DNA from: Falsiroseomonas algicola
GTDB taxonomy: Bacteria; Pseudomonadota; Alphaproteobacteria; Acetobacterales; Acetobacteraceae
Length of the DNA stretch: 64,000 bases
Assembly (NCBI RefSeq): GCF_011040385.1
Contig: NZ_JAAIKB010000011.1
Span: forward strand, 62,001 to 126,000
Reading direction: 5' to 3'
Shown here: in pieces, positions 1-64,000 of the stretch
Numbering within the stretch: the stretch's first letter is position 1
Layout of the letters: each line of letters begins with the position of its first letter
Made by a program: the position numbers and the translations under genes
Notes under the pieces: model-generated
Told to the model about the DNA's origin: nothing
The model's database searches: none
Seen by the model: the letters and a program-made list of their open reading frames with translations, nothing else

Positions 1-2506
1 CCGGCCGATGGACGCTGATGCGGGGCGGTGCCGGCGGGCCGAACTGCCCCTCCTCCAGCTCGCCGCCCGGAATCAGGCGGAAGCCCATCGCCTCCAGCGC
101 CATGGGCAGCGTGTCGCCCTTCACGCCGAGGCGGGACGCCAGGCCCTCCGGCACCGGCGCCGGGGCGCGGCGCGTGAGGTAGCCGAGTTCCCCCGCGATG
201 CGCTCCGCCACGTCGAGGCGCAGCAGCACGCGCCCCGCCGGCAGCCAGCCCGCCATGATCGCGAAGCCCGGCGGCCAGCCTTCCGGCCCGCGCGGGGTGT
301 TCGGGTCGGCCGGCGCCGGCAGCGGCACTTCCGGCAGCGTCACCGCCACCAGGCCGGGATTGGGCAGCAGCGGCGTCGGGATGTTGCGGCGCAGCGCCCA
401 GAGCTGGGCGCGCAGCTGCATGGCCCGCGGCTTGAGCACATCCGGCAGATACAGCGCGTAGCGCCCCGCCCGGATGCCGATGGCCTTGAGCCGCGTCCGC
501 AGCTCCGCCGGCACTTCCCGGTCGGTCGCCCCGGGGGCGAGGCCCATATTCTCCCGCAGCCGGAAGGCGGGGCCGCGCAGCGTGTTGTCCTCGGCGGCCT
601 TGGCCTCCATGGCCTCCAGCCCGCCGAGCTCCTTCTTCACCAGCCCTTCGAGCCAGAGCGCCAGCTTGGCGCGCACCCGTTCCCGCTGCGTGTTGTCCAG
701 GAATTCGGTCGCCAGCACGTCCACATGCGGCTTCAGCGGCTCCGGCCCCGGGCGCAGCCGCGCCACCTCCGCGCCATCCCACATGATCCGGTGCTGCGGC
801 GTCAGGGTGAAGGCCTCGTCCTTCGCCATTTCCAGCGCGGCCAGGCGGCGCGGCATCTCCTCCCGCAGCGCGCGGCGGGCGGCGCGGAGCACGAGGCGCT
901 TCTCCTCCTCCTTCGTCGCATCCGGGTCGGGATGGAAGTGGAAGCCCTGCACCTTGCCGACGGTATGGCCCTCGACCAGCACGTCGCCCTGGCGGGTGAC
1001 GGCGGAGAGCAGCTCCTTCTCCGTGTCGTCCAGGCTGCGGATCAAATGCGCGGCGCGGCGATCGACGAAGCGGGCGATCAGCCGCTCATGCAGCGCGTCG
1101 CTCACGGCCTCCTCGGCCCGACGGGCCTCCGCCTGCTGCGTCTCCGCATCGGCGATCCAGTCGGCGCGGGCGGCGATGTAGGACCAGATGCGGATATGCG
1201 CGAGGCGCGCCATCAGCGTGTCGAGGTCGCCCTCCACATTGCCGAGTGCCGCGATGTTGCCCGCGACCCAGTCGGTCGGCAGCCGGCCTTCCTGCGCCAG
1301 GTGGCCGAAGATCTTGCCGCAGAGCCTGGTGTGGCTGTCATCCGACATCTTGCGGAAGTCGGGCACCTGGCAGGCTTCCCACAGCAGCCGCACGCGGGCA
1401 CGGCCCTGGGCGAGGCCCCGGATATCGGCCTCCCGCGACAGGGCGTTGAGCGTGATGTGGTCCACCGCGTCGTTGCCCTTGGCCAGGCCCGGCTGGGGCG
1501 GCGGCGCGGCCAGGCTGTCCAGCAGCCCGTCGATGCTGGCGAAGTCGAGGTCGCTGTTCCGCCAGGCGATCTGCGACAGCGCCTCGAAGTGATGGCCCTC
1601 GATCTGATGCGCCAGTTCATCGGGCAGAGGCGGGCAATCGGCCGTGGTGCCGAAGCTGCCATCGCGCATGCCGCGGCCGGCGCGGCCGGCGATCTGCGCG
1701 GCCTCCTGCGCATTCAGCGCGCGCAGGTTGTGGCCATCGAATTTTCTCAAATCGGCGAAGGCGACATGGTCGACATCCATGTTCAGGCCCATGCCGATGG
1801 CGTCCGTCGCCACCAGGAAGTCCACTTCCCGGTTCTGGTACAGCGCCACCTGCGCGTTGCGCGTCCGGGGGCTGAGGCGACCCATCACCACGGCGCAGCC
1901 CCCACGACGCCGGCGCACGGCCTCCGCGATCGCATAGACCTCGGTCGCGCTGAAGGCGACGATGGCGGAGCGCGGCGGCAGCTTGGTCAGCTTGGCCTGG
2001 CCGGCATGGGTCAACTGGGAGAGGCGCGGGCGCGTCTCGATCTCGGCCTGGGGGACCAGGCGCTGCAGCAGCGGCCGGATGGTCTCGGCGCCCAGGAACA
2101 TCGTCTCGACCAGGCCGCGGGCATGCAGCAGGCGGTCGGTGAAGATGTGGCCGCGATCCGCATCGGCGCAGAGCTGGATCTCGTCCACCGCCACGAATTC
2201 CGCGCGGCGGTCGAGCGGCATGGCCTCCACCGTGCAGGCGAACCAGCGCGCCTCCGGGGGGACGATCTTCTCCTCCCCGGTGATGAGGGCGACGTACTTC
2301 TCGCCCTTGGCGGCCACCATGCGATCGTAGTTCTCGCGCGCCAGCAGGCGCAGCGGGAAGCCGATGATGCCGGAGGCATGCGCCAGCAGCCGCGTGATGG
2401 CGAGGTGGGTCTTGCCGGTATTGGTGGGGCCGAGCACAGCGCGGACCCGGGGTGCGAACATCTGGCCGTGTGACCTTATCGTATCGGACATCGTGTTGGT
2501 CGGCAT
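1..2506 (-). CDS. SUV3-like ATP-dependent RNA helicase (3' end cut by window)
   Basis: Superfamily 2 RNA helicase of the SUV3/mitochondrial degradosome type, expected to unwind structured RNA during decay. The frame stays open from the start to base 1, giving about 835 visible residues, so the C-terminus lies outside the window. Walker A GPTNTGKT is at residues 26-33. The family's DEIQ box (VDEIQL) is near residue 107. A helicase-C motif GRAGRG is near residue 274 and is followed by a long C-terminal region. In-frame ATGs occur at 2506, 2491 and 2461 with no decisive ribosome site; I took the longest. It lies alone, divergent from the small membrane-protein gene. The family call is secure; the exact start is not. 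Confidence 0.9.
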   Translation of the reverse strand, partial: MPTNTMSDTIRSHGQMFAPRVRAVLGPTNTGKTHLAITRLLAHASGIIGFPLRLLARENYDRMVAAKGEKYVALITGEEKIVPPEARWFACTVEAMPLDRRAEFVAVDEIQLCADADRGHIFTDRLLHARGLVETMFLGAETIRPLLQRLVPQAEIETRPRLSQLTHAGQAKLTKLPPRSAIVAFSATEVYAIAEAVRRRRGGCAVVMGRLSPRTRNAQVALYQNREVDFLVATDAIGMGLNMDVDHVAFADLRKFDGHNLRALNAQEAAQIAGRAGRGMRDGSFGTTADCPPLPDELAHQIEGHHFEALSQIAWRNSDLDFASIDGLLDSLAAPPPQPGLAKGNDAVDHITLNALSREADIRGLAQGRARVRLLWEACQVPDFRKMSDDSHTRLCGKIFGHLAQEGRLPTDWVAGNIAALGNVEGDLDTLMARLAHIRIWSYIAARADWIADAETQQAEARRAEEAVSDALHERLIARFVDRRAAHLIRSLDDTEKELLSAVTRQGDVLVEGHTVGKVQGFHFHPDPDATKEEEKRLVLRAARRALREEMPRRLAALEMAKDEAFTLTPQHRIMWDGAEVARLRPGPEPLKPHVDVLATEFLDNTQRERVRAKLALWLEGLVKKELGGLEAMEAKAAEDNTLRGPAFRLRENMGLAPGATDREVPAELRTRLKAIGIRAGRYALYLPDVLKPRAMQLRAQLWALRRNIPTPLLPNPGLVAVTLPEVPLPAPADPNTPRGPEGWPPGFAIMAGWLPAGRVLLRLDVAERIAGELGYLTRRAPAPVPEGLASRLGVKGDTLPMALEAMGFRLIPGGELEEGQFGPPAPPRISVHRP

Positions 2507-2690
2507 GGTCCGTGGGGGAGAAGACGGGTGGCACGCCGCCGCGGGCTTGGCAACCTTTGGCCCGGTAAGGAGGCATCGCCGCCTCCCCCTGGCGCGATCG
2601 GCGCCCCGGCAACGAAGCGTCAATCTTCCTGCGCCAGCCTGGGCTCCTGGCCGGTCCCCCCGCCGCGCCACCCGGGGCAGGAGGCCCTGC

Positions 2691-3035
2691 ATGACCGATC
2701 CGCGAGGCCGGGCCACGCCGCCCGGGCGGGCTACCCTGCTGGCCGGGCTGGCGCTGGCCATGCTTGGCGTGATGCTGCTGGTGCTGGCGGTTGGCGCCGT
2801 GCCCGGCGAGGTGGTGGACGAGGCGACGGCCGGCGTGGAACAGGCCGAACGCCTTGCCTTGACGATGCTGGCCTGCGGCGTCGCCGCACTGGCCATCCTG
2901 GCCGGCATCGCCGCCCTGGCCCTGGACCGCAGCCTGGAGGCGCCGCCGGACAGCCGCGGGGGGCTCGCGATCTCTCCCGCGCGGACCGACCCCCTGCCGC
3001 GCGCCCGGATCGAAGCGCTCCGAAAGGCGGCCTGA
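2691..3035 (+). CDS. small two-TM membrane protein, function unknown
   Basis: 114-residue protein with two hydrophobic segments, at about residues 14-36 and 57-77. They are joined by an acidic loop and followed by a short basic, proline-containing tail. A good ribosome site (GGCAGGAGGCCC) sits just before the ATG, which fixes this start over longer readings of the same frame. The MFS transporter gene begins 41 bases downstream on the same strand, so co-transcription is plausible. I do not recognise a family; it could be an accessory membrane protein or an unrelated small integral protein. Confidence 0.6.
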   Translation: MTDPRGRATPPGRATLLAGLALAMLGVMLLVLAVGAVPGEVVDEATAGVEQAERLALTMLACGVAALAILAGIAALALDRSLEAPPDSRGGLAISPARTDPLPRARIEALRKAA

Positions 3036-3076
3036 GCCCCTTCCGCCCCCGGCCCGCAGCCGTCAGGTTGCGGCCC

Positions 3077-4219
3077 GTGACCCTCGCTGCCCGCCATGCC
3101 CTGATCTTCGCGACGCAATTCGCCGCGGTCGGCGTCATCCTGCCCTTCCTGCCGGCCGTGCTCGCCGGGCACGGGCTCTCCGCCGAGGAGGTGGCGGTGG
3201 TGCTGGCGGTGGGATCGGCCGTCCGCCTGGTGGCCGGACCGCTGGGTGGGCGGATCGCCGATGCGCTGGGCCATGCGCCGGCGGTGCTCTCGGCCTCGGC
3301 GGCCATCGCGGCGCTGGCGGCCTGCGGCTTTCTGCTGCCGGCAGGTTTTCTCGGGTTGCTGGTGGTGCAGGCCGTGCACAGCGCCGCCATCGCGCCGATC
3401 GTGCCGTTGACGGATGCCGTCGCCGTGACGGCGGCCCGTGGCCGCCCGGGCTTCGACTATGCGCGGGTGCGAGCGGCCGGGAGCATTGCCTTCATCGCCG
3501 CGGCGCTGGCGGGCGGCCAGGCGGTGGCCATGGCGGGCACCCAGGGCGCGGTGGTGCTGCTGGTGCTGTGCCTGGCCGGGACGGCCGGTGCCGCCCTGCT
3601 GCTGCCGCGCGCGCCCGTGGCCGCCCGCGCGGCGCCGGGCTGGGCGGGCTTCCTCGCGCCGCTGCGCACCCCCGCCTTCCGGCGCCTGCTGGCGGTCTCC
3701 GCGCTCATCCAGGCGAGCCATGCGCTCTACTACGCCTTCGGCACGCTGCACTGGCAGGCGGCGGGGCTGGGGGCGGGACTGATCGGCGCCCTCTGGGCCA
3801 CGGGGGTGGTGGCGGAGGTCGCGCTGTTCCTCTGGGGCCGCGGCATCGTCGCGCGGCTCGGCCCCACGGGGCTTTCGGTGGCGGCCGCGGCGGCGGGCGT
3901 GCTGCGCTGGGGCATCACGGCCGTCACGGTCGATCCGCTGTGGCTCTTCCCGGCGCAGGTGCTGCACGCCGCCACCTTCGGCATGCAGCACCTGGCCGCC
4001 ATGGCCGTGCTGGCCCGCATCGTCCCGCCATCGGAGGCCGCGACGGCGCAGACCCTGCACGCGGCACTCGGCGTCGGGCTCTGGATGATGCTGGTGACGC
4101 TGGCCTGCGGCCCGGCCTATGCGGCGCTGGGTGGGGCAGGCTTCTGGGGGATGGCGGCGCTGTGCCTGGCCGCGGTGCCGGCCGCGCTGGCGCTGGGGCG
4201 CAGCCTCAGGACGCCGTGA
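3077..4219 (+). CDS. MFS transporter, HcaT/MFS_1-like subgroup
   Basis: Major facilitator superfamily permease of 380 residues, near the usual 380-400. About twelve hydrophobic segments alternate with short loops. The segment after TM2 carries the G-G-R-I-A-D signature of the loop between TM2 and TM3. The second half contains HALYYAFGTLHWQ and a GLLWA-like block, resembling the 3-phenylpropionate transporter (HcaT-like) subgroup; substrate cannot be inferred. The GTG at 3077 gives VTLAARHAL directly before TM1; an in-frame TTG lies three codons upstream. The 3' end overlaps the convergent metallophosphoesterase gene by 14 bases. Confidence 0.85.
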   Translation: MTLAARHALIFATQFAAVGVILPFLPAVLAGHGLSAEEVAVVLAVGSAVRLVAGPLGGRIADALGHAPAVLSASAAIAALAACGFLLPAGFLGLLVVQAVHSAAIAPIVPLTDAVAVTAARGRPGFDYARVRAAGSIAFIAAALAGGQAVAMAGTQGAVVLLVLCLAGTAGAALLLPRAPVAARAAPGWAGFLAPLRTPAFRRLLAVSALIQASHALYYAFGTLHWQAAGLGAGLIGALWATGVVAEVALFLWGRGIVARLGPTGLSVAAAAAGVLRWGITAVTVDPLWLFPAQVLHAATFGMQHLAAMAVLARIVPPSEAATAQTLHAALGVGLWMMLVTLACGPAYAALGGAGFWGMAALCLAAVPAALALGRSLRTP

Positions 4220-4982
4220 CGGGGGCGGGTGCGTCCTGCCAGGCGGTGCCGTCCCAGACCCGCGTCGTGACGCGTGCCTGGCCATCCTGCACGGTGATGC
4301 GGTTATAGGCGTTCGGCGTGCCGCGCAGCCGGACCGAGGTCGCGGTCGCGGCCTGCACCAGCAGCATCCCACGCTCCCCCACCGGGCGGATGTCGCCGAG
4401 GTGGAGGTGCCCCGTCAGCACCAGCCCCACGCCATGCCGCGCGAAGGCTTCCAGCGCCGGCGCCGCATTGCCGACCAGCCGCGCCGCGGGGGCGAGTGCC
4501 GGTGCCACGAAGGGGTGGTGGGCAACGACGATGCGGAAACGGCCTTCCGGCAGCGCCGTCAGCTTCGCCTCCGCCCTGGCGAGGCGGGAGCGGGAGACGC
4601 GGCCCCGCGCCCAGTTGAGATAGAGCCCGCCCCGCCGGGCGGTGTTGAGGCCCACCACCGCGATCTCCTCATCGATGAAGACGGGCTCCGTCTCCGGCCC
4701 CACATGCCGGCGCCAGCGGCCATAGGGATCGGTGAAGCGCTCGATCACGTCATAGGGCGTCATGTCGTGGTTGCCCGGCACCGCCAGCATCGGGACGGGG
4801 ATGGTGCGCAGGAAGGTCATGGCGGCGATGAACTCCCGGTGCCGCGCCTGCTGCGTCAGGTCGCCGGAGACCGCCAGCAGGTCCGGCGGGTTCAGCGCCA
4901 GGTCGGCCGCCAGCGCGGCGACGACGGAGGGATCCTCCGCCCCGAAATGCAGGTCGGAGAGATGGGCGATGCAGCGGGCCAT
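4206..4982 (-). CDS. metallophosphoesterase (calcineurin-like)
   Basis: 258-residue cytosolic phosphoesterase with the full binuclear-metal motif set: SDLHFG near residue 10, SGDLTQ near 60, VPGNHD near 92 and GHLHLGD near 195. The order and spacing fit the calcineurin-like superfamily (cyclic nucleotide phosphodiesterase or UDP-diacylglucosamine hydrolase type folds). The start lies two bases after the stop of the upstream lipid kinase gene, so the two are almost certainly co-transcribed. That hints at lipid or phosphoester metabolism, but the substrate is unknown. Confidence 0.88.
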   Translation of the reverse strand: MARCIAHLSDLHFGAEDPSVVAALAADLALNPPDLLAVSGDLTQQARHREFIAAMTFLRTIPVPMLAVPGNHDMTPYDVIERFTDPYGRWRRHVGPETEPVFIDEEIAVVGLNTARRGGLYLNWARGRVSRSRLARAEAKLTALPEGRFRIVVAHHPFVAPALAPAARLVGNAAPALEAFARHGVGLVLTGHLHLGDIRPVGERGMLLVQAATATSVRLRGTPNAYNRITVQDGQARVTTRVWDGTAWQDAPAPVTAS

Positions 4983-4984
4983 GC

Positions 4985-5938
4985 TCAGGCGATGGCGGCG
5001 CCGGGCGGCAGGGCCTCTTCCACCGGCGCATCCACCGTCACCGGTGCCGCGCGCGGCGCGATGACCCGCAGCGCGCCGGGATGGCTGCGATAGACGAGGG
5101 GAGGGGGCAGCAGCACCGCCTCCCCGTCATTCATCACCCGCAGCGCCGTGCGCGGCGCATGGATGGTCACGGTGCCGGCGGCGCGTTCATGCACCAGCCG
5201 CGCGCCGCGCCAGGTGCCGAGGAACATGCCGACCATGAGCCGCACCCACCACCATGCGCCGTAGCGCCGCGCGACATAGAGCCCGAGTTCCCCGGCATCC
5301 AGCCGCGGCTTCGCCATGACCTGGCCGAAGCCCTCCGCATAGCGGTTGTTCGCGACTGAGAGCGCGCGGGTCCAGAGCCGCACGGCCCGCCCGCCATCGA
5401 GCGAGACGCTGAGCCGCATCGGCCGGTGCTTCCATTCCGACCGCAGCGCGGCAAGCGCGAAGGCGATGCGGGTGCGCAGCGAGGCACGGCCGCGGTGCTT
5501 CTCCCGATGCCGGCCGAGCCAGGAGGGGGAGCCGATGACGGAGGAGCAGAGGAAGTAGTGGCCATTCACCTCCGCCACGTCGATCTCGCGGATGGCGCCA
5601 TGGGCCAGCGCCTCCGCCGCCTGGTCGAGCTCCAGCGGGATGCCGAGATCCTTGGCCAGCATGTTCATGGTGCCGAGCGGCAGGATGCCGAGCGCGGTGG
5701 GGCCGCCCATGAGCCGCGCCGCGGCGGCGGCGATGGTGCCGTCGCCGCCGCCCACGACCACCGCATCGGCGCCATGGGCGACGGCGGCGTCGAGCCGCGC
5801 GAGCAGGCCTTCCGGCATGTCCGGGATGAGCTCGGCCTCGAGCCCCGCGGCGGCGAGGTGCCGTGCCACTTCCTCCGCGATCTGGTCGCGGCCGAGGGCG
5901 GTGCCGGAGGCGGAGTTGATGACGACGGCGATGCGCAT
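4985..5938 (-). CDS. diacylglycerol/lipid kinase family protein (YegS/BmrU-like)
   Basis: 317-residue member of the DAGK catalytic-domain family, which phosphorylates lipid hydroxyls with ATP at the membrane. It begins MRIAVVINSASGTA, the N-terminal nucleotide-binding strand. GGGDGT occurs near residue 62 and PLGTMNMLAKDLGIP near 86, matching the family's substrate and ATP segments. Length fits the usual 300-320. It is the first gene of a two-gene unit with the metallophosphoesterase (2-base gap). The lipid substrate cannot be told from sequence. Confidence 0.88.
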   Translation of the reverse strand: MRIAVVINSASGTALGRDQIAEEVARHLAAAGLEAELIPDMPEGLLARLDAAVAHGADAVVVGGGDGTIAAAAARLMGGPTALGILPLGTMNMLAKDLGIPLELDQAAEALAHGAIREIDVAEVNGHYFLCSSVIGSPSWLGRHREKHRGRASLRTRIAFALAALRSEWKHRPMRLSVSLDGGRAVRLWTRALSVANNRYAEGFGQVMAKPRLDAGELGLYVARRYGAWWWVRLMVGMFLGTWRGARLVHERAAGTVTIHAPRTALRVMNDGEAVLLPPPLVYRSHPGALRVIAPRAAPVTVDAPVEEALPPGAAIA

Positions 5939-5978
5939 GGCGGCCGTAACGGCCGCGGGTGCGTCGGGTTCGATCGCC

Positions 5979-6314
5979 TCAGGGGGTGAGGTGCTGCGTG
6001 GGGTCCATGGCGGCGTGGAGGATGCGGAGGATGGCGATGCCGTCGCCTTCCCTGACGTAGAAGAGGATGTGGGGGGAGGCGCCCCGCCTGCGGGCGGCGA
6101 TCCAGACCGGGAAGGCCCGGAAGCCCTCGGCGATGTCGCGGCGGTCGATGGTGCCGATGCGCTCGGGCTCTCGCGCGATCTGCAGGGCGGCGCGGTGGAT
6201 CAGGGCGGCGTAGCTGTCGTGCTGGATGGTGCCGAACTGGCGCAACGTGTGGCGCAGGATGGCGCCGAGGTCCTCCGCCGCCGGCGCGGCAAGCCGGTAT
6301 CCAGCGGTCGTCAC
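5979..6314 (-). CDS. RelE/ParE-family toxin
   Basis: 111-residue type II toxin. The C-terminal part (FYVREGDGIAILRILHAAMDP) follows the ParE pattern, in which an Arg-containing strand and an LH-x-x-x-D-P end are conserved. The N-terminus (YRLAAPAAEDLGAILRHT) matches the first helix of the fold. It starts at GTG, overlapping the antitoxin stop by four bases (GTGA), the usual antitoxin-first coupling. ParE proteins poison gyrase and RelE proteins cleave mRNA at the ribosome; this one looks closer to ParE, but the target is inference. Confidence 0.88.
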   Translation of the reverse strand: MTTAGYRLAAPAAEDLGAILRHTLRQFGTIQHDSYAALIHRAALQIAREPERIGTIDRRDIAEGFRAFPVWIAARRRGASPHILFYVREGDGIAILRILHAAMDPTQHLTP

Positions 6315-6580
6315 GCGATGCGTTCGGCCTCGGCGCGCACCTGGCGGGCGATGTCCAGGACGCTGAAGTCCGAGAACTGCCCTGCATCGGCCTCGATCGC
6401 GCCGCGGCGGACCTCGCGGCGGAGGGTTGCCAGCTTCTCGCCATGCACCTGGTTTTCCTGGCGCAGGACGAAAAGCGCGTCGCGCAGTGCGGCGCTGGCG
6501 TCGGGGTAGTCGCCCCGCGCCACCGCTTCCTCGACGAAGCGGGCCAGGGGTTCGGTGAGTTCCACGGTCAGGCTCGGCAT
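6311..6580 (-). CDS. ParD-type antitoxin (ribbon-helix-helix)
   Basis: 89-residue partner of the downstream toxin. The N-terminal strand MPSLTVELTEPLARFVEEAV and the ARGDYPDASAALRDAL segment match the ribbon-helix-helix DNA-binding region of ParD/CopG antitoxins. The C-terminal 40 residues, charged and presumably disordered, would wrap the toxin. A GGAGGAGGG ribosome site precedes the ATG. A TTGACA element lies upstream, where autoregulation would be expected. The four-base overlap with the toxin supports a functional pair. Confidence 0.87.
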   Translation of the reverse strand: MPSLTVELTEPLARFVEEAVARGDYPDASAALRDALFVLRQENQVHGEKLATLRREVRRGAIEADAGQFSDFSVLDIARQVRAEAERIA

Positions 6581-6599
6581 CGCGCCCTCCTCCGCCGCC

Positions 6600-6629
6600 A
6601 GTGTCCCGAAGCCGGGCGGGCGGTGTCAA
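6600..6629 (-). promoter_or_regulatory. sigma70-like promoter of the toxin-antitoxin pair
   Basis: On the minus strand, TTGACA (6629-6624) is followed after 18 bases by GACACT (6605-6600), then by the GGAGGAGGG ribosome site and the antitoxin ATG. The -35 is a perfect consensus and the -10 is weak. Inferred from sequence only. Confidence 0.4.
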
Positions 6630-6658
6630 CGCAGATGGCGCGCCGCCCCCGCATGCGA

Positions 6659-6690
6659 AAGGGGCGCGGCCCCTGCGGACCGCGCCCCTT
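6659..6690 (-). terminator. GC-rich hairpin between acnA and antitoxin gene
   Basis: Perfect 11-bp stem AAGGGGCGCGG / CCGCGCCCCTT with a 10-base loop. It lies downstream of acnA on the minus strand and upstream of the antitoxin promoter. There is only a short T run after the stem, as for most hairpins in this window. Confidence 0.5.
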
Positions 6691-6749
6691 CCAACTCGCG
6701 GCACCGACGAAACCCGTCCGTGCCCCACCCCCTGGCTGCCCCCCGATGC

Positions 6750-6774
6750 CCTGCCGCGGCTTCGCCGCGGCAGG
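6750..6774 (-). terminator. hairpin downstream of acnA
   Basis: Perfect 11-bp stem CCTGCCGCGGC / GCCGCGGCAGG with a three-base loop, 72 bases past the acnA stop codon. No T tract follows. It is the more acnA-proximal of two hairpins here and may protect the mRNA 3' end or terminate transcription. Confidence 0.5.
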
Positions 6775-6846
6775 CGGTGCCGACCCCACAGGATCGGTGC
6801 CCATCCGGGGCCCCCATGGCGACGCCGGAGGCGTCGGCATGGGGAA

Positions 6847-9543
<2,697 letters not shown>

Positions 9544-9714
9544 GGTCCGGTTATCCCCGTCGTGGCACCGGGACCGGTGCGACCCCGGAAACGGGGCGCC
9601 TTCCGCCGACCCAGGCGCGGTTTCGCCCGCGGCGCTTTCGCGACCGCAGCATTGGGCTTAAACCACAGGGAAGGGGGCCGGTCCATCCGGTGCGGCGGGG
9701 TTGAAGGGGCGCTG

Positions 9715-10305
9715 ATGCTGGAAGGTCGGGACCTCGCCTGCTGGCGGGGGGAACGCGCGGTCTTCGCCGGCCTGTCCTTCACGCTGCCGCCGGGCGGCGC
9801 GCTGCTTCTCGTGGGCGCGAATGGTGCGGGCAAGTCATCCCTCCTCCGGTTGCTCGCGGGTCTCGTGCCTCTCGCGGAGGGCGAGCTGCTCTGGCAGGGG
9901 CAGGATGCGCTGGCGGACCGCGTGGCCCATGCCGCCAGGCTTCGCTACCTCAGCCACCAGGATGCGCTGAAGCCGTCCCTGAGTGCGCGGGAGAACCTCT
10001 CCTTCTTCGCCCGGCTCTGGGGCGGGGATACGGAGGCGGCGCTGGATTCCGTCGGGCTGTCGGACCTCGCGGAGCTGCCGGCGCGGGTGCTGTCTTCCGG
10101 CCAGAAGCGCCGGCTCGCGCTGGCCAGGCTGGCGCTGGCGCCGGCGCCGCTCTGGCTGCTGGATGAGCCGACGGTCGGGCTGGACGCGGCCTCGGTGGAC
10201 CGGCTGGGGGTTCTCCTGGCCAAGCATCGCGCGGCGGGCGGCGCGGTGATGGCGGCGACACACCTGCCGCTTCCCCTGCCGGGCGCGCAGGAGCTGCGCC
10301 TGTGA
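9715..10305 (+). CDS. ccmA: haem ABC exporter ATP-binding protein CcmA
   Basis: 196-residue ATPase of the CcmABCD machinery that releases holo-CcmE for periplasmic cytochrome c maturation. Walker A is GANGAGKSS (near residue 38), the signature is LSSGQKRRLALARL and Walker B is LWLLDEPTVGLD. The Ser-Ser signature followed by GQKRR is characteristic of CcmA. The ATG at 9715 gives the normal compact length; the frame is open far upstream opposite acnA but is not coding there. The stop overlaps the ccmB start by four bases. Confidence 0.92.
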   Translation: MLEGRDLACWRGERAVFAGLSFTLPPGGALLLVGANGAGKSSLLRLLAGLVPLAEGELLWQGQDALADRVAHAARLRYLSHQDALKPSLSARENLSFFARLWGGDTEAALDSVGLSDLAELPARVLSSGQKRRLALARLALAPAPLWLLDEPTVGLDAASVDRLGVLLAKHRAAGGAVMAATHLPLPLPGAQELRL

Positions 10306-10961
10306 AGGGCTTCACGGCCGTGCTGGGGCGGGAGGTGCGGCTGGCGCTCCGCCACCCCGGCGATGCGCTGGCGGCGGTGCTGTTCTTCATCCTGGTCTGC
10401 GCGCTCTTCCCCTTCGGCATCGGGCCGGAACCGCAGACCCTGGCGCGCATTGCGCCGGGCGCGCTGCTGGCCGCCGCCCTGCTGGCCGCGCTGCTGCCGC
10501 TCGACCGGCTCTTCGGGGCGGAAGCGGAGGACGGGTCGCTCGACCAACTCCTGCTCTCCGGCCTGCCGCCGGCCCTGCTGGCCACCGCCAAGGCGGCCGG
10601 CCACTGGGTGGTGACGGGGCTGCCGCTGCTGGCGGCGACGCCGGTCGCCGCCGCGATGCTGAACCTGCCGGTCGAGGCCTGGGGCGCGGCCATGGCGGCA
10701 CTCGGCCTTGCCACCGCCATCCTGTCGCTGTTCGGCACGGCGGGCGCGGCGCTGACGCTGGGCGCCCGGCGCGGCGGCGTGCTGCTGCCCCTCCTGGTCC
10801 TGCCGCTGTCCATCCCCGCCGTCATCTTCGGCGCCGCCGCCATCGAGGCCGCGGCCGGCGGCATGGAGGCGCGGCCCTACCTGCTGCTGCTGGGCGCGTT
10901 GCTGGCCCTGGCCGCGCCGCTGGCGCCCCTCGCCGCCGGGGCCGCGCTTCGCGGGGATTGA
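10302..10961 (+). CDS. ccmB: haem exporter membrane protein CcmB
   Basis: 219-residue inner-membrane partner of CcmA with six hydrophobic segments. The N-terminus REVRLALRHPGDALAAVLFF is the classic CcmB start, and the AEAEDGSLDQLLLSGLP block is the family signature. Translation starts at GTG inside the GTGA overlap with ccmA, which implies translational coupling. ccmC and later genes do not follow: the next gene is an exopolysaccharide-type membrane fusion protein on the far side of an AT-rich spacer, so the rest of System I must lie elsewhere. Confidence 0.93.
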   Translation: MKGFTAVLGREVRLALRHPGDALAAVLFFILVCALFPFGIGPEPQTLARIAPGALLAAALLAALLPLDRLFGAEAEDGSLDQLLLSGLPPALLATAKAAGHWVVTGLPLLAATPVAAAMLNLPVEAWGAAMAALGLATAILSLFGTAGAALTLGARRGGVLLPLLVLPLSIPAVIFGAAAIEAAAGGMEARPYLLLLGALLALAAPLAPLAAGAALRGD

Positions 10962-11046
10962 TCCCGGAAGCCTGCAACCGGCAATTGCTTGCATGCACGA
11001 TTTTGTGAATTTAGATTGAAGGTCGGGCCAAATCGCTTGGTCCTAT

Positions 11047-11058
11047 CTCAATTTTGAG
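11047..11058. promoter_or_regulatory. short inverted repeat in AT-rich promoter region
   Basis: CTCAA-TT-TTGAG lies in the AT-rich stretch 10975-11060, about 60 bases before the membrane-fusion gene. This spacer is far poorer in GC than its surroundings, so it probably holds the promoter. The short arms make a binding-site reading speculative. Confidence 0.25.
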
Positions 11059-11118
11059 GTTGCGCCGGCGGGGCGGGACGCCGTAGCGCCACCCGAGGCA
11101 TGAGGGGTGCCACCCCGG

Positions 11119-12804
11119 ATGAGGTTGTGGGGCAAGCCGCACGGCAGCGTGCGGACGCCGCAAGCGGAACCGGGCTCGGCGGCGGATGACGCCGCGCCGG
11201 GCGTCGGTCCCGCGCGCGCCTCGCGATTCCCCTGGCAGCCGGCCGGCGCGGTGACGCGCCGGGCGGAGCCGGTGGCGCCCCGCGCCCGCCCTGCCGCACC
11301 CGCGCTGGTCGCGGTGCAAGACGCAGCCGCCCCCGCCTTTACCGATGTGCCGCCGCCCGCCGCCGCGGCGCCGCCTGAACCCCCGGTTCCGCAAGCGCCC
11401 GCCCCGCACGCCCGCCCCTGGCGGGATGCGGCGGAACGGCTCATCCACCGGCTTGACCCGCCGAGCCTCGCGGAGCTGCGCGCCCATTGGCCGGCCTGGA
11501 CGCTCCGCGCCGTCACCTATTCCGGCGCCATCCTGCTGGCGGGCAGCCTGCTGCTGGCGACGCTGCCGCCCCTTCTGTCCGACACCTCCACCCGGGCCGT
11601 GGTGAATGCTCCGATCGCGCTGGTCACGGCGCCGATCGATGGCGAACTCGACCGCCTGCTGGCCCAGCCCGGGGAGGCGGTGGGCCCCGGCCAGGTGCTG
11701 GCGCATCTGCGCAACGAACGACTCGACCGGTCCACGCTGATCGGGCTGCAGAACCAGACGGCCGGCACCCGCGTCGCGCTCACCGGGCTCGAACAGCGCC
11801 TCGCCATCGCCGAATCCTGGGTCGTGACGCTGGAGGCCGCGCTTTCCACCCACCGCGCGCATGCCATGCGCATGGCGGAGGAAGGCGAGCGCGAGGCCCG
11901 CGCCAAGGCCGCCGCCGCGGCATCGGCGGTCGCGGAGCAGGCGGCGCTCGCCAACCGCCAGCGCATCCTCCTCGAACGCGGCGTGGTCACGGAGACCGTC
12001 CACCGCATCGCCCAGATGCGGGAGCGTGGCGCGCGGGAGGAACTGATCGCCGCCGAGGCGACGCTGGCGCGGCGCATCGCGGAGCGAATCGCCGTCGAGA
12101 CCGGCAGCTATGTCGGTGATGGCCAGGGCGCGCTGGGCGCGCTGGTGGAACGGCGCCGGGACACGATCCTCGAGATCAACCGCATGCGCGTCGAACGCCA
12201 GCAGCTCATGACCAGCCTGGCCAGCCTGGAGGCGCAGACGCGGGTGGAGGAGGAGCGCTTCAACCAGCAGCGCGCCGCCCAGGCCGTCTCCACCAATGGC
12301 GGCCATGTGCTGCGTGCCTTCGCGAGTCCCGGCCAGCGGCTCGCGGCCGGCGACACCATCGCGGGCACGGTCGAATGCGGCCGCGCCTTCGTCGTTGCCA
12401 TCTTCTCCGTCCGCCAGGCGCATCGGCTGGGCCTCGGCACGCCGGTGCGGATCGAGGCGGATGGCTGGCCGGACACGCGCCAGGGCGTGGTGGTGCAGGT
12501 GCTGCCGCGCACCACGGACCGCGTGGATACCGGCTACGCCGTGCCCTTCCCGCCGATGGAGCGGCGGGAAATGTACGTCCTGGTCGAATTCGACGACCGG
12601 TCGCCGCGGCGCTGGTCGCGCGGCTATGAAAGCCGGCTCGCCCCCTCCGTCCCCTGCGACATCGGCCGCTGGGTCAGCGTGGAGGTGGATGGCAGCTTCT
12701 TCGGCGACGTCACCACCACCGCCTGGCGCTGGACGCGCGGGCTGATGGCGACCCTGTTCGGTCGGGCGGAAGCCTCCACCGCGCGGGAAACCGCCTCCCG
12801 TTGA
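11119..12804 (+). CDS. HlyD/Alg44-like membrane-fusion protein for polysaccharide export
   Basis: About 561 residues. A Pro/Ala-rich cytoplasmic N-terminus of roughly 130 residues precedes one hydrophobic span (GAILLAGSLLLATLPPLL). A split biotinyl-lipoyl-like domain follows (ITAPIDGELDRLLAQPGEAVGPGQ), then a long Ala/Glu/Arg coiled-coil hairpin, then a second half-domain and a beta-barrel-like tail. This is the layout of periplasmic adaptor proteins. The stop overlaps the TTG start of the glycosyltransferase gene by four bases, pointing to a synthase-adaptor pair like Alg8/Alg44. The ATG at 11119 is chosen; a GTG at 11107 is also possible. Confidence 0.75.
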   Translation: MRLWGKPHGSVRTPQAEPGSAADDAAPGVGPARASRFPWQPAGAVTRRAEPVAPRARPAAPALVAVQDAAAPAFTDVPPPAAAAPPEPPVPQAPAPHARPWRDAAERLIHRLDPPSLAELRAHWPAWTLRAVTYSGAILLAGSLLLATLPPLLSDTSTRAVVNAPIALVTAPIDGELDRLLAQPGEAVGPGQVLAHLRNERLDRSTLIGLQNQTAGTRVALTGLEQRLAIAESWVVTLEAALSTHRAHAMRMAEEGEREARAKAAAAASAVAEQAALANRQRILLERGVVTETVHRIAQMRERGAREELIAAEATLARRIAERIAVETGSYVGDGQGALGALVERRRDTILEINRMRVERQQLMTSLASLEAQTRVEEERFNQQRAAQAVSTNGGHVLRAFASPGQRLAAGDTIAGTVECGRAFVVAIFSVRQAHRLGLGTPVRIEADGWPDTRQGVVVQVLPRTTDRVDTGYAVPFPPMERREMYVLVEFDDRSPRRWSRGYESRLAPSVPCDIGRWVSVEVDGSFFGDVTTTAWRWTRGLMATLFGRAEASTARETASR

Positions 12805-14798
12805 TCACCGGCGCGCCCTGGGACCTGCAGGCGGCGCTGTCCTGGGGGGCGGGCTTCGCGCTCGCCGCGGTGCTGCTGGCGCTGCTGCTGGACCGCGCCC
12901 GGCCCTTCGACCGCGTGCTGTTCACGGGCTGCGCCATGCTGCCCATCCTGGTCTACCTGCACTGGCGCATCACCCAGACGCTGCCCGCCTTCGACATCGC
13001 CTTCGAACCGCTCTGGGCGCGCTTCTTCCTGGTCTTCGAGAGCATCTCCATCGCCTATACGCTCGGCGCCGCGCTGATCATGACGCGCTGTTCGGCGGCG
13101 CGGGTGCGGGCGCAGGCCGATGCGGCGGAGGCGCTGCTGGCCCGGAGCGGCGACTGGCCTTCCGTCGACATCTTCATCTGCACCTACAACGAGAAGCTGG
13201 AGGTGCTGGAGAAATCCATCGTCTCCGCCCTGGCGCTCGACTACCCGAAGGATCGCTTCACCGTCTGGGTGCTGGACGACACGCGCCGCGCCTGGCTGCG
13301 GGACTATTGCGAGGAGGTCGGCGCCCGCTACCTCACGCGCCCCGACAACAAGGGCGCCAAGGCGGGCAACCTCAACAGCGGCTACCGCCAGACCGCTTCG
13401 ATCACGGGCGCGCCGCTGATCCTGGTGCTGGATGCGGATTTCGCGCCGCAGCGGCAGATGCTGAAGCGCATGGTGGGGCTGTTCCTGGATCCCAAGGTCG
13501 GCGTGGTGCAGACGCCGCAATTCTACTTCAACCCCGATCCCATCCAGCACAACCTCGGCATCACCGGGTCCTGGGTGGATGACCAGCGCGTCTTCTTCGA
13601 CCTGTTCCAGCCCGCCAAGGATGCCTGGGGCTGCGCCTTCTGCGTCGGCACCGGCTTCATCGTGCGCCGCGACCTGCTGGACCGCATGGGCGGCTTTCCC
13701 GAAGGCGCGGTCAGCGAGGACATCTACCTCACCTACTCGCTGCTCCGCCGTGGCTACGAGACGCGCTGGCTGAACGAACGCCTCTCCATCGGCCTCTCGG
13801 CGGAGGACATGGCGGAATACTGCACCCAGCGCGCGCGCTGGTGCCTTGGCACCATCCAGGTGGCGCTGCTGCGCGATGGCCCCTTCGTCGGGCGCGGCTA
13901 CAGCATCGGCCAGCGCCTGCACTACCTGCACGGCATGCTGCACTGGCTGTCCAAGCCCTTCCTGCTGCTGCTGCTGCTCGGCCCCGCCATCTACTGGGTC
14001 TTCGGCGTGCCCGCCTTCCAGGCGGACCATGTGGATTTCGTGACCTACGGCGTCCCCGCGCTGGCCTGCTTCTGGATCCACAGCGCCTGGATCTCGGGCG
14101 GAAGGTCGCTGCCGCTCTTCACAGAGGTGTCGCACGCCGTCGCCGCGCTGCCGGTGACGATGTCCCTCATCGCCGCCGCCATCCGTCCCTTCGGCCGGCC
14201 CTTCAAGGTGACGGCCAAGGGGCGGTCGCGCACCGCCATGACCTTCAACCGCGGCTTCGCGCTGGGCTTCGGCGCCATCCTCGCCGCCAATCTCGCCGGC
14301 ATCGCCTGGTCGCTGATCGGCCCCGACAATCCGGTGGAGGTTGCGGCGGAGGATGTGATGAACATCGTCTGGGCCTCCATCGCCATCGTGCTGGCGCTGG
14401 TCTGCCTGCTCGTCTGCTGCGAATTGCCGCGGCCGCGGGGGGAGGAGCGGTTCGAGGTGAAGTGGCGCCTGCCGGGCCTCCTCGTGGAGGATTGCTCCGT
14501 CACCGGCGCCAAGCTCCGCTTCGACGATCCCGCCGCCGCGCCCGCCACGGGGACGATGATCGACCTGGTGCTGCCGGAGGCGGGGGCGGTGAGGGGGGAG
14601 GTGGTGCGCCAGGGCGCGCCCGGCGTGGTCGGCGTCGCCTGGCGCGTCGATGCCGCCACGCGGCGGCGCCTCATCGCCGCGCTCTTCTCCCGCGCCCCCG
14701 ACAATGTCGCGCGTGCCGGGCGCCTCGGCGTCGCGCTGCGGGGCCTCTGGCGTCGCGTGCGCAATCCCGATGGCAGGGTGGCGATTCGCGGGGGCTGA
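12801..14798 (+). CDS. cellulose-synthase-like family 2 glycosyltransferase
   Basis: 665-residue integral-membrane processive glycosyltransferase. TM helices lie near residues 13-30, 40-54 and 76-95, and more follow the catalytic domain. The catalytic motifs are in order: DDT at 159-161, DAD at 211-213, SED at 305-307 (the TED box with Ser) and QRARW at 343-347. The C-terminal 100 residues (RGEERFEVKWRLPG...SVTGAKLRF) look like a PilZ-type barrel, but the usual RxxxR start is degenerate, so c-di-GMP binding is uncertain. It starts at TTG coupled to the adaptor gene. The polymer could be cellulose, curdlan-like or another beta-glycan. Confidence 0.85.
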   Translation: MITGAPWDLQAALSWGAGFALAAVLLALLLDRARPFDRVLFTGCAMLPILVYLHWRITQTLPAFDIAFEPLWARFFLVFESISIAYTLGAALIMTRCSAARVRAQADAAEALLARSGDWPSVDIFICTYNEKLEVLEKSIVSALALDYPKDRFTVWVLDDTRRAWLRDYCEEVGARYLTRPDNKGAKAGNLNSGYRQTASITGAPLILVLDADFAPQRQMLKRMVGLFLDPKVGVVQTPQFYFNPDPIQHNLGITGSWVDDQRVFFDLFQPAKDAWGCAFCVGTGFIVRRDLLDRMGGFPEGAVSEDIYLTYSLLRRGYETRWLNERLSIGLSAEDMAEYCTQRARWCLGTIQVALLRDGPFVGRGYSIGQRLHYLHGMLHWLSKPFLLLLLLGPAIYWVFGVPAFQADHVDFVTYGVPALACFWIHSAWISGGRSLPLFTEVSHAVAALPVTMSLIAAAIRPFGRPFKVTAKGRSRTAMTFNRGFALGFGAILAANLAGIAWSLIGPDNPVEVAAEDVMNIVWASIAIVLALVCLLVCCELPRPRGEERFEVKWRLPGLLVEDCSVTGAKLRFDDPAAAPATGTMIDLVLPEAGAVRGEVVRQGAPGVVGVAWRVDAATRRRLIAALFSRAPDNVARAGRLGVALRGLWRRVRNPDGRVAIRGG

Positions 14799-14855
14799 GG
14801 GGAACCCGGCGCTTCGCCTTGCGTCTTGCCTCACAACACCGCGTGAGGCGCCATC

Positions 14856-15278
14856 ATGCCGTTCAGGGGGAAGCCGCCGGGGTCCGGATCAGGGGAGATG
14901 TCGCGCCGCACCGCGGCGCTGCGCCCCGCCATCGCGCTCGATCCCGCCGCCGCCACCCGCGCCCGGTCGCTCCGTCGCCAGGGGATGGAGGCCGAGGCCA
15001 TCGCCGCCCGCTTCGGCGTGGCGGTGGAGGAGGTGGAGAAGGCGCTGGTGCAGATGCGGTCGCCGCGGCCGGAGACCACGCGCGGCACGCTCAACGTCAC
15101 GCTGGATGCGCATCGCCTGGTGATGGCGGAGCGCCGCGGCGACGAGCCGCTGTGGCGCACCATGGACCGGCTGCTGGACGAATTGCTGCGGCTGCGCGCC
15201 GCCGCCGCCCGCCGCGCGGCACCCCGGAGGCGGGACAAGCCGCCGCCGGCGCTGCCGCTGCTTGACCCTACGCGCTGA
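14856..15278 (+). CDS. hypothetical protein with HTH-like segment
   Basis: 140 residues, basic, with no membrane segment. Residues about 35-65 (RARSLRRQGMEAEAIAARFGVAVEEVEKAL) read as a helix-turn-helix of the resolvase/sigma-region-4 kind. The rest is Arg/Ala-rich and ends in a Pro-rich tail. A GAGG ribosome site lies eight bases before the ATG. It follows the glycosyltransferase gene by 57 bases and overlaps the convergent PEP-mutase-family gene by 11 bases. Function unknown; a small DNA-binding regulator is possible. Confidence 0.6.
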   Translation: MPFRGKPPGSGSGEMSRRTAALRPAIALDPAAATRARSLRRQGMEAEAIAARFGVAVEEVEKALVQMRSPRPETTRGTLNVTLDAHRLVMAERRGDEPLWRTMDRLLDELLRLRAAAARRAAPRRRDKPPPALPLLDPTR

Positions 15279-16131
15279 CGATGAAGGGCTTCGCCGCCTC
15301 GTCATAGGCGCCGTAGCCCAGCGTCGCCTGGTGGACCGCCGGCGGCAGCGCGAGCTCGCTTGCCGCCTTGCCGGCCTGCAGCGCGGCCAGCCCGGACTGG
15401 ATGCCGGCGATGACCGGGGAGAGCATGGCCGTCGGATAGGTGCCGATCCTGATGCCGATCTGCTCCGCCAGCGTCCGGTCGGGGATCAGGCGGTTGCCAC
15501 CGGGCGAGAGCACGGCGAAATGCGGCCGGCCCCTGGAGGCCTCGACGGCGCGGCGGAACTCGGCCTCGTCCGCCGGGCTGTCGAGGAAGAGGATGTCGGC
15601 GCCTTCCTCCACATACATCTCGATCCGCGCCACGGCCTCGTCGATGCCGCGTGTCGGGCGGCAATCCGTGCGGGCCAGCACCAGGATGCCGCTTTCCTTC
15701 GCGGCCTGCACGGCGGCGCGGATCTTCATCCGCGCCTCCTCCCGCGGGATGCAGGGCTTGCCGGCGGCGGTCAGGGCACGGGGCGTCACCTTGTCCTCGA
15801 TCAGCACGGCGGCGGCGCCGGCGCGGCCATAGGCGGCGACGGTGCGCTGCACGTTCATGGCGTTGCCATAGCCATGGTCGCCATCGGCGAGGATGAGCGT
15901 GTTTGGCGCGGCGTTGCGCACCATGGTGAAGCTGTCGAACATCTCCCCGAAGGAGATCAGGTCGAGGTCCGGCCCGCCGAGCCGGCTGGCGGCGACACAG
16001 GAGCCCGAGAGGAAGGCCGTCTCGAACCCGGCTTGCGCGGCGAGGCGCGCCGAAAGCCCGTCCCACACCGCCGGCATGGTGACGAGGCCGGGCTTGGCCA
16101 GCAGGGCACGCAGGCGATCGGGCGGGGTCAT
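15268..16131 (-). CDS. isocitrate lyase/PEP mutase family protein
   Basis: 287-residue TIM-barrel enzyme of the ICL/PEP-mutase superfamily, whose members make or break C-C or C-P bonds next to a 2-oxo acid. Family landmarks are GLSARLAAQAGFETAFLSG, the metal-binding LADGDHGYGN, VLIEDKVTPR and LARTDCR. The isocitrate-lyase KKCGH loop is absent, so it is not an isocitrate lyase; oxaloacetate decarboxylase or methylisocitrate-lyase-like chemistry is more likely. It converges with the preceding gene and precedes no obvious partner. Confidence 0.82.
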   Translation of the reverse strand: MTPPDRLRALLAKPGLVTMPAVWDGLSARLAAQAGFETAFLSGSCVAASRLGGPDLDLISFGEMFDSFTMVRNAAPNTLILADGDHGYGNAMNVQRTVAAYGRAGAAAVLIEDKVTPRALTAAGKPCIPREEARMKIRAAVQAAKESGILVLARTDCRPTRGIDEAVARIEMYVEEGADILFLDSPADEAEFRRAVEASRGRPHFAVLSPGGNRLIPDRTLAEQIGIRIGTYPTAMLSPVIAGIQSGLAALQAGKAASELALPPAVHQATLGYGAYDEAAKPFIVSA

Positions 16132-16230
16132 GGCGCTTCCTCCTGGGTCGTTGCCAGGAGGCTAGCGCCGGGCCGCCATGGGTCCAAGCGCGCCAGCGCG
16201 GAAAACACGACGGCTGCGGCGCCGCCCCGA

Positions 16231-16689
16231 TCACACAGCCAGCGCGTCGGCCGCCTCATGCTCCGCCCTGCGCGGTCCCCGTGGGCCGTTGGCGATCAGG
16301 CGCCGGATCTGCGCCGCGATGCTCTCCAGCGCCGGGTCCGGCGCCGCGGGATGCCGCGACCGCTCGATGGGATCTTCCGCCAGATAGGCCAGTTCCCAGG
16401 ATCCGAAGCAACGCTCCGCCACCGGCACGAATTCGATCAGCTCGAACTCCGAGTGTCTGAGGTCGCCGCTGATCCGGTCGTAGGTCTCCTCGAGCCCCGC
16501 GAGCGGTCCCTCGAGCACCTGGATGAAGGTTCCGCCGCTTCGCACCAGCGCGCCGGTCAGGGTCGCCTCGGCATTGCGCCGGCGCGACCTCTCGACGATG
16601 CGGGCGAGTTCCTGGTCGACCTGGTCGGGCGTGCCCGGGATGGCGACCGTGCTGCGGTAGATCAGGCGGAACAGGGCGATCTGCGTCAT
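16231..16689 (-). CDS. stand-alone BLUF-domain blue-light sensor
   Basis: 152-residue protein that is essentially a BLUF (blue light using FAD) domain with a short helical tail. Key photocycle residues are present: Tyr11 (LIYRS), Asn39 (RRRNAEATLTG), Gln57 (GTFIQVLEG) and Trp98 (FGSWEL). The Asn-Gln and Gln-Trp spacings equal those of AppA; the Tyr-Asn distance is four residues longer. The start is fixed by a strong AGGAGG five bases before the ATG. It lies 14 bases downstream of the MHYT-GGDEF-EAL gene on the same strand, so the sensor probably acts on that enzyme or shares its output. Confidence 0.88.
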   Translation of the reverse strand: MTQIALFRLIYRSTVAIPGTPDQVDQELARIVERSRRRNAEATLTGALVRSGGTFIQVLEGPLAGLEETYDRISGDLRHSEFELIEFVPVAERCFGSWELAYLAEDPIERSRHPAAPDPALESIAAQIRRLIANGPRGPRRAEHEAADALAV

Positions 16690-16703
16690 GGGGGCCTCCT
16701 GGC

Positions 16704-19082
16704 TCATGCGGCGCGGGGTTGGGCGAGCATGGCCTGCGCGGCCTCGGCCGGCAGCGGGCGGCCGATCAGGTAGCCCTGTGCCTGGTCGCACCCTTCCGCG
16801 CGGATATGCGCAAGCTGCTCCGCCGTCTCCACCCCCTCCACGGTCGTCTCCATGCGCAGGCTGCGGCCGAGGCCGATGATGGCGCGGATGATCGCCGCGG
16901 AATCGCCGTTGCTGGTGATGTCGCCGACGAAGGAGCGGTCGATCTTGATCTTGTCGAAGGGGAAGCTGCGGAGGTAGCTCAGCGACGAGTAGCCGGTGCC
17001 GAAATCATCCATGGAGATGCGCGCGCCGAGCGCCTTCAGCTGCCGCAGCGTCTCCAGCGTGGCATCGCTGCCCGTGAGCAGCACGCTCTCCGTGATCTCG
17101 AGCTCGAGCCGCTTCGGATCGAGGCCCGCGCTCATGCAGGCGGAGCGGACGACCTCGACGAGCCCCGGGCTGCGGACCTGCACCGGCGAGAGATTGACCG
17201 AGATCGTGGCCGGCGTCGCCCAGCCCGCCGCTTCCCGGCAGGCTTCCCGCAGCACCCATTCCCCGATGGGCACGATCAGCCCGGTTTCCTCCGCGAGCGG
17301 GATGAAGTCCGCCGGGGAGACGATGCCGCCCTGCGGATGCCGCCAGCGGATCAGCGCCTCGAAGCCATTGATGGTCTCGCTGTCGAGCGAGAGCTGCGGC
17401 TGATACAGCAGGTGGAACTGTCGCATCGTCATCGCCGTCCGCAGCTCGACCTCCAGCAGGCGCCGGCGCTGCATGCGCGTATCCATCTCCTCCTCGAAGA
17501 AGCGATAGGCGCCGCGGCCATCCGACTTGGCGCGGTAGAGTGCGAGGTCGGCGTTGCGCATGAGCGTGGCCGGGTCGGCGCCATCCTGCGGGAAGAGCGC
17601 GATGCCGATGCTCGTGCCGATGTTCAGGACATGGCCGTCCACCACGAAGGGCCGGGCCAGCAGCTCCACCAGGCGCTCGGCGAGGCGCGTGGCGGCTTCA
17701 GGCTGCGTCGGCTCGAACTGCACCACCATGAACTCGTCGCCGCCCTGCCGGCTGACCAGGTCGCCGGCCCGCAGCGCGTTGCGCAGCCTTGCGGCCGTCT
17801 TGCTGAGAAGGACGTCGCCCACCGCATGGCCGAGGGTGTCGTTGACCGCCTTGAAGCGGTCGAGGTCGAGCGCGAGCATGGCGAAGGGGCCACCATGCCG
17901 TCCCCGCAGGTCCAGGGCGCGGGTCAGTTCCGTGGCGAGGCCCGCGCGGTTCGGCAGGCGGGTGAGCGGGTCATGATGCGCGAGGAAGCGGATCCGCTCC
18001 TCGGCGCGGCGCCGGTCGCGCAGGTCGCGGATCGCGATGACGCGGCGCGTGGACCCGGCATGCTGGAAGGGGCGGGAGACGACCTCGACCGGGATGGCTT
18101 CGCCACCATTGGCCAGCAGCTCGAGCTCCTCGGTGCCACCATCGCCCCGCAGCAAGGCCGCGATCGCCGCTTCCGGACGAATGATCTCCCGCAGGGGGCG
18201 TCCGGTGAACCAGGGCATGTCGTGGCCCGTCAGCAGCTGCACGCTGCGATTGGCCGTCACCACGGCATCGCCGTCGCAGAGCAGCAGCCCTTCCACCGCC
18301 GCATCCACCAGGCTGCGCGTGCGCGCTGCCTCCGCCAGCTCGCGCTGCCCCTCGCGCACGGCGAGTCCGGCGGCGGCGAGCCCGATCAGCAGGATGGCGA
18401 GGGCGCCAAGGCCGACGAACGGTGCCAGCCACCCCGCGCTGAGCGCGCCATCGGGCAGCGCGGCGGCCGCGTCGGGCAGCACCAGCACGGCCGACATGCC
18501 GGTGAAGTGGAGCGCGCAGATGCCGGCCGTGAGCAGACCCGTTCCGGCCAGCCGGCCGGCCCGGCCGGGATGCAGGGCGGCGGCCCAGAGCGCCGCCATG
18601 GGCAGCGCCGCGCCCAGCACGACGGAGGCGACGACGGCCGGCCAGTCCCACACCATGTCGCCGGCCAGGCGATAGGCGGACATGCCGAGATAGTGCATCG
18701 CCGCGATGCCGAGCCCTGCCAACCCGCCCGCGACGGCCGCCCGCAGCCCGCGGCTCCCGGCTGCCAGGGCGAAGGCGGGGTAGGCGATGGCGATGACCAG
18801 GACGAAGGAGGCGACGGTCCGCAGTGGCTCATAGCCGGCCGGCACGCCGGGCTCGAAGGCCAGCATGGCCAGGAAATGCGTCGCCCAGGCCGAGATGCCG
18901 GCGGCGACCGCGGTGCCGGCCAGCCACCTTCGCCTTTCCCTGCCACTACGGCCCGACGCCTGTTGCAGCAGCACGAAGGTCGCGTAGCAGCCGAGGACAC
19001 AGATCGTCGCCGCAGCCGCGACGAGTGCAATGTCATGCTGATCGACTACGCAGTTGTAGATGCGCAGCACTGGTGTCCCCAT
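16704..19082 (-). CDS. MHYT-PAS-GGDEF-EAL c-di-GMP turnover protein
   Basis: 792-residue membrane protein. The N-terminal seven-TM MHYT sensor has three motif copies (ATHFLAM, AMHYLGM, ALHFTGM) that may bind copper or a diatomic gas. A PAS-like segment (about 250-360) follows, then GGDEF at 447-451 with an RAGD inhibitory I-site at 438-441, then EAL at 575-577 with DDFGTGYSS and EGVET. Both catalytic motifs look intact, so the protein could both make and degrade c-di-GMP; which dominates is unknown. It is the upstream partner of the BLUF gene and sits about 2 kb from a PilZ-like glycan synthase. Confidence 0.93.
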   Translation of the reverse strand: MGTPVLRIYNCVVDQHDIALVAAAATICVLGCYATFVLLQQASGRSGRERRRWLAGTAVAAGISAWATHFLAMLAFEPGVPAGYEPLRTVASFVLVIAIAYPAFALAAGSRGLRAAVAGGLAGLGIAAMHYLGMSAYRLAGDMVWDWPAVVASVVLGAALPMAALWAAALHPGRAGRLAGTGLLTAGICALHFTGMSAVLVLPDAAAALPDGALSAGWLAPFVGLGALAILLIGLAAAGLAVREGQRELAEAARTRSLVDAAVEGLLLCDGDAVVTANRSVQLLTGHDMPWFTGRPLREIIRPEAAIAALLRGDGGTEELELLANGGEAIPVEVVSRPFQHAGSTRRVIAIRDLRDRRRAEERIRFLAHHDPLTRLPNRAGLATELTRALDLRGRHGGPFAMLALDLDRFKAVNDTLGHAVGDVLLSKTAARLRNALRAGDLVSRQGGDEFMVVQFEPTQPEAATRLAERLVELLARPFVVDGHVLNIGTSIGIALFPQDGADPATLMRNADLALYRAKSDGRGAYRFFEEEMDTRMQRRRLLEVELRTAMTMRQFHLLYQPQLSLDSETINGFEALIRWRHPQGGIVSPADFIPLAEETGLIVPIGEWVLREACREAAGWATPATISVNLSPVQVRSPGLVEVVRSACMSAGLDPKRLELEITESVLLTGSDATLETLRQLKALGARISMDDFGTGYSSLSYLRSFPFDKIKIDRSFVGDITSNGDSAAIIRAIIGLGRSLRMETTVEGVETAEQLAHIRAEGCDQAQGYLIGRPLPAEAAQAMLAQPRAA

Positions 19083-19195
19083 CCGATGTTCACGTCATGA
19101 GGACGGCAGCGACATTGACCCTTTGTGAATCCTGGCTGTCGGCGGCGGCGGCTCTCGCGGGGGTGATGGGAGGCCGGGACGAGGCAGGAGCCCGG

Positions 19196-19233
19196 AAAAA
19201 AAGAAGGCCGCCTGCCCGTGGGGGCGGCGGCCT
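19196..19233 (-). terminator. strong intrinsic terminator in 19.1-19.5 kb spacer
   Basis: On the minus strand an 8-bp stem (AGGCCGCC / GGCGGCCT, extended by an inner GCCC/GGGC) is followed by CTTTTTTT. This is the best T-tract terminator in the window. It lies far from the LysR stop and just upstream of the MHYT gene, so it must end a transcript arising from the intervening 19.2-19.45 kb region or LysR read-through. Confidence 0.75.
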
Positions 19234-19440
19234 AGTCAAACAGGGAGGCTTCACGTCTGGGAGACGAAGGGGTTCGGGAGAGTGTCCCGAGTGACCCTGA
19301 GACAGCGTCGCCGCCGTCACACCCCCAACATAGTGCTGCGCTGCGGCATGGAGGATTGGTGAATTGGCGGTATCCGACATGCATGCAACGCATGGGTAAG
19401 CGGGAGGCCTGCGTGTTTGGAAAAATACCAGTGAGTTTTC
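19234..19440 (-). ncRNA. candidate small transcript before the terminator
   Basis: The spacer 19083-19505 holds no convincing gene. Its minus strand has an AT-rich inverted-repeat block at 19422-19457 and then about 200 bases ending at the strong terminator at 19196-19233. The LysR gene has its own hairpin at 19466-19499, so an independent transcript seems likely. Short frames exist (for example one ending TTTGAC-TAG directly at the terminator), but none has a ribosome site. A small RNA or an untypical small protein are both possible. Confidence 0.3.
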
Positions 19441-19457
19441 TCGGGATGTGGTATTTT
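19422..19457. promoter_or_regulatory. AT-rich inverted repeat, possible operator
   Basis: AAAATACCA (19422-19430) and TGGTATTTT (19449-19457) form a perfect 9-bp inverted repeat 18 bases apart, in an AT-rich island in otherwise very GC-rich DNA. The arm spacing puts equivalent points 27 bases apart. It lies just upstream of the candidate small transcript and could bind a dimeric regulator or contain its promoter. Confidence 0.4.
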
Positions 19458-19465
19458 GATGCTGG

Positions 19466-19499
19466 AAAACGCCGACATCCCACGCCATGAGGCGTCGGC
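19466..19499 (-). terminator. hairpin terminator of the LysR gene
   Basis: On the minus strand GCCGAC...GTCGGC pairs, with an inner GCC/GGC, and is followed by GTTTT. It lies directly after the LysR stop codon at 19506. Confidence 0.55.
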
Positions 19500-19505
19500 G
19501 AGCCC

Positions 19506-20414
19506 TCAGCTCGCCGCGCTGGCCCGCAGCGGCGCCGCCAGCTCCGCCACCAGGAAGTCCCGGAACACCGCCACGCGCTTCGAATGGCGCAGCTCCTCCG
19601 GATAGACGAAATAGGCCTCGATCCGCGGCGCCTTCAGCTCCGGCAGCACCTGCACCAGCCCGTCCAGCTCCTCGCCCATGTAGTCCGGCAGGGCGGCCAG
19701 CCCGAGCCCGCTGCGCACCGCGGCCAGGATGCCGGGCAGGGAGTTCATCTCCAGCACCGCGCGGCGGGAGGAGCCAGGGCGGCGCCCGGCCTCGCTCAGC
19801 CAGTTCACGCTCTCCACCGGCGGGCGATAGTCGCCATAGACGATCATGCGATGGGCATCGAGGTCCTCGGCCCGCTGCGGCATGCCCGCCGTCTTCAGGT
19901 AGTCCGGCGCGCCGCAGACCCGCCAGCCGAAGGTGCCGAGGTTGCGCTGGATGAGGTCGGGCTGCCGCGGCGGGTGCATGCGGATGGCCACATCGGCCTC
20001 CCGCATCGCGAGATCCAGGTCAGCATCGTCCAGCAGCACCGTCAGCGTGACATCGGGGTGCATCGCCATGAAGCGGCGAAGGCGTGGCGCCAGCCAGACG
20101 CTGCCGAAGCCGGTGGTGGTGGTGACCTTGAGCCGCCCGGTCGGTCTTTCCCGGCTTTCCGTCAGCAGGGCCTCGGTCATCGCCAGCTTGGCGAAGACCT
20201 CCCTGACCGCGCGGTTCAGCGTCTCCCCCTGCTCGGTGAGGATGAGGCCCCGCGCATGGCGATGGAACAGCGGAACCTGCAGCGCCTCCTCCAGCGCCTG
20301 GATCTGGCGCGAGACGGCGGATTGGGAGAGGTTGAGCGTCTCCCCGGCATGGGTGAAGGACCCGGCCTCGGCGACGGCGTGGAAGACCCGCAGCTTGTCC
20401 CAGTCCAGCGGCAT
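19506..20414 (-). CDS. LysR-family transcriptional regulator
   Basis: 302 residues. The N-terminal winged helix-turn-helix (WDKLRVFHAVAEAGSFTHAGETLNLSQSAVSRQIQALEE) is typical of LysR. A type 2 periplasmic-binding-protein fold effector domain of about 200 residues follows. The start at 20414 has a GGGAGAG ribosome site and gives the standard N-terminus; an ATG at 20459 lacks one. It is not divergent from an obvious target, since trxB lies 126 bases upstream on the same strand, so its regulon cannot be inferred from position. Confidence 0.9.
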   Translation of the reverse strand: MPLDWDKLRVFHAVAEAGSFTHAGETLNLSQSAVSRQIQALEEALQVPLFHRHARGLILTEQGETLNRAVREVFAKLAMTEALLTESRERPTGRLKVTTTTGFGSVWLAPRLRRFMAMHPDVTLTVLLDDADLDLAMREADVAIRMHPPRQPDLIQRNLGTFGWRVCGAPDYLKTAGMPQRAEDLDAHRMIVYGDYRPPVESVNWLSEAGRRPGSSRRAVLEMNSLPGILAAVRSGLGLAALPDYMGEELDGLVQVLPELKAPRIEAYFVYPEELRHSKRVAVFRDFLVAELAAPLRASAAS

Positions 20415-20515
20415 GCCCGCGCGCTCTCCCAGCTCTCGATTCGGCGCGCAGGCTGCCATGCAATGATGGCGCTTGAGTAGGCTTAGCCTGACATCGGCGA
20501 CAGGTTTTTTCCATA

Positions 20516-20532
20516 CCCCCGTCAGGCGGGGG
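20516..20532 (-). terminator. hairpin after trxB
   Basis: CCCCCG-TCAGG-CGGGGG, a 6-bp GC stem with a five-base loop just past the trxB stop, without a proper T tract. It probably marks the trxB 3' end. Confidence 0.45.
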
Positions 20533-20540
20533 CTAAACGA

Positions 20541-21521
20541 TCAATCCCAGGCGGCCAGGGCCGGCGCATCGGCTGGCACATGGGCCAGGAACTTCTCCGC
20601 CTCCAGCGCCGCCATGCAGCCCGTGCCGGCCGCCGTCACCGCCTGGCGGTAGATCCGGTCCTGCACATCCCCGGCGGCGAAGACGCCGGCGATGCTGGTC
20701 TGGGTCGTGCCGGGCTTCGTCACGATGTAGCCGTCCCCGTCCATGCAGACCTGGCCCTTGAACAGCGCCGTCGCCGGGTCATGCCCGATGGCCACGAAGA
20801 GCCCATGCACCGCCAGCTCCGACCGCTCCCCGGTCTTCAGGTTCCGGAGCGCCACGCCGCGCGCCACAGGCACGCGGCCGGAGGGATCGGCCAGCACGCT
20901 CTCCACCGCCGTGTCCCAGAGGCAGGTGATGTTCGCCTTGGCGAAGAGGCGCTGCTGCAGGATCTTCTCGCTCCGCAACGAGTCGCGCCGGTGAATCAGC
21001 GTGACGTGCCGCGCCAGGTTCGAGAGGTAGAGCGCCTCCTCCGTCGCGGAGTTTCCGCCGCCGACCACGGCCACGTCCTTGCCGCGATAGAAGAAGCCGT
21101 CGCAGGTCGCGCAGGCGGAGACGCCGAAGCCCGACAACTCCTTCTCCCCGGGAATGCCGAGCCACCGCGCCTGCGCGCCGGTCGCGATGACCAGCGCTTC
21201 CGCCACATAGGTCACGCCGCTGTCGCCCAGGCAGCGGAAGGGCCGGCGGGAGAGATCGACGGAGGTGATCACGTCCTGCTCAATCCGCGCGCCCACATGC
21301 AGCGCCTGCGCCTGCATCTGCTCCATCAGCCAGGGCCCCTGGATCGGGCCGGCAAAGCCGGGAAAATTCTCGACATCCGTCGTGATGGTGAGCTGTCCGC
21401 CCGGCTGCATGCCGGCCACCACCAGCGGCTCCAGCCCCGCGCGGGCGGCGTAGATCGCGGCGGTGTAGCCGGCGGGGCCGGCGCCGAGGATCAGCAGGCG
21501 GGTGGCAATGGTCTGGGACAC
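20541..21521 (-). CDS. trxB: thioredoxin-disulfide reductase
   Basis: 326-residue FAD/NADPH enzyme that keeps thioredoxin reduced in the cytosol. The FAD-binding GAGPAGYTAAIYAARAG is near residue 13, the redox-active CATC is near residue 137, GGGNSATEEALYLS is the NADPH site, and the C-terminal GVFAAGDVQD closes the second FAD site. Length is standard. It is divergent from the Lrp-family gene across 152 bases, an arrangement found in other alphaproteobacteria. Confidence 0.96.
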   Translation of the reverse strand: MSQTIATRLLILGAGPAGYTAAIYAARAGLEPLVVAGMQPGGQLTITTDVENFPGFAGPIQGPWLMEQMQAQALHVGARIEQDVITSVDLSRRPFRCLGDSGVTYVAEALVIATGAQARWLGIPGEKELSGFGVSACATCDGFFYRGKDVAVVGGGNSATEEALYLSNLARHVTLIHRRDSLRSEKILQQRLFAKANITCLWDTAVESVLADPSGRVPVARGVALRNLKTGERSELAVHGLFVAIGHDPATALFKGQVCMDGDGYIVTKPGTTQTSIAGVFAAGDVQDRIYRQAVTAAGTGCMAALEAEKFLAHVPADAPALAAWD

Positions 21522-21673
21522 GGGCGGGGAATCCGTTGCGGTCGGGGTCTTGGGGCAAGGATATCGGCGCCCGGGCGCGAATGCTCAACCTCCCCCCGTT
21601 TGGCCATCTTGCGGACACGGTTCAACGCAAGGATATTGCGCGCATAACGCTGACCGGGACATTTCACCGCGCC

Positions 21674-22168
21674 ATGACGGACGCCGCTGCCCAGGACATC
21701 GACCAGGTCGACCGCCACATCCTGGCGGAGCTGCAGGGCGATGGCCGGATGACCAATGTGGAACTGGCGCGCCGCGTCGGCCTTTCCGCGCCGCCCTGCC
21801 TGCGCCGCGTGCGGCGGCTGGAGGAGCAGGGGGTGATCCGCGGCTACCATGCGGACCTCGACCCCCATGTGCTGGGCTGGGAGATCACCTTCTTCGCCCT
21901 GGTGGGGCTGGAGACGCAGAAGCAGGCCGTGCTGGCCGCCTTCGAAGCCATGGTCTGCGAATGGCCGGAGGTGCGCGAATGCCACATGATCCGCGGCGGC
22001 GGCGACTTCATGCTGCGACTCGTCGCCCGCGACACCGCGCATGAGAACCAGCTGACCGCCCGGCTGACCGGCGCGCCCAACGTGCTGCGCGTCCAGACCT
22101 TGCAGACCATCCATACCGCCAAGGACCAGACCGGCGTGCCGATCGACCGGGAAGGCGCCGCGGGGTGA
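21674..22168 (+). CDS. Lrp/AsnC-family transcriptional regulator
   Basis: 164 residues. The N-terminal HTH (DIDQVDRHILAELQGDGRMTNVELARRVGLSAPPCLRRVRRLEE) is followed by an AsnC ligand-sensing domain (ECHMIRGGGDFMLRLVARD). The ATG at 21674 is the normal family start. It is divergent from trxB and may control it or its own operon. The stop codon overlaps the GTG of the following hydrolase gene by four bases, indicating co-translation. Confidence 0.92.
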   Translation: MTDAAAQDIDQVDRHILAELQGDGRMTNVELARRVGLSAPPCLRRVRRLEEQGVIRGYHADLDPHVLGWEITFFALVGLETQKQAVLAAFEAMVCEWPEVRECHMIRGGGDFMLRLVARDTAHENQLTARLTGAPNVLRVQTLQTIHTAKDQTGVPIDREGAAG

Positions 22169-23478
22169 CCTGGCTGCGCCGTGCCTTGCTGGCGCTCGCG
22201 CTGCTGCTGCCCGCGGCGGCGGGGGCGGAGGTCGCGCCGGCCGATTGCCCCCCCGGCCTGCCAGCCGGCACCACCTGCCTCCGCGGCCAGGATGCGAACG
22301 GCGCCTGGCTGCTGCTGGCGCGCCCCGCCAACTGGCATGGCGGCCTCGTCACCCACATCTTCGGCGGCCCCCGCATGGCGCCGCCTGGGCGCGAGACGAC
22401 CGACGAGGACCTGATCCGCTACCAGGAATTCCTGGCGGAGGGCTGGGCCTGGGCCTCCTCCAGCCGCCGGCGCGAAGGCTTCGGCCTGCGCCGCGCCGGC
22501 GAGGATACGCTGGCCGCGACCCGCGCCGCGGAGGCCGCCTTCGGTCGCCCGCGTCTGAGCGTCCTGCACGGCCAGTCCTGGGGCGGCGCCGTCGCCGCCA
22601 AGGCGATCGAGACGCTGAACGAGCCGGACGGGGAGGGGCGCCGCCCCTGGCAGGCGGCGCTGCTGACCTCCGCCGTGCTGGCCGGCCCGACCCGCGCCTA
22701 TGACATGCGCGTCGACCTCCGCGCCGCCTTCCAGGCGGTCTGCGGCACCCATCCAAGGCCGGAGGAGCCGCAATACCCCGTGACGCTCGGCCTGCCGCAG
22801 GGCCAGGCGATGACGCGGGAGGCGCTGATGGACCGCTACCTCGCCTGCACCGGCGCCGATCTGGCGCCGGAGGCGCGGACGCCGGCGCAGCGCCAGGCGC
22901 TTTCGGACCTCTCGGCCGCCAGCCGCATCACCGAATGGGCAATCCCCGGCCATCTGATGTGGGCGACGACCGTCTTCGCCGACATCGCCTGGCGGATGTT
23001 GGAGGGGCGCAGCGCCTTCGGGAATGCGGGGGTGCGCTACAGCGGCACCAGCGACGACGCCGCCTTCAACGCCCGCGTACCGCGCATCACGGCCGATCCC
23101 GATGCGCGGGCGAAACTCGCCGCCGATGGCGACCCGACCGGCGCCATCGCCATCCCGGTGCTGACGCTCCACGGCATCGCCGACAGCACCGTCTTCGTGG
23201 AGCATGAGGCCGCCTACCGCGCCACGCTGGAGGCCGCCGGCACCGCGCATCTGCTGGCGCAGGTCTTCGTCGATGACGGGGAGCACAACAAGCTCTCCGC
23301 CGCGCTCTACCCCGCCGCGCTGGCCGCCCTGGCCGACTGGGCGGAGACGCGCCGTCGCCCCACGCCGGGCGAGGTGCGCGGCCGCTGCGAGGCGCTGCGC
23401 GCGCGCTATGCCGGCGAATGCCGCGTACTGTCCGGCTACACGCCGCCGAGTTGGGAGTCGCGGGTCAATCCCCGCTGA
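22165..23478 (+). CDS. secreted alpha/beta hydrolase
   Basis: 437 residues starting at GTG in a GTGA overlap with the Lrp gene. A signal peptide (WLRRALLALALLLPAAAGAEVAP) suggests export. The nucleophile elbow GQSWGG (near residue 137), an Asp in LHGIADSTVF and a His in DGEHNKLS give a plausible Ser-Asp-His triad for the alpha/beta-hydrolase fold. Substrate is unknown; an esterase or peptidase-like role are both possible. The 3' end overlaps the convergent GFA gene by 14 bases. Confidence 0.75.
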   Translation: MTWLRRALLALALLLPAAAGAEVAPADCPPGLPAGTTCLRGQDANGAWLLLARPANWHGGLVTHIFGGPRMAPPGRETTDEDLIRYQEFLAEGWAWASSSRRREGFGLRRAGEDTLAATRAAEAAFGRPRLSVLHGQSWGGAVAAKAIETLNEPDGEGRRPWQAALLTSAVLAGPTRAYDMRVDLRAAFQAVCGTHPRPEEPQYPVTLGLPQGQAMTREALMDRYLACTGADLAPEARTPAQRQALSDLSAASRITEWAIPGHLMWATTVFADIAWRMLEGRSAFGNAGVRYSGTSDDAAFNARVPRITADPDARAKLAADGDPTGAIAIPVLTLHGIADSTVFVEHEAAYRATLEAAGTAHLLAQVFVDDGEHNKLSAALYPAALAALADWAETRRRPTPGEVRGRCEALRARYAGECRVLSGYTPPSWESRVNPR

Positions 23479-23935
23479 GCACCGCCTGCCGCCGCGCCAG
23501 GCTTTCCGCCGGCCAGTATTCTTCCCGGTCGTAGTATTCCGCCATCGCCGGAACGCCCGGCGGCAGCACCACCCAGGGCTGCTTCGAACTGGTGAAGATG
23601 TGGATGTCGGGCGGGCAGGAATCCGGATCCTCCAGCGTGCCCACGCGGAGGAAGGCGAAGCGGGGGCCGGCGCCGGGATAGTGGCTCCACAGCGCCACGC
23701 GGCAACTCGGGCAACGCATGATCTTCTGGCCGCGGCCGCTGTTCGATGGCGTATCGACCATCTCCGGCGCATCGGCGGTCAGGACGATGCGGTCGGTCTC
23801 GATCATCGCGTTGATGGCGAAGGCCGATCCCGTCTCCCGCTGGCACCAGCGGCAGTGGCAGCCATGGACGAAGAGGGGCTTCGACGTGACCTCGTAGCGG
23901 ATGCGGCGACAGGTGCAGTGCCCCCGCATGGCCAT
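23465..23935 (-). CDS. GFA-family zinc protein
   Basis: 156-residue protein of the GFA/CENP-V family. Zinc-binding Cys groups are CTC near residue 7, HCRWCQR near 27 (CxxC) and CPSC near 75. The phrase GSAFAINAMI and the TSSKQPWVVLP tail are family-typical. Named for glutathione-dependent formaldehyde-activating enzyme, most members are not shown to have that activity. Its ATG overlaps the ilvA stop by one base (TGATG), so it is the second gene of an ilvA operon. Confidence 0.88.
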   Translation of the reverse strand: MAMRGHCTCRRIRYEVTSKPLFVHGCHCRWCQRETGSAFAINAMIETDRIVLTADAPEMVDTPSNSGRGQKIMRCPSCRVALWSHYPGAGPRFAFLRVGTLEDPDSCPPDIHIFTSSKQPWVVLPPGVPAMAEYYDREEYWPAESLARRQAVLSGD

Positions 23936-25185
23936 CAGCCCCGCCGCACCACGTAGGACGCCGCCTGCAAGGCCGCGATGATGGCGTTGCCCTGCGCGCC
24001 GTCGCGCACCTCCACCATCAGGTAGAGCTCCGTGGACTGCACCGTCGGCGCACCGAAGAGCTGCTGGTGGTTCACCTCGATGACGTTGCCGCCAAGGGCG
24101 GAGATGCGCGCCGCGATGTCGGCCAGCATGCCGGGGCGGTCGGGGATGTCGAAATGCAGGCGCAGGATGCGGCCATCCCGCAGCAGCTGGCGCAGCAGCA
24201 CGTTGGACAGTGCCCGCGCATCGATGTTGCCGCCACAGACGGGGATGCCGACGGCCTTGCCCGCGAAGCGCTCGGGATAGGCCAGCACGGCCGCGAGCCC
24301 CGCGGCGCCGGCGCCTTCCGCCACCAGCTTGGCGCCCTCGGCCAGCATGGCGATCGCCTGTTCCACCGCGCGTTCCGGCACGACGAGGACCTCCGTGCCC
24401 AGGCGCTTCAGCATGGCGTAGGGAACCTCGCCGACGTCGCGTACCGCGATGCCCTCGGCGACGGTCGGACCGCCCACGGCCACGGGTTCACCGGCCAGGC
24501 GCTGCGCCATGGCAGGATATCCCTCGACCTCCACGCCGAAGACCTGGATGCCGGGGCGAAGTTCCAGCGCCGCCGTGGCACAGCCCGCCAGCAGCCCGCC
24601 GCCGCCCACCGGGATCGCCAGCGCGTCAAGCTGAGGAAAGTCCTCCAGCATCTCCAGCGCCGCGGTGCCCTGGCCGGCAATGACACCGGGATCGTCATAC
24701 GGGTGGACGAAGGTCAGGCCATCGCGCAGCGCCAGCTCATGCGCATGGGCCGCGGCCTCCGCCAGCGTCTCCCCATGCAGCACCACCTTGGCGCCCCAGC
24801 CTTCCGTCCGCGTCACCTTGGTGGCGGGGGTGAAGCGCGGCATGACGATGGTGGCGCTGATCCCGGCGAGCGAGGCGTGGCGCGCCACCGCCTGGGCATG
24901 GTTGCCGGCCGACATGGCGATGACGCCGGCCGCCTTCTCCCGCGCCGTCAGCAGCGCGATGCGGTTGGCGGCACCCCGTTCCTTGAAGGCGCCGGTGGCC
25001 TGCAGGTTGTCGAGCTTCAGATGGATGGTCGCACCCGTCGCGCGCGACAGCGCGTCGCAGCGGATGGTCGGCGTGCGGATGACGGCGCCCGCAATCCGCG
25101 CCGCCGCCGCGCGCACATCCGCCAGCGTGAGGGAGGCGGGAGCCGGATGCTCCATCACCGGAGCGATCGCGCGGACGGGCGACAT
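23935..25185 (-). CDS. ilvA: threonine ammonia-lyase with ACT domain
   Basis: 416-residue PLP enzyme that deaminates threonine (and serine) to 2-oxobutyrate. The Schiff-base Lys lies in ATGAFKERGA near residue 62. The glycine loop PVGGGGLLAG is the phosphate-binding site. A C-terminal ACT domain (about 330-416, starting LRLHFDIPDRPGML) suggests allosteric control. The short, single-ACT form may be biosynthetic or catabolic. Translationally coupled to the downstream GFA gene. Confidence 0.92.
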   Translation of the reverse strand: MSPVRAIAPVMEHPAPASLTLADVRAAAARIAGAVIRTPTIRCDALSRATGATIHLKLDNLQATGAFKERGAANRIALLTAREKAAGVIAMSAGNHAQAVARHASLAGISATIVMPRFTPATKVTRTEGWGAKVVLHGETLAEAAAHAHELALRDGLTFVHPYDDPGVIAGQGTAALEMLEDFPQLDALAIPVGGGGLLAGCATAALELRPGIQVFGVEVEGYPAMAQRLAGEPVAVGGPTVAEGIAVRDVGEVPYAMLKRLGTEVLVVPERAVEQAIAMLAEGAKLVAEGAGAAGLAAVLAYPERFAGKAVGIPVCGGNIDARALSNVLLRQLLRDGRILRLHFDIPDRPGMLADIAARISALGGNVIEVNHQQLFGAPTVQSTELYLMVEVRDGAQGNAIIAALQAASYVVRRG

Positions 25186-25288
25186 GGTCGTAACCTTATC
25201 CCAACGGCCTTGTCGCGTGACCGCTCAAGGCCCCTCAGAGTTCGTGCCGGCGGCGCGACTCACGCTCGGCCGCGCCCAGCCGGGCGCT

Positions 25289-25312
25289 CGGGCCGGTCAG
25301 CTGACCGGCCCG
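25289..25312 (-). terminator. 24-bp perfect palindrome at greA 3' end
   Basis: Arms CGGGCCGGTCAG and its exact complement abut without a spacer, six bases after the greA stop. It can form a hairpin with a tight central loop but has no T tract. The position suggests 3'-end formation; a protein-binding site is the alternative. Confidence 0.45.
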
Positions 25313-25318
25313 CCGGTA

Positions 25319-25792
25319 TCAGACGAAGCGCACGCCCGCGATCTCATAGACCCGGGCGCCGCCGGGCGCCGGGACTTCCACGCTGTCGCCGACCTTCTTG
25401 CCGATCAGCGCCTTGGCGAGCGGCGAGGAGATGGAGATGGAGCCCTTCTTCATGTCGGCCTCGTGCTGGCCGACAATGCGGTAGGTCTTCTCGTCCTCCG
25501 TCTCCTCATCCACCACGGTCACATGCGCGCCGAAGCGGACCTGGTTGCCGGAGAGCTTGGAGGTGTCGATGACCTCCGCGGAGGGGATGACGGATTCGAG
25601 CTCGGCGATGCGGCCTTCGATGAAGGACTGCTTCTCCCGCGCCGCGTGGTACTCCGCATTCTCGGACAGGTCGCCATGGGCCCGGGCCTCCGCGATGGCG
25701 CGGATGACGGCGGGGCGTTCCTCGGCCTTGAGCTGACGGAGTTCCTCCTCCAGCCGGGCGAGACCTTCGGCGGTCATGGGGAACTTCTGCAC
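25319..25792 (-). CDS. greA: transcription elongation factor GreA
   Basis: 157 residues, the standard length. GreA rescues backtracked RNA polymerase by stimulating transcript cleavage. The N-terminal coiled coil carries the acidic tip [15 protein letters not shown] near residue 42. The C-terminal FKBP-like domain ends [14 protein letters not shown]...[13 protein letters not shown] start at 25792 gives the family's usual QKFPMT N-terminus and has GGAGG 11 bases upstream. It follows carB by about 180 bases on the same strand. Confidence 0.96.
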
Positions 25793-25938
25793 GTCGCGTC
25801 TATCCTCCAGGCAACTGACAGCGGTGACAGACCAGCGGGCCCTGCCTGGCCCTGCACCGATCCGCCAGCGGTGCCAGGCCCGGCGGAGCGGGCTGGCAGC
25901 ATGCAAGCATGTTCTGGCCGGGGCTGGAACAGGCAAGC

Positions 25939-25958
25939 GGGGCGGAAGCTTCCGCCCC
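25939..25958 (-). terminator. 20-bp perfect palindrome after carB
   Basis: GGGGCGGAAG and its exact complement abut, 12 bases past the carB stop. As with greA, it is a spacerless GC palindrome without a T tract, a probable 3'-end hairpin. Confidence 0.45.
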
Positions 25959-25970
25959 CACCCCGCCCGC

Positions 25971-29216
<3,246 letters not shown>

Positions 29217-29217
29217 G

Positions 29218-29484
29218 TCAGGCTCCGGTCGATCTGGCTTGGCGCCGCGCGCTGTAGAGCAGCAGCGGCAGGATCAGGGCGTGCGGCACGGCCCAGAAGA
29301 AGAAGGCGATTTTCGCGAGTTCGCCGGCCATCAGCGTGGTGGCGCCATGCACGACCACGGACAGCACGAAGGCCATCACGGCGGACCGCACGGGCGGATA
29401 GAGGCGCCGGAGCGAGGAGGCGACGGTGAAGAGCACCAGGCCCGAATAGGCCAGCGCGAAAAGCCCGAGGGCGATGTCCATCAT
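29218..29484 (-). CDS. small membrane protein between lysE and carB
   Basis: 88 residues with three hydrophobic stretches: [19 protein letters not shown], an [17 protein letters not shown] stretch and [16 protein letters not shown]. The start at 29484 overlaps the lysE stop by four bases (ATGA), and its own stop is one base from the carB start. No family recognised. Conserved coupling on both sides argues for a real gene, and its position suggests a role linked to the exporters or to carbamoyl phosphate synthesis. Confidence 0.7.
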
Positions 29485-30113
29485 GCGCGACTCTCCGCGG
29501 CGAGCTTCACGGCCAGCAGCGCCAGCGCGCCGCCCAGTACCCAGCGCTGCACCGCCATCCAGAGCGGCTTGGTGGACAGGAACCGCGCCGTGCCTGCGGC
29601 ACCCCAGACCAGCACCGCGTCCCACAGCGTGCAGACCGCGATCTGCACGAAGCCGAGGATGGCCGCCTGCAGGAACAGGCTGCCGCGATCGGGGTCGAGG
29701 AAGGGCGGCAGCACCGCCATGTAGAACAGCGCCACCTTCGGGTTCAGCGCCGCCGTGGCGAAGCCCACGATGAAGAGCCGCGGCGCCGGCTCCCGCGGCA
29801 TGGCTCTAGGGGCGAAGATCGGCTGCCCGCCCGGCCGCACGCATTGCCAGGCGAGGAACAGCAGATAGGCCGCGCCACCCAGCCGCAGCACGTCCCAGGC
29901 ATAGGGAATGGCCAGCAGCGCCGCCGTGATGCCCGCCGCCGCGCAGACCATGATGGTCAAGGAGCCGAACTGGCACCCCGCCAGCGACACCATCCCCGCG
30001 CCCGTTCCCTGCGCCAGCGAACGCGAGACGAGGTAGAGCATGTTCGGCCCCGGCGTGACCGCCAGGCCGAGCGACAGCAGCGCGAAGACGAGCAGCGTGT
30101 CGGCGGAGGGCAT
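29481..30113 (-). CDS. LysE/RhtB-family amino-acid exporter (copy 2)
   Basis: 210 residues, six predicted TM helices. The N-terminal TPGPNMLYLVSRSLAQG is the RhtB-type signature, and GFATAALNPKVALFYMAVLPPF carries the conserved NPK-A-LFY block. The family exports basic amino acids, homoserine or threonine. It is the second of two tandem paralogues inside the carA-carB operon, one base after its twin. Arginine is the obvious product of this pathway, so arginine or lysine export is a reasonable but untested guess. Confidence 0.88.
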   Translation of the reverse strand: MPSADTLLVFALLSLGLAVTPGPNMLYLVSRSLAQGTGAGMVSLAGCQFGSLTIMVCAAAGITAALLAIPYAWDVLRLGGAAYLLFLAWQCVRPGGQPIFAPRAMPREPAPRLFIVGFATAALNPKVALFYMAVLPPFLDPDRGSLFLQAAILGFVQIAVCTLWDAVLVWGAAGTARFLSTKPLWMAVQRWVLGGALALLAVKLAAESRA

Positions 30114-30114
30114 G

Positions 30115-30744
30115 TCAGCGCCGTCCGTCGAAGGCCAGCCGCACCGCCAGCCCCGCCAGGACCGTCGCCATCAGCCAGCGCTGCACGCGCTGCCAGCTCG
30201 GCCGCGTGCCGAGGAACACGGCCACCGATCCCGCCGCCATCACGATCCCCGCATTCACCGCGACGCTGACCGCGATCTGCGTTGCGCCCAGCATCAAGGA
30301 TTGCAGGAAGACATGGCCCGCCGCCGGGTCGATGAATTGCGGCAGCAGGGACAGGTAGAGCACCGCGATCTTCGGATTCAGCAGATTGGTGAGAAAGCCC
30401 ATGGCGAAGAGCCGCGCGGGGCTGTCATGGGCCAGCGCGCGCGGCGCGAAGGGCGTGCCGGGCGCGCGCACGGCCTGCCAAGCCAGCCACAGCAGGTAAG
30501 CCGCGCCCGCGATGCGCAGCGCGTCATAGGCGAAGGGCACGGCCATCACGATGGCGGTGATGCCGAGCGCCGCGCAGAGCAGGTAGAAGACGAAGCCCAG
30601 CGCGACCCCGGCCAGGGAGACGAAGCCGGCCGCACGCCCCTGCAGGATGGTGCGGCTGACCAGGTAGATCATGTTCGGCCCGGGCGTCAGCACCATGCCG
30701 AGTGCGATCGCCGCGAAGGCCAGCAGGGCGCCGGGCTCCACCAT
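30115..30744 (-). CDS. LysE/RhtB-family amino-acid exporter (copy 1)
   Basis: 209 residues with the same architecture as its downstream twin: TPGPNMIYLVSRTILQG near residue 20, GFLTNLLNPKIAVLYLSLLPQF near 115, and six TM helices. The two copies are clearly paralogous but diverged, so the duplication is old. Its start lies two bases after the carA stop. A heteromeric exporter or two specificities are both possible. Confidence 0.88.
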   Translation of the reverse strand: MVEPGALLAFAAIALGMVLTPGPNMIYLVSRTILQGRAAGFVSLAGVALGFVFYLLCAALGITAIVMAVPFAYDALRIAGAAYLLWLAWQAVRAPGTPFAPRALAHDSPARLFAMGFLTNLLNPKIAVLYLSLLPQFIDPAAGHVFLQSLMLGATQIAVSVAVNAGIVMAAGSVAVFLGTRPSWQRVQRWLMATVLAGLAVRLAFDGRR

Positions 30745-30746
30745 GC

Positions 30747-32135
30747 TCAGCCCGCCTTGCGCGTCTCGATCATGCCCACGAAGCGCTTGAACAGATGGTG
30801 GCTGTCGGTCGGCCCCGGCGACGCCTCCGGGTGGTACTGCACGGAGAAGGCCGGGTACTTGCTGCTCGCGATGCCCTCATTGGTGCCGTCGAAGAGGCTG
30901 CGATGCGTCACCGTCACGCCCTCGGGCAGCGTCTTCTCATCCACCGCGAAGCCGTGGTTCTGGGAGGTGATCTCGACCTTGCCCGTCACCAGGTCCTTCA
31001 CCGGCTGGTTCGCGCCGCGATGGCCGCGGTCCAGCTTGAAGGTCTTCGCCCCCAGCGACAGCGCCAGCAGCTGGTGGCCGAGGCAGATCCCGAACACCGG
31101 CACGCCCTTCTCCAGCACGCCCTGGATCGCCGGCACGGCGTATGCGCCCGTCGCCGCGGGGTCGCCGGGGCCGTTCGAGAGAAAGACGCCATCCGGGCCG
31201 TGGCTCAGGATGTCCTCCGCCGTCGCCGTCGCGGGCACCACCGTGACCGCGCAGCCGGCGGCGGCCAGGCAGCGCAGGATGTTGCGCTTGGCGCCGTAAT
31301 CCACGGCCACGACCTTCACCTTGGGCGCCGTCTGAGTGGCATAGCCCTGGCCCCAGGCCCATTCGGACTCGTCCCAGCCATAGGTCTGGCGGGTGGAGAC
31401 CTGCTTCGCCAGGTCCATCCCCTCCAGCCCCGGCCATTCCTTCGCCTGCGCGATCAGCGCCGGGATGTCGAAGACGCCATCCGCCGGGTGGGCCAGCACG
31501 CCATTCGGCGCGCCGCCGTCGCGGATGCGGGCCGTCAGCGCCCGCGTGTCGATGCCCGCGATGCCCGGCACGCCATGCGACTTCAGCCAGTCATCGAGGT
31601 GCCGGGTCGCGCGGTAGTTGGAGGGATCGGTGACGTCCTGCTTGACGATCAGCCCCCGCGCGGCGGGTGTCACCGCCTCGATATCCTCGGGGTTGGCGCC
31701 GACATTGCCGATATGGGGGAAGGTGAAACAGATGGTCTGCCCGGCATAGGAGGGATCGGTCAGCACCTCCTGGTACCCGGTCATGGAGGTGTTGAAGCAG
31801 ATCTCGGCGACCGTCGTGTTGTGCGCGCCGAAGCCGCGGCCCCAGAAGACGGACCCATCGGCCAGCACCAGCGCCGCGGTGGCACCTTCGGGGGCGGTCG
31901 GGGTCGTCTCGGTCACCGGGGCGGTCTCCATGCGGGGCTTGCGGGGGGCGGTATCGGCGGGTTGAGGGAGGTCGGCCAGGGTCAGGCCCGTGACACCAAG
32001 GATGGCGGGCCAGTGCTTGGCCGGGATGGCGCGGGCCTGGCGCCACTTGCGCACGGCCTCCGTCCCGATGCCGAGGCGCTGGGCTGCCGCTTCCGCGCCG
32101 CCCAGCAGGGTGATGATGTCATCGACCGTGCGCAT
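30747..32135 (-). CDS. carA: carbamoyl-phosphate synthase small subunit with N-terminal HTH-like domain
   Basis: 462 residues, about 70-80 longer than usual. Residues 85-462 are a normal CarA: N-terminal domain, then class I glutamine amidotransferase with Cys351 (GICLGH), His435 and Glu437 (YHPE). Residues 1-55 form an extra domain (MRTVDDIITLLGGAEAAAQR..., EAVRKWRQARAIPAKHWPAIL) that reads as a Cro/YdaS-like helix-turn-helix. A Pro-rich linker follows. The internal Met69 has no ribosome site before it, so the long form is favoured. I recall NCBI naming a similar module carph-isopro. First gene of the carA-lysE-lysE-carB operon. Confidence 0.9.
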   Translation of the reverse strand: MRTVDDIITLLGGAEAAAQRLGIGTEAVRKWRQARAIPAKHWPAILGVTGLTLADLPQPADTAPRKPRMETAPVTETTPTAPEGATAALVLADGSVFWGRGFGAHNTTVAEICFNTSMTGYQEVLTDPSYAGQTICFTFPHIGNVGANPEDIEAVTPAARGLIVKQDVTDPSNYRATRHLDDWLKSHGVPGIAGIDTRALTARIRDGGAPNGVLAHPADGVFDIPALIAQAKEWPGLEGMDLAKQVSTRQTYGWDESEWAWGQGYATQTAPKVKVVAVDYGAKRNILRCLAAAGCAVTVVPATATAEDILSHGPDGVFLSNGPGDPAATGAYAVPAIQGVLEKGVPVFGICLGHQLLALSLGAKTFKLDRGHRGANQPVKDLVTGKVEITSQNHGFAVDEKTLPEGVTVTHRSLFDGTNEGIASSKYPAFSVQYHPEASPGPTDSHHLFKRFVGMIETRKAG

Positions 32136-32149
32136 GCCGGCTCATATGT

Positions 32150-32201
32150 GGGAAAAAACTTCCGGCCGCAACCAGAGTCGCGCTCCGGGAAGATTTTTCC
32201 C
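32150..32201. promoter_or_regulatory. paired GGGAA-N5-TTCC operator-like sites, carA/yqeY promoter
   Basis: Two palindromes lie in the 112-base divergent region. Site 1 is GGGAAAAAACTTCC (32150-32163), with arms GGGAA and TTCC. Site 2 is GGGAAGATTTTTCCC (32187-32201), a perfect 5-bp-arm palindrome. Centres are about 37 bases apart, and the two sites are also inverted repeats of each other over roughly 17 bases (32149-32166 and 32185-32202). The extra HTH-like domain of CarA is an attractive candidate ligand, but nothing here proves it. Confidence 0.55.
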
Positions 32202-32247
32202 ATTCCGCCGCCCGTGCTACAGCGCGCCCATCCCAGGAGGATTTCCC

Positions 32248-32712
32248 ATGGCCGACGATCTCCGCGCCCGTTTCACCGAGGCCCTCAAGGCCGCCATGAT
32301 CGCCAAGGATGCGCCGAAGACCTCCGCCATCCGCATGATCACGGCCAAGCTCAAGGATGTGGACATCGCCGCCCGCCCCTCGGGCGTGGACAAGGTGCCG
32401 GATGACCAGATCGTCGCCATGCTGCGCGGCATGGTGAAGTCCCGCGCCGAGAGCGCCGCCATGTATCGCCAGGGCGGCCGCCCGGAACTGGCGGAGAAGG
32501 AGGAGTTCGAGATCGCGACGATCGAGAGCTTCCTGCCCCAGCAGATGGACGGCGCCGCCATGGAGGCCGCCGTCGCCGAGGCGGTCGCGGAATCCGGCGC
32601 CACCTCCATCAAGGAGATGGGCAAGGTCATGGCCGTGCTGAAGGCCAAGCACGGCGCGGTGCTGGACATGGCCAAGGCCGGGCCGCTGGTGAAGGCGAAG
32701 CTCGGGGGCTAG
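32248..32712 (+). CDS. GatB/YqeY domain-containing protein
   Basis: 154-residue YqeY-type protein, homologous to the tail domain of the amidotransferase GatB that contacts tRNA. Landmarks are LRARFTEALKAAMIAKD, a TLRMI-like SAIRMITAKLKD, and the C-terminal SIKEMGKVMAVLKAKHG. AGGAGG seven bases before the ATG fixes the start. It is divergent from carA and upstream of dnaG-rpoD, the usual alphaproteobacterial order, although here an opposite-strand pentapeptide gene separates it from dnaG. Cellular role is poorly defined in the family. Confidence 0.9.
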   Translation: MADDLRARFTEALKAAMIAKDAPKTSAIRMITAKLKDVDIAARPSGVDKVPDDQIVAMLRGMVKSRAESAAMYRQGGRPELAEKEEFEIATIESFLPQQMDGAAMEAAVAEAVAESGATSIKEMGKVMAVLKAKHGAVLDMAKAGPLVKAKLGG

Positions 32713-34127
32713 GAGCCCTCGCGGCCGGGCAGGACCAGCCCCTCCGCGCCGACCAGCACCGCGCCGCGAAGGTCGGCGCGGCGGAGGTCGGCCATGGTCA
32801 TCGTCGCATCCGTCAGGTCGGCGCCGGCCAGCAGGGCCTCCCGCAGATCGGCCTGGGTCAGGTCGGCATCGGGCAGCCGGGCCTCGCTCAGATCCGCCCC
32901 CACCAGCTTCGCCCGCACCAGCCGCGCGCTGGTCAGGTTGGTGGGCCAGCTCTGGCCATGCTTCAGCGTCATCGGCCCGGCCTCCGCCCGAGTCAGCTCG
33001 GCCTCGTTCAATGAGGCGCGGACCAGGCTCGCCCCCCGGAGGTTCGCCCGCGCCATCTTCGCCCCGCGGAGGTCGGCGGTGGCGAGGTCCGCCATGGCCA
33101 GCACCGTGCCGGTCAGGTCGCAGCCGCGCATCACCGCATGCTTCAGCACCGCCGCCGCCAGGTTGACGCCGGACAGATCCACCCCCGCCAGGTCGCAGGC
33201 CGTGAAATCCGCCCGCTGGCCGTCCCGCCCATTGCTGCGGATCCAGGCCTGGTGCAGCGCGATGGCCTCGCTCACCGCATCCGCCAGGTTCTCCAGCCGC
33301 CGTGTCATCTCCGCCCCGTCCAGGATGGCGGAGCCCAGGTCCACCTCGTCCAGCAGGGCGCCCAGCAGATTGGCGCCGGCGAGGTTGGTGGACCGGAAGG
33401 TGGCGCGGCTCAGGATCGCCCCCTCCAGCACCGCGCCTTCCAGATTGGCCTCCGACAGGTCGGCCCCTTCCAGGTTGCAGCCGCTGAGATCGGCCTTGCT
33501 GAGGTCGGCGCGGACGAAGACGGCCTCCCGCAGGTTGGAATCGCGCAGGTCGGTCTGCACGATGAAGGCGTTGGAGAGCTTGGCCCGCGTCAGGTTGGCA
33601 TTGGCGGCGGAGGCTTCCGACAATTCGCCGCGGCCCTCCGCCGCGGTGGCCGGCACCAGCTCTCCCCCCTTGCTGCGCACCAGATGCCCGTCGCGCAGGT
33701 CAGCGCCCGTCAGGTTGGCGCGCATCAGCTTCGCGCCCAGCAGGGAGGCCCCGCGCAGATCCGCCTTCTGCAGCCGCGCCCGCGTCAGCTCCGCGCGGCG
33801 GAGATTGGCGCCGAACAGGCAGGCATCGCTGAGGTCGGCCTCCGACAGGTCGGCGCCTTCCAGCCGCGCGCCGGTCAGGTCCGCGCCGGCCAGCAGCGCG
33901 CCGCGCAGCTCGACATGGGCGAGATCGGCGAATTTGAAGCTGGCCCGCTTGCCGCCGCGCTCGCCCCGTATGTGGCGGGCATGCAGGGCCAACGCCTCCG
34001 CCAGCGCGGCGGGCGGCACGGGGTGGTAGTCGATGGCCAGCGCATCCCGCCAACTGGCGGCACGGGCAGGGGCGGGGACTCGGCGCTGCACCCGCCATGC
34101 TTGGGCCGGAAGGCCTGAAGAATTCAT
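32709..34127 (-). CDS. pentapeptide-repeat protein
   Basis: 472 residues dominated by A(D/N)LxX pentapeptides, in two long blocks (about 60-255 and 300-460) that should fold as right-handed quadrilateral beta-helices. Each block is introduced by an L-x-x-H-x-x-W/H-I motif with G..G.RA(S/D)F, the capping motif often seen in this family. No signal peptide or enzyme domain. It overlaps the convergent yqeY by four bases and is divergent from dnaG. Some relatives mimic DNA and protect gyrase, but most have unknown function. Confidence 0.88.
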   Translation of the reverse strand: MNSSGLPAQAWRVQRRVPAPARAASWRDALAIDYHPVPPAALAEALALHARHIRGERGGKRASFKFADLAHVELRGALLAGADLTGARLEGADLSEADLSDACLFGANLRRAELTRARLQKADLRGASLLGAKLMRANLTGADLRDGHLVRSKGGELVPATAAEGRGELSEASAANANLTRAKLSNAFIVQTDLRDSNLREAVFVRADLSKADLSGCNLEGADLSEANLEGAVLEGAILSRATFRSTNLAGANLLGALLDEVDLGSAILDGAEMTRRLENLADAVSEAIALHQAWIRSNGRDGQRADFTACDLAGVDLSGVNLAAAVLKHAVMRGCDLTGTVLAMADLATADLRGAKMARANLRGASLVRASLNEAELTRAEAGPMTLKHGQSWPTNLTSARLVRAKLVGADLSEARLPDADLTQADLREALLAGADLTDATMTMADLRRADLRGAVLVGAEGLVLPGREGS

Positions 34128-34174
34128 GACCCCGGGCCTTGGCGTGCGCGCGGGCGTGCTAAAGCACGGGCAGG

Positions 34175-36040
34175 ATGGCCCTTCCCCCGCAATTCCTGGA
34201 CGAGTTGCGCGCCCGCACGCCGCTCGCGCCCCTCATCCAGCGCAAGACCCGGCTGACCAAGTCAGGCCGGAACTGGAAGGGCTGCTGCCCCTTCCATGGG
34301 GAGAAGACTCCCTCCTTCTATGTCTATGACGACCACTTCCACTGCTTCGGCTGCGGCGCGCATGGGGATGCCATCACCTTCGTCATGAAGGCGGAGGGCC
34401 AGGGCTTCCCGGAAGCGGTGGAGCGCCTGGCGCAGGAAGCGGGGCTCGAGGTTCCGAAGCCCACGCCGGAAGCCGCGGCGCGGGAACGCGCGGCGCGGGA
34501 CCTCTATGGCGTGCTCGAAGCCGCGGCCCAGGCCTTCCAGCGCCGGCTCCGCCTGCCGGAAGGCGCGGAGGGGCTGGCCTATCTCCGCCGCCGGGGCCTG
34601 AGCGAGGAGACGATCGCGCGCTTCGGCCTCGGCTGGTCCGGCGGCGGCCGCGGCGCCATCGCCGCCGACCTGAAGACCGATGGCATCACCCCCGAACAAC
34701 TGGCGGAAGCCGGGCTGATCCGGGAACGCGAAAGCGGCGAGGGTTATTCGGACCTTTACTTCAACCGTGTGATCTTCCCCATCCGGGACCGGCGCGGCCG
34801 CGTCGTCTCATTCGGCGGGCGCATCCTGGGGGATGGCCAGCCGAAATACGTGAACGGGCCGGAAACCGCCGTCTTCTCGAAGCGCCGCAACCTCTACGGC
34901 GTGGACATGGCGCGGGAAGCCGCCTTCCGGGGCGCGGCGGTGGTGGCGGTGGAGGGCTACATGGATGTCATCGCGCTCCACCAGGCCGGCTTCGGCGGCG
35001 CCGTGGCCCCGCTCGGCACCGCGCTCACGCCCGAACAGATGGAGGAGCTGTGGCGCCTGAGCCCCGAACCCGTGCTCTGCTTCGATGGCGATGGCGCGGG
35101 CGCGCGGGCGGCGGCGCGGGCGGCGGAGGCGGCGCTGCCGCTGCTGACCACCGAACGCAGCCTGCGCATGGCCACGCTGCCGGCGGGGGAGGACCCGGAT
35201 ACGCTCGTCTCCCGTCGCGGCACCGCCGGCTTCCAGGCCGTGCTGGATGGCGCGCGGCCGCTGTCGGAGGCGCTCTACGGCCTGCTGACGGAAGGCCGCC
35301 CCGCCGCGACGCCGGAACAGAAGGCCAGCCTGCGCAACCGGCTGGTGGAGGCGACCGGCCTGATCGCCGACAAGTCGCTGGCCGCCGAATACCGTCGCGC
35401 CCTGCTCGACCGGTTCTTCGAGAGCACCCGCCCGCAGAAACCCGCCTTCGGCGGCGCGCCCGGGCGGCCCGGGGCGCGCAAGGTCGTTGTCCCACGCCAG
35501 CGCCCCGCCATCACGCCGGGCCGTGTGCGCGTGGCCCAGGCCCGCGCCCTGATGGCGATCACGCTCCGCCATCCCTGGTTGCTGCCGGAGGTGGAGGAGG
35601 TCTTCGCCGGGCTCGACCTGGGCGACCCGCAGCTGGCGGATTGCCGCGCCTCAGCCCTCCGCTGGCTGGCGGATGGCCATGAACTTGACTCCTCCGGCCT
35701 GATGGACCAACTCGCCCGGGACGGGTGGGGGGAACTGGTATCAGCCTTGCTGCGGGATCCGGGCCTGCCGGCGGAAGCCAGCGCCGAGGCCCAGCCGAAG
35801 GACGCGCTGGATGGCTGGTGGCACTTCTTCGGATTGCTGCGGGGCGAGGCGGAGCTGGAGGAAGACCGGATGGCGGCGAAGCGCGACTGGGACGCGGCGC
35901 GCGATCCGGCAGCGCAGACCCGGGCGCAACAGCGCCTGATCCGCCTGACCTTGACCCTGGCCGCGCTGCGCCGCGGCGAGTGGACGGAAACGGATGGGGC
36001 CGGGGCCGCGGGCGACGCGGCCATCGGCAGTGGGCATTGA
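34175..36040 (+). CDS. dnaG: DNA primase
   Basis: 621-residue primase that lays down RNA primers for DNA replication. The N-terminal zinc-binding domain has ligands Cys38, His41, Cys57 and Cys60. The RNA-polymerase core contains GGRILGDGQPKYVNGPET, and the TOPRIM part has VEGYMDVIAL near residue 260 and FDGDGAG near 305. A C-terminal DnaB-interaction region of about 170 residues follows. It starts close to the divergent pentapeptide gene and precedes rpoD by 83 bases, as in the classical macromolecular synthesis operon. Confidence 0.96.
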   Translation: MALPPQFLDELRARTPLAPLIQRKTRLTKSGRNWKGCCPFHGEKTPSFYVYDDHFHCFGCGAHGDAITFVMKAEGQGFPEAVERLAQEAGLEVPKPTPEAAARERAARDLYGVLEAAAQAFQRRLRLPEGAEGLAYLRRRGLSEETIARFGLGWSGGGRGAIAADLKTDGITPEQLAEAGLIRERESGEGYSDLYFNRVIFPIRDRRGRVVSFGGRILGDGQPKYVNGPETAVFSKRRNLYGVDMAREAAFRGAAVVAVEGYMDVIALHQAGFGGAVAPLGTALTPEQMEELWRLSPEPVLCFDGDGAGARAAARAAEAALPLLTTERSLRMATLPAGEDPDTLVSRRGTAGFQAVLDGARPLSEALYGLLTEGRPAATPEQKASLRNRLVEATGLIADKSLAAEYRRALLDRFFESTRPQKPAFGGAPGRPGARKVVVPRQRPAITPGRVRVAQARALMAITLRHPWLLPEVEEVFAGLDLGDPQLADCRASALRWLADGHELDSSGLMDQLARDGWGELVSALLRDPGLPAEASAEAQPKDALDGWWHFFGLLRGEAELEEDRMAAKRDWDAARDPAAQTRAQQRLIRLTLTLAALRRGEWTETDGAGAAGDAAIGSGH

Positions 36041-36123
36041 AGTGAAGGTCTTAACGCGCTTCCGCGTGCCACGGGCAAAACCCCGCGGCCCGTCGTCGCG
36101 CCGTTGACGGAGCGGATACAGGC

Positions 36124-38046
<1,923 letters not shown>

Positions 38047-38047
38047 G

Positions 38048-38626
38048 GTGGCGACCATCGCCGTGGCCCGGGAGCCGGTGCAGCGGATCGCGGTGGATGT
38101 CACTTTCCTGCGCATGGACGCGCCGCCCGATGACGCGCCCGCGGCGCTGCCGCGCGGCAGCGTCGTGCAGCGCGTGGCGCAATGCTCCGTGCCCTTCTAC
38201 CGCTACCTCTACGACACGGTCGGGCGCGACTATGTCTGGTGGCTGCGCCGCACGGTGCCGGACAGCGAGATCGCGGCCCTGCTGGCGCGGCCGGAGATCA
38301 CCATCCACGTCCTCTACCACGGGGGCGAACCGGCGGGCTTCTACGAGCTGGAGCGCCGCGGCGACCACGGCACCAACCTGGCCTATTTCGGCCTGATGCC
38401 GCACGCTATCGGCTTCGGCGCCGGCCGCGCCCTGCTCCGCCACGCCGTGGACGAGGCCTGGGGCGAACACCCGCGGGGGCTGACGGTGAATACCTGCACC
38501 GCCGACCATCCACGAGCGCTGCCCAACTACAAGGCCGCCGGCTTCCGCGTGATGCGCACGGTGCGGGAGGTATGGCCCGTGCCGCTGCGCCTGGGGCTTG
38601 CGATCCCGGAGCGGCTGAAGGTCTGA
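38048..38626 (+). CDS. GNAT-family N-acetyltransferase
   Basis: 192 residues with a GNAT core: GFYELERRG strand, then [19 protein letters not shown] (the acetyl-CoA-binding motif A with a Q/R-x-x-G-x-G/A variant), then [25 protein letters not shown]. The start is GTG, one base after the rpoD stop, so it is probably co-translated with rpoD, which is unusual company. Substrate unknown. The bidirectional terminator follows directly. Confidence 0.82.
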
Positions 38627-38638
38627 CCGGGGCATGAA

Positions 38639-38668
38639 AAAGGCCGGCGGATCGCTCCGCCGGCCTTT
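38639..38668. terminator. bidirectional intrinsic terminator
   Basis: Perfect 13-bp stem AAAGGCCGGCGGA / TCCGCCGGCCTTT with a TCGC loop. The A and T runs at either end make it work for the GNAT gene (+) and for hppA (-), which converge here. Confidence 0.85.
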
Positions 38669-38682
38669 CTCGTTGTGGCGCC

Positions 38683-40815
<2,133 letters not shown>

Positions 40816-40973
40816 CAAGGCAGCCTCTCCCCCTCTGCTCCCAGGTTTCCTGGGTTTGCTGTCATGCCGGGCCGGGGGCCGGGGCGCGGGCGCGGGGCCC
40901 TTGCCGTGGCCCGGTAGCCGGGCTGGGGAAAGCTTGCCGGGGGCGCAGGGCCCTGGCAACGCCGCATGGTTGC

Positions 40974-40996
40974 CGCGCGACGGAAAAAGTCGCGCG
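40974..40996 (-). terminator. hairpin between ppa and hppA
   Basis: CGCGCGAC / GTCGCGCG, an 8-bp stem with a seven-base loop that is T-rich on the minus strand, 58 bases past the ppa stop. It may terminate or attenuate ppa transcription before hppA; the rest of the 239-base spacer shows nothing else. Confidence 0.4.
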
Positions 40997-41054
40997 ACCC
41001 GGTCACGGCGTCATGGTTATCGGGAAAGGCCGCCCCGGCGGGGGCGGGCAGGGA

Positions 41055-41591
41055 CTATTCCTTCGAATCGTCCTTGTAGGCGGCCATGGACTTCAGGATG
41101 ATCTCTGCCGCCTCGCTGGCCGGGCCCCAGCCGCGGACCTTCACCCACTTGTCGGATTCGAGGTCCTTGTAGGTGGCGAAGAAGTGCTCGATCGTCGCCC
41201 GCGTGATCTGGGGCAGTTCCTCGGCGCTGGTGATGCCCGAATACATCGGGTGCACCTTGTCATGCGGCACGCAGACCAGCTTCTCGTCAGAGCCCGCCTC
41301 ATCCTCCATGTGCAGCACGCCGATCGGGCGGGCGCGGATGACGCAGCCCGGCACGACGGGGGCGGGGGTCAGCACCAGGGCGTCGGCGGGGTCGCCGTCA
41401 TCGGCCAGGGTGCCGGGGATGAAGCCATAGGCGGCGGGGTAGGCCATCGGCGTGAACAGGAAGCGGTCCACCACCACCGCGCCGCTGTCCTTGTCCAGCT
41501 CGTACTTCACCTGGCTGCCCTGGGGGATCTCCACCACCACATTGACGTCGTGCGGCGGGGCCTTGCCGGTCGGGATCTTGGCCAGGTTCAT
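41055..41591 (-). CDS. ppa: inorganic pyrophosphatase (soluble, family I)
   Basis: 178-residue cytosolic enzyme that hydrolyses pyrophosphate to phosphate. The family I signature is present as DGDPADALVL near residue 66, with PQGSQVKYELDKD and VVVDRFLFTPMAYPAAYGFIP earlier and KDLESDKWVKV later. Length is standard. It sits upstream of the membrane-bound pyrophosphatase, so the cell has both a dissipative and an energy-conserving route at one locus. Confidence 0.96.
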   Translation of the reverse strand: MNLAKIPTGKAPPHDVNVVVEIPQGSQVKYELDKDSGAVVVDRFLFTPMAYPAAYGFIPGTLADDGDPADALVLTPAPVVPGCVIRARPIGVLHMEDEAGSDEKLVCVPHDKVHPMYSGITSAEELPQITRATIEHFFATYKDLESDKWVKVRGWGPASEAAEIILKSMAAYKDDSKE

Positions 41592-41751
41592 GGGGCTTGG
41601 ACCTTCGGGGAGCTGTTGGTGGCGGCCTTGTAGCGCATGGCCCCGGCGCGCGGTAGCGCACCCTTAACCCCTGGCGCGCGGCAGCCGACCCTTGCGCGAC
41701 GCAGCGGGGCGGGATCACCATGCCCGCAACCCTTGGGGAGGGATCCGTCCG

Positions 41752-42960
41752 ATGAAACGCCGCCTTCTGATTGCCGCCACCCTGGCCCTGGCCGCCCTGT
41801 CGCAGGCCCCGGCCATGGCCCAGGCGCCTGCCCCTGCGCCTGCCCCTGGGGGCACGGAGATCGTGGAGAAGAAGGTCTTCGAGACCACGAACTACGTGAC
41901 GCGCGGCGGCGCCACCATCCCCGCCATCCGCATCGGCTACCAGACCGCGGGCACGCTGAACGCCGCCGGCGACAATGCCGTCATCGTCACGCATTTCTTC
42001 TCCGGCAACAGCCACGCCTTCGGCCGCTACGCCGAAGGCCAGCCCGCCGGCTACTGGGACGCCATCATCGGCCCGGGCAAGGCGATCGACACCAACCGCT
42101 ACTTCGTCATCTCCTCCGACACGCTGGTGAACCTCAACGTCCGGGATGGCCGCACGGTCACCACCGGCCCGGTCTCCATGAACCCCGCCACCGGCCGCCC
42201 CTGGGCGCTGGAATTCCCCGTCATCGCCATGCGCGACTTCATCGAGGTGCAGAAGCGCCTGCTGGACAGCCTCGGCGTCCGGCGCCTGGCGCTGGTGACG
42301 GGCGCCTCCATGGGCGCGCTGCAGGCCATCGAATGGGCGGCCGCCTATCCGGAGATGATCGACCGCGTGATGCCCGTGATCGGCGCCGCCGAATTCGATC
42401 CCTGGACCATCGCCTGGCTCGACATCTGGGAAAGCCCGATCCGGCTCGACCCCAACTTCAACAATGGCGACTACTACGCGCAAGGCCGCGAACCCCCGAC
42501 GCGCGGCCTGGCGGAGGCGCTGAAGATCGTGACGGTGCAGGCGCAGGACCGCCCCGGCCTGGCCCGCTTCGGCCGCCGCGTGGCGGAGGGGCAGGACCCT
42601 CTGCGCCGCATCGGCGACCGGTTCGAGGTGGAGCGCTTCCTGGATGAGGCCGCGATGGCCCGCGCCCGGATCTCGGATGCCAACCACTTCCTCTACCTCG
42701 TGCGCGCCAACCAGCTCTTCCTGCACGAATACGCCAGCACCGAGGCCGCGCTGTCCCGCAGCCAGGCGCGCTGGTTCGTGGTGGCCAGCCCGACCGACCG
42801 CGTCTTCATGCTGGACTACAACATGGAGATGGTGGCGCTGCTCCGGCGCCTCGGCCGCCCGGTCGATTTCGCGGAGGTGACGGGCCCGCTCGGCCACCTC
42901 AACGGCGTCGTCGGCATGGCGCCGCTTGGCGATCGCATCAGGGCGTTCCTCGGCCACTGA
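41752..42960 (+). CDS. exported MetX-like alpha/beta-hydrolase
   Basis: 402 residues starting at 41752 behind a GGGGAGGG ribosome site. A signal peptide (MKRRLLIAATLALAALSQAPAMAQA) and a short Pro/Ala linker come first. The rest resembles homoserine O-acetyltransferase: IRIGYQTAGTLN, HFFSGNSHAFG, YFVISSD, nucleophile elbow GASMGALQ, a late Asp in ASPTDRVFM and His in GPLGHLNG. Typical MetX is cytosolic and does not carry a signal peptide, so this is unlikely to be the methionine enzyme; an exported esterase is more plausible. Transcribed alone. Confidence 0.8.
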   Translation: MKRRLLIAATLALAALSQAPAMAQAPAPAPAPGGTEIVEKKVFETTNYVTRGGATIPAIRIGYQTAGTLNAAGDNAVIVTHFFSGNSHAFGRYAEGQPAGYWDAIIGPGKAIDTNRYFVISSDTLVNLNVRDGRTVTTGPVSMNPATGRPWALEFPVIAMRDFIEVQKRLLDSLGVRRLALVTGASMGALQAIEWAAAYPEMIDRVMPVIGAAEFDPWTIAWLDIWESPIRLDPNFNNGDYYAQGREPPTRGLAEALKIVTVQAQDRPGLARFGRRVAEGQDPLRRIGDRFEVERFLDEAAMARARISDANHFLYLVRANQLFLHEYASTEAALSRSQARWFVVASPTDRVFMLDYNMEMVALLRRLGRPVDFAEVTGPLGHLNGVVGMAPLGDRIRAFLGH

Positions 42961-42982
42961 TTTTCCGGCAGCCGGCCGGACC

Positions 42983-43017
42983 GCCCCGATTCTTCCGCCA
43001 GGCGGAAGGGTCGGGGC
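42983..43017 (+). terminator. long hairpin after MetX-like gene
   Basis: GCCCCGATTCTTCCGCC pairs with GGCGGAAGGGTCGGGGC over about 17 bp, including two central G-T wobbles, with a minimal loop. It starts 23 bases after the stop codon. No T run follows. Confidence 0.55.
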
Positions 43018-43122
43018 TTCGGGATGGCGGAAGTTCCGGGGGGCGGGCATTCCGCCTTATCCCTTGGCAGGCCCCGCATTCCGGGGCGATGCTCCGGGCA
43101 CTCACCTGCCGGGAGTCTTCAC

Positions 43123-44163
43123 ATGCGCATCCTCGCCTATGCCGCCGCCGCGCTTTTCGCCGCCGGTCCTGCCCTGGCCCAGACGGGCGGGCGCGTCACG
43201 CTCCAGGCCTATGCCGGCATCTTCAAGGACAACTACACCCAGACCGTGCTGGCGCCCTTCACGGCGCGCAGCGGCACGGCGGTGCAGTACCATGAGGGCG
43301 GCACCAGCGCGCAGATGCTCGGCACGCTGCGCGCCCAGCGCGCCGATCCGCAGATCGACGTCGTCATCATGGACGTCACCACCGCCGCCATCGCCTGCGC
43401 CGAGGGGCTGGTGGAGCGCATCGACGCCGCGACCCTGCCGGTGATCGCGGAACTCGACGACCAGGCGCGGGCATCGGGTGGCGCCTGCGGTCCGGCCGTC
43501 ACCTATGACCACCTGGTCATGGTCTATGACACCCGCGCGGTCACGCCGGCGCCGACGCGCTGGGCGGCGATGTGGGACCCCGCGCATCGCGGCCGCATCG
43601 CGCTCTCCGCGCCGCCCAACATCCAGGGCCTGGCGATGACGGCGATCCTGGCGCATGCCAATGGCGGGTCCTGGCAGAACCTGAACGCCGCCATGCCGCG
43701 GCTGCGGGAGATCGCGCCGGCGGTGCAGACCTTCGATCCCAATCCCGATGGCTACACGCTGATCCTGAACGACCAGGTCCGCTTCGCCACCGGCTGGAAC
43801 GCCCGCGCGCAACTCTATCGCGATCAGTCCCAGGGCCGCATCGGCGTCGTGCTGCCGGAGGAAGGGACGGTGTTCCAGATCAACACCATCAACATCGTCG
43901 CCAACAGCAAGAACCGGGCGCAGGCGCTCGCGCTCGCCGCCCATGCCCTGTCCGCCGATGCGCAGAAGGCCTTCACGGAGCGCATGTTCTACGGCCCGAC
44001 CAATGCGCGCGCGCAGGTCTCGCCGGAGGCGATGGCCCGCACGGCGCTGGCGCCCGAATTCCGCAGCCGCGTCATCCCGCTCGACTGGACCGAGATGGTG
44101 CGTCTGCGCGATGGCTGGAACCAGCGCTGGCGGCGCGAGGTGATCTCGGCCTCGGGGCGCTGA
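43123..44163 (+). CDS. ABC transporter substrate-binding protein (PotD-like)
   Basis: 346-residue periplasmic binding protein. The signal peptide is MRILAYAAAALFAAGPALAQ, followed by RVTLQAYAGIFKDNYTQTVLAPF, the usual first lobe of class D/F (iron, spermidine/putrescine) binding proteins. Later NPDGYTLILNDQVRFATGWNA and GVVLPEEGTVF are typical of this type. The start at 43123 is chosen for the signal peptide. It is the first gene of a four-gene transporter operon; the ATPase ATG overlaps its stop by one base. Substrate is not identifiable; polyamine or organic acid are guesses. Confidence 0.88.
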   Translation: MRILAYAAAALFAAGPALAQTGGRVTLQAYAGIFKDNYTQTVLAPFTARSGTAVQYHEGGTSAQMLGTLRAQRADPQIDVVIMDVTTAAIACAEGLVERIDAATLPVIAELDDQARASGGACGPAVTYDHLVMVYDTRAVTPAPTRWAAMWDPAHRGRIALSAPPNIQGLAMTAILAHANGGSWQNLNAAMPRLREIAPAVQTFDPNPDGYTLILNDQVRFATGWNARAQLYRDQSQGRIGVVLPEEGTVFQINTINIVANSKNRAQALALAAHALSADAQKAFTERMFYGPTNARAQVSPEAMARTALAPEFRSRVIPLDWTEMVRLRDGWNQRWRREVISASGR

Positions 44164-45215
44164 TGAGCCACTTGAGGCTGGAGGCGCTGACCAGGCGCTT
44201 CCCCGGCGCGCCGCATCCCGCCGTGGATGGCGTCTCGCTGGAACTGGGGCAGGGCGCGCTGCTGGCGCTGCTGGGCCCCTCCGGCTGCGGCAAGACCACG
44301 ACGCTCCGCATGATCGCGGGGCTGGAGGTGCCGGACAGCGGCCGTATCCTGGTGCAGGGCAGGGACGTCACCGCCCTGCCGCCGCACAAGCGCAACATGG
44401 GCGTGGTGTTCCAATCCTACGCGCTGTTCCCGCACATGACGGCGGCGCAGAACGTGGCCTTCGGGCTGGAGATGCGGGGCCACCCCCGCGCCGATCGTGC
44501 GCCGCGGGTGCAGGAGGCGCTGAACCTCGTCGGCCTCGGCGCCCTCGCCGCGCGCAAGCCGCGCCAGCTCTCCGGCGGCCAGCAGCAGCGCGTGGCACTC
44601 GCCCGCGCGCTGGCGCCGCAACCGGACCTGCTGCTGCTGGACGAACCGCTCAGCGCGCTCGACGCCAAGCTGCGGGAGGAGGTGCGGGACGAGATCCGCG
44701 CGCTCCAGCAGCGCCTCGGCACCACCGCCGTCTTCGTGACGCATGACCAGACGGAGGCGCTGGCCATGGCGGACCTCGTCGCCGTGATGAACGAAGGCCG
44801 GATCGAGCAACTGGCGACGCCGGAGGAGATCTTCGAACGGCCCGCCACCCGCTTCGTCGCCACCTTCGTCGGCCGCGCCGCGCGCCTGGCTGCGACCGTC
44901 ACGCAGCCCGGCCTGCTGCGCGTGGGCGATGCCGAGCTTCGCGCGACGGAAACGCCCGCCAGCGGCGCCGCGGAGATCTTCATCCGCCCCCACCATGTCC
45001 GCCCGCTGCGGGATGATGAGGGCGCGGAGAACACCCTGCCCGCGACGCTCTCCCGCCGCACCTATACCGGCGACCTGGTGACGCTCGACTGCGCGACCCC
45101 CGCGGGCCGCCTGATCGCGGACCTCCCCGGCGGATCGCCGGGCGCCGATCTTCGGGTGGGCGACACGCTTCGCCTCGGCTTCCGCGCCGCCGACCTCCGG
45201 GTCTTCCCGGCGTGA
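44163..45215 (+). CDS. ABC transporter ATPase (PotA-like)
   Basis: 350 residues. Walker A is GPSGCGKTTT near residue 37, Q-loop VVFQSYALFPHMTAAQN, signature LSGGQQQRVALARAL, Walker B LLLLDEPLSALDAKLR and switch His in FVTHDQTEALAM. A C-terminal TOBE-type domain (about 270-350) with FIRPHHVRPL follows, as in PotA. Translation begins in a TGATG overlap with the binding-protein gene, and its stop overlaps the first permease GTG by four bases. Confidence 0.93.
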   Translation: MSHLRLEALTRRFPGAPHPAVDGVSLELGQGALLALLGPSGCGKTTTLRMIAGLEVPDSGRILVQGRDVTALPPHKRNMGVVFQSYALFPHMTAAQNVAFGLEMRGHPRADRAPRVQEALNLVGLGALAARKPRQLSGGQQQRVALARALAPQPDLLLLDEPLSALDAKLREEVRDEIRALQQRLGTTAVFVTHDQTEALAMADLVAVMNEGRIEQLATPEEIFERPATRFVATFVGRAARLAATVTQPGLLRVGDAELRATETPASGAAEIFIRPHHVRPLRDDEGAENTLPATLSRRTYTGDLVTLDCATPAGRLIADLPGGSPGADLRVGDTLRLGFRAADLRVFPA

Positions 45216-46039
45216 TCGGCCTGCTCCTCTGCCTGCCCGCCGCGCTGATCCTCGGCCTGGGCTTCGTCTGGCCGGTGGCGCTGCTGGCGCGGATCAGCCT
45301 GAACCGCACCACCGACATGGGCGCGATGGAGGAGGCCTTCAGCCTCGAGACCATGGCGAAGCTGGTGGAGGATGACTTCACCTGGGAACTCGCCTGGAAC
45401 ACCGCGACGCTGTCCGCCACCTGCGGCGCCATCGCCGTGGCGCTCGCGCTGCCCGTCGCGCTGCTGATCCGGAGCGCGCCGCCGCAATGGCGCGGCCTGC
45501 TCTCCCTCATGGCCGTGGCACCCCTGCTCGTCTCCTCCACCGCCCGTATCGTCGGCTGGATGGCGATCCTCGGCGACCGCGGCATGATCAATGCGGTGCT
45601 GGCCTGGATCGGCGTTGTCGATGATCCCGTCAGGCTCATCAACAACTGGACCGGCGTGCGCATCGGGCTGACGGAGAGCCTGATGCCCTATGCCTGCCTC
45701 GTGCTGATCGCGGGGCTCGGGCGCCTCGACTCGCGGCTGGAGGAAGCGGCCGCCACGCTTGGCGCGACGCGCACGAAGACCTTCCTGCGCGTCACCCTGC
45801 CGCTGGCGGCACCAGCACTGGCCGCCGCCTTCCTGCTGGTCTTCGTGCTCGGCGTCTCCGCCTTCGTCACGCCGCGGCTGATGGGCGGCGGGCGCGTCTT
45901 CGTCGTGGCGACCGAGATCTTCGACCTGGCGCTGGAGACGGTGGACTGGCCCGCCGCCGCCGCCATGGCGATGCTGCTGCTGGGGTCGCTCGGCTTGGCC
46001 ATGGCGCTGCGCGGCCTGGTCGCGAAGGTGGCGCGATGA
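45212..46039 (+). CDS. ABC transporter permease 1 (PotB-like)
   Basis: 275 residues with six hydrophobic helices. The inner-membrane coupling (EAA) loop is LEEAAATLGATRTKTFLRVTLPLAAPA, matching the PotB/CysT family pattern. It starts at GTG overlapping the ATPase stop (GTGA), and its own stop overlaps the next permease ATG by four bases. It forms the translocation pore with its neighbour. Confidence 0.92.
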   Translation: MIGLLLCLPAALILGLGFVWPVALLARISLNRTTDMGAMEEAFSLETMAKLVEDDFTWELAWNTATLSATCGAIAVALALPVALLIRSAPPQWRGLLSLMAVAPLLVSSTARIVGWMAILGDRGMINAVLAWIGVVDDPVRLINNWTGVRIGLTESLMPYACLVLIAGLGRLDSRLEEAAATLGATRTKTFLRVTLPLAAPALAAAFLLVFVLGVSAFVTPRLMGGGRVFVVATEIFDLALETVDWPAAAAMAMLLLGSLGLAMALRGLVAKVAR

Positions 46040-46824
46040 GGCCGGGCTGGGTGCTGCGCCTGGCCGCGATCTGCGGCTATGCGCTGCTGCTGGCGCCGGC
46101 CCTGCTGGTCTGCGCCATCTCCTTCTCGGCCGGCGACTTCCTGACCTTTCCGCCGCCAGGGCTCTCGCTCCGCTGGTATGCGGCGCTGGTCTCCAATGCG
46201 GAGCTGATGGCGGCGCTGCGCAATTCCGCGGTGCTGGCGGCCGTCGTCGCGGTGATCGCGCTGCTGGCGGGCGGGCCCGCGGCCTATGCCATCGCGCGGC
46301 TGGACTTTCCCGGGCGTGGCTTCCTGGCCGGTTTCCTGGCCGCACCGCTGCTGCTGCCGACTCTGGTGCTGGGCCTCGCTTTGCTGCTGGCGCTGCAGCC
46401 CGTGAAGCTCGCCGCCACCTGGCCGGGCCTGGTGCTGGCGCACGCCATGGTCGCCATCCCCTTCGCCGTCCGCATCATGACCACCGCCTTCGGAGCCGTG
46501 CCGAAGGACCTGGAGGAAGCGGCCTGGACGCTGGGCGCGACACCCCTGCAGGCGGCGCTCCGCGTCACTCTGCCCATCGCGGCGCCCGGTGCCATCGCGG
46601 CCGGCGCACTCTGCTTCCTCGTCTCCTTCGACGAGACCGTCATCAGCCTGTTCCTCGTCGGCCCCCGCCTCTCCACCCTGCCGGTCGAGATGTTCCGCTA
46701 TGCCGAGAACCGCACCGATCCCCTCGTCGCCGCGCTGGCGATGACGCTGATCATCGTCGCCCTTGCCGTTGTCCTGCTGGTGGAGCGCCTGGTCGGCTTC
46801 ACCCGCGCCGTTGGAAGGAACTGA
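46036..46824 (+). CDS. ABC transporter permease 2 (PotC-like)
   Basis: 262 residues, six TM. The EAA loop is LEEAAWTLGATPLQAALRVTLPIAAPG, and the N-terminal LAPALLVCAISFSAGDFLTFPPPGLSLRWY is characteristic of PotC-type permeases. The ATGA overlap couples it to the first permease. Four bases separate its stop from the RraA-like gene, which therefore belongs to the same operon. Confidence 0.92.
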   Translation: MRPGWVLRLAAICGYALLLAPALLVCAISFSAGDFLTFPPPGLSLRWYAALVSNAELMAALRNSAVLAAVVAVIALLAGGPAAYAIARLDFPGRGFLAGFLAAPLLLPTLVLGLALLLALQPVKLAATWPGLVLAHAMVAIPFAVRIMTTAFGAVPKDLEEAAWTLGATPLQAALRVTLPIAAPGAIAAGALCFLVSFDETVISLFLVGPRLSTLPVEMFRYAENRTDPLVAALAMTLIIVALAVVLLVERLVGFTRAVGRN

Positions 46825-46828
46825 ATCC

Positions 46829-47494
46829 ATGGCCCGCTACGTCGTCGAGCCCATGCCGGGGCAGATCAGCGCGGAAGTCATCGAATTGCTGGAGAAGACG
46901 GAGACCGCGACCGTCGGCCATTGGCGCCACTGGGGCTTCTGCGACCGGAAGATCCAGGGCCTGCTGCGCCGCCGCGTCGCCGGCACGGCCGTCACGGTGC
47001 AGATTCCCGGCCCCGACTCGACGCTGCTGCACCACGCCCTCGGCCTGCTGCGGCCGGGCGACGTGCTGGTGGTGGATCGCCTCGGTGATGACCGCCACGC
47101 CTGCTGGGGCGGCGGCGTCACCGTCGCCGCCAAGGCCGCCGGCGCCAAGGCCGGCATCGTGGACGGCGCCTGCACCGATATCGAGGAGGTGGAGGCCAGC
47201 GACTTCCCGCTGTGGTGTCGCGGCCTGGCCCCGATCACGACCCGCATCTACGACCTCGGCGGGCGGATGAACGTCCCCGTCGCGATCGGCGGCGTCGTCG
47301 TCATGCCCGGCGACGCGGTGCTGGCCGATGAATCCGGCGTCCTGATCCTGCCGCCCGGGGAAGCCGAGGCCGAGGCGCGCCAGGCCATTGCCCGCCAGGA
47401 ACGCGGCCTCGGCGTCCAGGCGCGCTGCGCGGCGGGCGAGAAGCTCGGCGACATCAGCGGCGCCACGGCCAAGGTGCTCGCCGGGCTTGCATGA
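46829..47494 (+). CDS. RraA/HMG-CHA aldolase-fold protein, atypical active site
   Basis: 221 residues of the RraA-like swivelling-domain family, which includes RNase E inhibitors and class II 4-hydroxy-4-methyl-2-oxoglutarate/CHA aldolases. The core is VVDRLGDDRHACWGGGVTVAAKAAGAKAGIVDGACTD. In the aldolases the last motif is G-x-x-R-D with a catalytic Arg; here it is GACTD, with Thr in place of Arg, so pyruvate-aldolase activity is doubtful. Co-transcribed with the ABC transporter, it may act on the imported compound. Confidence 0.78.
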   Translation: MARYVVEPMPGQISAEVIELLEKTETATVGHWRHWGFCDRKIQGLLRRRVAGTAVTVQIPGPDSTLLHHALGLLRPGDVLVVDRLGDDRHACWGGGVTVAAKAAGAKAGIVDGACTDIEEVEASDFPLWCRGLAPITTRIYDLGGRMNVPVAIGGVVVMPGDAVLADESGVLILPPGEAEAEARQAIARQERGLGVQARCAAGEKLGDISGATAKVLAGLA

Positions 47495-47533
47495 GCGCGC
47501 GGCCCTTGCGATGCAGGGGAGGCCCGCTGGCAC

Positions 47534-47606
47534 GGGCCCGTAGCTCAATGGTCAGAGCGGGCCGCTCATAACGGCTTGGTTGCAGGTTCGAGTCCTGCCG
47601 GGCCCA
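47534..47606 (+). tRNA. tRNA-Ile with CAU anticodon (lysidine-type)
   Basis: 73-base cloverleaf. Acceptor stem GGGCCCG pairs with CGGGCCC, discriminator is A, and CCA is not encoded. The D arm is GCTC...GAGC, and the T arm is centred on GGTTCGAGTCC. The anticodon stem GGCCG/CGGCT encloses loop CTCATAA, so the anticodon is CAU. The CUCAUAA loop, the GGGCCC-type acceptor and the UUGGUU after the stem match tRNA-Ile2, in which TilS converts C34 to lysidine to read AUA, rather than initiator or elongator tRNA-Met. Confidence 0.85.
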
Positions 47607-47612
47607 TTTTCC

Positions 47613-47697
47613 GCGGCCGCGTAGCGGCGCGGGGCACTGCCCCGCGAGCGGAAAATCCGCCGGAGGCATGAGAATCCCGGCGCGCAGCGCCGGTCCT
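47613..47697 (+). repeat. 85-bp direct repeat, copy 1
   Basis: Begins GCGGCCGCGTAGCGGCGCGG just after the tRNA. It contains a GCGGGGC-ACT-GCCCCGC hairpin. The second copy starts 95 bases on, and the two differ at four positions. Probably a REP-like intergenic element. Confidence 0.8.
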
Positions 47698-47707
47698 TTC
47701 TCTTTTT

Positions 47708-47792
47708 GCGGCCGCGTAGCGGCGCGGGGCACTGCCCCGCGAGCGGAAAATCCGCCGGAGGCATGGGAGTCCCGGCGCGAAGCGCTGGTCCT
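47708..47792 (+). repeat. 85-bp direct repeat, copy 2
   Basis: Second copy of the same unit, 81 of 85 positions identical to copy 1, including the GCGGGGC hairpin. The copies are separated by a 10-base T-rich spacer (TTCTCTTTTT). The rest of the 334-base gap up to the questin-oxidase gene holds the hairpin at 47840-47860 and, just before the gene, a short less GC-rich stretch. Confidence 0.8.
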
Positions 47793-47839
47793 CATTGAAC
47801 GCCCGTGGTGAGGGCTCCGCCCTCCCCACACCCCACCCG

Positions 47840-47860
47840 CCAGGGGCGAGACGCCCCTGG
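47840..47860. repeat. CCAGGGGCG hairpin in intergenic repeat region
   Basis: Perfect 9-bp stem CCAGGGGCG / CGCCCCTGG with an AGA loop, preceded by a GAGGGCTCCGCCCTC-type element. It looks like a family of intergenic palindromes rather than a promoter-proximal terminator. Confidence 0.5.
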
Positions 47861-47940
47861 ACCGTCATCAGTGGCACCCGCCTCCCATCACACGCGCCGG
47901 TAGTCTATGATCGCTTCATGACGATCGTTCAGGCCCACCC

Positions 47941-48957
47941 ATGACCGACGCGCTGACCGAGGCCCGATCCCTCAGCGCGGAATACGGGGAGGCCTTCGCC
48001 AACCACACCCCCATGGTCCTGCACGCCCAGAAGCGCCTGGGCGGCACGGAAGCCGATGCGCGGCGCTTCCTCGACGCCTACCTCCGCGACAACCACCTCG
48101 CCCCCACGCCGCCCTCCGACGTCACCATCACCCAGCTCAACTGGACGCTCCGCCTCGGCGAACGCCCCGCCCAGGCGGCCTACCGCAGCTTCTTCCGCGC
48201 CGAACTCGCCCGCCTTGGCACCGCGGAGGCGCTCGCCAGCCGCTACCTGCCCCGGTTGCTGCCCGGCCTCGCCGCCAGCGCGCTGCACGCGCTGATGCGC
48301 CTGGCCTATGCGCGGGACGCCGGCGATGCGAACGAGGTCGCGGAAAGCCTCGGCTACTGGGCCGCCACCTACCTGCCGCTCGGCGAAGGCGTGGGCGCGA
48401 AGCCCGTCACCGCCGAACCGCTGGCCGTGCTGGCGCGCGTGGCGGCGGAACCGACGCTGGCCGCACTCACCTTCGATGACGGCCTGCTCTGGCACGCCAT
48501 GCGCAAGGTCGCGCGGATGCCCGCCTTCTCTCCGGTGCATGACTGGCTGGAGGTGCGCGACGACACGCTGGACCGCATCGCCCGCGATTCGCTCCTGGTG
48601 CTGGCGCACACCATGGAATTCTGCGCCATCCACGCCGTCACCGGCACGCATTGGCTGCGCCTGGTGCTGCCGCTGCTGAAGGCGGAGGACCAGAAGCGCG
48701 CCATCCGCTTCTTCTGGCAGGCCATCGCCTCCGTCTATCCGAAGATGGGCTTCCCCCGGCCTTTGACCGCGGAGGAAGCGGAAGCCATGCGCGCGCTGCC
48801 GGCCCCCGACTGGTCGGAGATCGCCGCCGCGGCCTGCGCCAGCGACGACGAGCACGATGTTTCGCTCGCCTATTCCTGCCGCTGCGAGGAGGAGTTCCGC
48901 GGCGATCGCCTCTACCGCGTGGTCGCGGCGCGGCGGCTCGGGCTGATCACGCCCTAA
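47941..48957 (+). CDS. questin oxidase-like family protein
   Basis: 338 residues of the DUF4243/questin-oxidase-like family, named from fungal enzymes that oxidise anthraquinones. Landmarks are FANHTPMVLHAQ near the N-terminus, GLAASALHALMRLAYA near residue 120, HAVTGTHWLR near residue 235 and the C-terminal SDDEHDVSLAYSCR. All helical, no signal peptide. Bacterial members have no established substrate, so oxygenase activity is inferred from the family name only. The 3' end overlaps the convergent cyclase gene by four bases. Confidence 0.83.
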   Translation: MTDALTEARSLSAEYGEAFANHTPMVLHAQKRLGGTEADARRFLDAYLRDNHLAPTPPSDVTITQLNWTLRLGERPAQAAYRSFFRAELARLGTAEALASRYLPRLLPGLAASALHALMRLAYARDAGDANEVAESLGYWAATYLPLGEGVGAKPVTAEPLAVLARVAAEPTLAALTFDDGLLWHAMRKVARMPAFSPVHDWLEVRDDTLDRIARDSLLVLAHTMEFCAIHAVTGTHWLRLVLPLLKAEDQKRAIRFFWQAIASVYPKMGFPRPLTAEEAEAMRALPAPDWSEIAAAACASDDEHDVSLAYSCRCEEEFRGDRLYRVVAARRLGLITP

Positions 48958-49730
48958 TCATCGAGGATCGCGACGGCCCGGCACCAGCCGCCCGACGCCG
49001 CCTTGATCTTCACCGGCAGGCAGGAAACGGTGAAGCCGGTGGGGGGAAGCTGGTCGAGGTTGGTCAGCTTCTCGATCTGGCAGTAGCCCGCTTCCCGCCC
49101 GGCCTTGTGGCCTTCCCAGATCAGGCTGGCATCGCCGGTCTCCGCCACCCGCGCCTTGGTGTGGATGAAGGGCGCGTCCCAGGACCAGCCATCGGTGCCC
49201 ACCACGCGCACGCCCTGGCCCGTCAGCCACAGCGTCGCCTCCCGCCCGAAGCCGCAGCCGCGCGCGACGTAGTCGGGCCGGCCATAGCAGGCGCCGGCGG
49301 CGGTATTGGCCAGCACGATGTCGCCGGGGCGCAGCACATGGCCGATCGCGGCCAGCGCCGCCTGCACCTCCGCGGCACTCACCACATGGCCATCGGCCAT
49401 GTCCCGGAAATCCAGCTTCACGCCCGGCCCGATGCACCAGTCCAGCGGCACCTGGTCGATCGTCAGCGCCGGCGCGCCGCCATCCATGGTGCTGGCATAG
49501 TGCCAGGGCGCGTCGAGATGCGTGCCGTTATGGGTGGTGAGCTGGATCATCTCGATCGCCCAGCCCTCCCCATCCGGCAGCTGGTCGGGGCGGATGCCGG
49601 GGAAGAAGCCCAGCAGCTGGCCCACCGTCTCCTTGTGCGCGCGATACTCGATATGCGGGCCGAGGCCCGGCGGGTCCGCCGCGACATCGTTCTCGAGCGC
49701 GAGGGACAGGTCGATGATCCGGCGCGGCAT
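48954..49730 (-). CDS. cyclase/kynurenine-formamidase-family hydrolase
   Basis: 258-residue metal-dependent hydrolase of the cyclase family, which includes kynurenine formamidase and isatin hydrolase. The metal site H-x-G-T-H-x-D is HNGTHLDAPWHY near residue 68, and GDIVLANTAAG plus VGTDGWSWDAPF follow. The length and the longer N-terminal half resemble isatin-hydrolase-type members more than KynB. Converges with the questin-oxidase-like gene; the substrate is unknown. Confidence 0.85.
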   Translation of the reverse strand: MPRRIIDLSLALENDVAADPPGLGPHIEYRAHKETVGQLLGFFPGIRPDQLPDGEGWAIEMIQLTTHNGTHLDAPWHYASTMDGGAPALTIDQVPLDWCIGPGVKLDFRDMADGHVVSAAEVQAALAAIGHVLRPGDIVLANTAAGACYGRPDYVARGCGFGREATLWLTGQGVRVVGTDGWSWDAPFIHTKARVAETGDASLIWEGHKAGREAGYCQIEKLTNLDQLPPTGFTVSCLPVKIKAASGGWCRAVAILDD

Positions 49731-49795
49731 GCCAGCGATTCCTTCCGGGACGTCGCCGCCAGCCTATTCCTTCCCCATGCGCGCGCCAGCCATCC

Positions 49796-50986
49796 TCAGA
49801 AACCCTGGCGCCACCCCACCAGCACCAGCCCCGCATCGGTGCTGCCGCGCCCGCCTTCCTCCGTGCCCGCCCGGGTGCGGGACCAGCCGATATCGGCGGT
49901 GAAGCCGAGCCCCAGCTCCCGCCCCAGGCTCGCTTCCAGATAGGTGGCGCGCGCCACGCCATTGGCGCTGCGGTCGCGGTTCTCCACCTGCCAGCCCAGC
50001 GAGGCGCGCCAGGGGCCATAGGTGGTCTGCGCCGCCAGCGTCGTGATGGTGCGGCGTTCGCTGATCGGCAGCGGCGTGCCGTCCACCTCCTCCACCGGCC
50101 GCCCGCCGGCGTTGCGGAAGCGCACCGCCTCCGCGAACAGCGTCGTGGACACCTCCTCCGTCCAGGGGATCTCCCAGCTCGCGCCGAGGGCGGTGCCCCA
50201 TTCCCGCGCCCGCCCATCCGTGCCGGCACCGCGCGACAGCACCGCGACCTGGTAGGTGAAGCCGGGCAGGGCGCCCATCCGCTCCCCCTCCAGCGCCACC
50301 GCGACGTTGTCGAGCTCCCCGGTATTGCCCGCACCGCCCAGCCCGCGGCTGTTGCGGCGGTAGCGATCGGCCTCGTCCCGCCCGAAGCGCTTGCGCGTGA
50401 TCGCGGTGGAGGAGAGGGAGGTGGTGTCGAAGGTGAAGACGGCGGCGGACAGCCGATGCTCCCCCCACCCATCCGCGTCATCCAGCACCGTTGCCCGTGC
50501 CCCGAAACCCAGGCTTTCCGAGACTTCGTAGATCGAGACCTGGTCGGTCAGCCGGATGCCCGGCAGGTTGTCCCAGCCCCGCCCGAAGGGCGCGGTGAAC
50601 TTGCCGGCCGTGAGCGTCAGTCGCGGATCGGCCCGCCATTCCGCGTAGAGCGACTCCACCCAGGCGCCCTGGTCCTGGAAGGCGCGGTCCTGGCCGTCGG
50701 TCGGGCCGCCCGCCACGGGCTCGAACTTCAGCACGCCCTGGATGGTGACGCTCTCCGCCAGGTGCAGCCCGGCGGTCAGCTCCGTCTTGGTATAGAGGTC
50801 GCGGAACCGGTCGGTCCGCGACGGCGCGCGATAGGTGGAGACGCCGTAGAGGTCGATCGCCAGCTCCCCGCTGACATGCGGCACGAAGCCGGCCTGGGGG
50901 CGCACCTCCTGCGCGCCGGCCGGGGCGCTGCCGGCGGCCAGCATCGCCGCCGCCGCCCCATTCATGATCCACCGCATCCCGTCCAC
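49796..50986 (-). CDS. outer-membrane beta-barrel protein, paralogue 2 of zinc locus
   Basis: 396 residues with a signal peptide (about 1-25, ending PAGAQ) and many alternating amphipathic strands ending in GWRQGF, a terminal aromatic typical of BAM substrates. It is clearly paralogous to the next upstream gene: shared blocks include LTAGKFTAPFGRGWDNLPGI, DGWGEHRLSAAVFTFDTT, GLGGAGNTGELDN and SERRTITTLA. It lies downstream of ZnuA and its twin on the same strand after a 92-base gap. Possible porin for metal or metallophore; LbtU-like porins are the nearest architecture I can think of. Confidence 0.72.
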   Translation of the reverse strand: MDGMRWIMNGAAAAMLAAGSAPAGAQEVRPQAGFVPHVSGELAIDLYGVSTYRAPSRTDRFRDLYTKTELTAGLHLAESVTIQGVLKFEPVAGGPTDGQDRAFQDQGAWVESLYAEWRADPRLTLTAGKFTAPFGRGWDNLPGIRLTDQVSIYEVSESLGFGARATVLDDADGWGEHRLSAAVFTFDTTSLSSTAITRKRFGRDEADRYRRNSRGLGGAGNTGELDNVAVALEGERMGALPGFTYQVAVLSRGAGTDGRAREWGTALGASWEIPWTEEVSTTLFAEAVRFRNAGGRPVEEVDGTPLPISERRTITTLAAQTTYGPWRASLGWQVENRDRSANGVARATYLEASLGRELGLGFTADIGWSRTRAGTEEGGRGSTDAGLVLVGWRQGF

Positions 50987-51045
50987 CTTTCCGCCTCGTG
51001 ACGCGCAGGATAGCCGAACACGTCACAAGGCGTCAGGATCGCAGG

Positions 51046-51074
51046 GCCGGGCGAACGGATCGTTTCCGCCCGGC
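51046..51074 (-). terminator. hairpin between the two barrel genes
   Basis: GCCGGGCG / CGCCCGGC, an 8-bp stem with a 13-base loop, directly after the upstream barrel's stop codon. It may reduce read-through to the second barrel gene rather than end it fully. Confidence 0.4.
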
Positions 51075-51078
51075 GGGT

Positions 51079-52305
51079 TCAGAACCCGCGCCAGCCCAGC
51101 CGGAACAGCACGGCATGCGCGGTGCCGAGCCCGCCCGTCTCCTCCCGCGCGTAGCGGGCATACTGGTAGCCCACATCCAGCGAGACGTTGGGCAGGATGT
51201 CCCGCCCGACGGAGGCCTCCACGTAGTTCTCGGTCGGCAGCGCCTCGACGCTCCGCTTCCGCTGGTCGCGCTGCCAGGCCACCGTGCCGTGCCATTCGCC
51301 GATGCGGTGGCGCAGGCCGAGTGTCGTGAAGGTCCGCCGCTCGCGGATGCTCGTCTCCAGCGCCGTCTCGATCTCGTCGCCCGTATCGGGATCGATGCCG
51401 AGCAGCGTGATCTCGGTGCGCGGCCGCGCCGCGGCGTTGCGGAACTGCACGCCCTCCGCGAAGAACAGGGTGGACTGCTCGGCGCTCCAATCCACCTGGT
51501 AGCGGGCGGCGGCGGCATAGCCCCATTCCCGCGCCGTCCCGTCATCCCCCGCGCCGCGGGTCAGCACCGCCAGGTGGTAGGAGAAGCCCGGCAGCAGGCC
51601 GAAGCGGTCGCCATCCAGCGCGATGGTGGCGTTGTCGAACTGCCCCGTATTCGCGGGGCCGCCCTGCTGGCGCGTGTTGCGGTTGAAGCGCTCATATCGT
51701 TCGTCGCAGCAGGATCGCCGCGTCATCAGCGTGGAGGAGAGGAACGTCCGGTCCAGCGTGAAGACGGCGGCGGAAATGTCGTGCTCGCCCCACCACGGAT
51801 CGACGAAGGCGGTATGCGTCGCCGCGACACCCAGGCTGTCGGTGATGGCGGAGACCTCATGCGCCCGGATCTTCGTGAGGATGCCGGGGAAGTCGTGGTG
51901 CCCGCGCGCGAAGGGCGCGACGAAGCGGCCGGCCTGCAGCGTCGTGTCGGCATCCGGCTTCCATTCCGCGTAGAGCGCCTCGATGAAGGCGGATTGCCGG
52001 CGGAAGCCGGTGGTGCCGCCATCGGGGAAGCCGCCCAGCGCATCGCCTTCGCCGATCGGCTCGAAGGCCAGGACGCCTTGCAGGGAGAAGTTCGGCGTCA
52101 GGTGCAGCCCCGCCGCGACCTCGCCATAGAGGAACAGGCTGGTGCCGCCCCGCGCGCGATCCGTCGCGCTGGTGGTGCCGACGCCGTAGAGGCCGAGGTC
52201 GATCTCGGTCGAGACATGTGGCGTGAAGCCAGGCGCCGTGTGTCCCTGGGCCAAAGCCATGCCCGGGATGATCGCGGCCGCCGCCGCCAGCAGGAAGCGC
52301 CTCAT
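51079..52305 (-). CDS. outer-membrane beta-barrel protein, paralogue 1 of zinc locus
   Basis: 408 residues. The signal peptide is MRRFLLAAAAAIIPGMALAQ; mature strands run to the terminal FRLGWRGF. Shared blocks with the second barrel include ALYAEWKPDADTTLQAG, GGPANTGQFDN, LLPGFSYHLAVLTRGAGDDG and RERRTFTTLG, so both are one family. A CCDE pair (RRSCCDERY) is unusual for a barrel loop. Its ATG overlaps the ZnuA stop by four bases, so it is translated with the zinc-binding protein. Likely role: passage of zinc or a zinc complex across the outer membrane. Confidence 0.78.
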   Translation of the reverse strand: MRRFLLAAAAAIIPGMALAQGHTAPGFTPHVSTEIDLGLYGVGTTSATDRARGGTSLFLYGEVAAGLHLTPNFSLQGVLAFEPIGEGDALGGFPDGGTTGFRRQSAFIEALYAEWKPDADTTLQAGRFVAPFARGHHDFPGILTKIRAHEVSAITDSLGVAATHTAFVDPWWGEHDISAAVFTLDRTFLSSTLMTRRSCCDERYERFNRNTRQQGGPANTGQFDNATIALDGDRFGLLPGFSYHLAVLTRGAGDDGTAREWGYAAAARYQVDWSAEQSTLFFAEGVQFRNAAARPRTEITLLGIDPDTGDEIETALETSIRERRTFTTLGLRHRIGEWHGTVAWQRDQRKRSVEALPTENYVEASVGRDILPNVSLDVGYQYARYAREETGGLGTAHAVLFRLGWRGF

Positions 52306-53261
52306 GCCGCCTGGCCCCGCATCGCGGGCACCAGCAGCCCGACATTGTGCCTGAACATCGCTTCGTAGCTCGCCGCCGGCCCGCCGGCCTCGCTCAGCGC
52401 ATCGGCGTAGAGCCGTCCCTGCACCGCGACCCCGGCCTCCCGCGCCAGACGTTGCAGCGTGGCGGGGTTGCCCATGTTCTCCATGAAGACCGCCGTGATG
52501 CTCTCCGCCCGGATCTGGCGGATCAGCCGCGCCACATCGCCGGCGCTGGGCTCGGCCTCGGTGGAGACACCCTGGGGCGCGAGGAAGTTGATGCCATAGG
52601 CCGCGCCGAAATAGCCGAAGGCGTCGTGGCTGGTGATCACCTTGCGGCGGGCTTCCGGGACGGCGGCGATCTGTGCGCGCACCCAGCCATCCAGCGCTTC
52701 CAGCCGCGCGGCGTAGCGGCCGGCGGCATCCTGGATCGCCCCCGCCTGCGCCGGCACGGCGGCGGCCAGCGCCGTGGCGATGCCGCGCACGTAGTGGATG
52801 CCGTGCCGCAGATCCTGCCAGGCATGGGGGTCCGGCACCTGGCGGGGGCCCACCGAGTGGCTGTGTCGCCGCTCCGCGCCGCCGCCATGGCTGTGGTTGT
52901 GGGCATGCCCCGCCATCATGCGGGGCGTGATGCCATCGGTCGCCGTCGCCACCGGGCCGCGATAGCCGGCCGCGCGGACCATCCGGTCCATCCATCCATC
53001 GAAGCCGAGCCCGTTGCGCACCACCAGCGCCGCGCCGCGCAGTGCCTCCGCATCGCTTGGTCGGGGCTGGAAGCTGTGCGCATCCACATTGGGCCCCGCG
53101 ATCGTCCGCAGCCGCACCGCGCCGCCCGCCACTTCCCGCACCAGGTCACCGAGGATGGAGAAGGAGGCAACGACCAGCGGCGCTTCCTGCGCCCGCGCGA
53201 GGCCGGGCAGCAGCAGCGCCGGCAAGGCCCCGGGCAGGGCAAGGAGGGAACGCCGTCGCAT
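52302..53261 (-). CDS. zinc ABC substrate-binding protein (ZnuA-like)
   Basis: 319-residue periplasmic cluster 9 metal-binding protein. The signal peptide is about 1-24 (LPGLARAQ). Metal ligands are expected at His in DAHSFQPRPSD, His in DPHAWQD, His in TSHDAFGYF and Asp in YADALSEAGG. A His-rich loop (GHAHNHSHGGG...RRHSHS), the hallmark of ZnuA, lies between. A CGTTATA-T-TATAACG palindrome sits upstream. No permease or ATPase gene follows; instead two outer-membrane barrels do, so the ABC core must be elsewhere. Confidence 0.9.
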   Translation of the reverse strand: MRRRSLLALPGALPALLLPGLARAQEAPLVVASFSILGDLVREVAGGAVRLRTIAGPNVDAHSFQPRPSDAEALRGAALVVRNGLGFDGWMDRMVRAAGYRGPVATATDGITPRMMAGHAHNHSHGGGAERRHSHSVGPRQVPDPHAWQDLRHGIHYVRGIATALAAAVPAQAGAIQDAAGRYAARLEALDGWVRAQIAAVPEARRKVITSHDAFGYFGAAYGINFLAPQGVSTEAEPSAGDVARLIRQIRAESITAVFMENMGNPATLQRLAREAGVAVQGRLYADALSEAGGPAASYEAMFRHNVGLLVPAMRGQAA

Positions 53262-53280
53262 GGGGAAGTCTCCAGAGTAA

Positions 53281-53295
53281 CGTTATATTATAACG
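53281..53295. promoter_or_regulatory. Zur-box palindrome upstream of znuA-like gene
   Basis: CGTTATATTATAACG is a perfect palindrome around a central T. On the minus strand it reads GTTATAATATAAC at its core, the same as the well-known proteobacterial Zur operator core. It lies 19 bases before the znuA-like start codon, within the likely promoter. Zinc repression of the ZnuA-barrel-barrel unit follows from this. Confidence 0.75.
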
Positions 53296-53337
53296 CTAGC
53301 CCGTCGCAACACGGCGCGCAAGGTGCGCGCTCCGTGC

Positions 53338-54090
53338 TCAGCCGCCGCCGAACAGCCGCTTGATGCGTGCCCAGATCCCGTCGCCCCGGGCCGCGATGCG
53401 CTGGTGGCTGACATGCGGGCGGCGGGAGGGTGGGGGCAGGGCGCTCGCCACGGTATGGCGCCCGGCATCCTGCGCCTCGATCAACCGGCGTTCCAGCGCG
53501 ACGACCTGCGCCACCGCCTCCGCCGGATCGCTCAGCCCGAGGCTCTCCGCCGTGCTTGCCGCATCGTCCCAGGCTTCCGCCCGGCGCAGCGCGTCGATCA
53601 CGCGGACGGTCTGCTCCGCATCCAGCGGCGGGCCGCCGCGCCACAGCGCCACCGCATCCAGCCGCCAGGCCCGCGCCAGGTCCGGCCGGCCGAGGTCATC
53701 CGCCACCCAGGCGGCGTGCAGCGTCGACTCCGCGGCCGCATGCAGCGCGCCCGTCTCCTCCAGCACCAGCGCCCAGGCCAGGAAGCGGCGGGCCAGCGGC
53801 GGGGTGGTGCTGTCCTGCAGCAGGGCCCGGAAGGGCGCCGCGCGCACCGCTTCCGCCGCCGCCGGATGGGCGCGGGTGATGTCGGGCGCCGCATAGCCGC
53901 AGGCCGGGCATTGCTGCAGCCATCGCGCCATGGAGGAGCGCACCGGCTCCCCGGGACGCAGATCGAGGTCCGGCGCCTGTTCGGGTGGCGCGGGGCGAAA
54001 GGGCGCATGCCGGCTTTCCGTGCCGCAGACCCCGCAGCGCAGCGCGCCGGCGGGGGCGGGCCTGGACCCGGCGGAGGGTGTCTCGGCCAT
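53338..54090 (-). CDS. zinc-ribbon hypothetical protein
   Basis: 250 residues, no signal peptide. Two Cys pairs, CGVC near residue 19 and CPAC near residue 61, look like a four-Cys zinc knuckle in the first 70 residues, similar in style to DUF2225. The rest is helical, Ala-rich and TPR-like (RRFLAWALVLEETGALHAAAES, ARAWRLDAVALWR). It ends in a basic tail (WARIKRLFGGG). It stands next to the zinc operon on the same strand but upstream of the Zur box, so regulation by Zur is not implied. Confidence 0.65.
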   Translation of the reverse strand: MAETPSAGSRPAPAGALRCGVCGTESRHAPFRPAPPEQAPDLDLRPGEPVRSSMARWLQQCPACGYAAPDITRAHPAAAEAVRAAPFRALLQDSTTPPLARRFLAWALVLEETGALHAAAESTLHAAWVADDLGRPDLARAWRLDAVALWRGGPPLDAEQTVRVIDALRRAEAWDDAASTAESLGLSDPAEAVAQVVALERRLIEAQDAGRHTVASALPPPSRRPHVSHQRIAARGDGIWARIKRLFGGG

Positions 54091-54205
54091 CTTCCCAAAC
54101 TAGGCACGAACGGCGCCGGGGCGAAGGGCGAAAAGCCACAAATCCGCTGTCGCGCGCGCAACGGACCCATGGACTCGGCGCCCCGCGCGCCCTTAAAGGG
54201 CTTCC

Positions 54206-55156
54206 ATGCCGCGCGGCGACCTGTTTCCCGACATCGCTCCCTATGAGACCGGCCTGCTGCCGCTCTCCGCGGGCCACGTCATGTATTGGGAACAGGTGGG
54301 CAATCCCCGCGGCCAGCCCGTGCTCTTCCTGCATGGGGGCCCAGGCGCCGGGGCGGGGGCCATCCATCGCCGCTTCTTCGATCCCGCCCATTTCCGCGTC
54401 GTGATCTTCGACCAGCGCGGCGCCGGCCGGTCCCGCCCGCTCGGCGATTTGCGGGAGAACACGACGCCGCACCTGGTCGCGGACATCGAATCGCTTCGCC
54501 GCTTCCTCGGCATCGAACGCTGGCTGCTCTTCGGCGGCAGCTGGGGCAGCACCCTCGCGCTCGCCTATGCCCAGGCGCATCCGGACCGCGTGACGGGCTG
54601 CGTGCTGCGCGGCGTCTTCCTCGGCCGGCAGTCGGAGGTGGAGTGGTTCCTCTACGGCCTCCGCCGCATCTTCCCCGATGCCTGGAACGCCTTCGCCGAG
54701 CACGTCACGCCGGCGGAGCGGGGTGACCTGCTGAACGCCTATCTCCGGCGGCTCTGCGATCCCGACCCCATGGTCCACCAGCCCGCCGCCCGGGCCTGGA
54801 GCCTCTACGAAGGCTCCTGCTCCACCCTGCTGCCGAGCCCGGAGACGGTGGCGAGCTTCGCGCAGGATCGCACCGCGCTCGGCCTCGCACGGATCGAGGC
54901 GCATTACTTCAAGCATGACCTCTTCCTGCCGCCCGGCGGGCTGTTGGGCGGCATGGACCGCATCGCGCATATCCCAGCGGAGATCGTGCAGGGCCGCTAC
55001 GACATGGTCTGCCCCTGCGACACCGCCTTCGACCTCGCCGCCGCCTGGCCGCGGGCGCGGCTGACCATCATCCCCGATGCCGGACACTCCGCGCTGGAGC
55101 CCGGCGTGCGGACGGCGCTGGTCAGCGCGGTGGAGCGTTTCCGACGTAGGGGCTGA
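54206..55156 (+). CDS. pip: proline iminopeptidase
   Basis: 316-residue S33-family peptidase that removes N-terminal proline from peptides. The oxyanion/HGGPG motif is LHGGPGAGAG near residue 45. The nucleophile elbow is GGSWGST near residue 112, and the late Asp (GRYDMVCP) and His (DAGHSALEP) complete the triad. FDQRGAGRSRP is the classical Pip signature. The length matches the family. It converges with the histidine kinase gene, leaving only nine bases between. Confidence 0.92.
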   Translation: MPRGDLFPDIAPYETGLLPLSAGHVMYWEQVGNPRGQPVLFLHGGPGAGAGAIHRRFFDPAHFRVVIFDQRGAGRSRPLGDLRENTTPHLVADIESLRRFLGIERWLLFGGSWGSTLALAYAQAHPDRVTGCVLRGVFLGRQSEVEWFLYGLRRIFPDAWNAFAEHVTPAERGDLLNAYLRRLCDPDPMVHQPAARAWSLYEGSCSTLLPSPETVASFAQDRTALGLARIEAHYFKHDLFLPPGGLLGGMDRIAHIPAEIVQGRYDMVCPCDTAFDLAAAWPRARLTIIPDAGHSALEPGVRTALVSAVERFRRRG

Positions 55157-55165
55157 TCGTGGCGA

Positions 55166-56983
55166 TCAGACCGCCGCCGCCATCGCCTCCGCCGCCGCCG
55201 CGTTGCGCCGCGGCAGGAACCGCATCGTGGCGCGCACCCCCTCCGGCTCGAAGGCCAGGGTCACTGCCGATCCGGGGCCGAGGTCCTTGGCCAAAGCCCG
55301 TTCCAGCAGCCGCGTCCCGAAGCCCCGCCGCGCGGGCGGTCCCGGCACGGGCGGCCCGCCGATCTCCTGCCAGGTGATCAGGCCGACGCCGCCCTCCTCC
55401 TCCGCCCAGCAGGTCACCTCCACCCGGCCTTCCGGACGGGACAGCGCGCCATGCTTCACCGCATTCGTCGCCAGCTCATGCAGCGCCAGCACGATGGCCT
55501 GCGCCTGGCCCGGGGAGGCCGGGGGCGGCATCGGCGAACAGCCGCAGCGGAAGGAGACGCGGGGATCCGCCGGCTCCAGCCAGGGCGCCAGCCCCGCCCG
55601 CACCACCGCATGCAGCGCCGCCGGTTCCCAGGACATCGCCGTCAGCAGGTCATGCGCACGGGACAGCGTCTGCAGCCGCGCGCCGAATTCGCTGGCGAAG
55701 CGGGCGGGGTCGGACCCGGCCTCCCCCCGCGCGGTCTGCAGCGCCAGCGCCTGCACCGTCGCCAGCGCGTTCTTGGCGCGGTGGTTCAGCTCCGCCACCA
55801 CCAGCCGCAGCCGACGCTCGCTGTCCTTCAGCCCCGCGATCGCCTCACTCCGCCGCCGCGCCTCGGCCCGCAGAGCGCCCGCCACCTCATCCGTCTCGGC
55901 CAGCCCCGTCGACGGGGGAAGCCGCCCGAGATCGCCATCCGGCGCCGCCGCCAGCCGGCGCAGCGCGCCGATCGGGCGGGTCACGCTGAGCGAGACGCGA
56001 TGCGCGAGCACCAGGCCCAGCAGCAGCAGCGCGCCGCCAATGGCCGTGGAGGTCAGCGCGGAGAGCAATGCCGGCCGCGTCAGCTCCGCCATCGGCACCG
56101 CGACCACGACGCCCCAGCCCGATGCCGGCAGCCGCGCATGCGCCGCCAGCAGCGCCGCGCCATCCGGCGTGGTGGCGGTGACGATCCCGTCGCCGCCCAT
56201 CGCCCAGGCCGGCATGAAATCCCGCGGCATCGGCGCCCCGCGCATCTCCTCCCGCTCCGGCGACCGCGCGATCCGGCGGCCGGCGCGGTCGAGCAGCGTG
56301 ATGATCCAGCCATTCGAGGGATGCTGCCGGCGCAGCACCTCGTCGAAGGTGGCGAGCGACGGGTTCATGGCCAGCACCGCGCGCAGCCGGCCCGCCGCGT
56401 CGCGCACCGGCACGTCGATCGCCACGACCAGCCGCCCGGGCACGAAGCCCTCATAGAGGTCGGAGACGGCAGCGCGGCCTGTCGCGAAGACGCGCCGCTG
56501 GTTGTCGAGCGTGCCGCGCATCGGCAGCTCGGCCTCCGGTGGCAGCGCCGTGTTCAGCAGCTGCTGCCCATCCTCCGCCAGCATCAGGATCGCGGCATCG
56601 GGCGAATGCTGCGCGACCACCGCCTCCGCCATGGCGCGCAGGTCAGGCAGGTCGCCGCGCCGTGCCGCGCGCGACAGCGCCAGCACCTCCAGCGACGCGA
56701 CGCGCGTCCGCAACTCCCCTTCCACCGCCAGCGCCAGACCGCGCGCGAGGTCGAGCGCCTGGCGCCCCGCGCGATCCTGCTCATGCCTGAAGTCGTTGTA
56801 GATGCCAGCGAGGTTGAAGCCGATCAGCGGCAGCGTCCCTGCCAGGACCAGCGCCGCCATGCGGCTGCGCAGCGAAAGCCGGGAGGCGCGGGAAAGGCCC
56901 CACGCGGGGTAGCGGGGGCGCGGCGGCAATGCCCCCTGGCCTTCGATCCCCCCAGCACTTCCCGATCGCGTGCCGTCACTCAT
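55166..56983 (-). CDS. HWE/HisKA_2-type sensor histidine kinase
   Basis: 605 residues. A TM helix near residue 50 and a second at about 310-330 bracket a periplasmic dCache-like sensor, followed by a HAMP-like region. The kinase core has ELNHRAKNALATVQALA (phosphoacceptor His), then HELATNAVKHGAL (N box), then WQE and GFGTRLLER, the hallmarks of HWE kinases related to blue-light and general-stress sensors. The start at ATG 56983 is preferred to an in-frame TTG at 56992. No response regulator is adjacent; these kinases often act on PhyR-type or single-domain regulators encoded elsewhere. Confidence 0.88.
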   Translation of the reverse strand: MSDGTRSGSAGGIEGQGALPPRPRYPAWGLSRASRLSLRSRMAALVLAGTLPLIGFNLAGIYNDFRHEQDRAGRQALDLARGLALAVEGELRTRVASLEVLALSRAARRGDLPDLRAMAEAVVAQHSPDAAILMLAEDGQQLLNTALPPEAELPMRGTLDNQRRVFATGRAAVSDLYEGFVPGRLVVAIDVPVRDAAGRLRAVLAMNPSLATFDEVLRRQHPSNGWIITLLDRAGRRIARSPEREEMRGAPMPRDFMPAWAMGGDGIVTATTPDGAALLAAHARLPASGWGVVVAVPMAELTRPALLSALTSTAIGGALLLLGLVLAHRVSLSVTRPIGALRRLAAAPDGDLGRLPPSTGLAETDEVAGALRAEARRRSEAIAGLKDSERRLRLVVAELNHRAKNALATVQALALQTARGEAGSDPARFASEFGARLQTLSRAHDLLTAMSWEPAALHAVVRAGLAPWLEPADPRVSFRCGCSPMPPPASPGQAQAIVLALHELATNAVKHGALSRPEGRVEVTCWAEEEGGVGLITWQEIGGPPVPGPPARRGFGTRLLERALAKDLGPGSAVTLAFEPEGVRATMRFLPRRNAAAAEAMAAAV

Positions 56984-57111
56984 AGTATCCAATATACGAA
57001 CAACAAGACCCGCCGTAAGGGGGGTGATCGCTAATTGCGTGAGTCGTTACGGTCGATGACACGCATGGATTGTGCATACGTATTCTGATCGCCTTGCCGT
57101 GGCGCCGGTCG

Positions 57112-57855
57112 TCAGGCCAGCACCGACGCGGCGCAGTCCCCCGGCGTGGCGTAGAAGCCGCGCAGGGGGATGCCGTGCTCCCGCCGGATGGCGTTCTCGC
57201 AGACTCGCGCGCCCGCGAATCGCCCGCATCCGATCGTCCGGGCCTCCTCCAGCAGGACTTCCCGCATCGGGTCGTCATGGCGGGGATGGTCCCCGCTCAG
57301 GATGTGCAGCGCATGCACCGGTTCATGCGCCAGCGCCACGAAGCCCGGTGTCGGCACGCCCAGCGTCACGACGCTGTGGAGGTCGTAGTTGATGAAGGGG
57401 TTCCAGCAGGCGAAGGCGGAGAAGCCGCCCCCCGACATCCGCATCGGCACCCCGGCGACCATCCGGCTGCGCTGGAATTTCCGCCGCGTCTGCGCTTCCA
57501 GCACCTCGTAGGGCTCGTTGATGTCGAGGCTGAGCGAGGCATAGCTGTTCTCGATCGCCCCTTGGGCGTAGCGCGTCATGTCCGGGACGCCGTTCTTCTC
57601 CAGCACGGTGTCTTCACCCAGCATGACGCGGCAGGTCATCGGGCCCGTCGCCCCGATGCCGCGGCAGCGCTTGCTGATCAGCCCCAGCAGATCGTGCCCC
57701 ACCGGCTTCGAGGCGATGCGCGTCAGTGCCAACCGGGTGGCCCAGAGGAAGTCTGCCCGGATGCCGAACTTGACGGGGCGGGGTTCCAGCGTCTCCCGGT
57801 CCACTGTGCGCGGATCGATGATGAGGCCGGGAAAGGCGGAGTCCCAGGGGATCAT
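57112..57855 (-). CDS. NleD/M91-like zinc metallopeptidase
   Basis: 247 residues. A complete HExxH motif (HEPVH, 177-181) sits in LAHEPVHALHILSG, followed by LLEEARTIG (Glu203/204, a possible third ligand) and CENAIRREHGIPLRGFY. This order and the E-N-x-I-R-R-E-x-G-x-P-x-R-x-x-Y tail are those of M91 effector peptidases (NleD, HopH1). No signal peptide and no visible secretion tag. A GAGAGGA ribosome site supports the start. Neighbours are unrelated, so a stand-alone effector or toxin, or an intracellular peptidase, are both possible. Confidence 0.7.
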   Translation of the reverse strand: MIPWDSAFPGLIIDPRTVDRETLEPRPVKFGIRADFLWATRLALTRIASKPVGHDLLGLISKRCRGIGATGPMTCRVMLGEDTVLEKNGVPDMTRYAQGAIENSYASLSLDINEPYEVLEAQTRRKFQRSRMVAGVPMRMSGGGFSAFACWNPFINYDLHSVVTLGVPTPGFVALAHEPVHALHILSGDHPRHDDPMREVLLEEARTIGCGRFAGARVCENAIRREHGIPLRGFYATPGDCAASVLA

Positions 57856-57926
57856 GGCGGCGTCCTCTCGGTGGTGCCGCGAACCCTACCATGGTGAATG
57901 CAACGCGTGGTTGTGCCGTCCGGCGG

Positions 57927-58559
57927 CTACAGATGCGCCCGTACCGCCGCCAGCCCGTCCAGCGCGGGCACCCCCGCCGGCAGCCAGTCCGGCCGTCCCT
58001 CCGGTAGCACCGCCACCACCCGCATCCCCGCGGCGACGCCCGCCATCACCCCCGCCTCGCTATCCTCCACGACCAGGCAATCGGCGGGGTCGAGACCCAT
58101 CGCCCCGGCGGCATGCAGGAACAGCCCGGGATCGGGCTTCCAGGACCCCACGTCATAGGCGCTGAAGATGCGCTCCCCGAAGTGGTGGCGAAGCCCCGTC
58201 AGGGTCAGGCTGAGTTCCGTCTTCGCGCGCGGCGCATTGGAGGCGACGCAGAACGGCAGGTGCAGCCCTTCCAGCAGCGTCGCCGCGCCCTCGATCACCT
58301 GCAGCCTCTCCCGGAAGGCCTGCGCCGTGCGCTCCCGCAGCACCGGCTCGAAATCCGCGGGCAGGGCGCGGCCCAGCATCTGCTCCGCCATCTGCACGCA
58401 GAGCGCGAAGCGCCGCCCGCGGAAGGCCGCCAGCGCCGCCTCCGGCGTGATGGACAGGCCCTCCGCCACCAGCGCCTCGGCGAAGACCAGGGCCGACAGC
58501 GGCTCGCTGTCCACCAGCGTGCCGTCGCAATCGAAGATGACGCCCCGCGCAGCCCTCAC
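57927..58559 (-). CDS. HAD-family phosphatase
   Basis: 210-residue HAD superfamily hydrolase of the beta-phosphoglucomutase-like subgroup. Motif I is FDCDGTLVDSE at residues 8-18, motif II is SNAPRAKTE near residue 110, and motif III/IV is KPDPGLFLHAAGAM...CLVVEDSEAGVMAG near 140-170. It begins at GTG in a GTGA overlap with the upstream glycosyltransferase, so it is probably a partner in a sugar-phosphate step. Confidence 0.85.
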   Translation of the reverse strand: MRAARGVIFDCDGTLVDSEPLSALVFAEALVAEGLSITPEAALAAFRGRRFALCVQMAEQMLGRALPADFEPVLRERTAQAFRERLQVIEGAATLLEGLHLPFCVASNAPRAKTELSLTLTGLRHHFGERIFSAYDVGSWKPDPGLFLHAAGAMGLDPADCLVVEDSEAGVMAGVAAGMRVVAVLPEGRPDWLPAGVPALDGLAAVRAHL

Positions 58560-60220
58560 GACCCATCCTCCGCCATGCGCAGAACATCCACCTTCACCAG
58601 CCAGGCCAGCGCGCGCGCCAGCCGCGCCGCGCGCGCGGGCGGCACGGCCGCCGCCATCGCGGCCACCGTCGCCGGCCCGCCTTCCAGCACGGCCAGCGCA
58701 GCCTGGAAACCCGCCTCCGCCGGCAGCAATTCGCGTCGCGGTGCCACCCCGGGGATGGCCGCCAGCGCGGTGAGCCGCGCCACCGCCGCCGCCGCATCGG
58801 GGATGCCGGGTGCCAGGCGGAGCCGCGTCTGCCCGCCGAGCCGCCGCGTCGGATAATCCGCGAAGAGCACCGCCGGGTCCGCCCGCCGCGGCGAGTCGCC
58901 GGTGCCCGGCTTCGCCTTGCCGCGGATCGCGCCCAGTTCCGCCCAGAGCGCGCGGTACTGCCCGATGACCACGGACCAGTCGAACAGCGCCGCCGCCCGC
59001 TGCCGCCCGGCCTCCCCCATCCGCGCCCGCAGCCCGGCATCGGCGACCAGCGCGCGGAAGGCCTCCTCCGTCGCGCCGACATCGACGGCGGTGAACTGCG
59101 CCGCGCCGGCGATGTAGCTGTCATAGCTGTCGAGCGTGGCTTCGTGCCGCGCCGCCAGGTCGCCCATCGGCCCGCCCATCAGGGTCGGTACGCGGAAGCC
59201 GGTGACGCCGTGCTCCACCGTGTCGCGCAGCCCGTCCCAATCCGTCGCCACCACCGGCAGCCCCGCCGCCATCGCCTCCACCGGCGCCAGGCCGAAGGTC
59301 TCCTGGACGTTGTCGGACAGCAGGGTGAAGGCATCGGCCGCCGACCAGATGGCCTGGCGCACCTCCGGCTTCCGGCCATCCACGTGATGGATCGCGAGTT
59401 GCGGGCACAGCGCCTGCGCCATCGCCTGGAAGGCGCCGCGCTGCACCTCATCCGCGAACCAGCCGGAGAGCAGCAGGTGTACCCGCGCGCCCGCCGGCGC
59501 CGCGGCGGCAGCGCGCCCGAGCCCGAGAAACATGGGCAGCGGATGCGCCTTGGCGTGGAAGGACAGCCGCCCGTGATGCAGCACCACCACGTCCCGCGGC
59601 CCGACGCCCAGCCGCCCCCGCCAGAGCGCCCGCGCCGCCTCGTCCCGCGCCAGGGCGGGCACGTCCACACCCAGCGGGATGACCGGCAGGGCAGGGGGCA
59701 CGAAGCGCGTGGCGCCCAGCCGCTGCTTCAGCCACGCGGCCTCGCCTTCCAGCAGCCGCCTCACGGAAGCGCGGACGGCGGCCGAGGTGCAGATCAGCGC
59801 GTCCCAGGGCTGCAACGGGCCCGTGAGCAGATCCGCGATGCTGTCCATCGCGCCGTGGGAGGCGGTGGTATGGGTGATGCCGACCAGCGAGTAGCCCGCC
59901 GCGCCGGTCCGCTGCCGCCGCCAGGCGAAGGGCACCATCTCCGGCCCCGGCAGCATCAGGCAGCCCGTCTCCGCCACCCGGTGCAGCTCCGCCTCCGGCA
60001 CAGCCTCCAGCGCCATGGTGGCGCTGAGGTCGCGGGCCTGCGCCTGGAAGGCCGCCGCATCCGCGGGGCGGGGCACCAGCGCCACCAGCCGGTCGAAGCC
60101 GGAATGCCGCACCATGCCGCGCAGGAAGCCCTCCCCCGCCGCATGCCGCCCCATCAGCCGGGGGCGGGAGGTGTCGTAGCCATCCTTGGCATAGAGGATC
60201 GTGGCGCGCGGCGGGGACAT
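58556..60220 (-). CDS. GT4-type glycosyltransferase
   Basis: About 554 residues. The N-terminal domain accepts the acceptor and the C-terminal Rossmann fold contains ETFGLAPVEAMAAGLPVVATDWDGLRDTV, the E-x7-E motif of retaining GT-B GT4 enzymes. An extra C-terminal stretch of about 170 residues is Ala-rich and helical. The start at 60220 (MSPPRATILYAKDGY) is chosen over an ATG eight codons upstream; neither has a strong ribosome site. It is co-translated with the HAD phosphatase. Product unknown; cell-surface glycan is likely. Confidence 0.85.
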   Translation of the reverse strand: MSPPRATILYAKDGYDTSRPRLMGRHAAGEGFLRGMVRHSGFDRLVALVPRPADAAAFQAQARDLSATMALEAVPEAELHRVAETGCLMLPGPEMVPFAWRRQRTGAAGYSLVGITHTTASHGAMDSIADLLTGPLQPWDALICTSAAVRASVRRLLEGEAAWLKQRLGATRFVPPALPVIPLGVDVPALARDEAARALWRGRLGVGPRDVVVLHHGRLSFHAKAHPLPMFLGLGRAAAAAPAGARVHLLLSGWFADEVQRGAFQAMAQALCPQLAIHHVDGRKPEVRQAIWSAADAFTLLSDNVQETFGLAPVEAMAAGLPVVATDWDGLRDTVEHGVTGFRVPTLMGGPMGDLAARHEATLDSYDSYIAGAAQFTAVDVGATEEAFRALVADAGLRARMGEAGRQRAAALFDWSVVIGQYRALWAELGAIRGKAKPGTGDSPRRADPAVLFADYPTRRLGGQTRLRLAPGIPDAAAAVARLTALAAIPGVAPRRELLPAEAGFQAALAVLEGGPATVAAMAAAVPPARAARLARALAWLVKVDVLRMAEDGS

Positions 60221-60329
60221 GGCGCCGCAGGCTGCGGGCGGCATGCCCCCCCGTCAACCGGCCGGAACGACCGGCTTCGCCGGTACCGCCCCGTTGCCCG
60301 ATGGGAAGGCGCGGGTTAGTCCCGGGGCC

Positions 60330-61496
60330 ATGGATGCGAAGATCACCCCCGGGAGTGGGGAAGGCCCGCTGCCCGCCTACCGCGCCCGCATCGCGGCGGG
60401 CACCCTGGCCGCGGACCCCGCCCAGGCCCGCGCGGCGGAGGTGCTGCAGGACCTCTGGCGCCGCACCCGCGGCTATGACCCCCACCCGGAGGAGCCGGAA
60501 CAGGGCGGCTTCTTCGCCCGCTTCATGCGACGCAAGCCCGTGGCGGCGGAGGAAGCGCCGGCCGGCACGCCGATGGGCCTCTACCTCGTGGGGGAGGTCG
60601 GGCGCGGCAAGTCCATGCTGATGGACCTGTTCTTCGACTGCGCGGAGGTCCCCCGCAAGCGCCGCATCCACTTCCACCAGTTCATGCAGGATGCCCACCA
60701 GCGCATCCATGCCTGGAAGAAGCAGCATGGCGACACGACGGACCCGATCCCGCCGCTGGCCGACAGCATCACGGCGGAAGCCGCACTGCTCTGCTTCGAC
60801 GAATTCCAGGTGCATGACATCGCCGATGCGATGATCCTCGGCCGGCTGTTCCAGGCGCTCTTCGCGCGCGGCACCGTCGTCGTCGCCACCTCCAACACCG
60901 CGCCCGCCGACCTGTTCAAGGGCCGCCCCGGCCGCGACGCCTTCCTGCCCTTCATCGCGCTGATCTCGCGACGGCTGGAGGTGCTGACGCTGGAAGCCGC
61001 GCGCGACTACCGGCGCGACCGCATCCGCGCCATGCCGACCTGGCACACCCCGGTGGACCACCGTGCCGAACGCGCGCTCGATGCCGCCTTCGCGGAGCTG
61101 ACAGGGGAGCCGCATGGCGCACCCGAACGCCTCACGCTGCTCGGCCGCAGCCTGGAAGTCCCGCAGGCCGCGCGGGGCGTGGCGCGATTCGATTTCGAGT
61201 CGCTCTGCGGCAAGCCGCTCGGTCCCGCGGACTACCTCGCGGTCGCGACGCATTACCACACCGTGCTGCTGGACGGCATTCCGCGCCTGGGGCCGGAGAA
61301 TTTCGACCGTGCGCGGCGCTTCATCACGCTGGTGGACGCGCTCTACGAACATCGCGTGAAGCTCGTCGCCAGCGCGGAAGCGGTGCCTGACCGGCTCTAC
61401 GAACAGGGCGACAACGCCGCGATGTTCGCGCGCACCGCGTCGCGCCTGAACGAGATGCAGAGCCAGGATTGGCTGGGGCTTGCCCACCTGCAGTAG
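60330..61496 (+). CDS. zapE: cell division ATPase ZapE (AFG1-like)
   Basis: 388-residue AFG1/ZapE P-loop ATPase. Walker A is GEVGRGKSML near residue 90 and Walker B is LLCFDEFQV near residue 155, with VVATSNTAPADLFKG as sensor 1. In bacteria it associates with the FtsZ ring under stress; mitochondrial AFG1 acts in protein quality control. The start at 60330 avoids a Pro-rich upstream extension. It precedes mdh-sucC, a common alphaproteobacterial order, separated here by a small secreted-protein gene. Confidence 0.92.
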   Translation: MDAKITPGSGEGPLPAYRARIAAGTLAADPAQARAAEVLQDLWRRTRGYDPHPEEPEQGGFFARFMRRKPVAAEEAPAGTPMGLYLVGEVGRGKSMLMDLFFDCAEVPRKRRIHFHQFMQDAHQRIHAWKKQHGDTTDPIPPLADSITAEAALLCFDEFQVHDIADAMILGRLFQALFARGTVVVATSNTAPADLFKGRPGRDAFLPFIALISRRLEVLTLEAARDYRRDRIRAMPTWHTPVDHRAERALDAAFAELTGEPHGAPERLTLLGRSLEVPQAARGVARFDFESLCGKPLGPADYLAVATHYHTVLLDGIPRLGPENFDRARRFITLVDALYEHRVKLVASAEAVPDRLYEQGDNAAMFARTASRLNEMQSQDWLGLAHLQ

Positions 61497-61529
61497 CCGA
61501 AGTCCCGTGAAACATACGGACATAATGCG

Positions 61530-61558
61530 TTGACAGGCCACGCCGGCGTCCGTCTATT
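61530..61558 (+). promoter_or_regulatory. sigma70-like promoter upstream of secreted-protein gene
   Basis: TTGACA (61530-61535) then a 17-base spacer and TCTATT (61553-61558). A consensus -35 and ideal spacing make this one of the clearest promoters visible. It would give a leader of roughly 90 bases before the ATG at 61656. Confidence 0.5.
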
Positions 61559-61655
61559 GGGCGCGGGAAGTGGCTTCGGATCCAAGGGGGATCCGCGTTG
61601 GGTGACGGGGCGCGAAGCCCTGCATCCGATGACGCAATCGGGGGATAGTATACGC

Positions 61656-62150
61656 ATGCGGTTGGTCCTGCTCGCCCTGTTCTCGCTCGTCCTCGTGGCA
61701 CCGCAGGCGGCCGACGCCGCCAGGCGGGAAGAACCCAGGACCCAGGCGAGCAGGCCGCAGGCCGGCCCCAAGGCGCCCACCACCCGCCCTGCCGCCGCCG
61801 CGGCACCGCGCAGCAGCGCAACCACCGCCCGCCCCGCTACGCGCCAGGCCGCCCGCCCGGCGGCGCGCCCGGCTGCCCGCCCGCAGCAGACCGCCCGCGC
61901 CGGCGATGTCCGCACCCAGCGCACCGGCATCGTGGTGCGCGGCGCCTCCGCCGCCACCGTCTCCCGCGAAGCCGCCGCCAGCTGCACGCGCCGCAACGGC
62001 CGCACCGTCTGCGGCCCGTCCCGCAGCGGCGTCGCCGGCTGGCAGGCGGGCCTGCCCGCGGTGGACTATGCGCAGACCGACTGCCCCGCCGGCACCTTCG
62101 CGACGCTGGCGCGCGGGCATGAGAACGTCGTGCGCTGCATGCCCATCTGA
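61656..62150 (+). CDS. secreted Ala/Pro/Arg-rich protein
   Basis: 164 residues. Signal peptide MRLVLLALFSLVLVAPQAADAA, then a low-complexity region (about 25-100) with repeated TARPA/QAARPAARP units. A compact C-terminal part follows with Cys in SCTRRNGRTVCGP and DCPAGTF...VRCMP, suggesting two disulfides. No family recognised. The strongly basic middle could bind acidic polymers or peptidoglycan. It has its own promoter and terminator, so it is expressed as a single gene between zapE and mdh. Confidence 0.65.
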   Translation: MRLVLLALFSLVLVAPQAADAARREEPRTQASRPQAGPKAPTTRPAAAAAPRSSATTARPATRQAARPAARPAARPQQTARAGDVRTQRTGIVVRGASAATVSREAAASCTRRNGRTVCGPSRSGVAGWQAGLPAVDYAQTDCPAGTFATLARGHENVVRCMPI

Positions 62151-62162
62151 AGGGCATCCTGA

Positions 62163-63383
<1,221 letters not shown>

Positions 63384-63399
63384 TCACGCCAGAATGCCG

Positions 63400-63422
63400 G
63401 CCGGGGGCGCGTAACCCCCGGC
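63400..63422 (+). promoter_or_regulatory. hairpin in mdh-sucC spacer
   Basis: GCCGGGGG / CCCCCGGC, an 8-bp stem with a seven-base loop between mdh and sucC. No T tract follows, so a processing or stabilising element that sets the mdh/sucC ratio is more likely than a full terminator. Confidence 0.4.
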
Positions 63423-63458
63423 TTCTGCCTGCCGAAACCCCTGCCGGGAGCTGACCGG

Positions 63459-64000
63459 ATGAATATCCACGAGTACCAGGCCAAGGAGCTGCTGCGCCGC
63501 TACGGCGTCGCCGTGCTCGATGGCCATGTCGCCTGGACGGCGGATGAGGCGGTGGAAGGGGCGAAGAAGCTGCCCGGCCCCGTCTATGTCGTGAAGTCGC
63601 AGATCCATGCCGGCGGCCGCGGCGCCGGCCGCTTCGCCAATGACCCGAACGGCAAGGGCGGCGTCCGCGTCGTCAAGTCGCTGGACGACGTGAAGGCGGC
63701 GGCCGATGCGATGATCGGCAAGGTGCTCGTCACCAAGCAGACCGGTGAGGCCGGCAAGCTCGTCTCCCGCGTCTATGTGGAAGATGGCTGCGACATCAAG
63801 CGGGAGCTCTATCTGGGCCTGCTGGTGGACCGCGAGACCTCCCGCGTGACGATCATGGCCTCCACCGAAGGCGGCATGGAGATCGAGGAGGTGGCCGCGA
63901 ACCACCCCGAGAAGATCCTGAAGGTCGCGGTGGACCCGGCCTCCGGCATTTCCGGCTTCCATGCCCGGAAGCTCGCCTTCGCGCTGGGCCTCGAGGGCAA
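63459..64000 (+). CDS. sucC: succinyl-CoA synthetase beta subunit (5' part)
   Basis: First 180 codons of ADP/GDP-forming succinyl-CoA ligase subunit beta; the rest lies beyond the window. The ATP-grasp N-terminus [29 protein letters not shown] and [15 protein letters not shown] are diagnostic. GGGAG nine bases upstream supports the ATG. It sits behind mdh, with sucD expected next. Confidence 0.95.

Follow-up and report, generated by a model that had tools for sequence, protein, structure and literature searches.

A Cro-type domain fused to CarA and paired palindromes at the carA promoter suggest an enzyme with a built-in repressor in Acetobacteraceae

The carA gene of Falsiroseomonas algicola encodes CarA with an N-terminal helix-turn-helix (HTH) extension, and two palindromes lie just upstream of the same gene. 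Judged from the sequence, CarA is very probably an enzyme with a built-in repressor acting on its own operon; DNA binding, dimerisation, repression and the operon itself are all predicted in this reading. We propose that the N-terminal Cro-type domain, held on a flexible linker, binds GGGAA-N5-TTCCC with one subunit per half-site. The carA promoter would offer two such sites, spaced by about 38 bp; the proximal site lies between the putative −35 and −10 elements, and its occupancy would block RNA polymerase. Abundant CarA protein would in this way turn down an operon made up of carA, both LysE-type genes and carB. An effect on the ratio of CarA to CarB is conceivable. The simplest reading is negative autoregulation, because the sites are at repressor positions and the protein made from the gene bears a Cro-type domain.

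The carA gene with its extension (30747..32135, minus strand) is an open reading frame of 462 amino acids plus a stop codon. Positions are those of the window, the whole 64,000-nucleotide stretch of DNA that was analysed. In a profile search, TIGR01368 (CarA) matched residues 87–457 at 457.8 bits (curated cut-off 307.35) over profile positions 1–360 of 361, a full-length match. The first LysE-type gene (30115..30744, minus strand; PF01810) is directly downstream with a gap of 2 bp and is probably in the same operon. It is followed by a second LysE-type gene (29481..30113, minus strand; PF01810) and by carB (25971..29216, minus strand), which encodes the large subunit of the same enzyme and matches PF02786 and other CPSase large-chain domains. 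A short open reading frame (29218–29625) overlaps the second LysE-type gene and has its end just before carB. The spacing suggests that carA, the two LysE-type genes and carB form one operon. The YqeY gene (32248..32712, plus strand; PF09424) is divergent from carA, and the intergenic stretch between them holds both palindromes.

Residues 4–56 of CarA (31968..32126, minus strand) belong to NCBIfam NF046037.1 (carph-isopro), with a score of 62.7 bits against a cut-off of 38. An earlier sequence-only reading had described an HTH-like domain fused to CarA and had mentioned a family named carph-isopro; the fusion is real, and the family exists and catalogues the domain, with neither a function nor a DNA site in its listing. 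The same reading had taken the first 50 or so residues for a Cro-type HTH. The structural model agrees with this: the domain (pLDDT 89.8) is predicted to have an HTH fold like that of phage Cro, and Foldseek places it closest to phage Cro proteins (TM 0.72, probability 1.00, best E-value 6.6e-3). The nearest solved structures are also phage Cro proteins, Xfaso 1 Cro (3bd1), N15 Cro (6on0 and 2hin) and P22 Cro (1rzs), and include N15 Cro on operator DNA. Profile E-values against solved chains were 1.2e-4 to 1e-3 for the best three. Small palindromic operators are typical of Cro. The predicted recognition helix spans residues 25–34 (32034..32063, minus strand; helix H25–34 in the model) and includes R29, K30, R32 and Q33. 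Unlike the phage proteins, which are its closest relatives in both fold and sequence, the CarA HTH is fused to an enzyme, and its sites are at a chromosomal metabolic operon.

With the domain alone, PF15943 (YdaS_toxin) scored 29.5 bits against a cut-off of 30 and PF14549 (P22_Cro) 27.0 against 30.2. Both scores are just below the curated cut-offs, and the domain was not filed under either family. A phage or plasmid source was also set aside: the phage search gave one weak match (34.8% identity, E-value 4e-3), and the ten plasmid matches listed, out of 127 records, all start at residue 89 or 93 and so lack the HTH.

A Pro/Ala-rich linker (residues 57–86; 31878..31967, minus strand) joins the HTH to a complete CarA, as had been read from the sequence. 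It appears disordered, with residues 58–77 below a pLDDT of 50. The full-length model averages a pLDDT of 77.6; values fall below 50 in the linker and at some places in the CarA body. Linker length in 155 CarA fusions has a median of 24 residues and a range of 14–71. The codon of Met69 (31929..31931, minus strand) lies in this linker and is a possible internal start. In relatives, ATG makes up 114 of 3945 linker codons but 500 of 56727 codons of the CarA body, an enrichment in the linker. Of the 114 linker ATG codons, 75 have a Shine-Dalgarno-like motif 4–14 nt upstream, as do 282 of the 3831 other linker codons. Both comparisons are uncorrected for ancestry. Many species probably also make an HTH-free CarA from an additional in-frame start that has its own ribosome-binding site.

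These linker counts could also be taken to mean that the extension is untranslated and that CarA starts at Met69 or its equivalent, an outcome that would have undone the sequence-only reading. However, Met69 in the window has no Shine-Dalgarno-like motif upstream, and the main ATG lies 7 nt after the putative −10 element, as for a leaderless start. The extension is fused in frame to CarA in 139 of 150 family genomes. Among nearest neighbours, the differences in the domain at codon positions 1, 2 and 3 number 795, 419 and 2033, and this third-position excess indicates that the domain is translated. It evolves as coding sequence, which argues against Met69 as the sole start; we consider a start there alone highly improbable.

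Both palindromes are where the sequence-only reading had placed them. The predicted distal operator (32187..32201, minus strand), which reads GGGAAAAATCTTCCC on the carA strand, is a perfect GGGAA-N5-TTCCC. The predicted proximal operator (32150..32164, minus strand), CGGAAGTTTTTTCCC on the carA strand, has one mismatch, at its last base, and its position is conserved in relatives. The perfect motif has one match in the 64-kb window, where 0.01 is expected. In the window's genome it occurs at 14 places, the carA copy included. The carA copy is the only one with an A/T centre; the other 13 have a G+C-rich centre, are mostly in a similar G-run/C-run hairpin context, and were read as a dispersed repeat. 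Because the repeat accounts for 13 of the 14 exact matches in the genome, the carA palindromes might be thought a product of chance or part of this G+C-centred repeat. Their conservation at carA across the family, their A/T centres and the counts given below contradict this, and we attach next to no credence to it. The repeat itself is a G+C-rich hairpin of the type GGGGGAACNNNGTTCCCCC at 13 places (L271–L283), some of them next to a common stretch that resembles CCCCTGGCATGGGGG. An RNA hairpin or attenuator was set aside as an account of the carA palindromes: the distal site is upstream of the putative promoter, and Rfam gave no match at gathering score within 24000–40000.

The promoter of the window would read, in order, TTGCGG, 17 bp, CATATG, 7 nt and ATG. 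We infer the −35 element to be TTGCGG (32166..32171, minus strand) and the −10 element to be CATATG (32143..32148, minus strand). The distance from the start of the proximal site to the domain is 33–43 bp in 98 of 154 loci, which we call the short-leader group. When the 98 loci are aligned on the proximal site, TTG stands at −7 to −5 in 85 of them and A at +17, the second position of the −10 element, in 89, with both in 79. As the TTG and the A are conserved around the site, the 17-bp block T-GGGAA-N5-TTCCC-A would fill the spacer between the −35 and −10 elements. Of the 98 short-leader loci, 3 have a Shine-Dalgarno-like motif before the main start (7 of 98 with another placement), compared to 30 of 56 longer-leader loci, and the carA mRNA of the short-leader group is predicted to be leaderless. 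The pair lies 72–100 bp upstream in 43 other loci, in which TTG is not seen at the corresponding place. The main text of a start-site map of Gluconobacter (PMC5756330) contains the word 'carbamoyl' 0 times.

The occurrence of the domain and the palindrome was compared across relatives. The family set comprised 150 genomes, 142 of which have the domain over the cut-off. The eight others include four with no CarA match, three whose partial CarA matches we attribute to contig ends, and one (G029) with a full CarA that lacks the domain. Its sister G116 also has a CarA without the domain and is counted in the 142 through an unrelated 82-residue open reading frame. In these two genomes, which form one genus with an intact, domain-less CarA, no site at two mismatches or fewer was found in the 420 bp examined. 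At the level of loci, 269 were collected, of which 200 have a domain reading frame. This frame runs on into CarA in 158 (139 from family genomes and 19 from named records), and removal of three duplicates (L137, L140 and L219) left the 155 distinct CarA fusions. Two loci outside the 155, L156, whose frame is broken in the linker, and L161, truncated at a contig end, both have the palindromes. In L156 (G088:C1), the HTH and the CarA body are in different frames and the operator pair is intact.

Within 200 bp upstream of the 155 fusions, an exact site was found in 131, a site with at most one mismatch in 146, and two such sites in 118. Twenty rounds of shuffling gave means of 0.15 for an exact site and 2.35 for a site at one mismatch or fewer. 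The 61 CarA loci without a detected domain have no exact site and a single one-mismatch site; L067 and L106 are among these controls by lack of a profile match, though their tblastn alignments began at residues 25 and 17. The expectation in the sequence-only reading that the palindrome goes with the HTH extension is thus borne out (146 of 155 fusions, compared with 1 of 61 domain-less loci). A pair of sites (two mismatches or fewer each, spacing 30–60 bp) is present in 135 of the 155 fusions, at 37–41 bp in 110 of the 135. Across whole genomes, the exact pair occurs in 52 of the 150 family genomes, once in each, and a reversed-pattern control gave 0. The domain match lies within 250 bp downstream of 51 of these 52 pairs. 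The exception, in the window's own genome, is the G+C-centred repeat; the carA pair of that genome was missed by the exact search because its proximal site has a mismatch.

Nine of the 155 fusions have no site at one mismatch or fewer. Six of the nine have the symmetric CGGAA-N5-TTCCG, and one, L026, has no site even at two mismatches or fewer. Of 53 positions compared, residue 33 in the predicted recognition helix shows the strongest association with the outer base pair of the operator (Fisher 3.8e-6, uncorrected). The association, which is not independent of ancestry, is suggestive. On the tree there are about six changes of each trait and seven rows with both, which makes few independent pairs, and some rows break the link, e.g. 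L061 (Q33) and L038 (H33). The covariation was not accepted as proof, as the independent changes on the tree are too few.

The binding of the palindromes by the extension is deduced from sequence, and the divergent YqeY gene, present in 138 of 154 fusion loci, could be the target of another regulator. The palindromes would then bind that separate regulator, and the HTH extension would have another role or be a relic. However, the sites go with the domain, and the genus that lacks the domain lacks the sites too. Among 49 loci with at least 1000 bp of upstream sequence, seven have no YqeY match, and these still carry a site at one mismatch or fewer (six) or CGGAA-N5-TTCCG (the seventh). Other enzymes that bear such a domain also come with palindromes of their own, which differ in sequence and are arranged similarly. 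We therefore regard a separate regulator as improbable. The YqeY gene might still share the sites with a self-repressing CarA.

Different palindromes in a similar layout on different enzymes are a main argument that the domain reads the palindrome. A class-level search of 385 genomes of Alphaproteobacteria found the domain at an E-value of 1e-6 in 84 genomes and over the cut-off in 73. It fronts ArgB, PyrB, NAD(P)H-hydrate epimerase/dehydratase, crotonyl-CoA carboxylase/reductase and pyruvate dehydrogenase E1 alpha, each enzyme part being over its curated cut-off. It also fronts HisZ-like proteins (one of two over the enzyme cut-off) and a TorD-like protein (below the cut-off). The domain passes the NF046037 cut-off in four of these eight proteins and misses it in the other four.

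HisZ-like, ArgB and PyrB genes of other Alphaproteobacteria (L309–L323 and L325–L335) have an HTH of this kind together with their own palindromes; these motifs were picked after the sequences had been viewed, so the shuffle counts overstate the surprise. In f49, the HisZ-like protein was matched in 16 of 18 genomes, with the N-terminus present in 15. All 15 genes have two TTCATA-N3-TATGAA sites (one mismatch or fewer) exactly 39 bp apart, and 1 of 3000 shuffles had two sites. In six f49 genomes, 11 of the 13 exact TTCATA-N3-TATGAA sites are at the HisZ-like gene. Three of four ArgB genes in f59 have a TTACT-N5-AGTAA pair at 34 bp with one mismatch or fewer per site, and the elements of the fourth are of another, less regular kind. 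The three domain-bearing PyrB genes in f113 all have a clear palindrome, two being exact TTTTGCG-N5-CGCAAAA and that of G261 being AAATTGCGATTAACGCAATTT. Six f113 PyrB orthologues without a profile-detected domain have no such palindrome at four mismatches or fewer. The four HisZ-like genes in f121 show partial elements and no convincing pair: one has an exact palindrome, two have weak pairs and one has none.

The pyruvate kinase of the window's genome (L003, G000:C22:13343-16429) has an N-terminal HTH-like stretch, and its kinase models are over their cut-offs. The stretch scored 18.3 bits (E-value 0.0195) in the family search and 29.0 bits (E-value 5.4e-7) with our own profile, and it was not among the matches of an NCBIfam scan at an E-value of 0.001. 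Two CTTA-N7-TAAG sites lie 79 and 38 bp before the domain, 41 bp apart. No such pair was found in shuffles of L003 or in the 64-kb window, where any identical-arm 4-7-4 pair at 34–44 bp occurs at about 0.007 per 150 bp.

The domain was also found on NAD(P)H-hydrate epimerase/dehydratase (L265, with TTGTACGTATTTTACGTACAA upstream), crotonyl-CoA reductase (L269), pyruvate dehydrogenase E1 alpha (L289) and a TorD-like protein (L300). Upstream of the last three, no pair could be called. Membrane, coiled-coil-like proteins with the domain (most of L241–L268) showed no single shared operator and mostly no callable pair. Five proteins of this membrane, coiled-coil-like kind (L266, L267, L287, L295 and L301) have several GTACG-type elements upstream. 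Palindromes lie upstream of the short domain proteins L240, L237, L236 and L002, and those of L240 are GTGGG-N-CCCAC elements about 38 bp apart. One genome has a second copy of the domain (L176, G038:C18), ahead of a region that weakly resembles a TetR-type regulator (34.9 bits, below the cut-off), with TTTACATGTAAA upstream.

A broader generalisation, to which we give an even chance, is that this is a reusable Cro-type plug-in in Alphaproteobacteria. A domain with its own operator pair would make an enzyme a self-limiting gene switch, with CarA, HisZ-like, ArgB, PyrB and pyruvate kinase as the cases so far. Many carA genes would then give two proteins, a repressor-headed one from the leaderless start and a plain one from an internal ribosome-binding site.

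The fusion might in addition be an end-product sensor, in which UMP, ornithine or arginine alters binding through the oligomeric state of the enzyme. This would add to self-repression by CarA and not replace it. The sequence-only reading had likewise suggested that the enzyme may sense flux or a ligand, and none of the present results speaks for this directly. A tetramer would bear four HTH heads for four half-sites. The HisZ-like, ArgB and PyrB carriers belong to feedback-controlled pathways, which we counted in favour of sensing. Passages of PMC6245113 describe the CPSase of E. coli as shifting between heterodimer and tetramer with effectors, UMP giving the heterodimer and ornithine the tetramer. 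Taken at face value, this has the wrong sign for end-product repression. For this reason the ligand logic from the E. coli oligomer states was rejected and we do not claim sensing by the CarA fusion, which we hold to be possible yet rather unlikely.

Enzymes that also regulate transcription are already known as trigger enzymes, with PutA, BirA, NadR, PepA and PyrH of E. coli as examples. Passages of PMC8249747 use this term and describe PutA as binding between its own gene and a divergent gene. CarA resembles them in combining a complete enzyme with a DNA-binding domain in one protein, and would be like them in regulating transcription. It is unlike them in that one type of phage-like domain stands before several unrelated enzymes with different palindromes. 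According to passages of PMC6245113, the regulators of carAB in E. coli include two other enzymes, PepA and PyrH. Neither the name carph-isopro nor a description of this fusion, of its operators or of the recurrent Cro-type form was found in our searches of open-licence PMC papers. The operator pairing, which the sequence-only reading had believed undescribed, was likewise not found there. To the catalogued domain, the present analysis adds this pairing, the position in the promoter and the joint absence of domain and site.

Repression of its own operon by CarA, as the sequence-only reading had proposed, is a prediction well supported by the co-occurrence of domain and site, by their joint absence in one genus and by a proximal site that appears to lie inside the promoter. 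Natural operator variants (the GGGAA and CGGAA classes) exist and are suited to a specificity test. That the domain also occurs on other enzymes points to a general way in which repressor domains of phage type may turn into autoregulators of metabolism. If this reading of CarA is true, a whole bacterial family, including the industrial acetic acid bacteria, would gate arginine and pyrimidine synthesis, unlike E. coli, by an enzyme that represses its own promoter.
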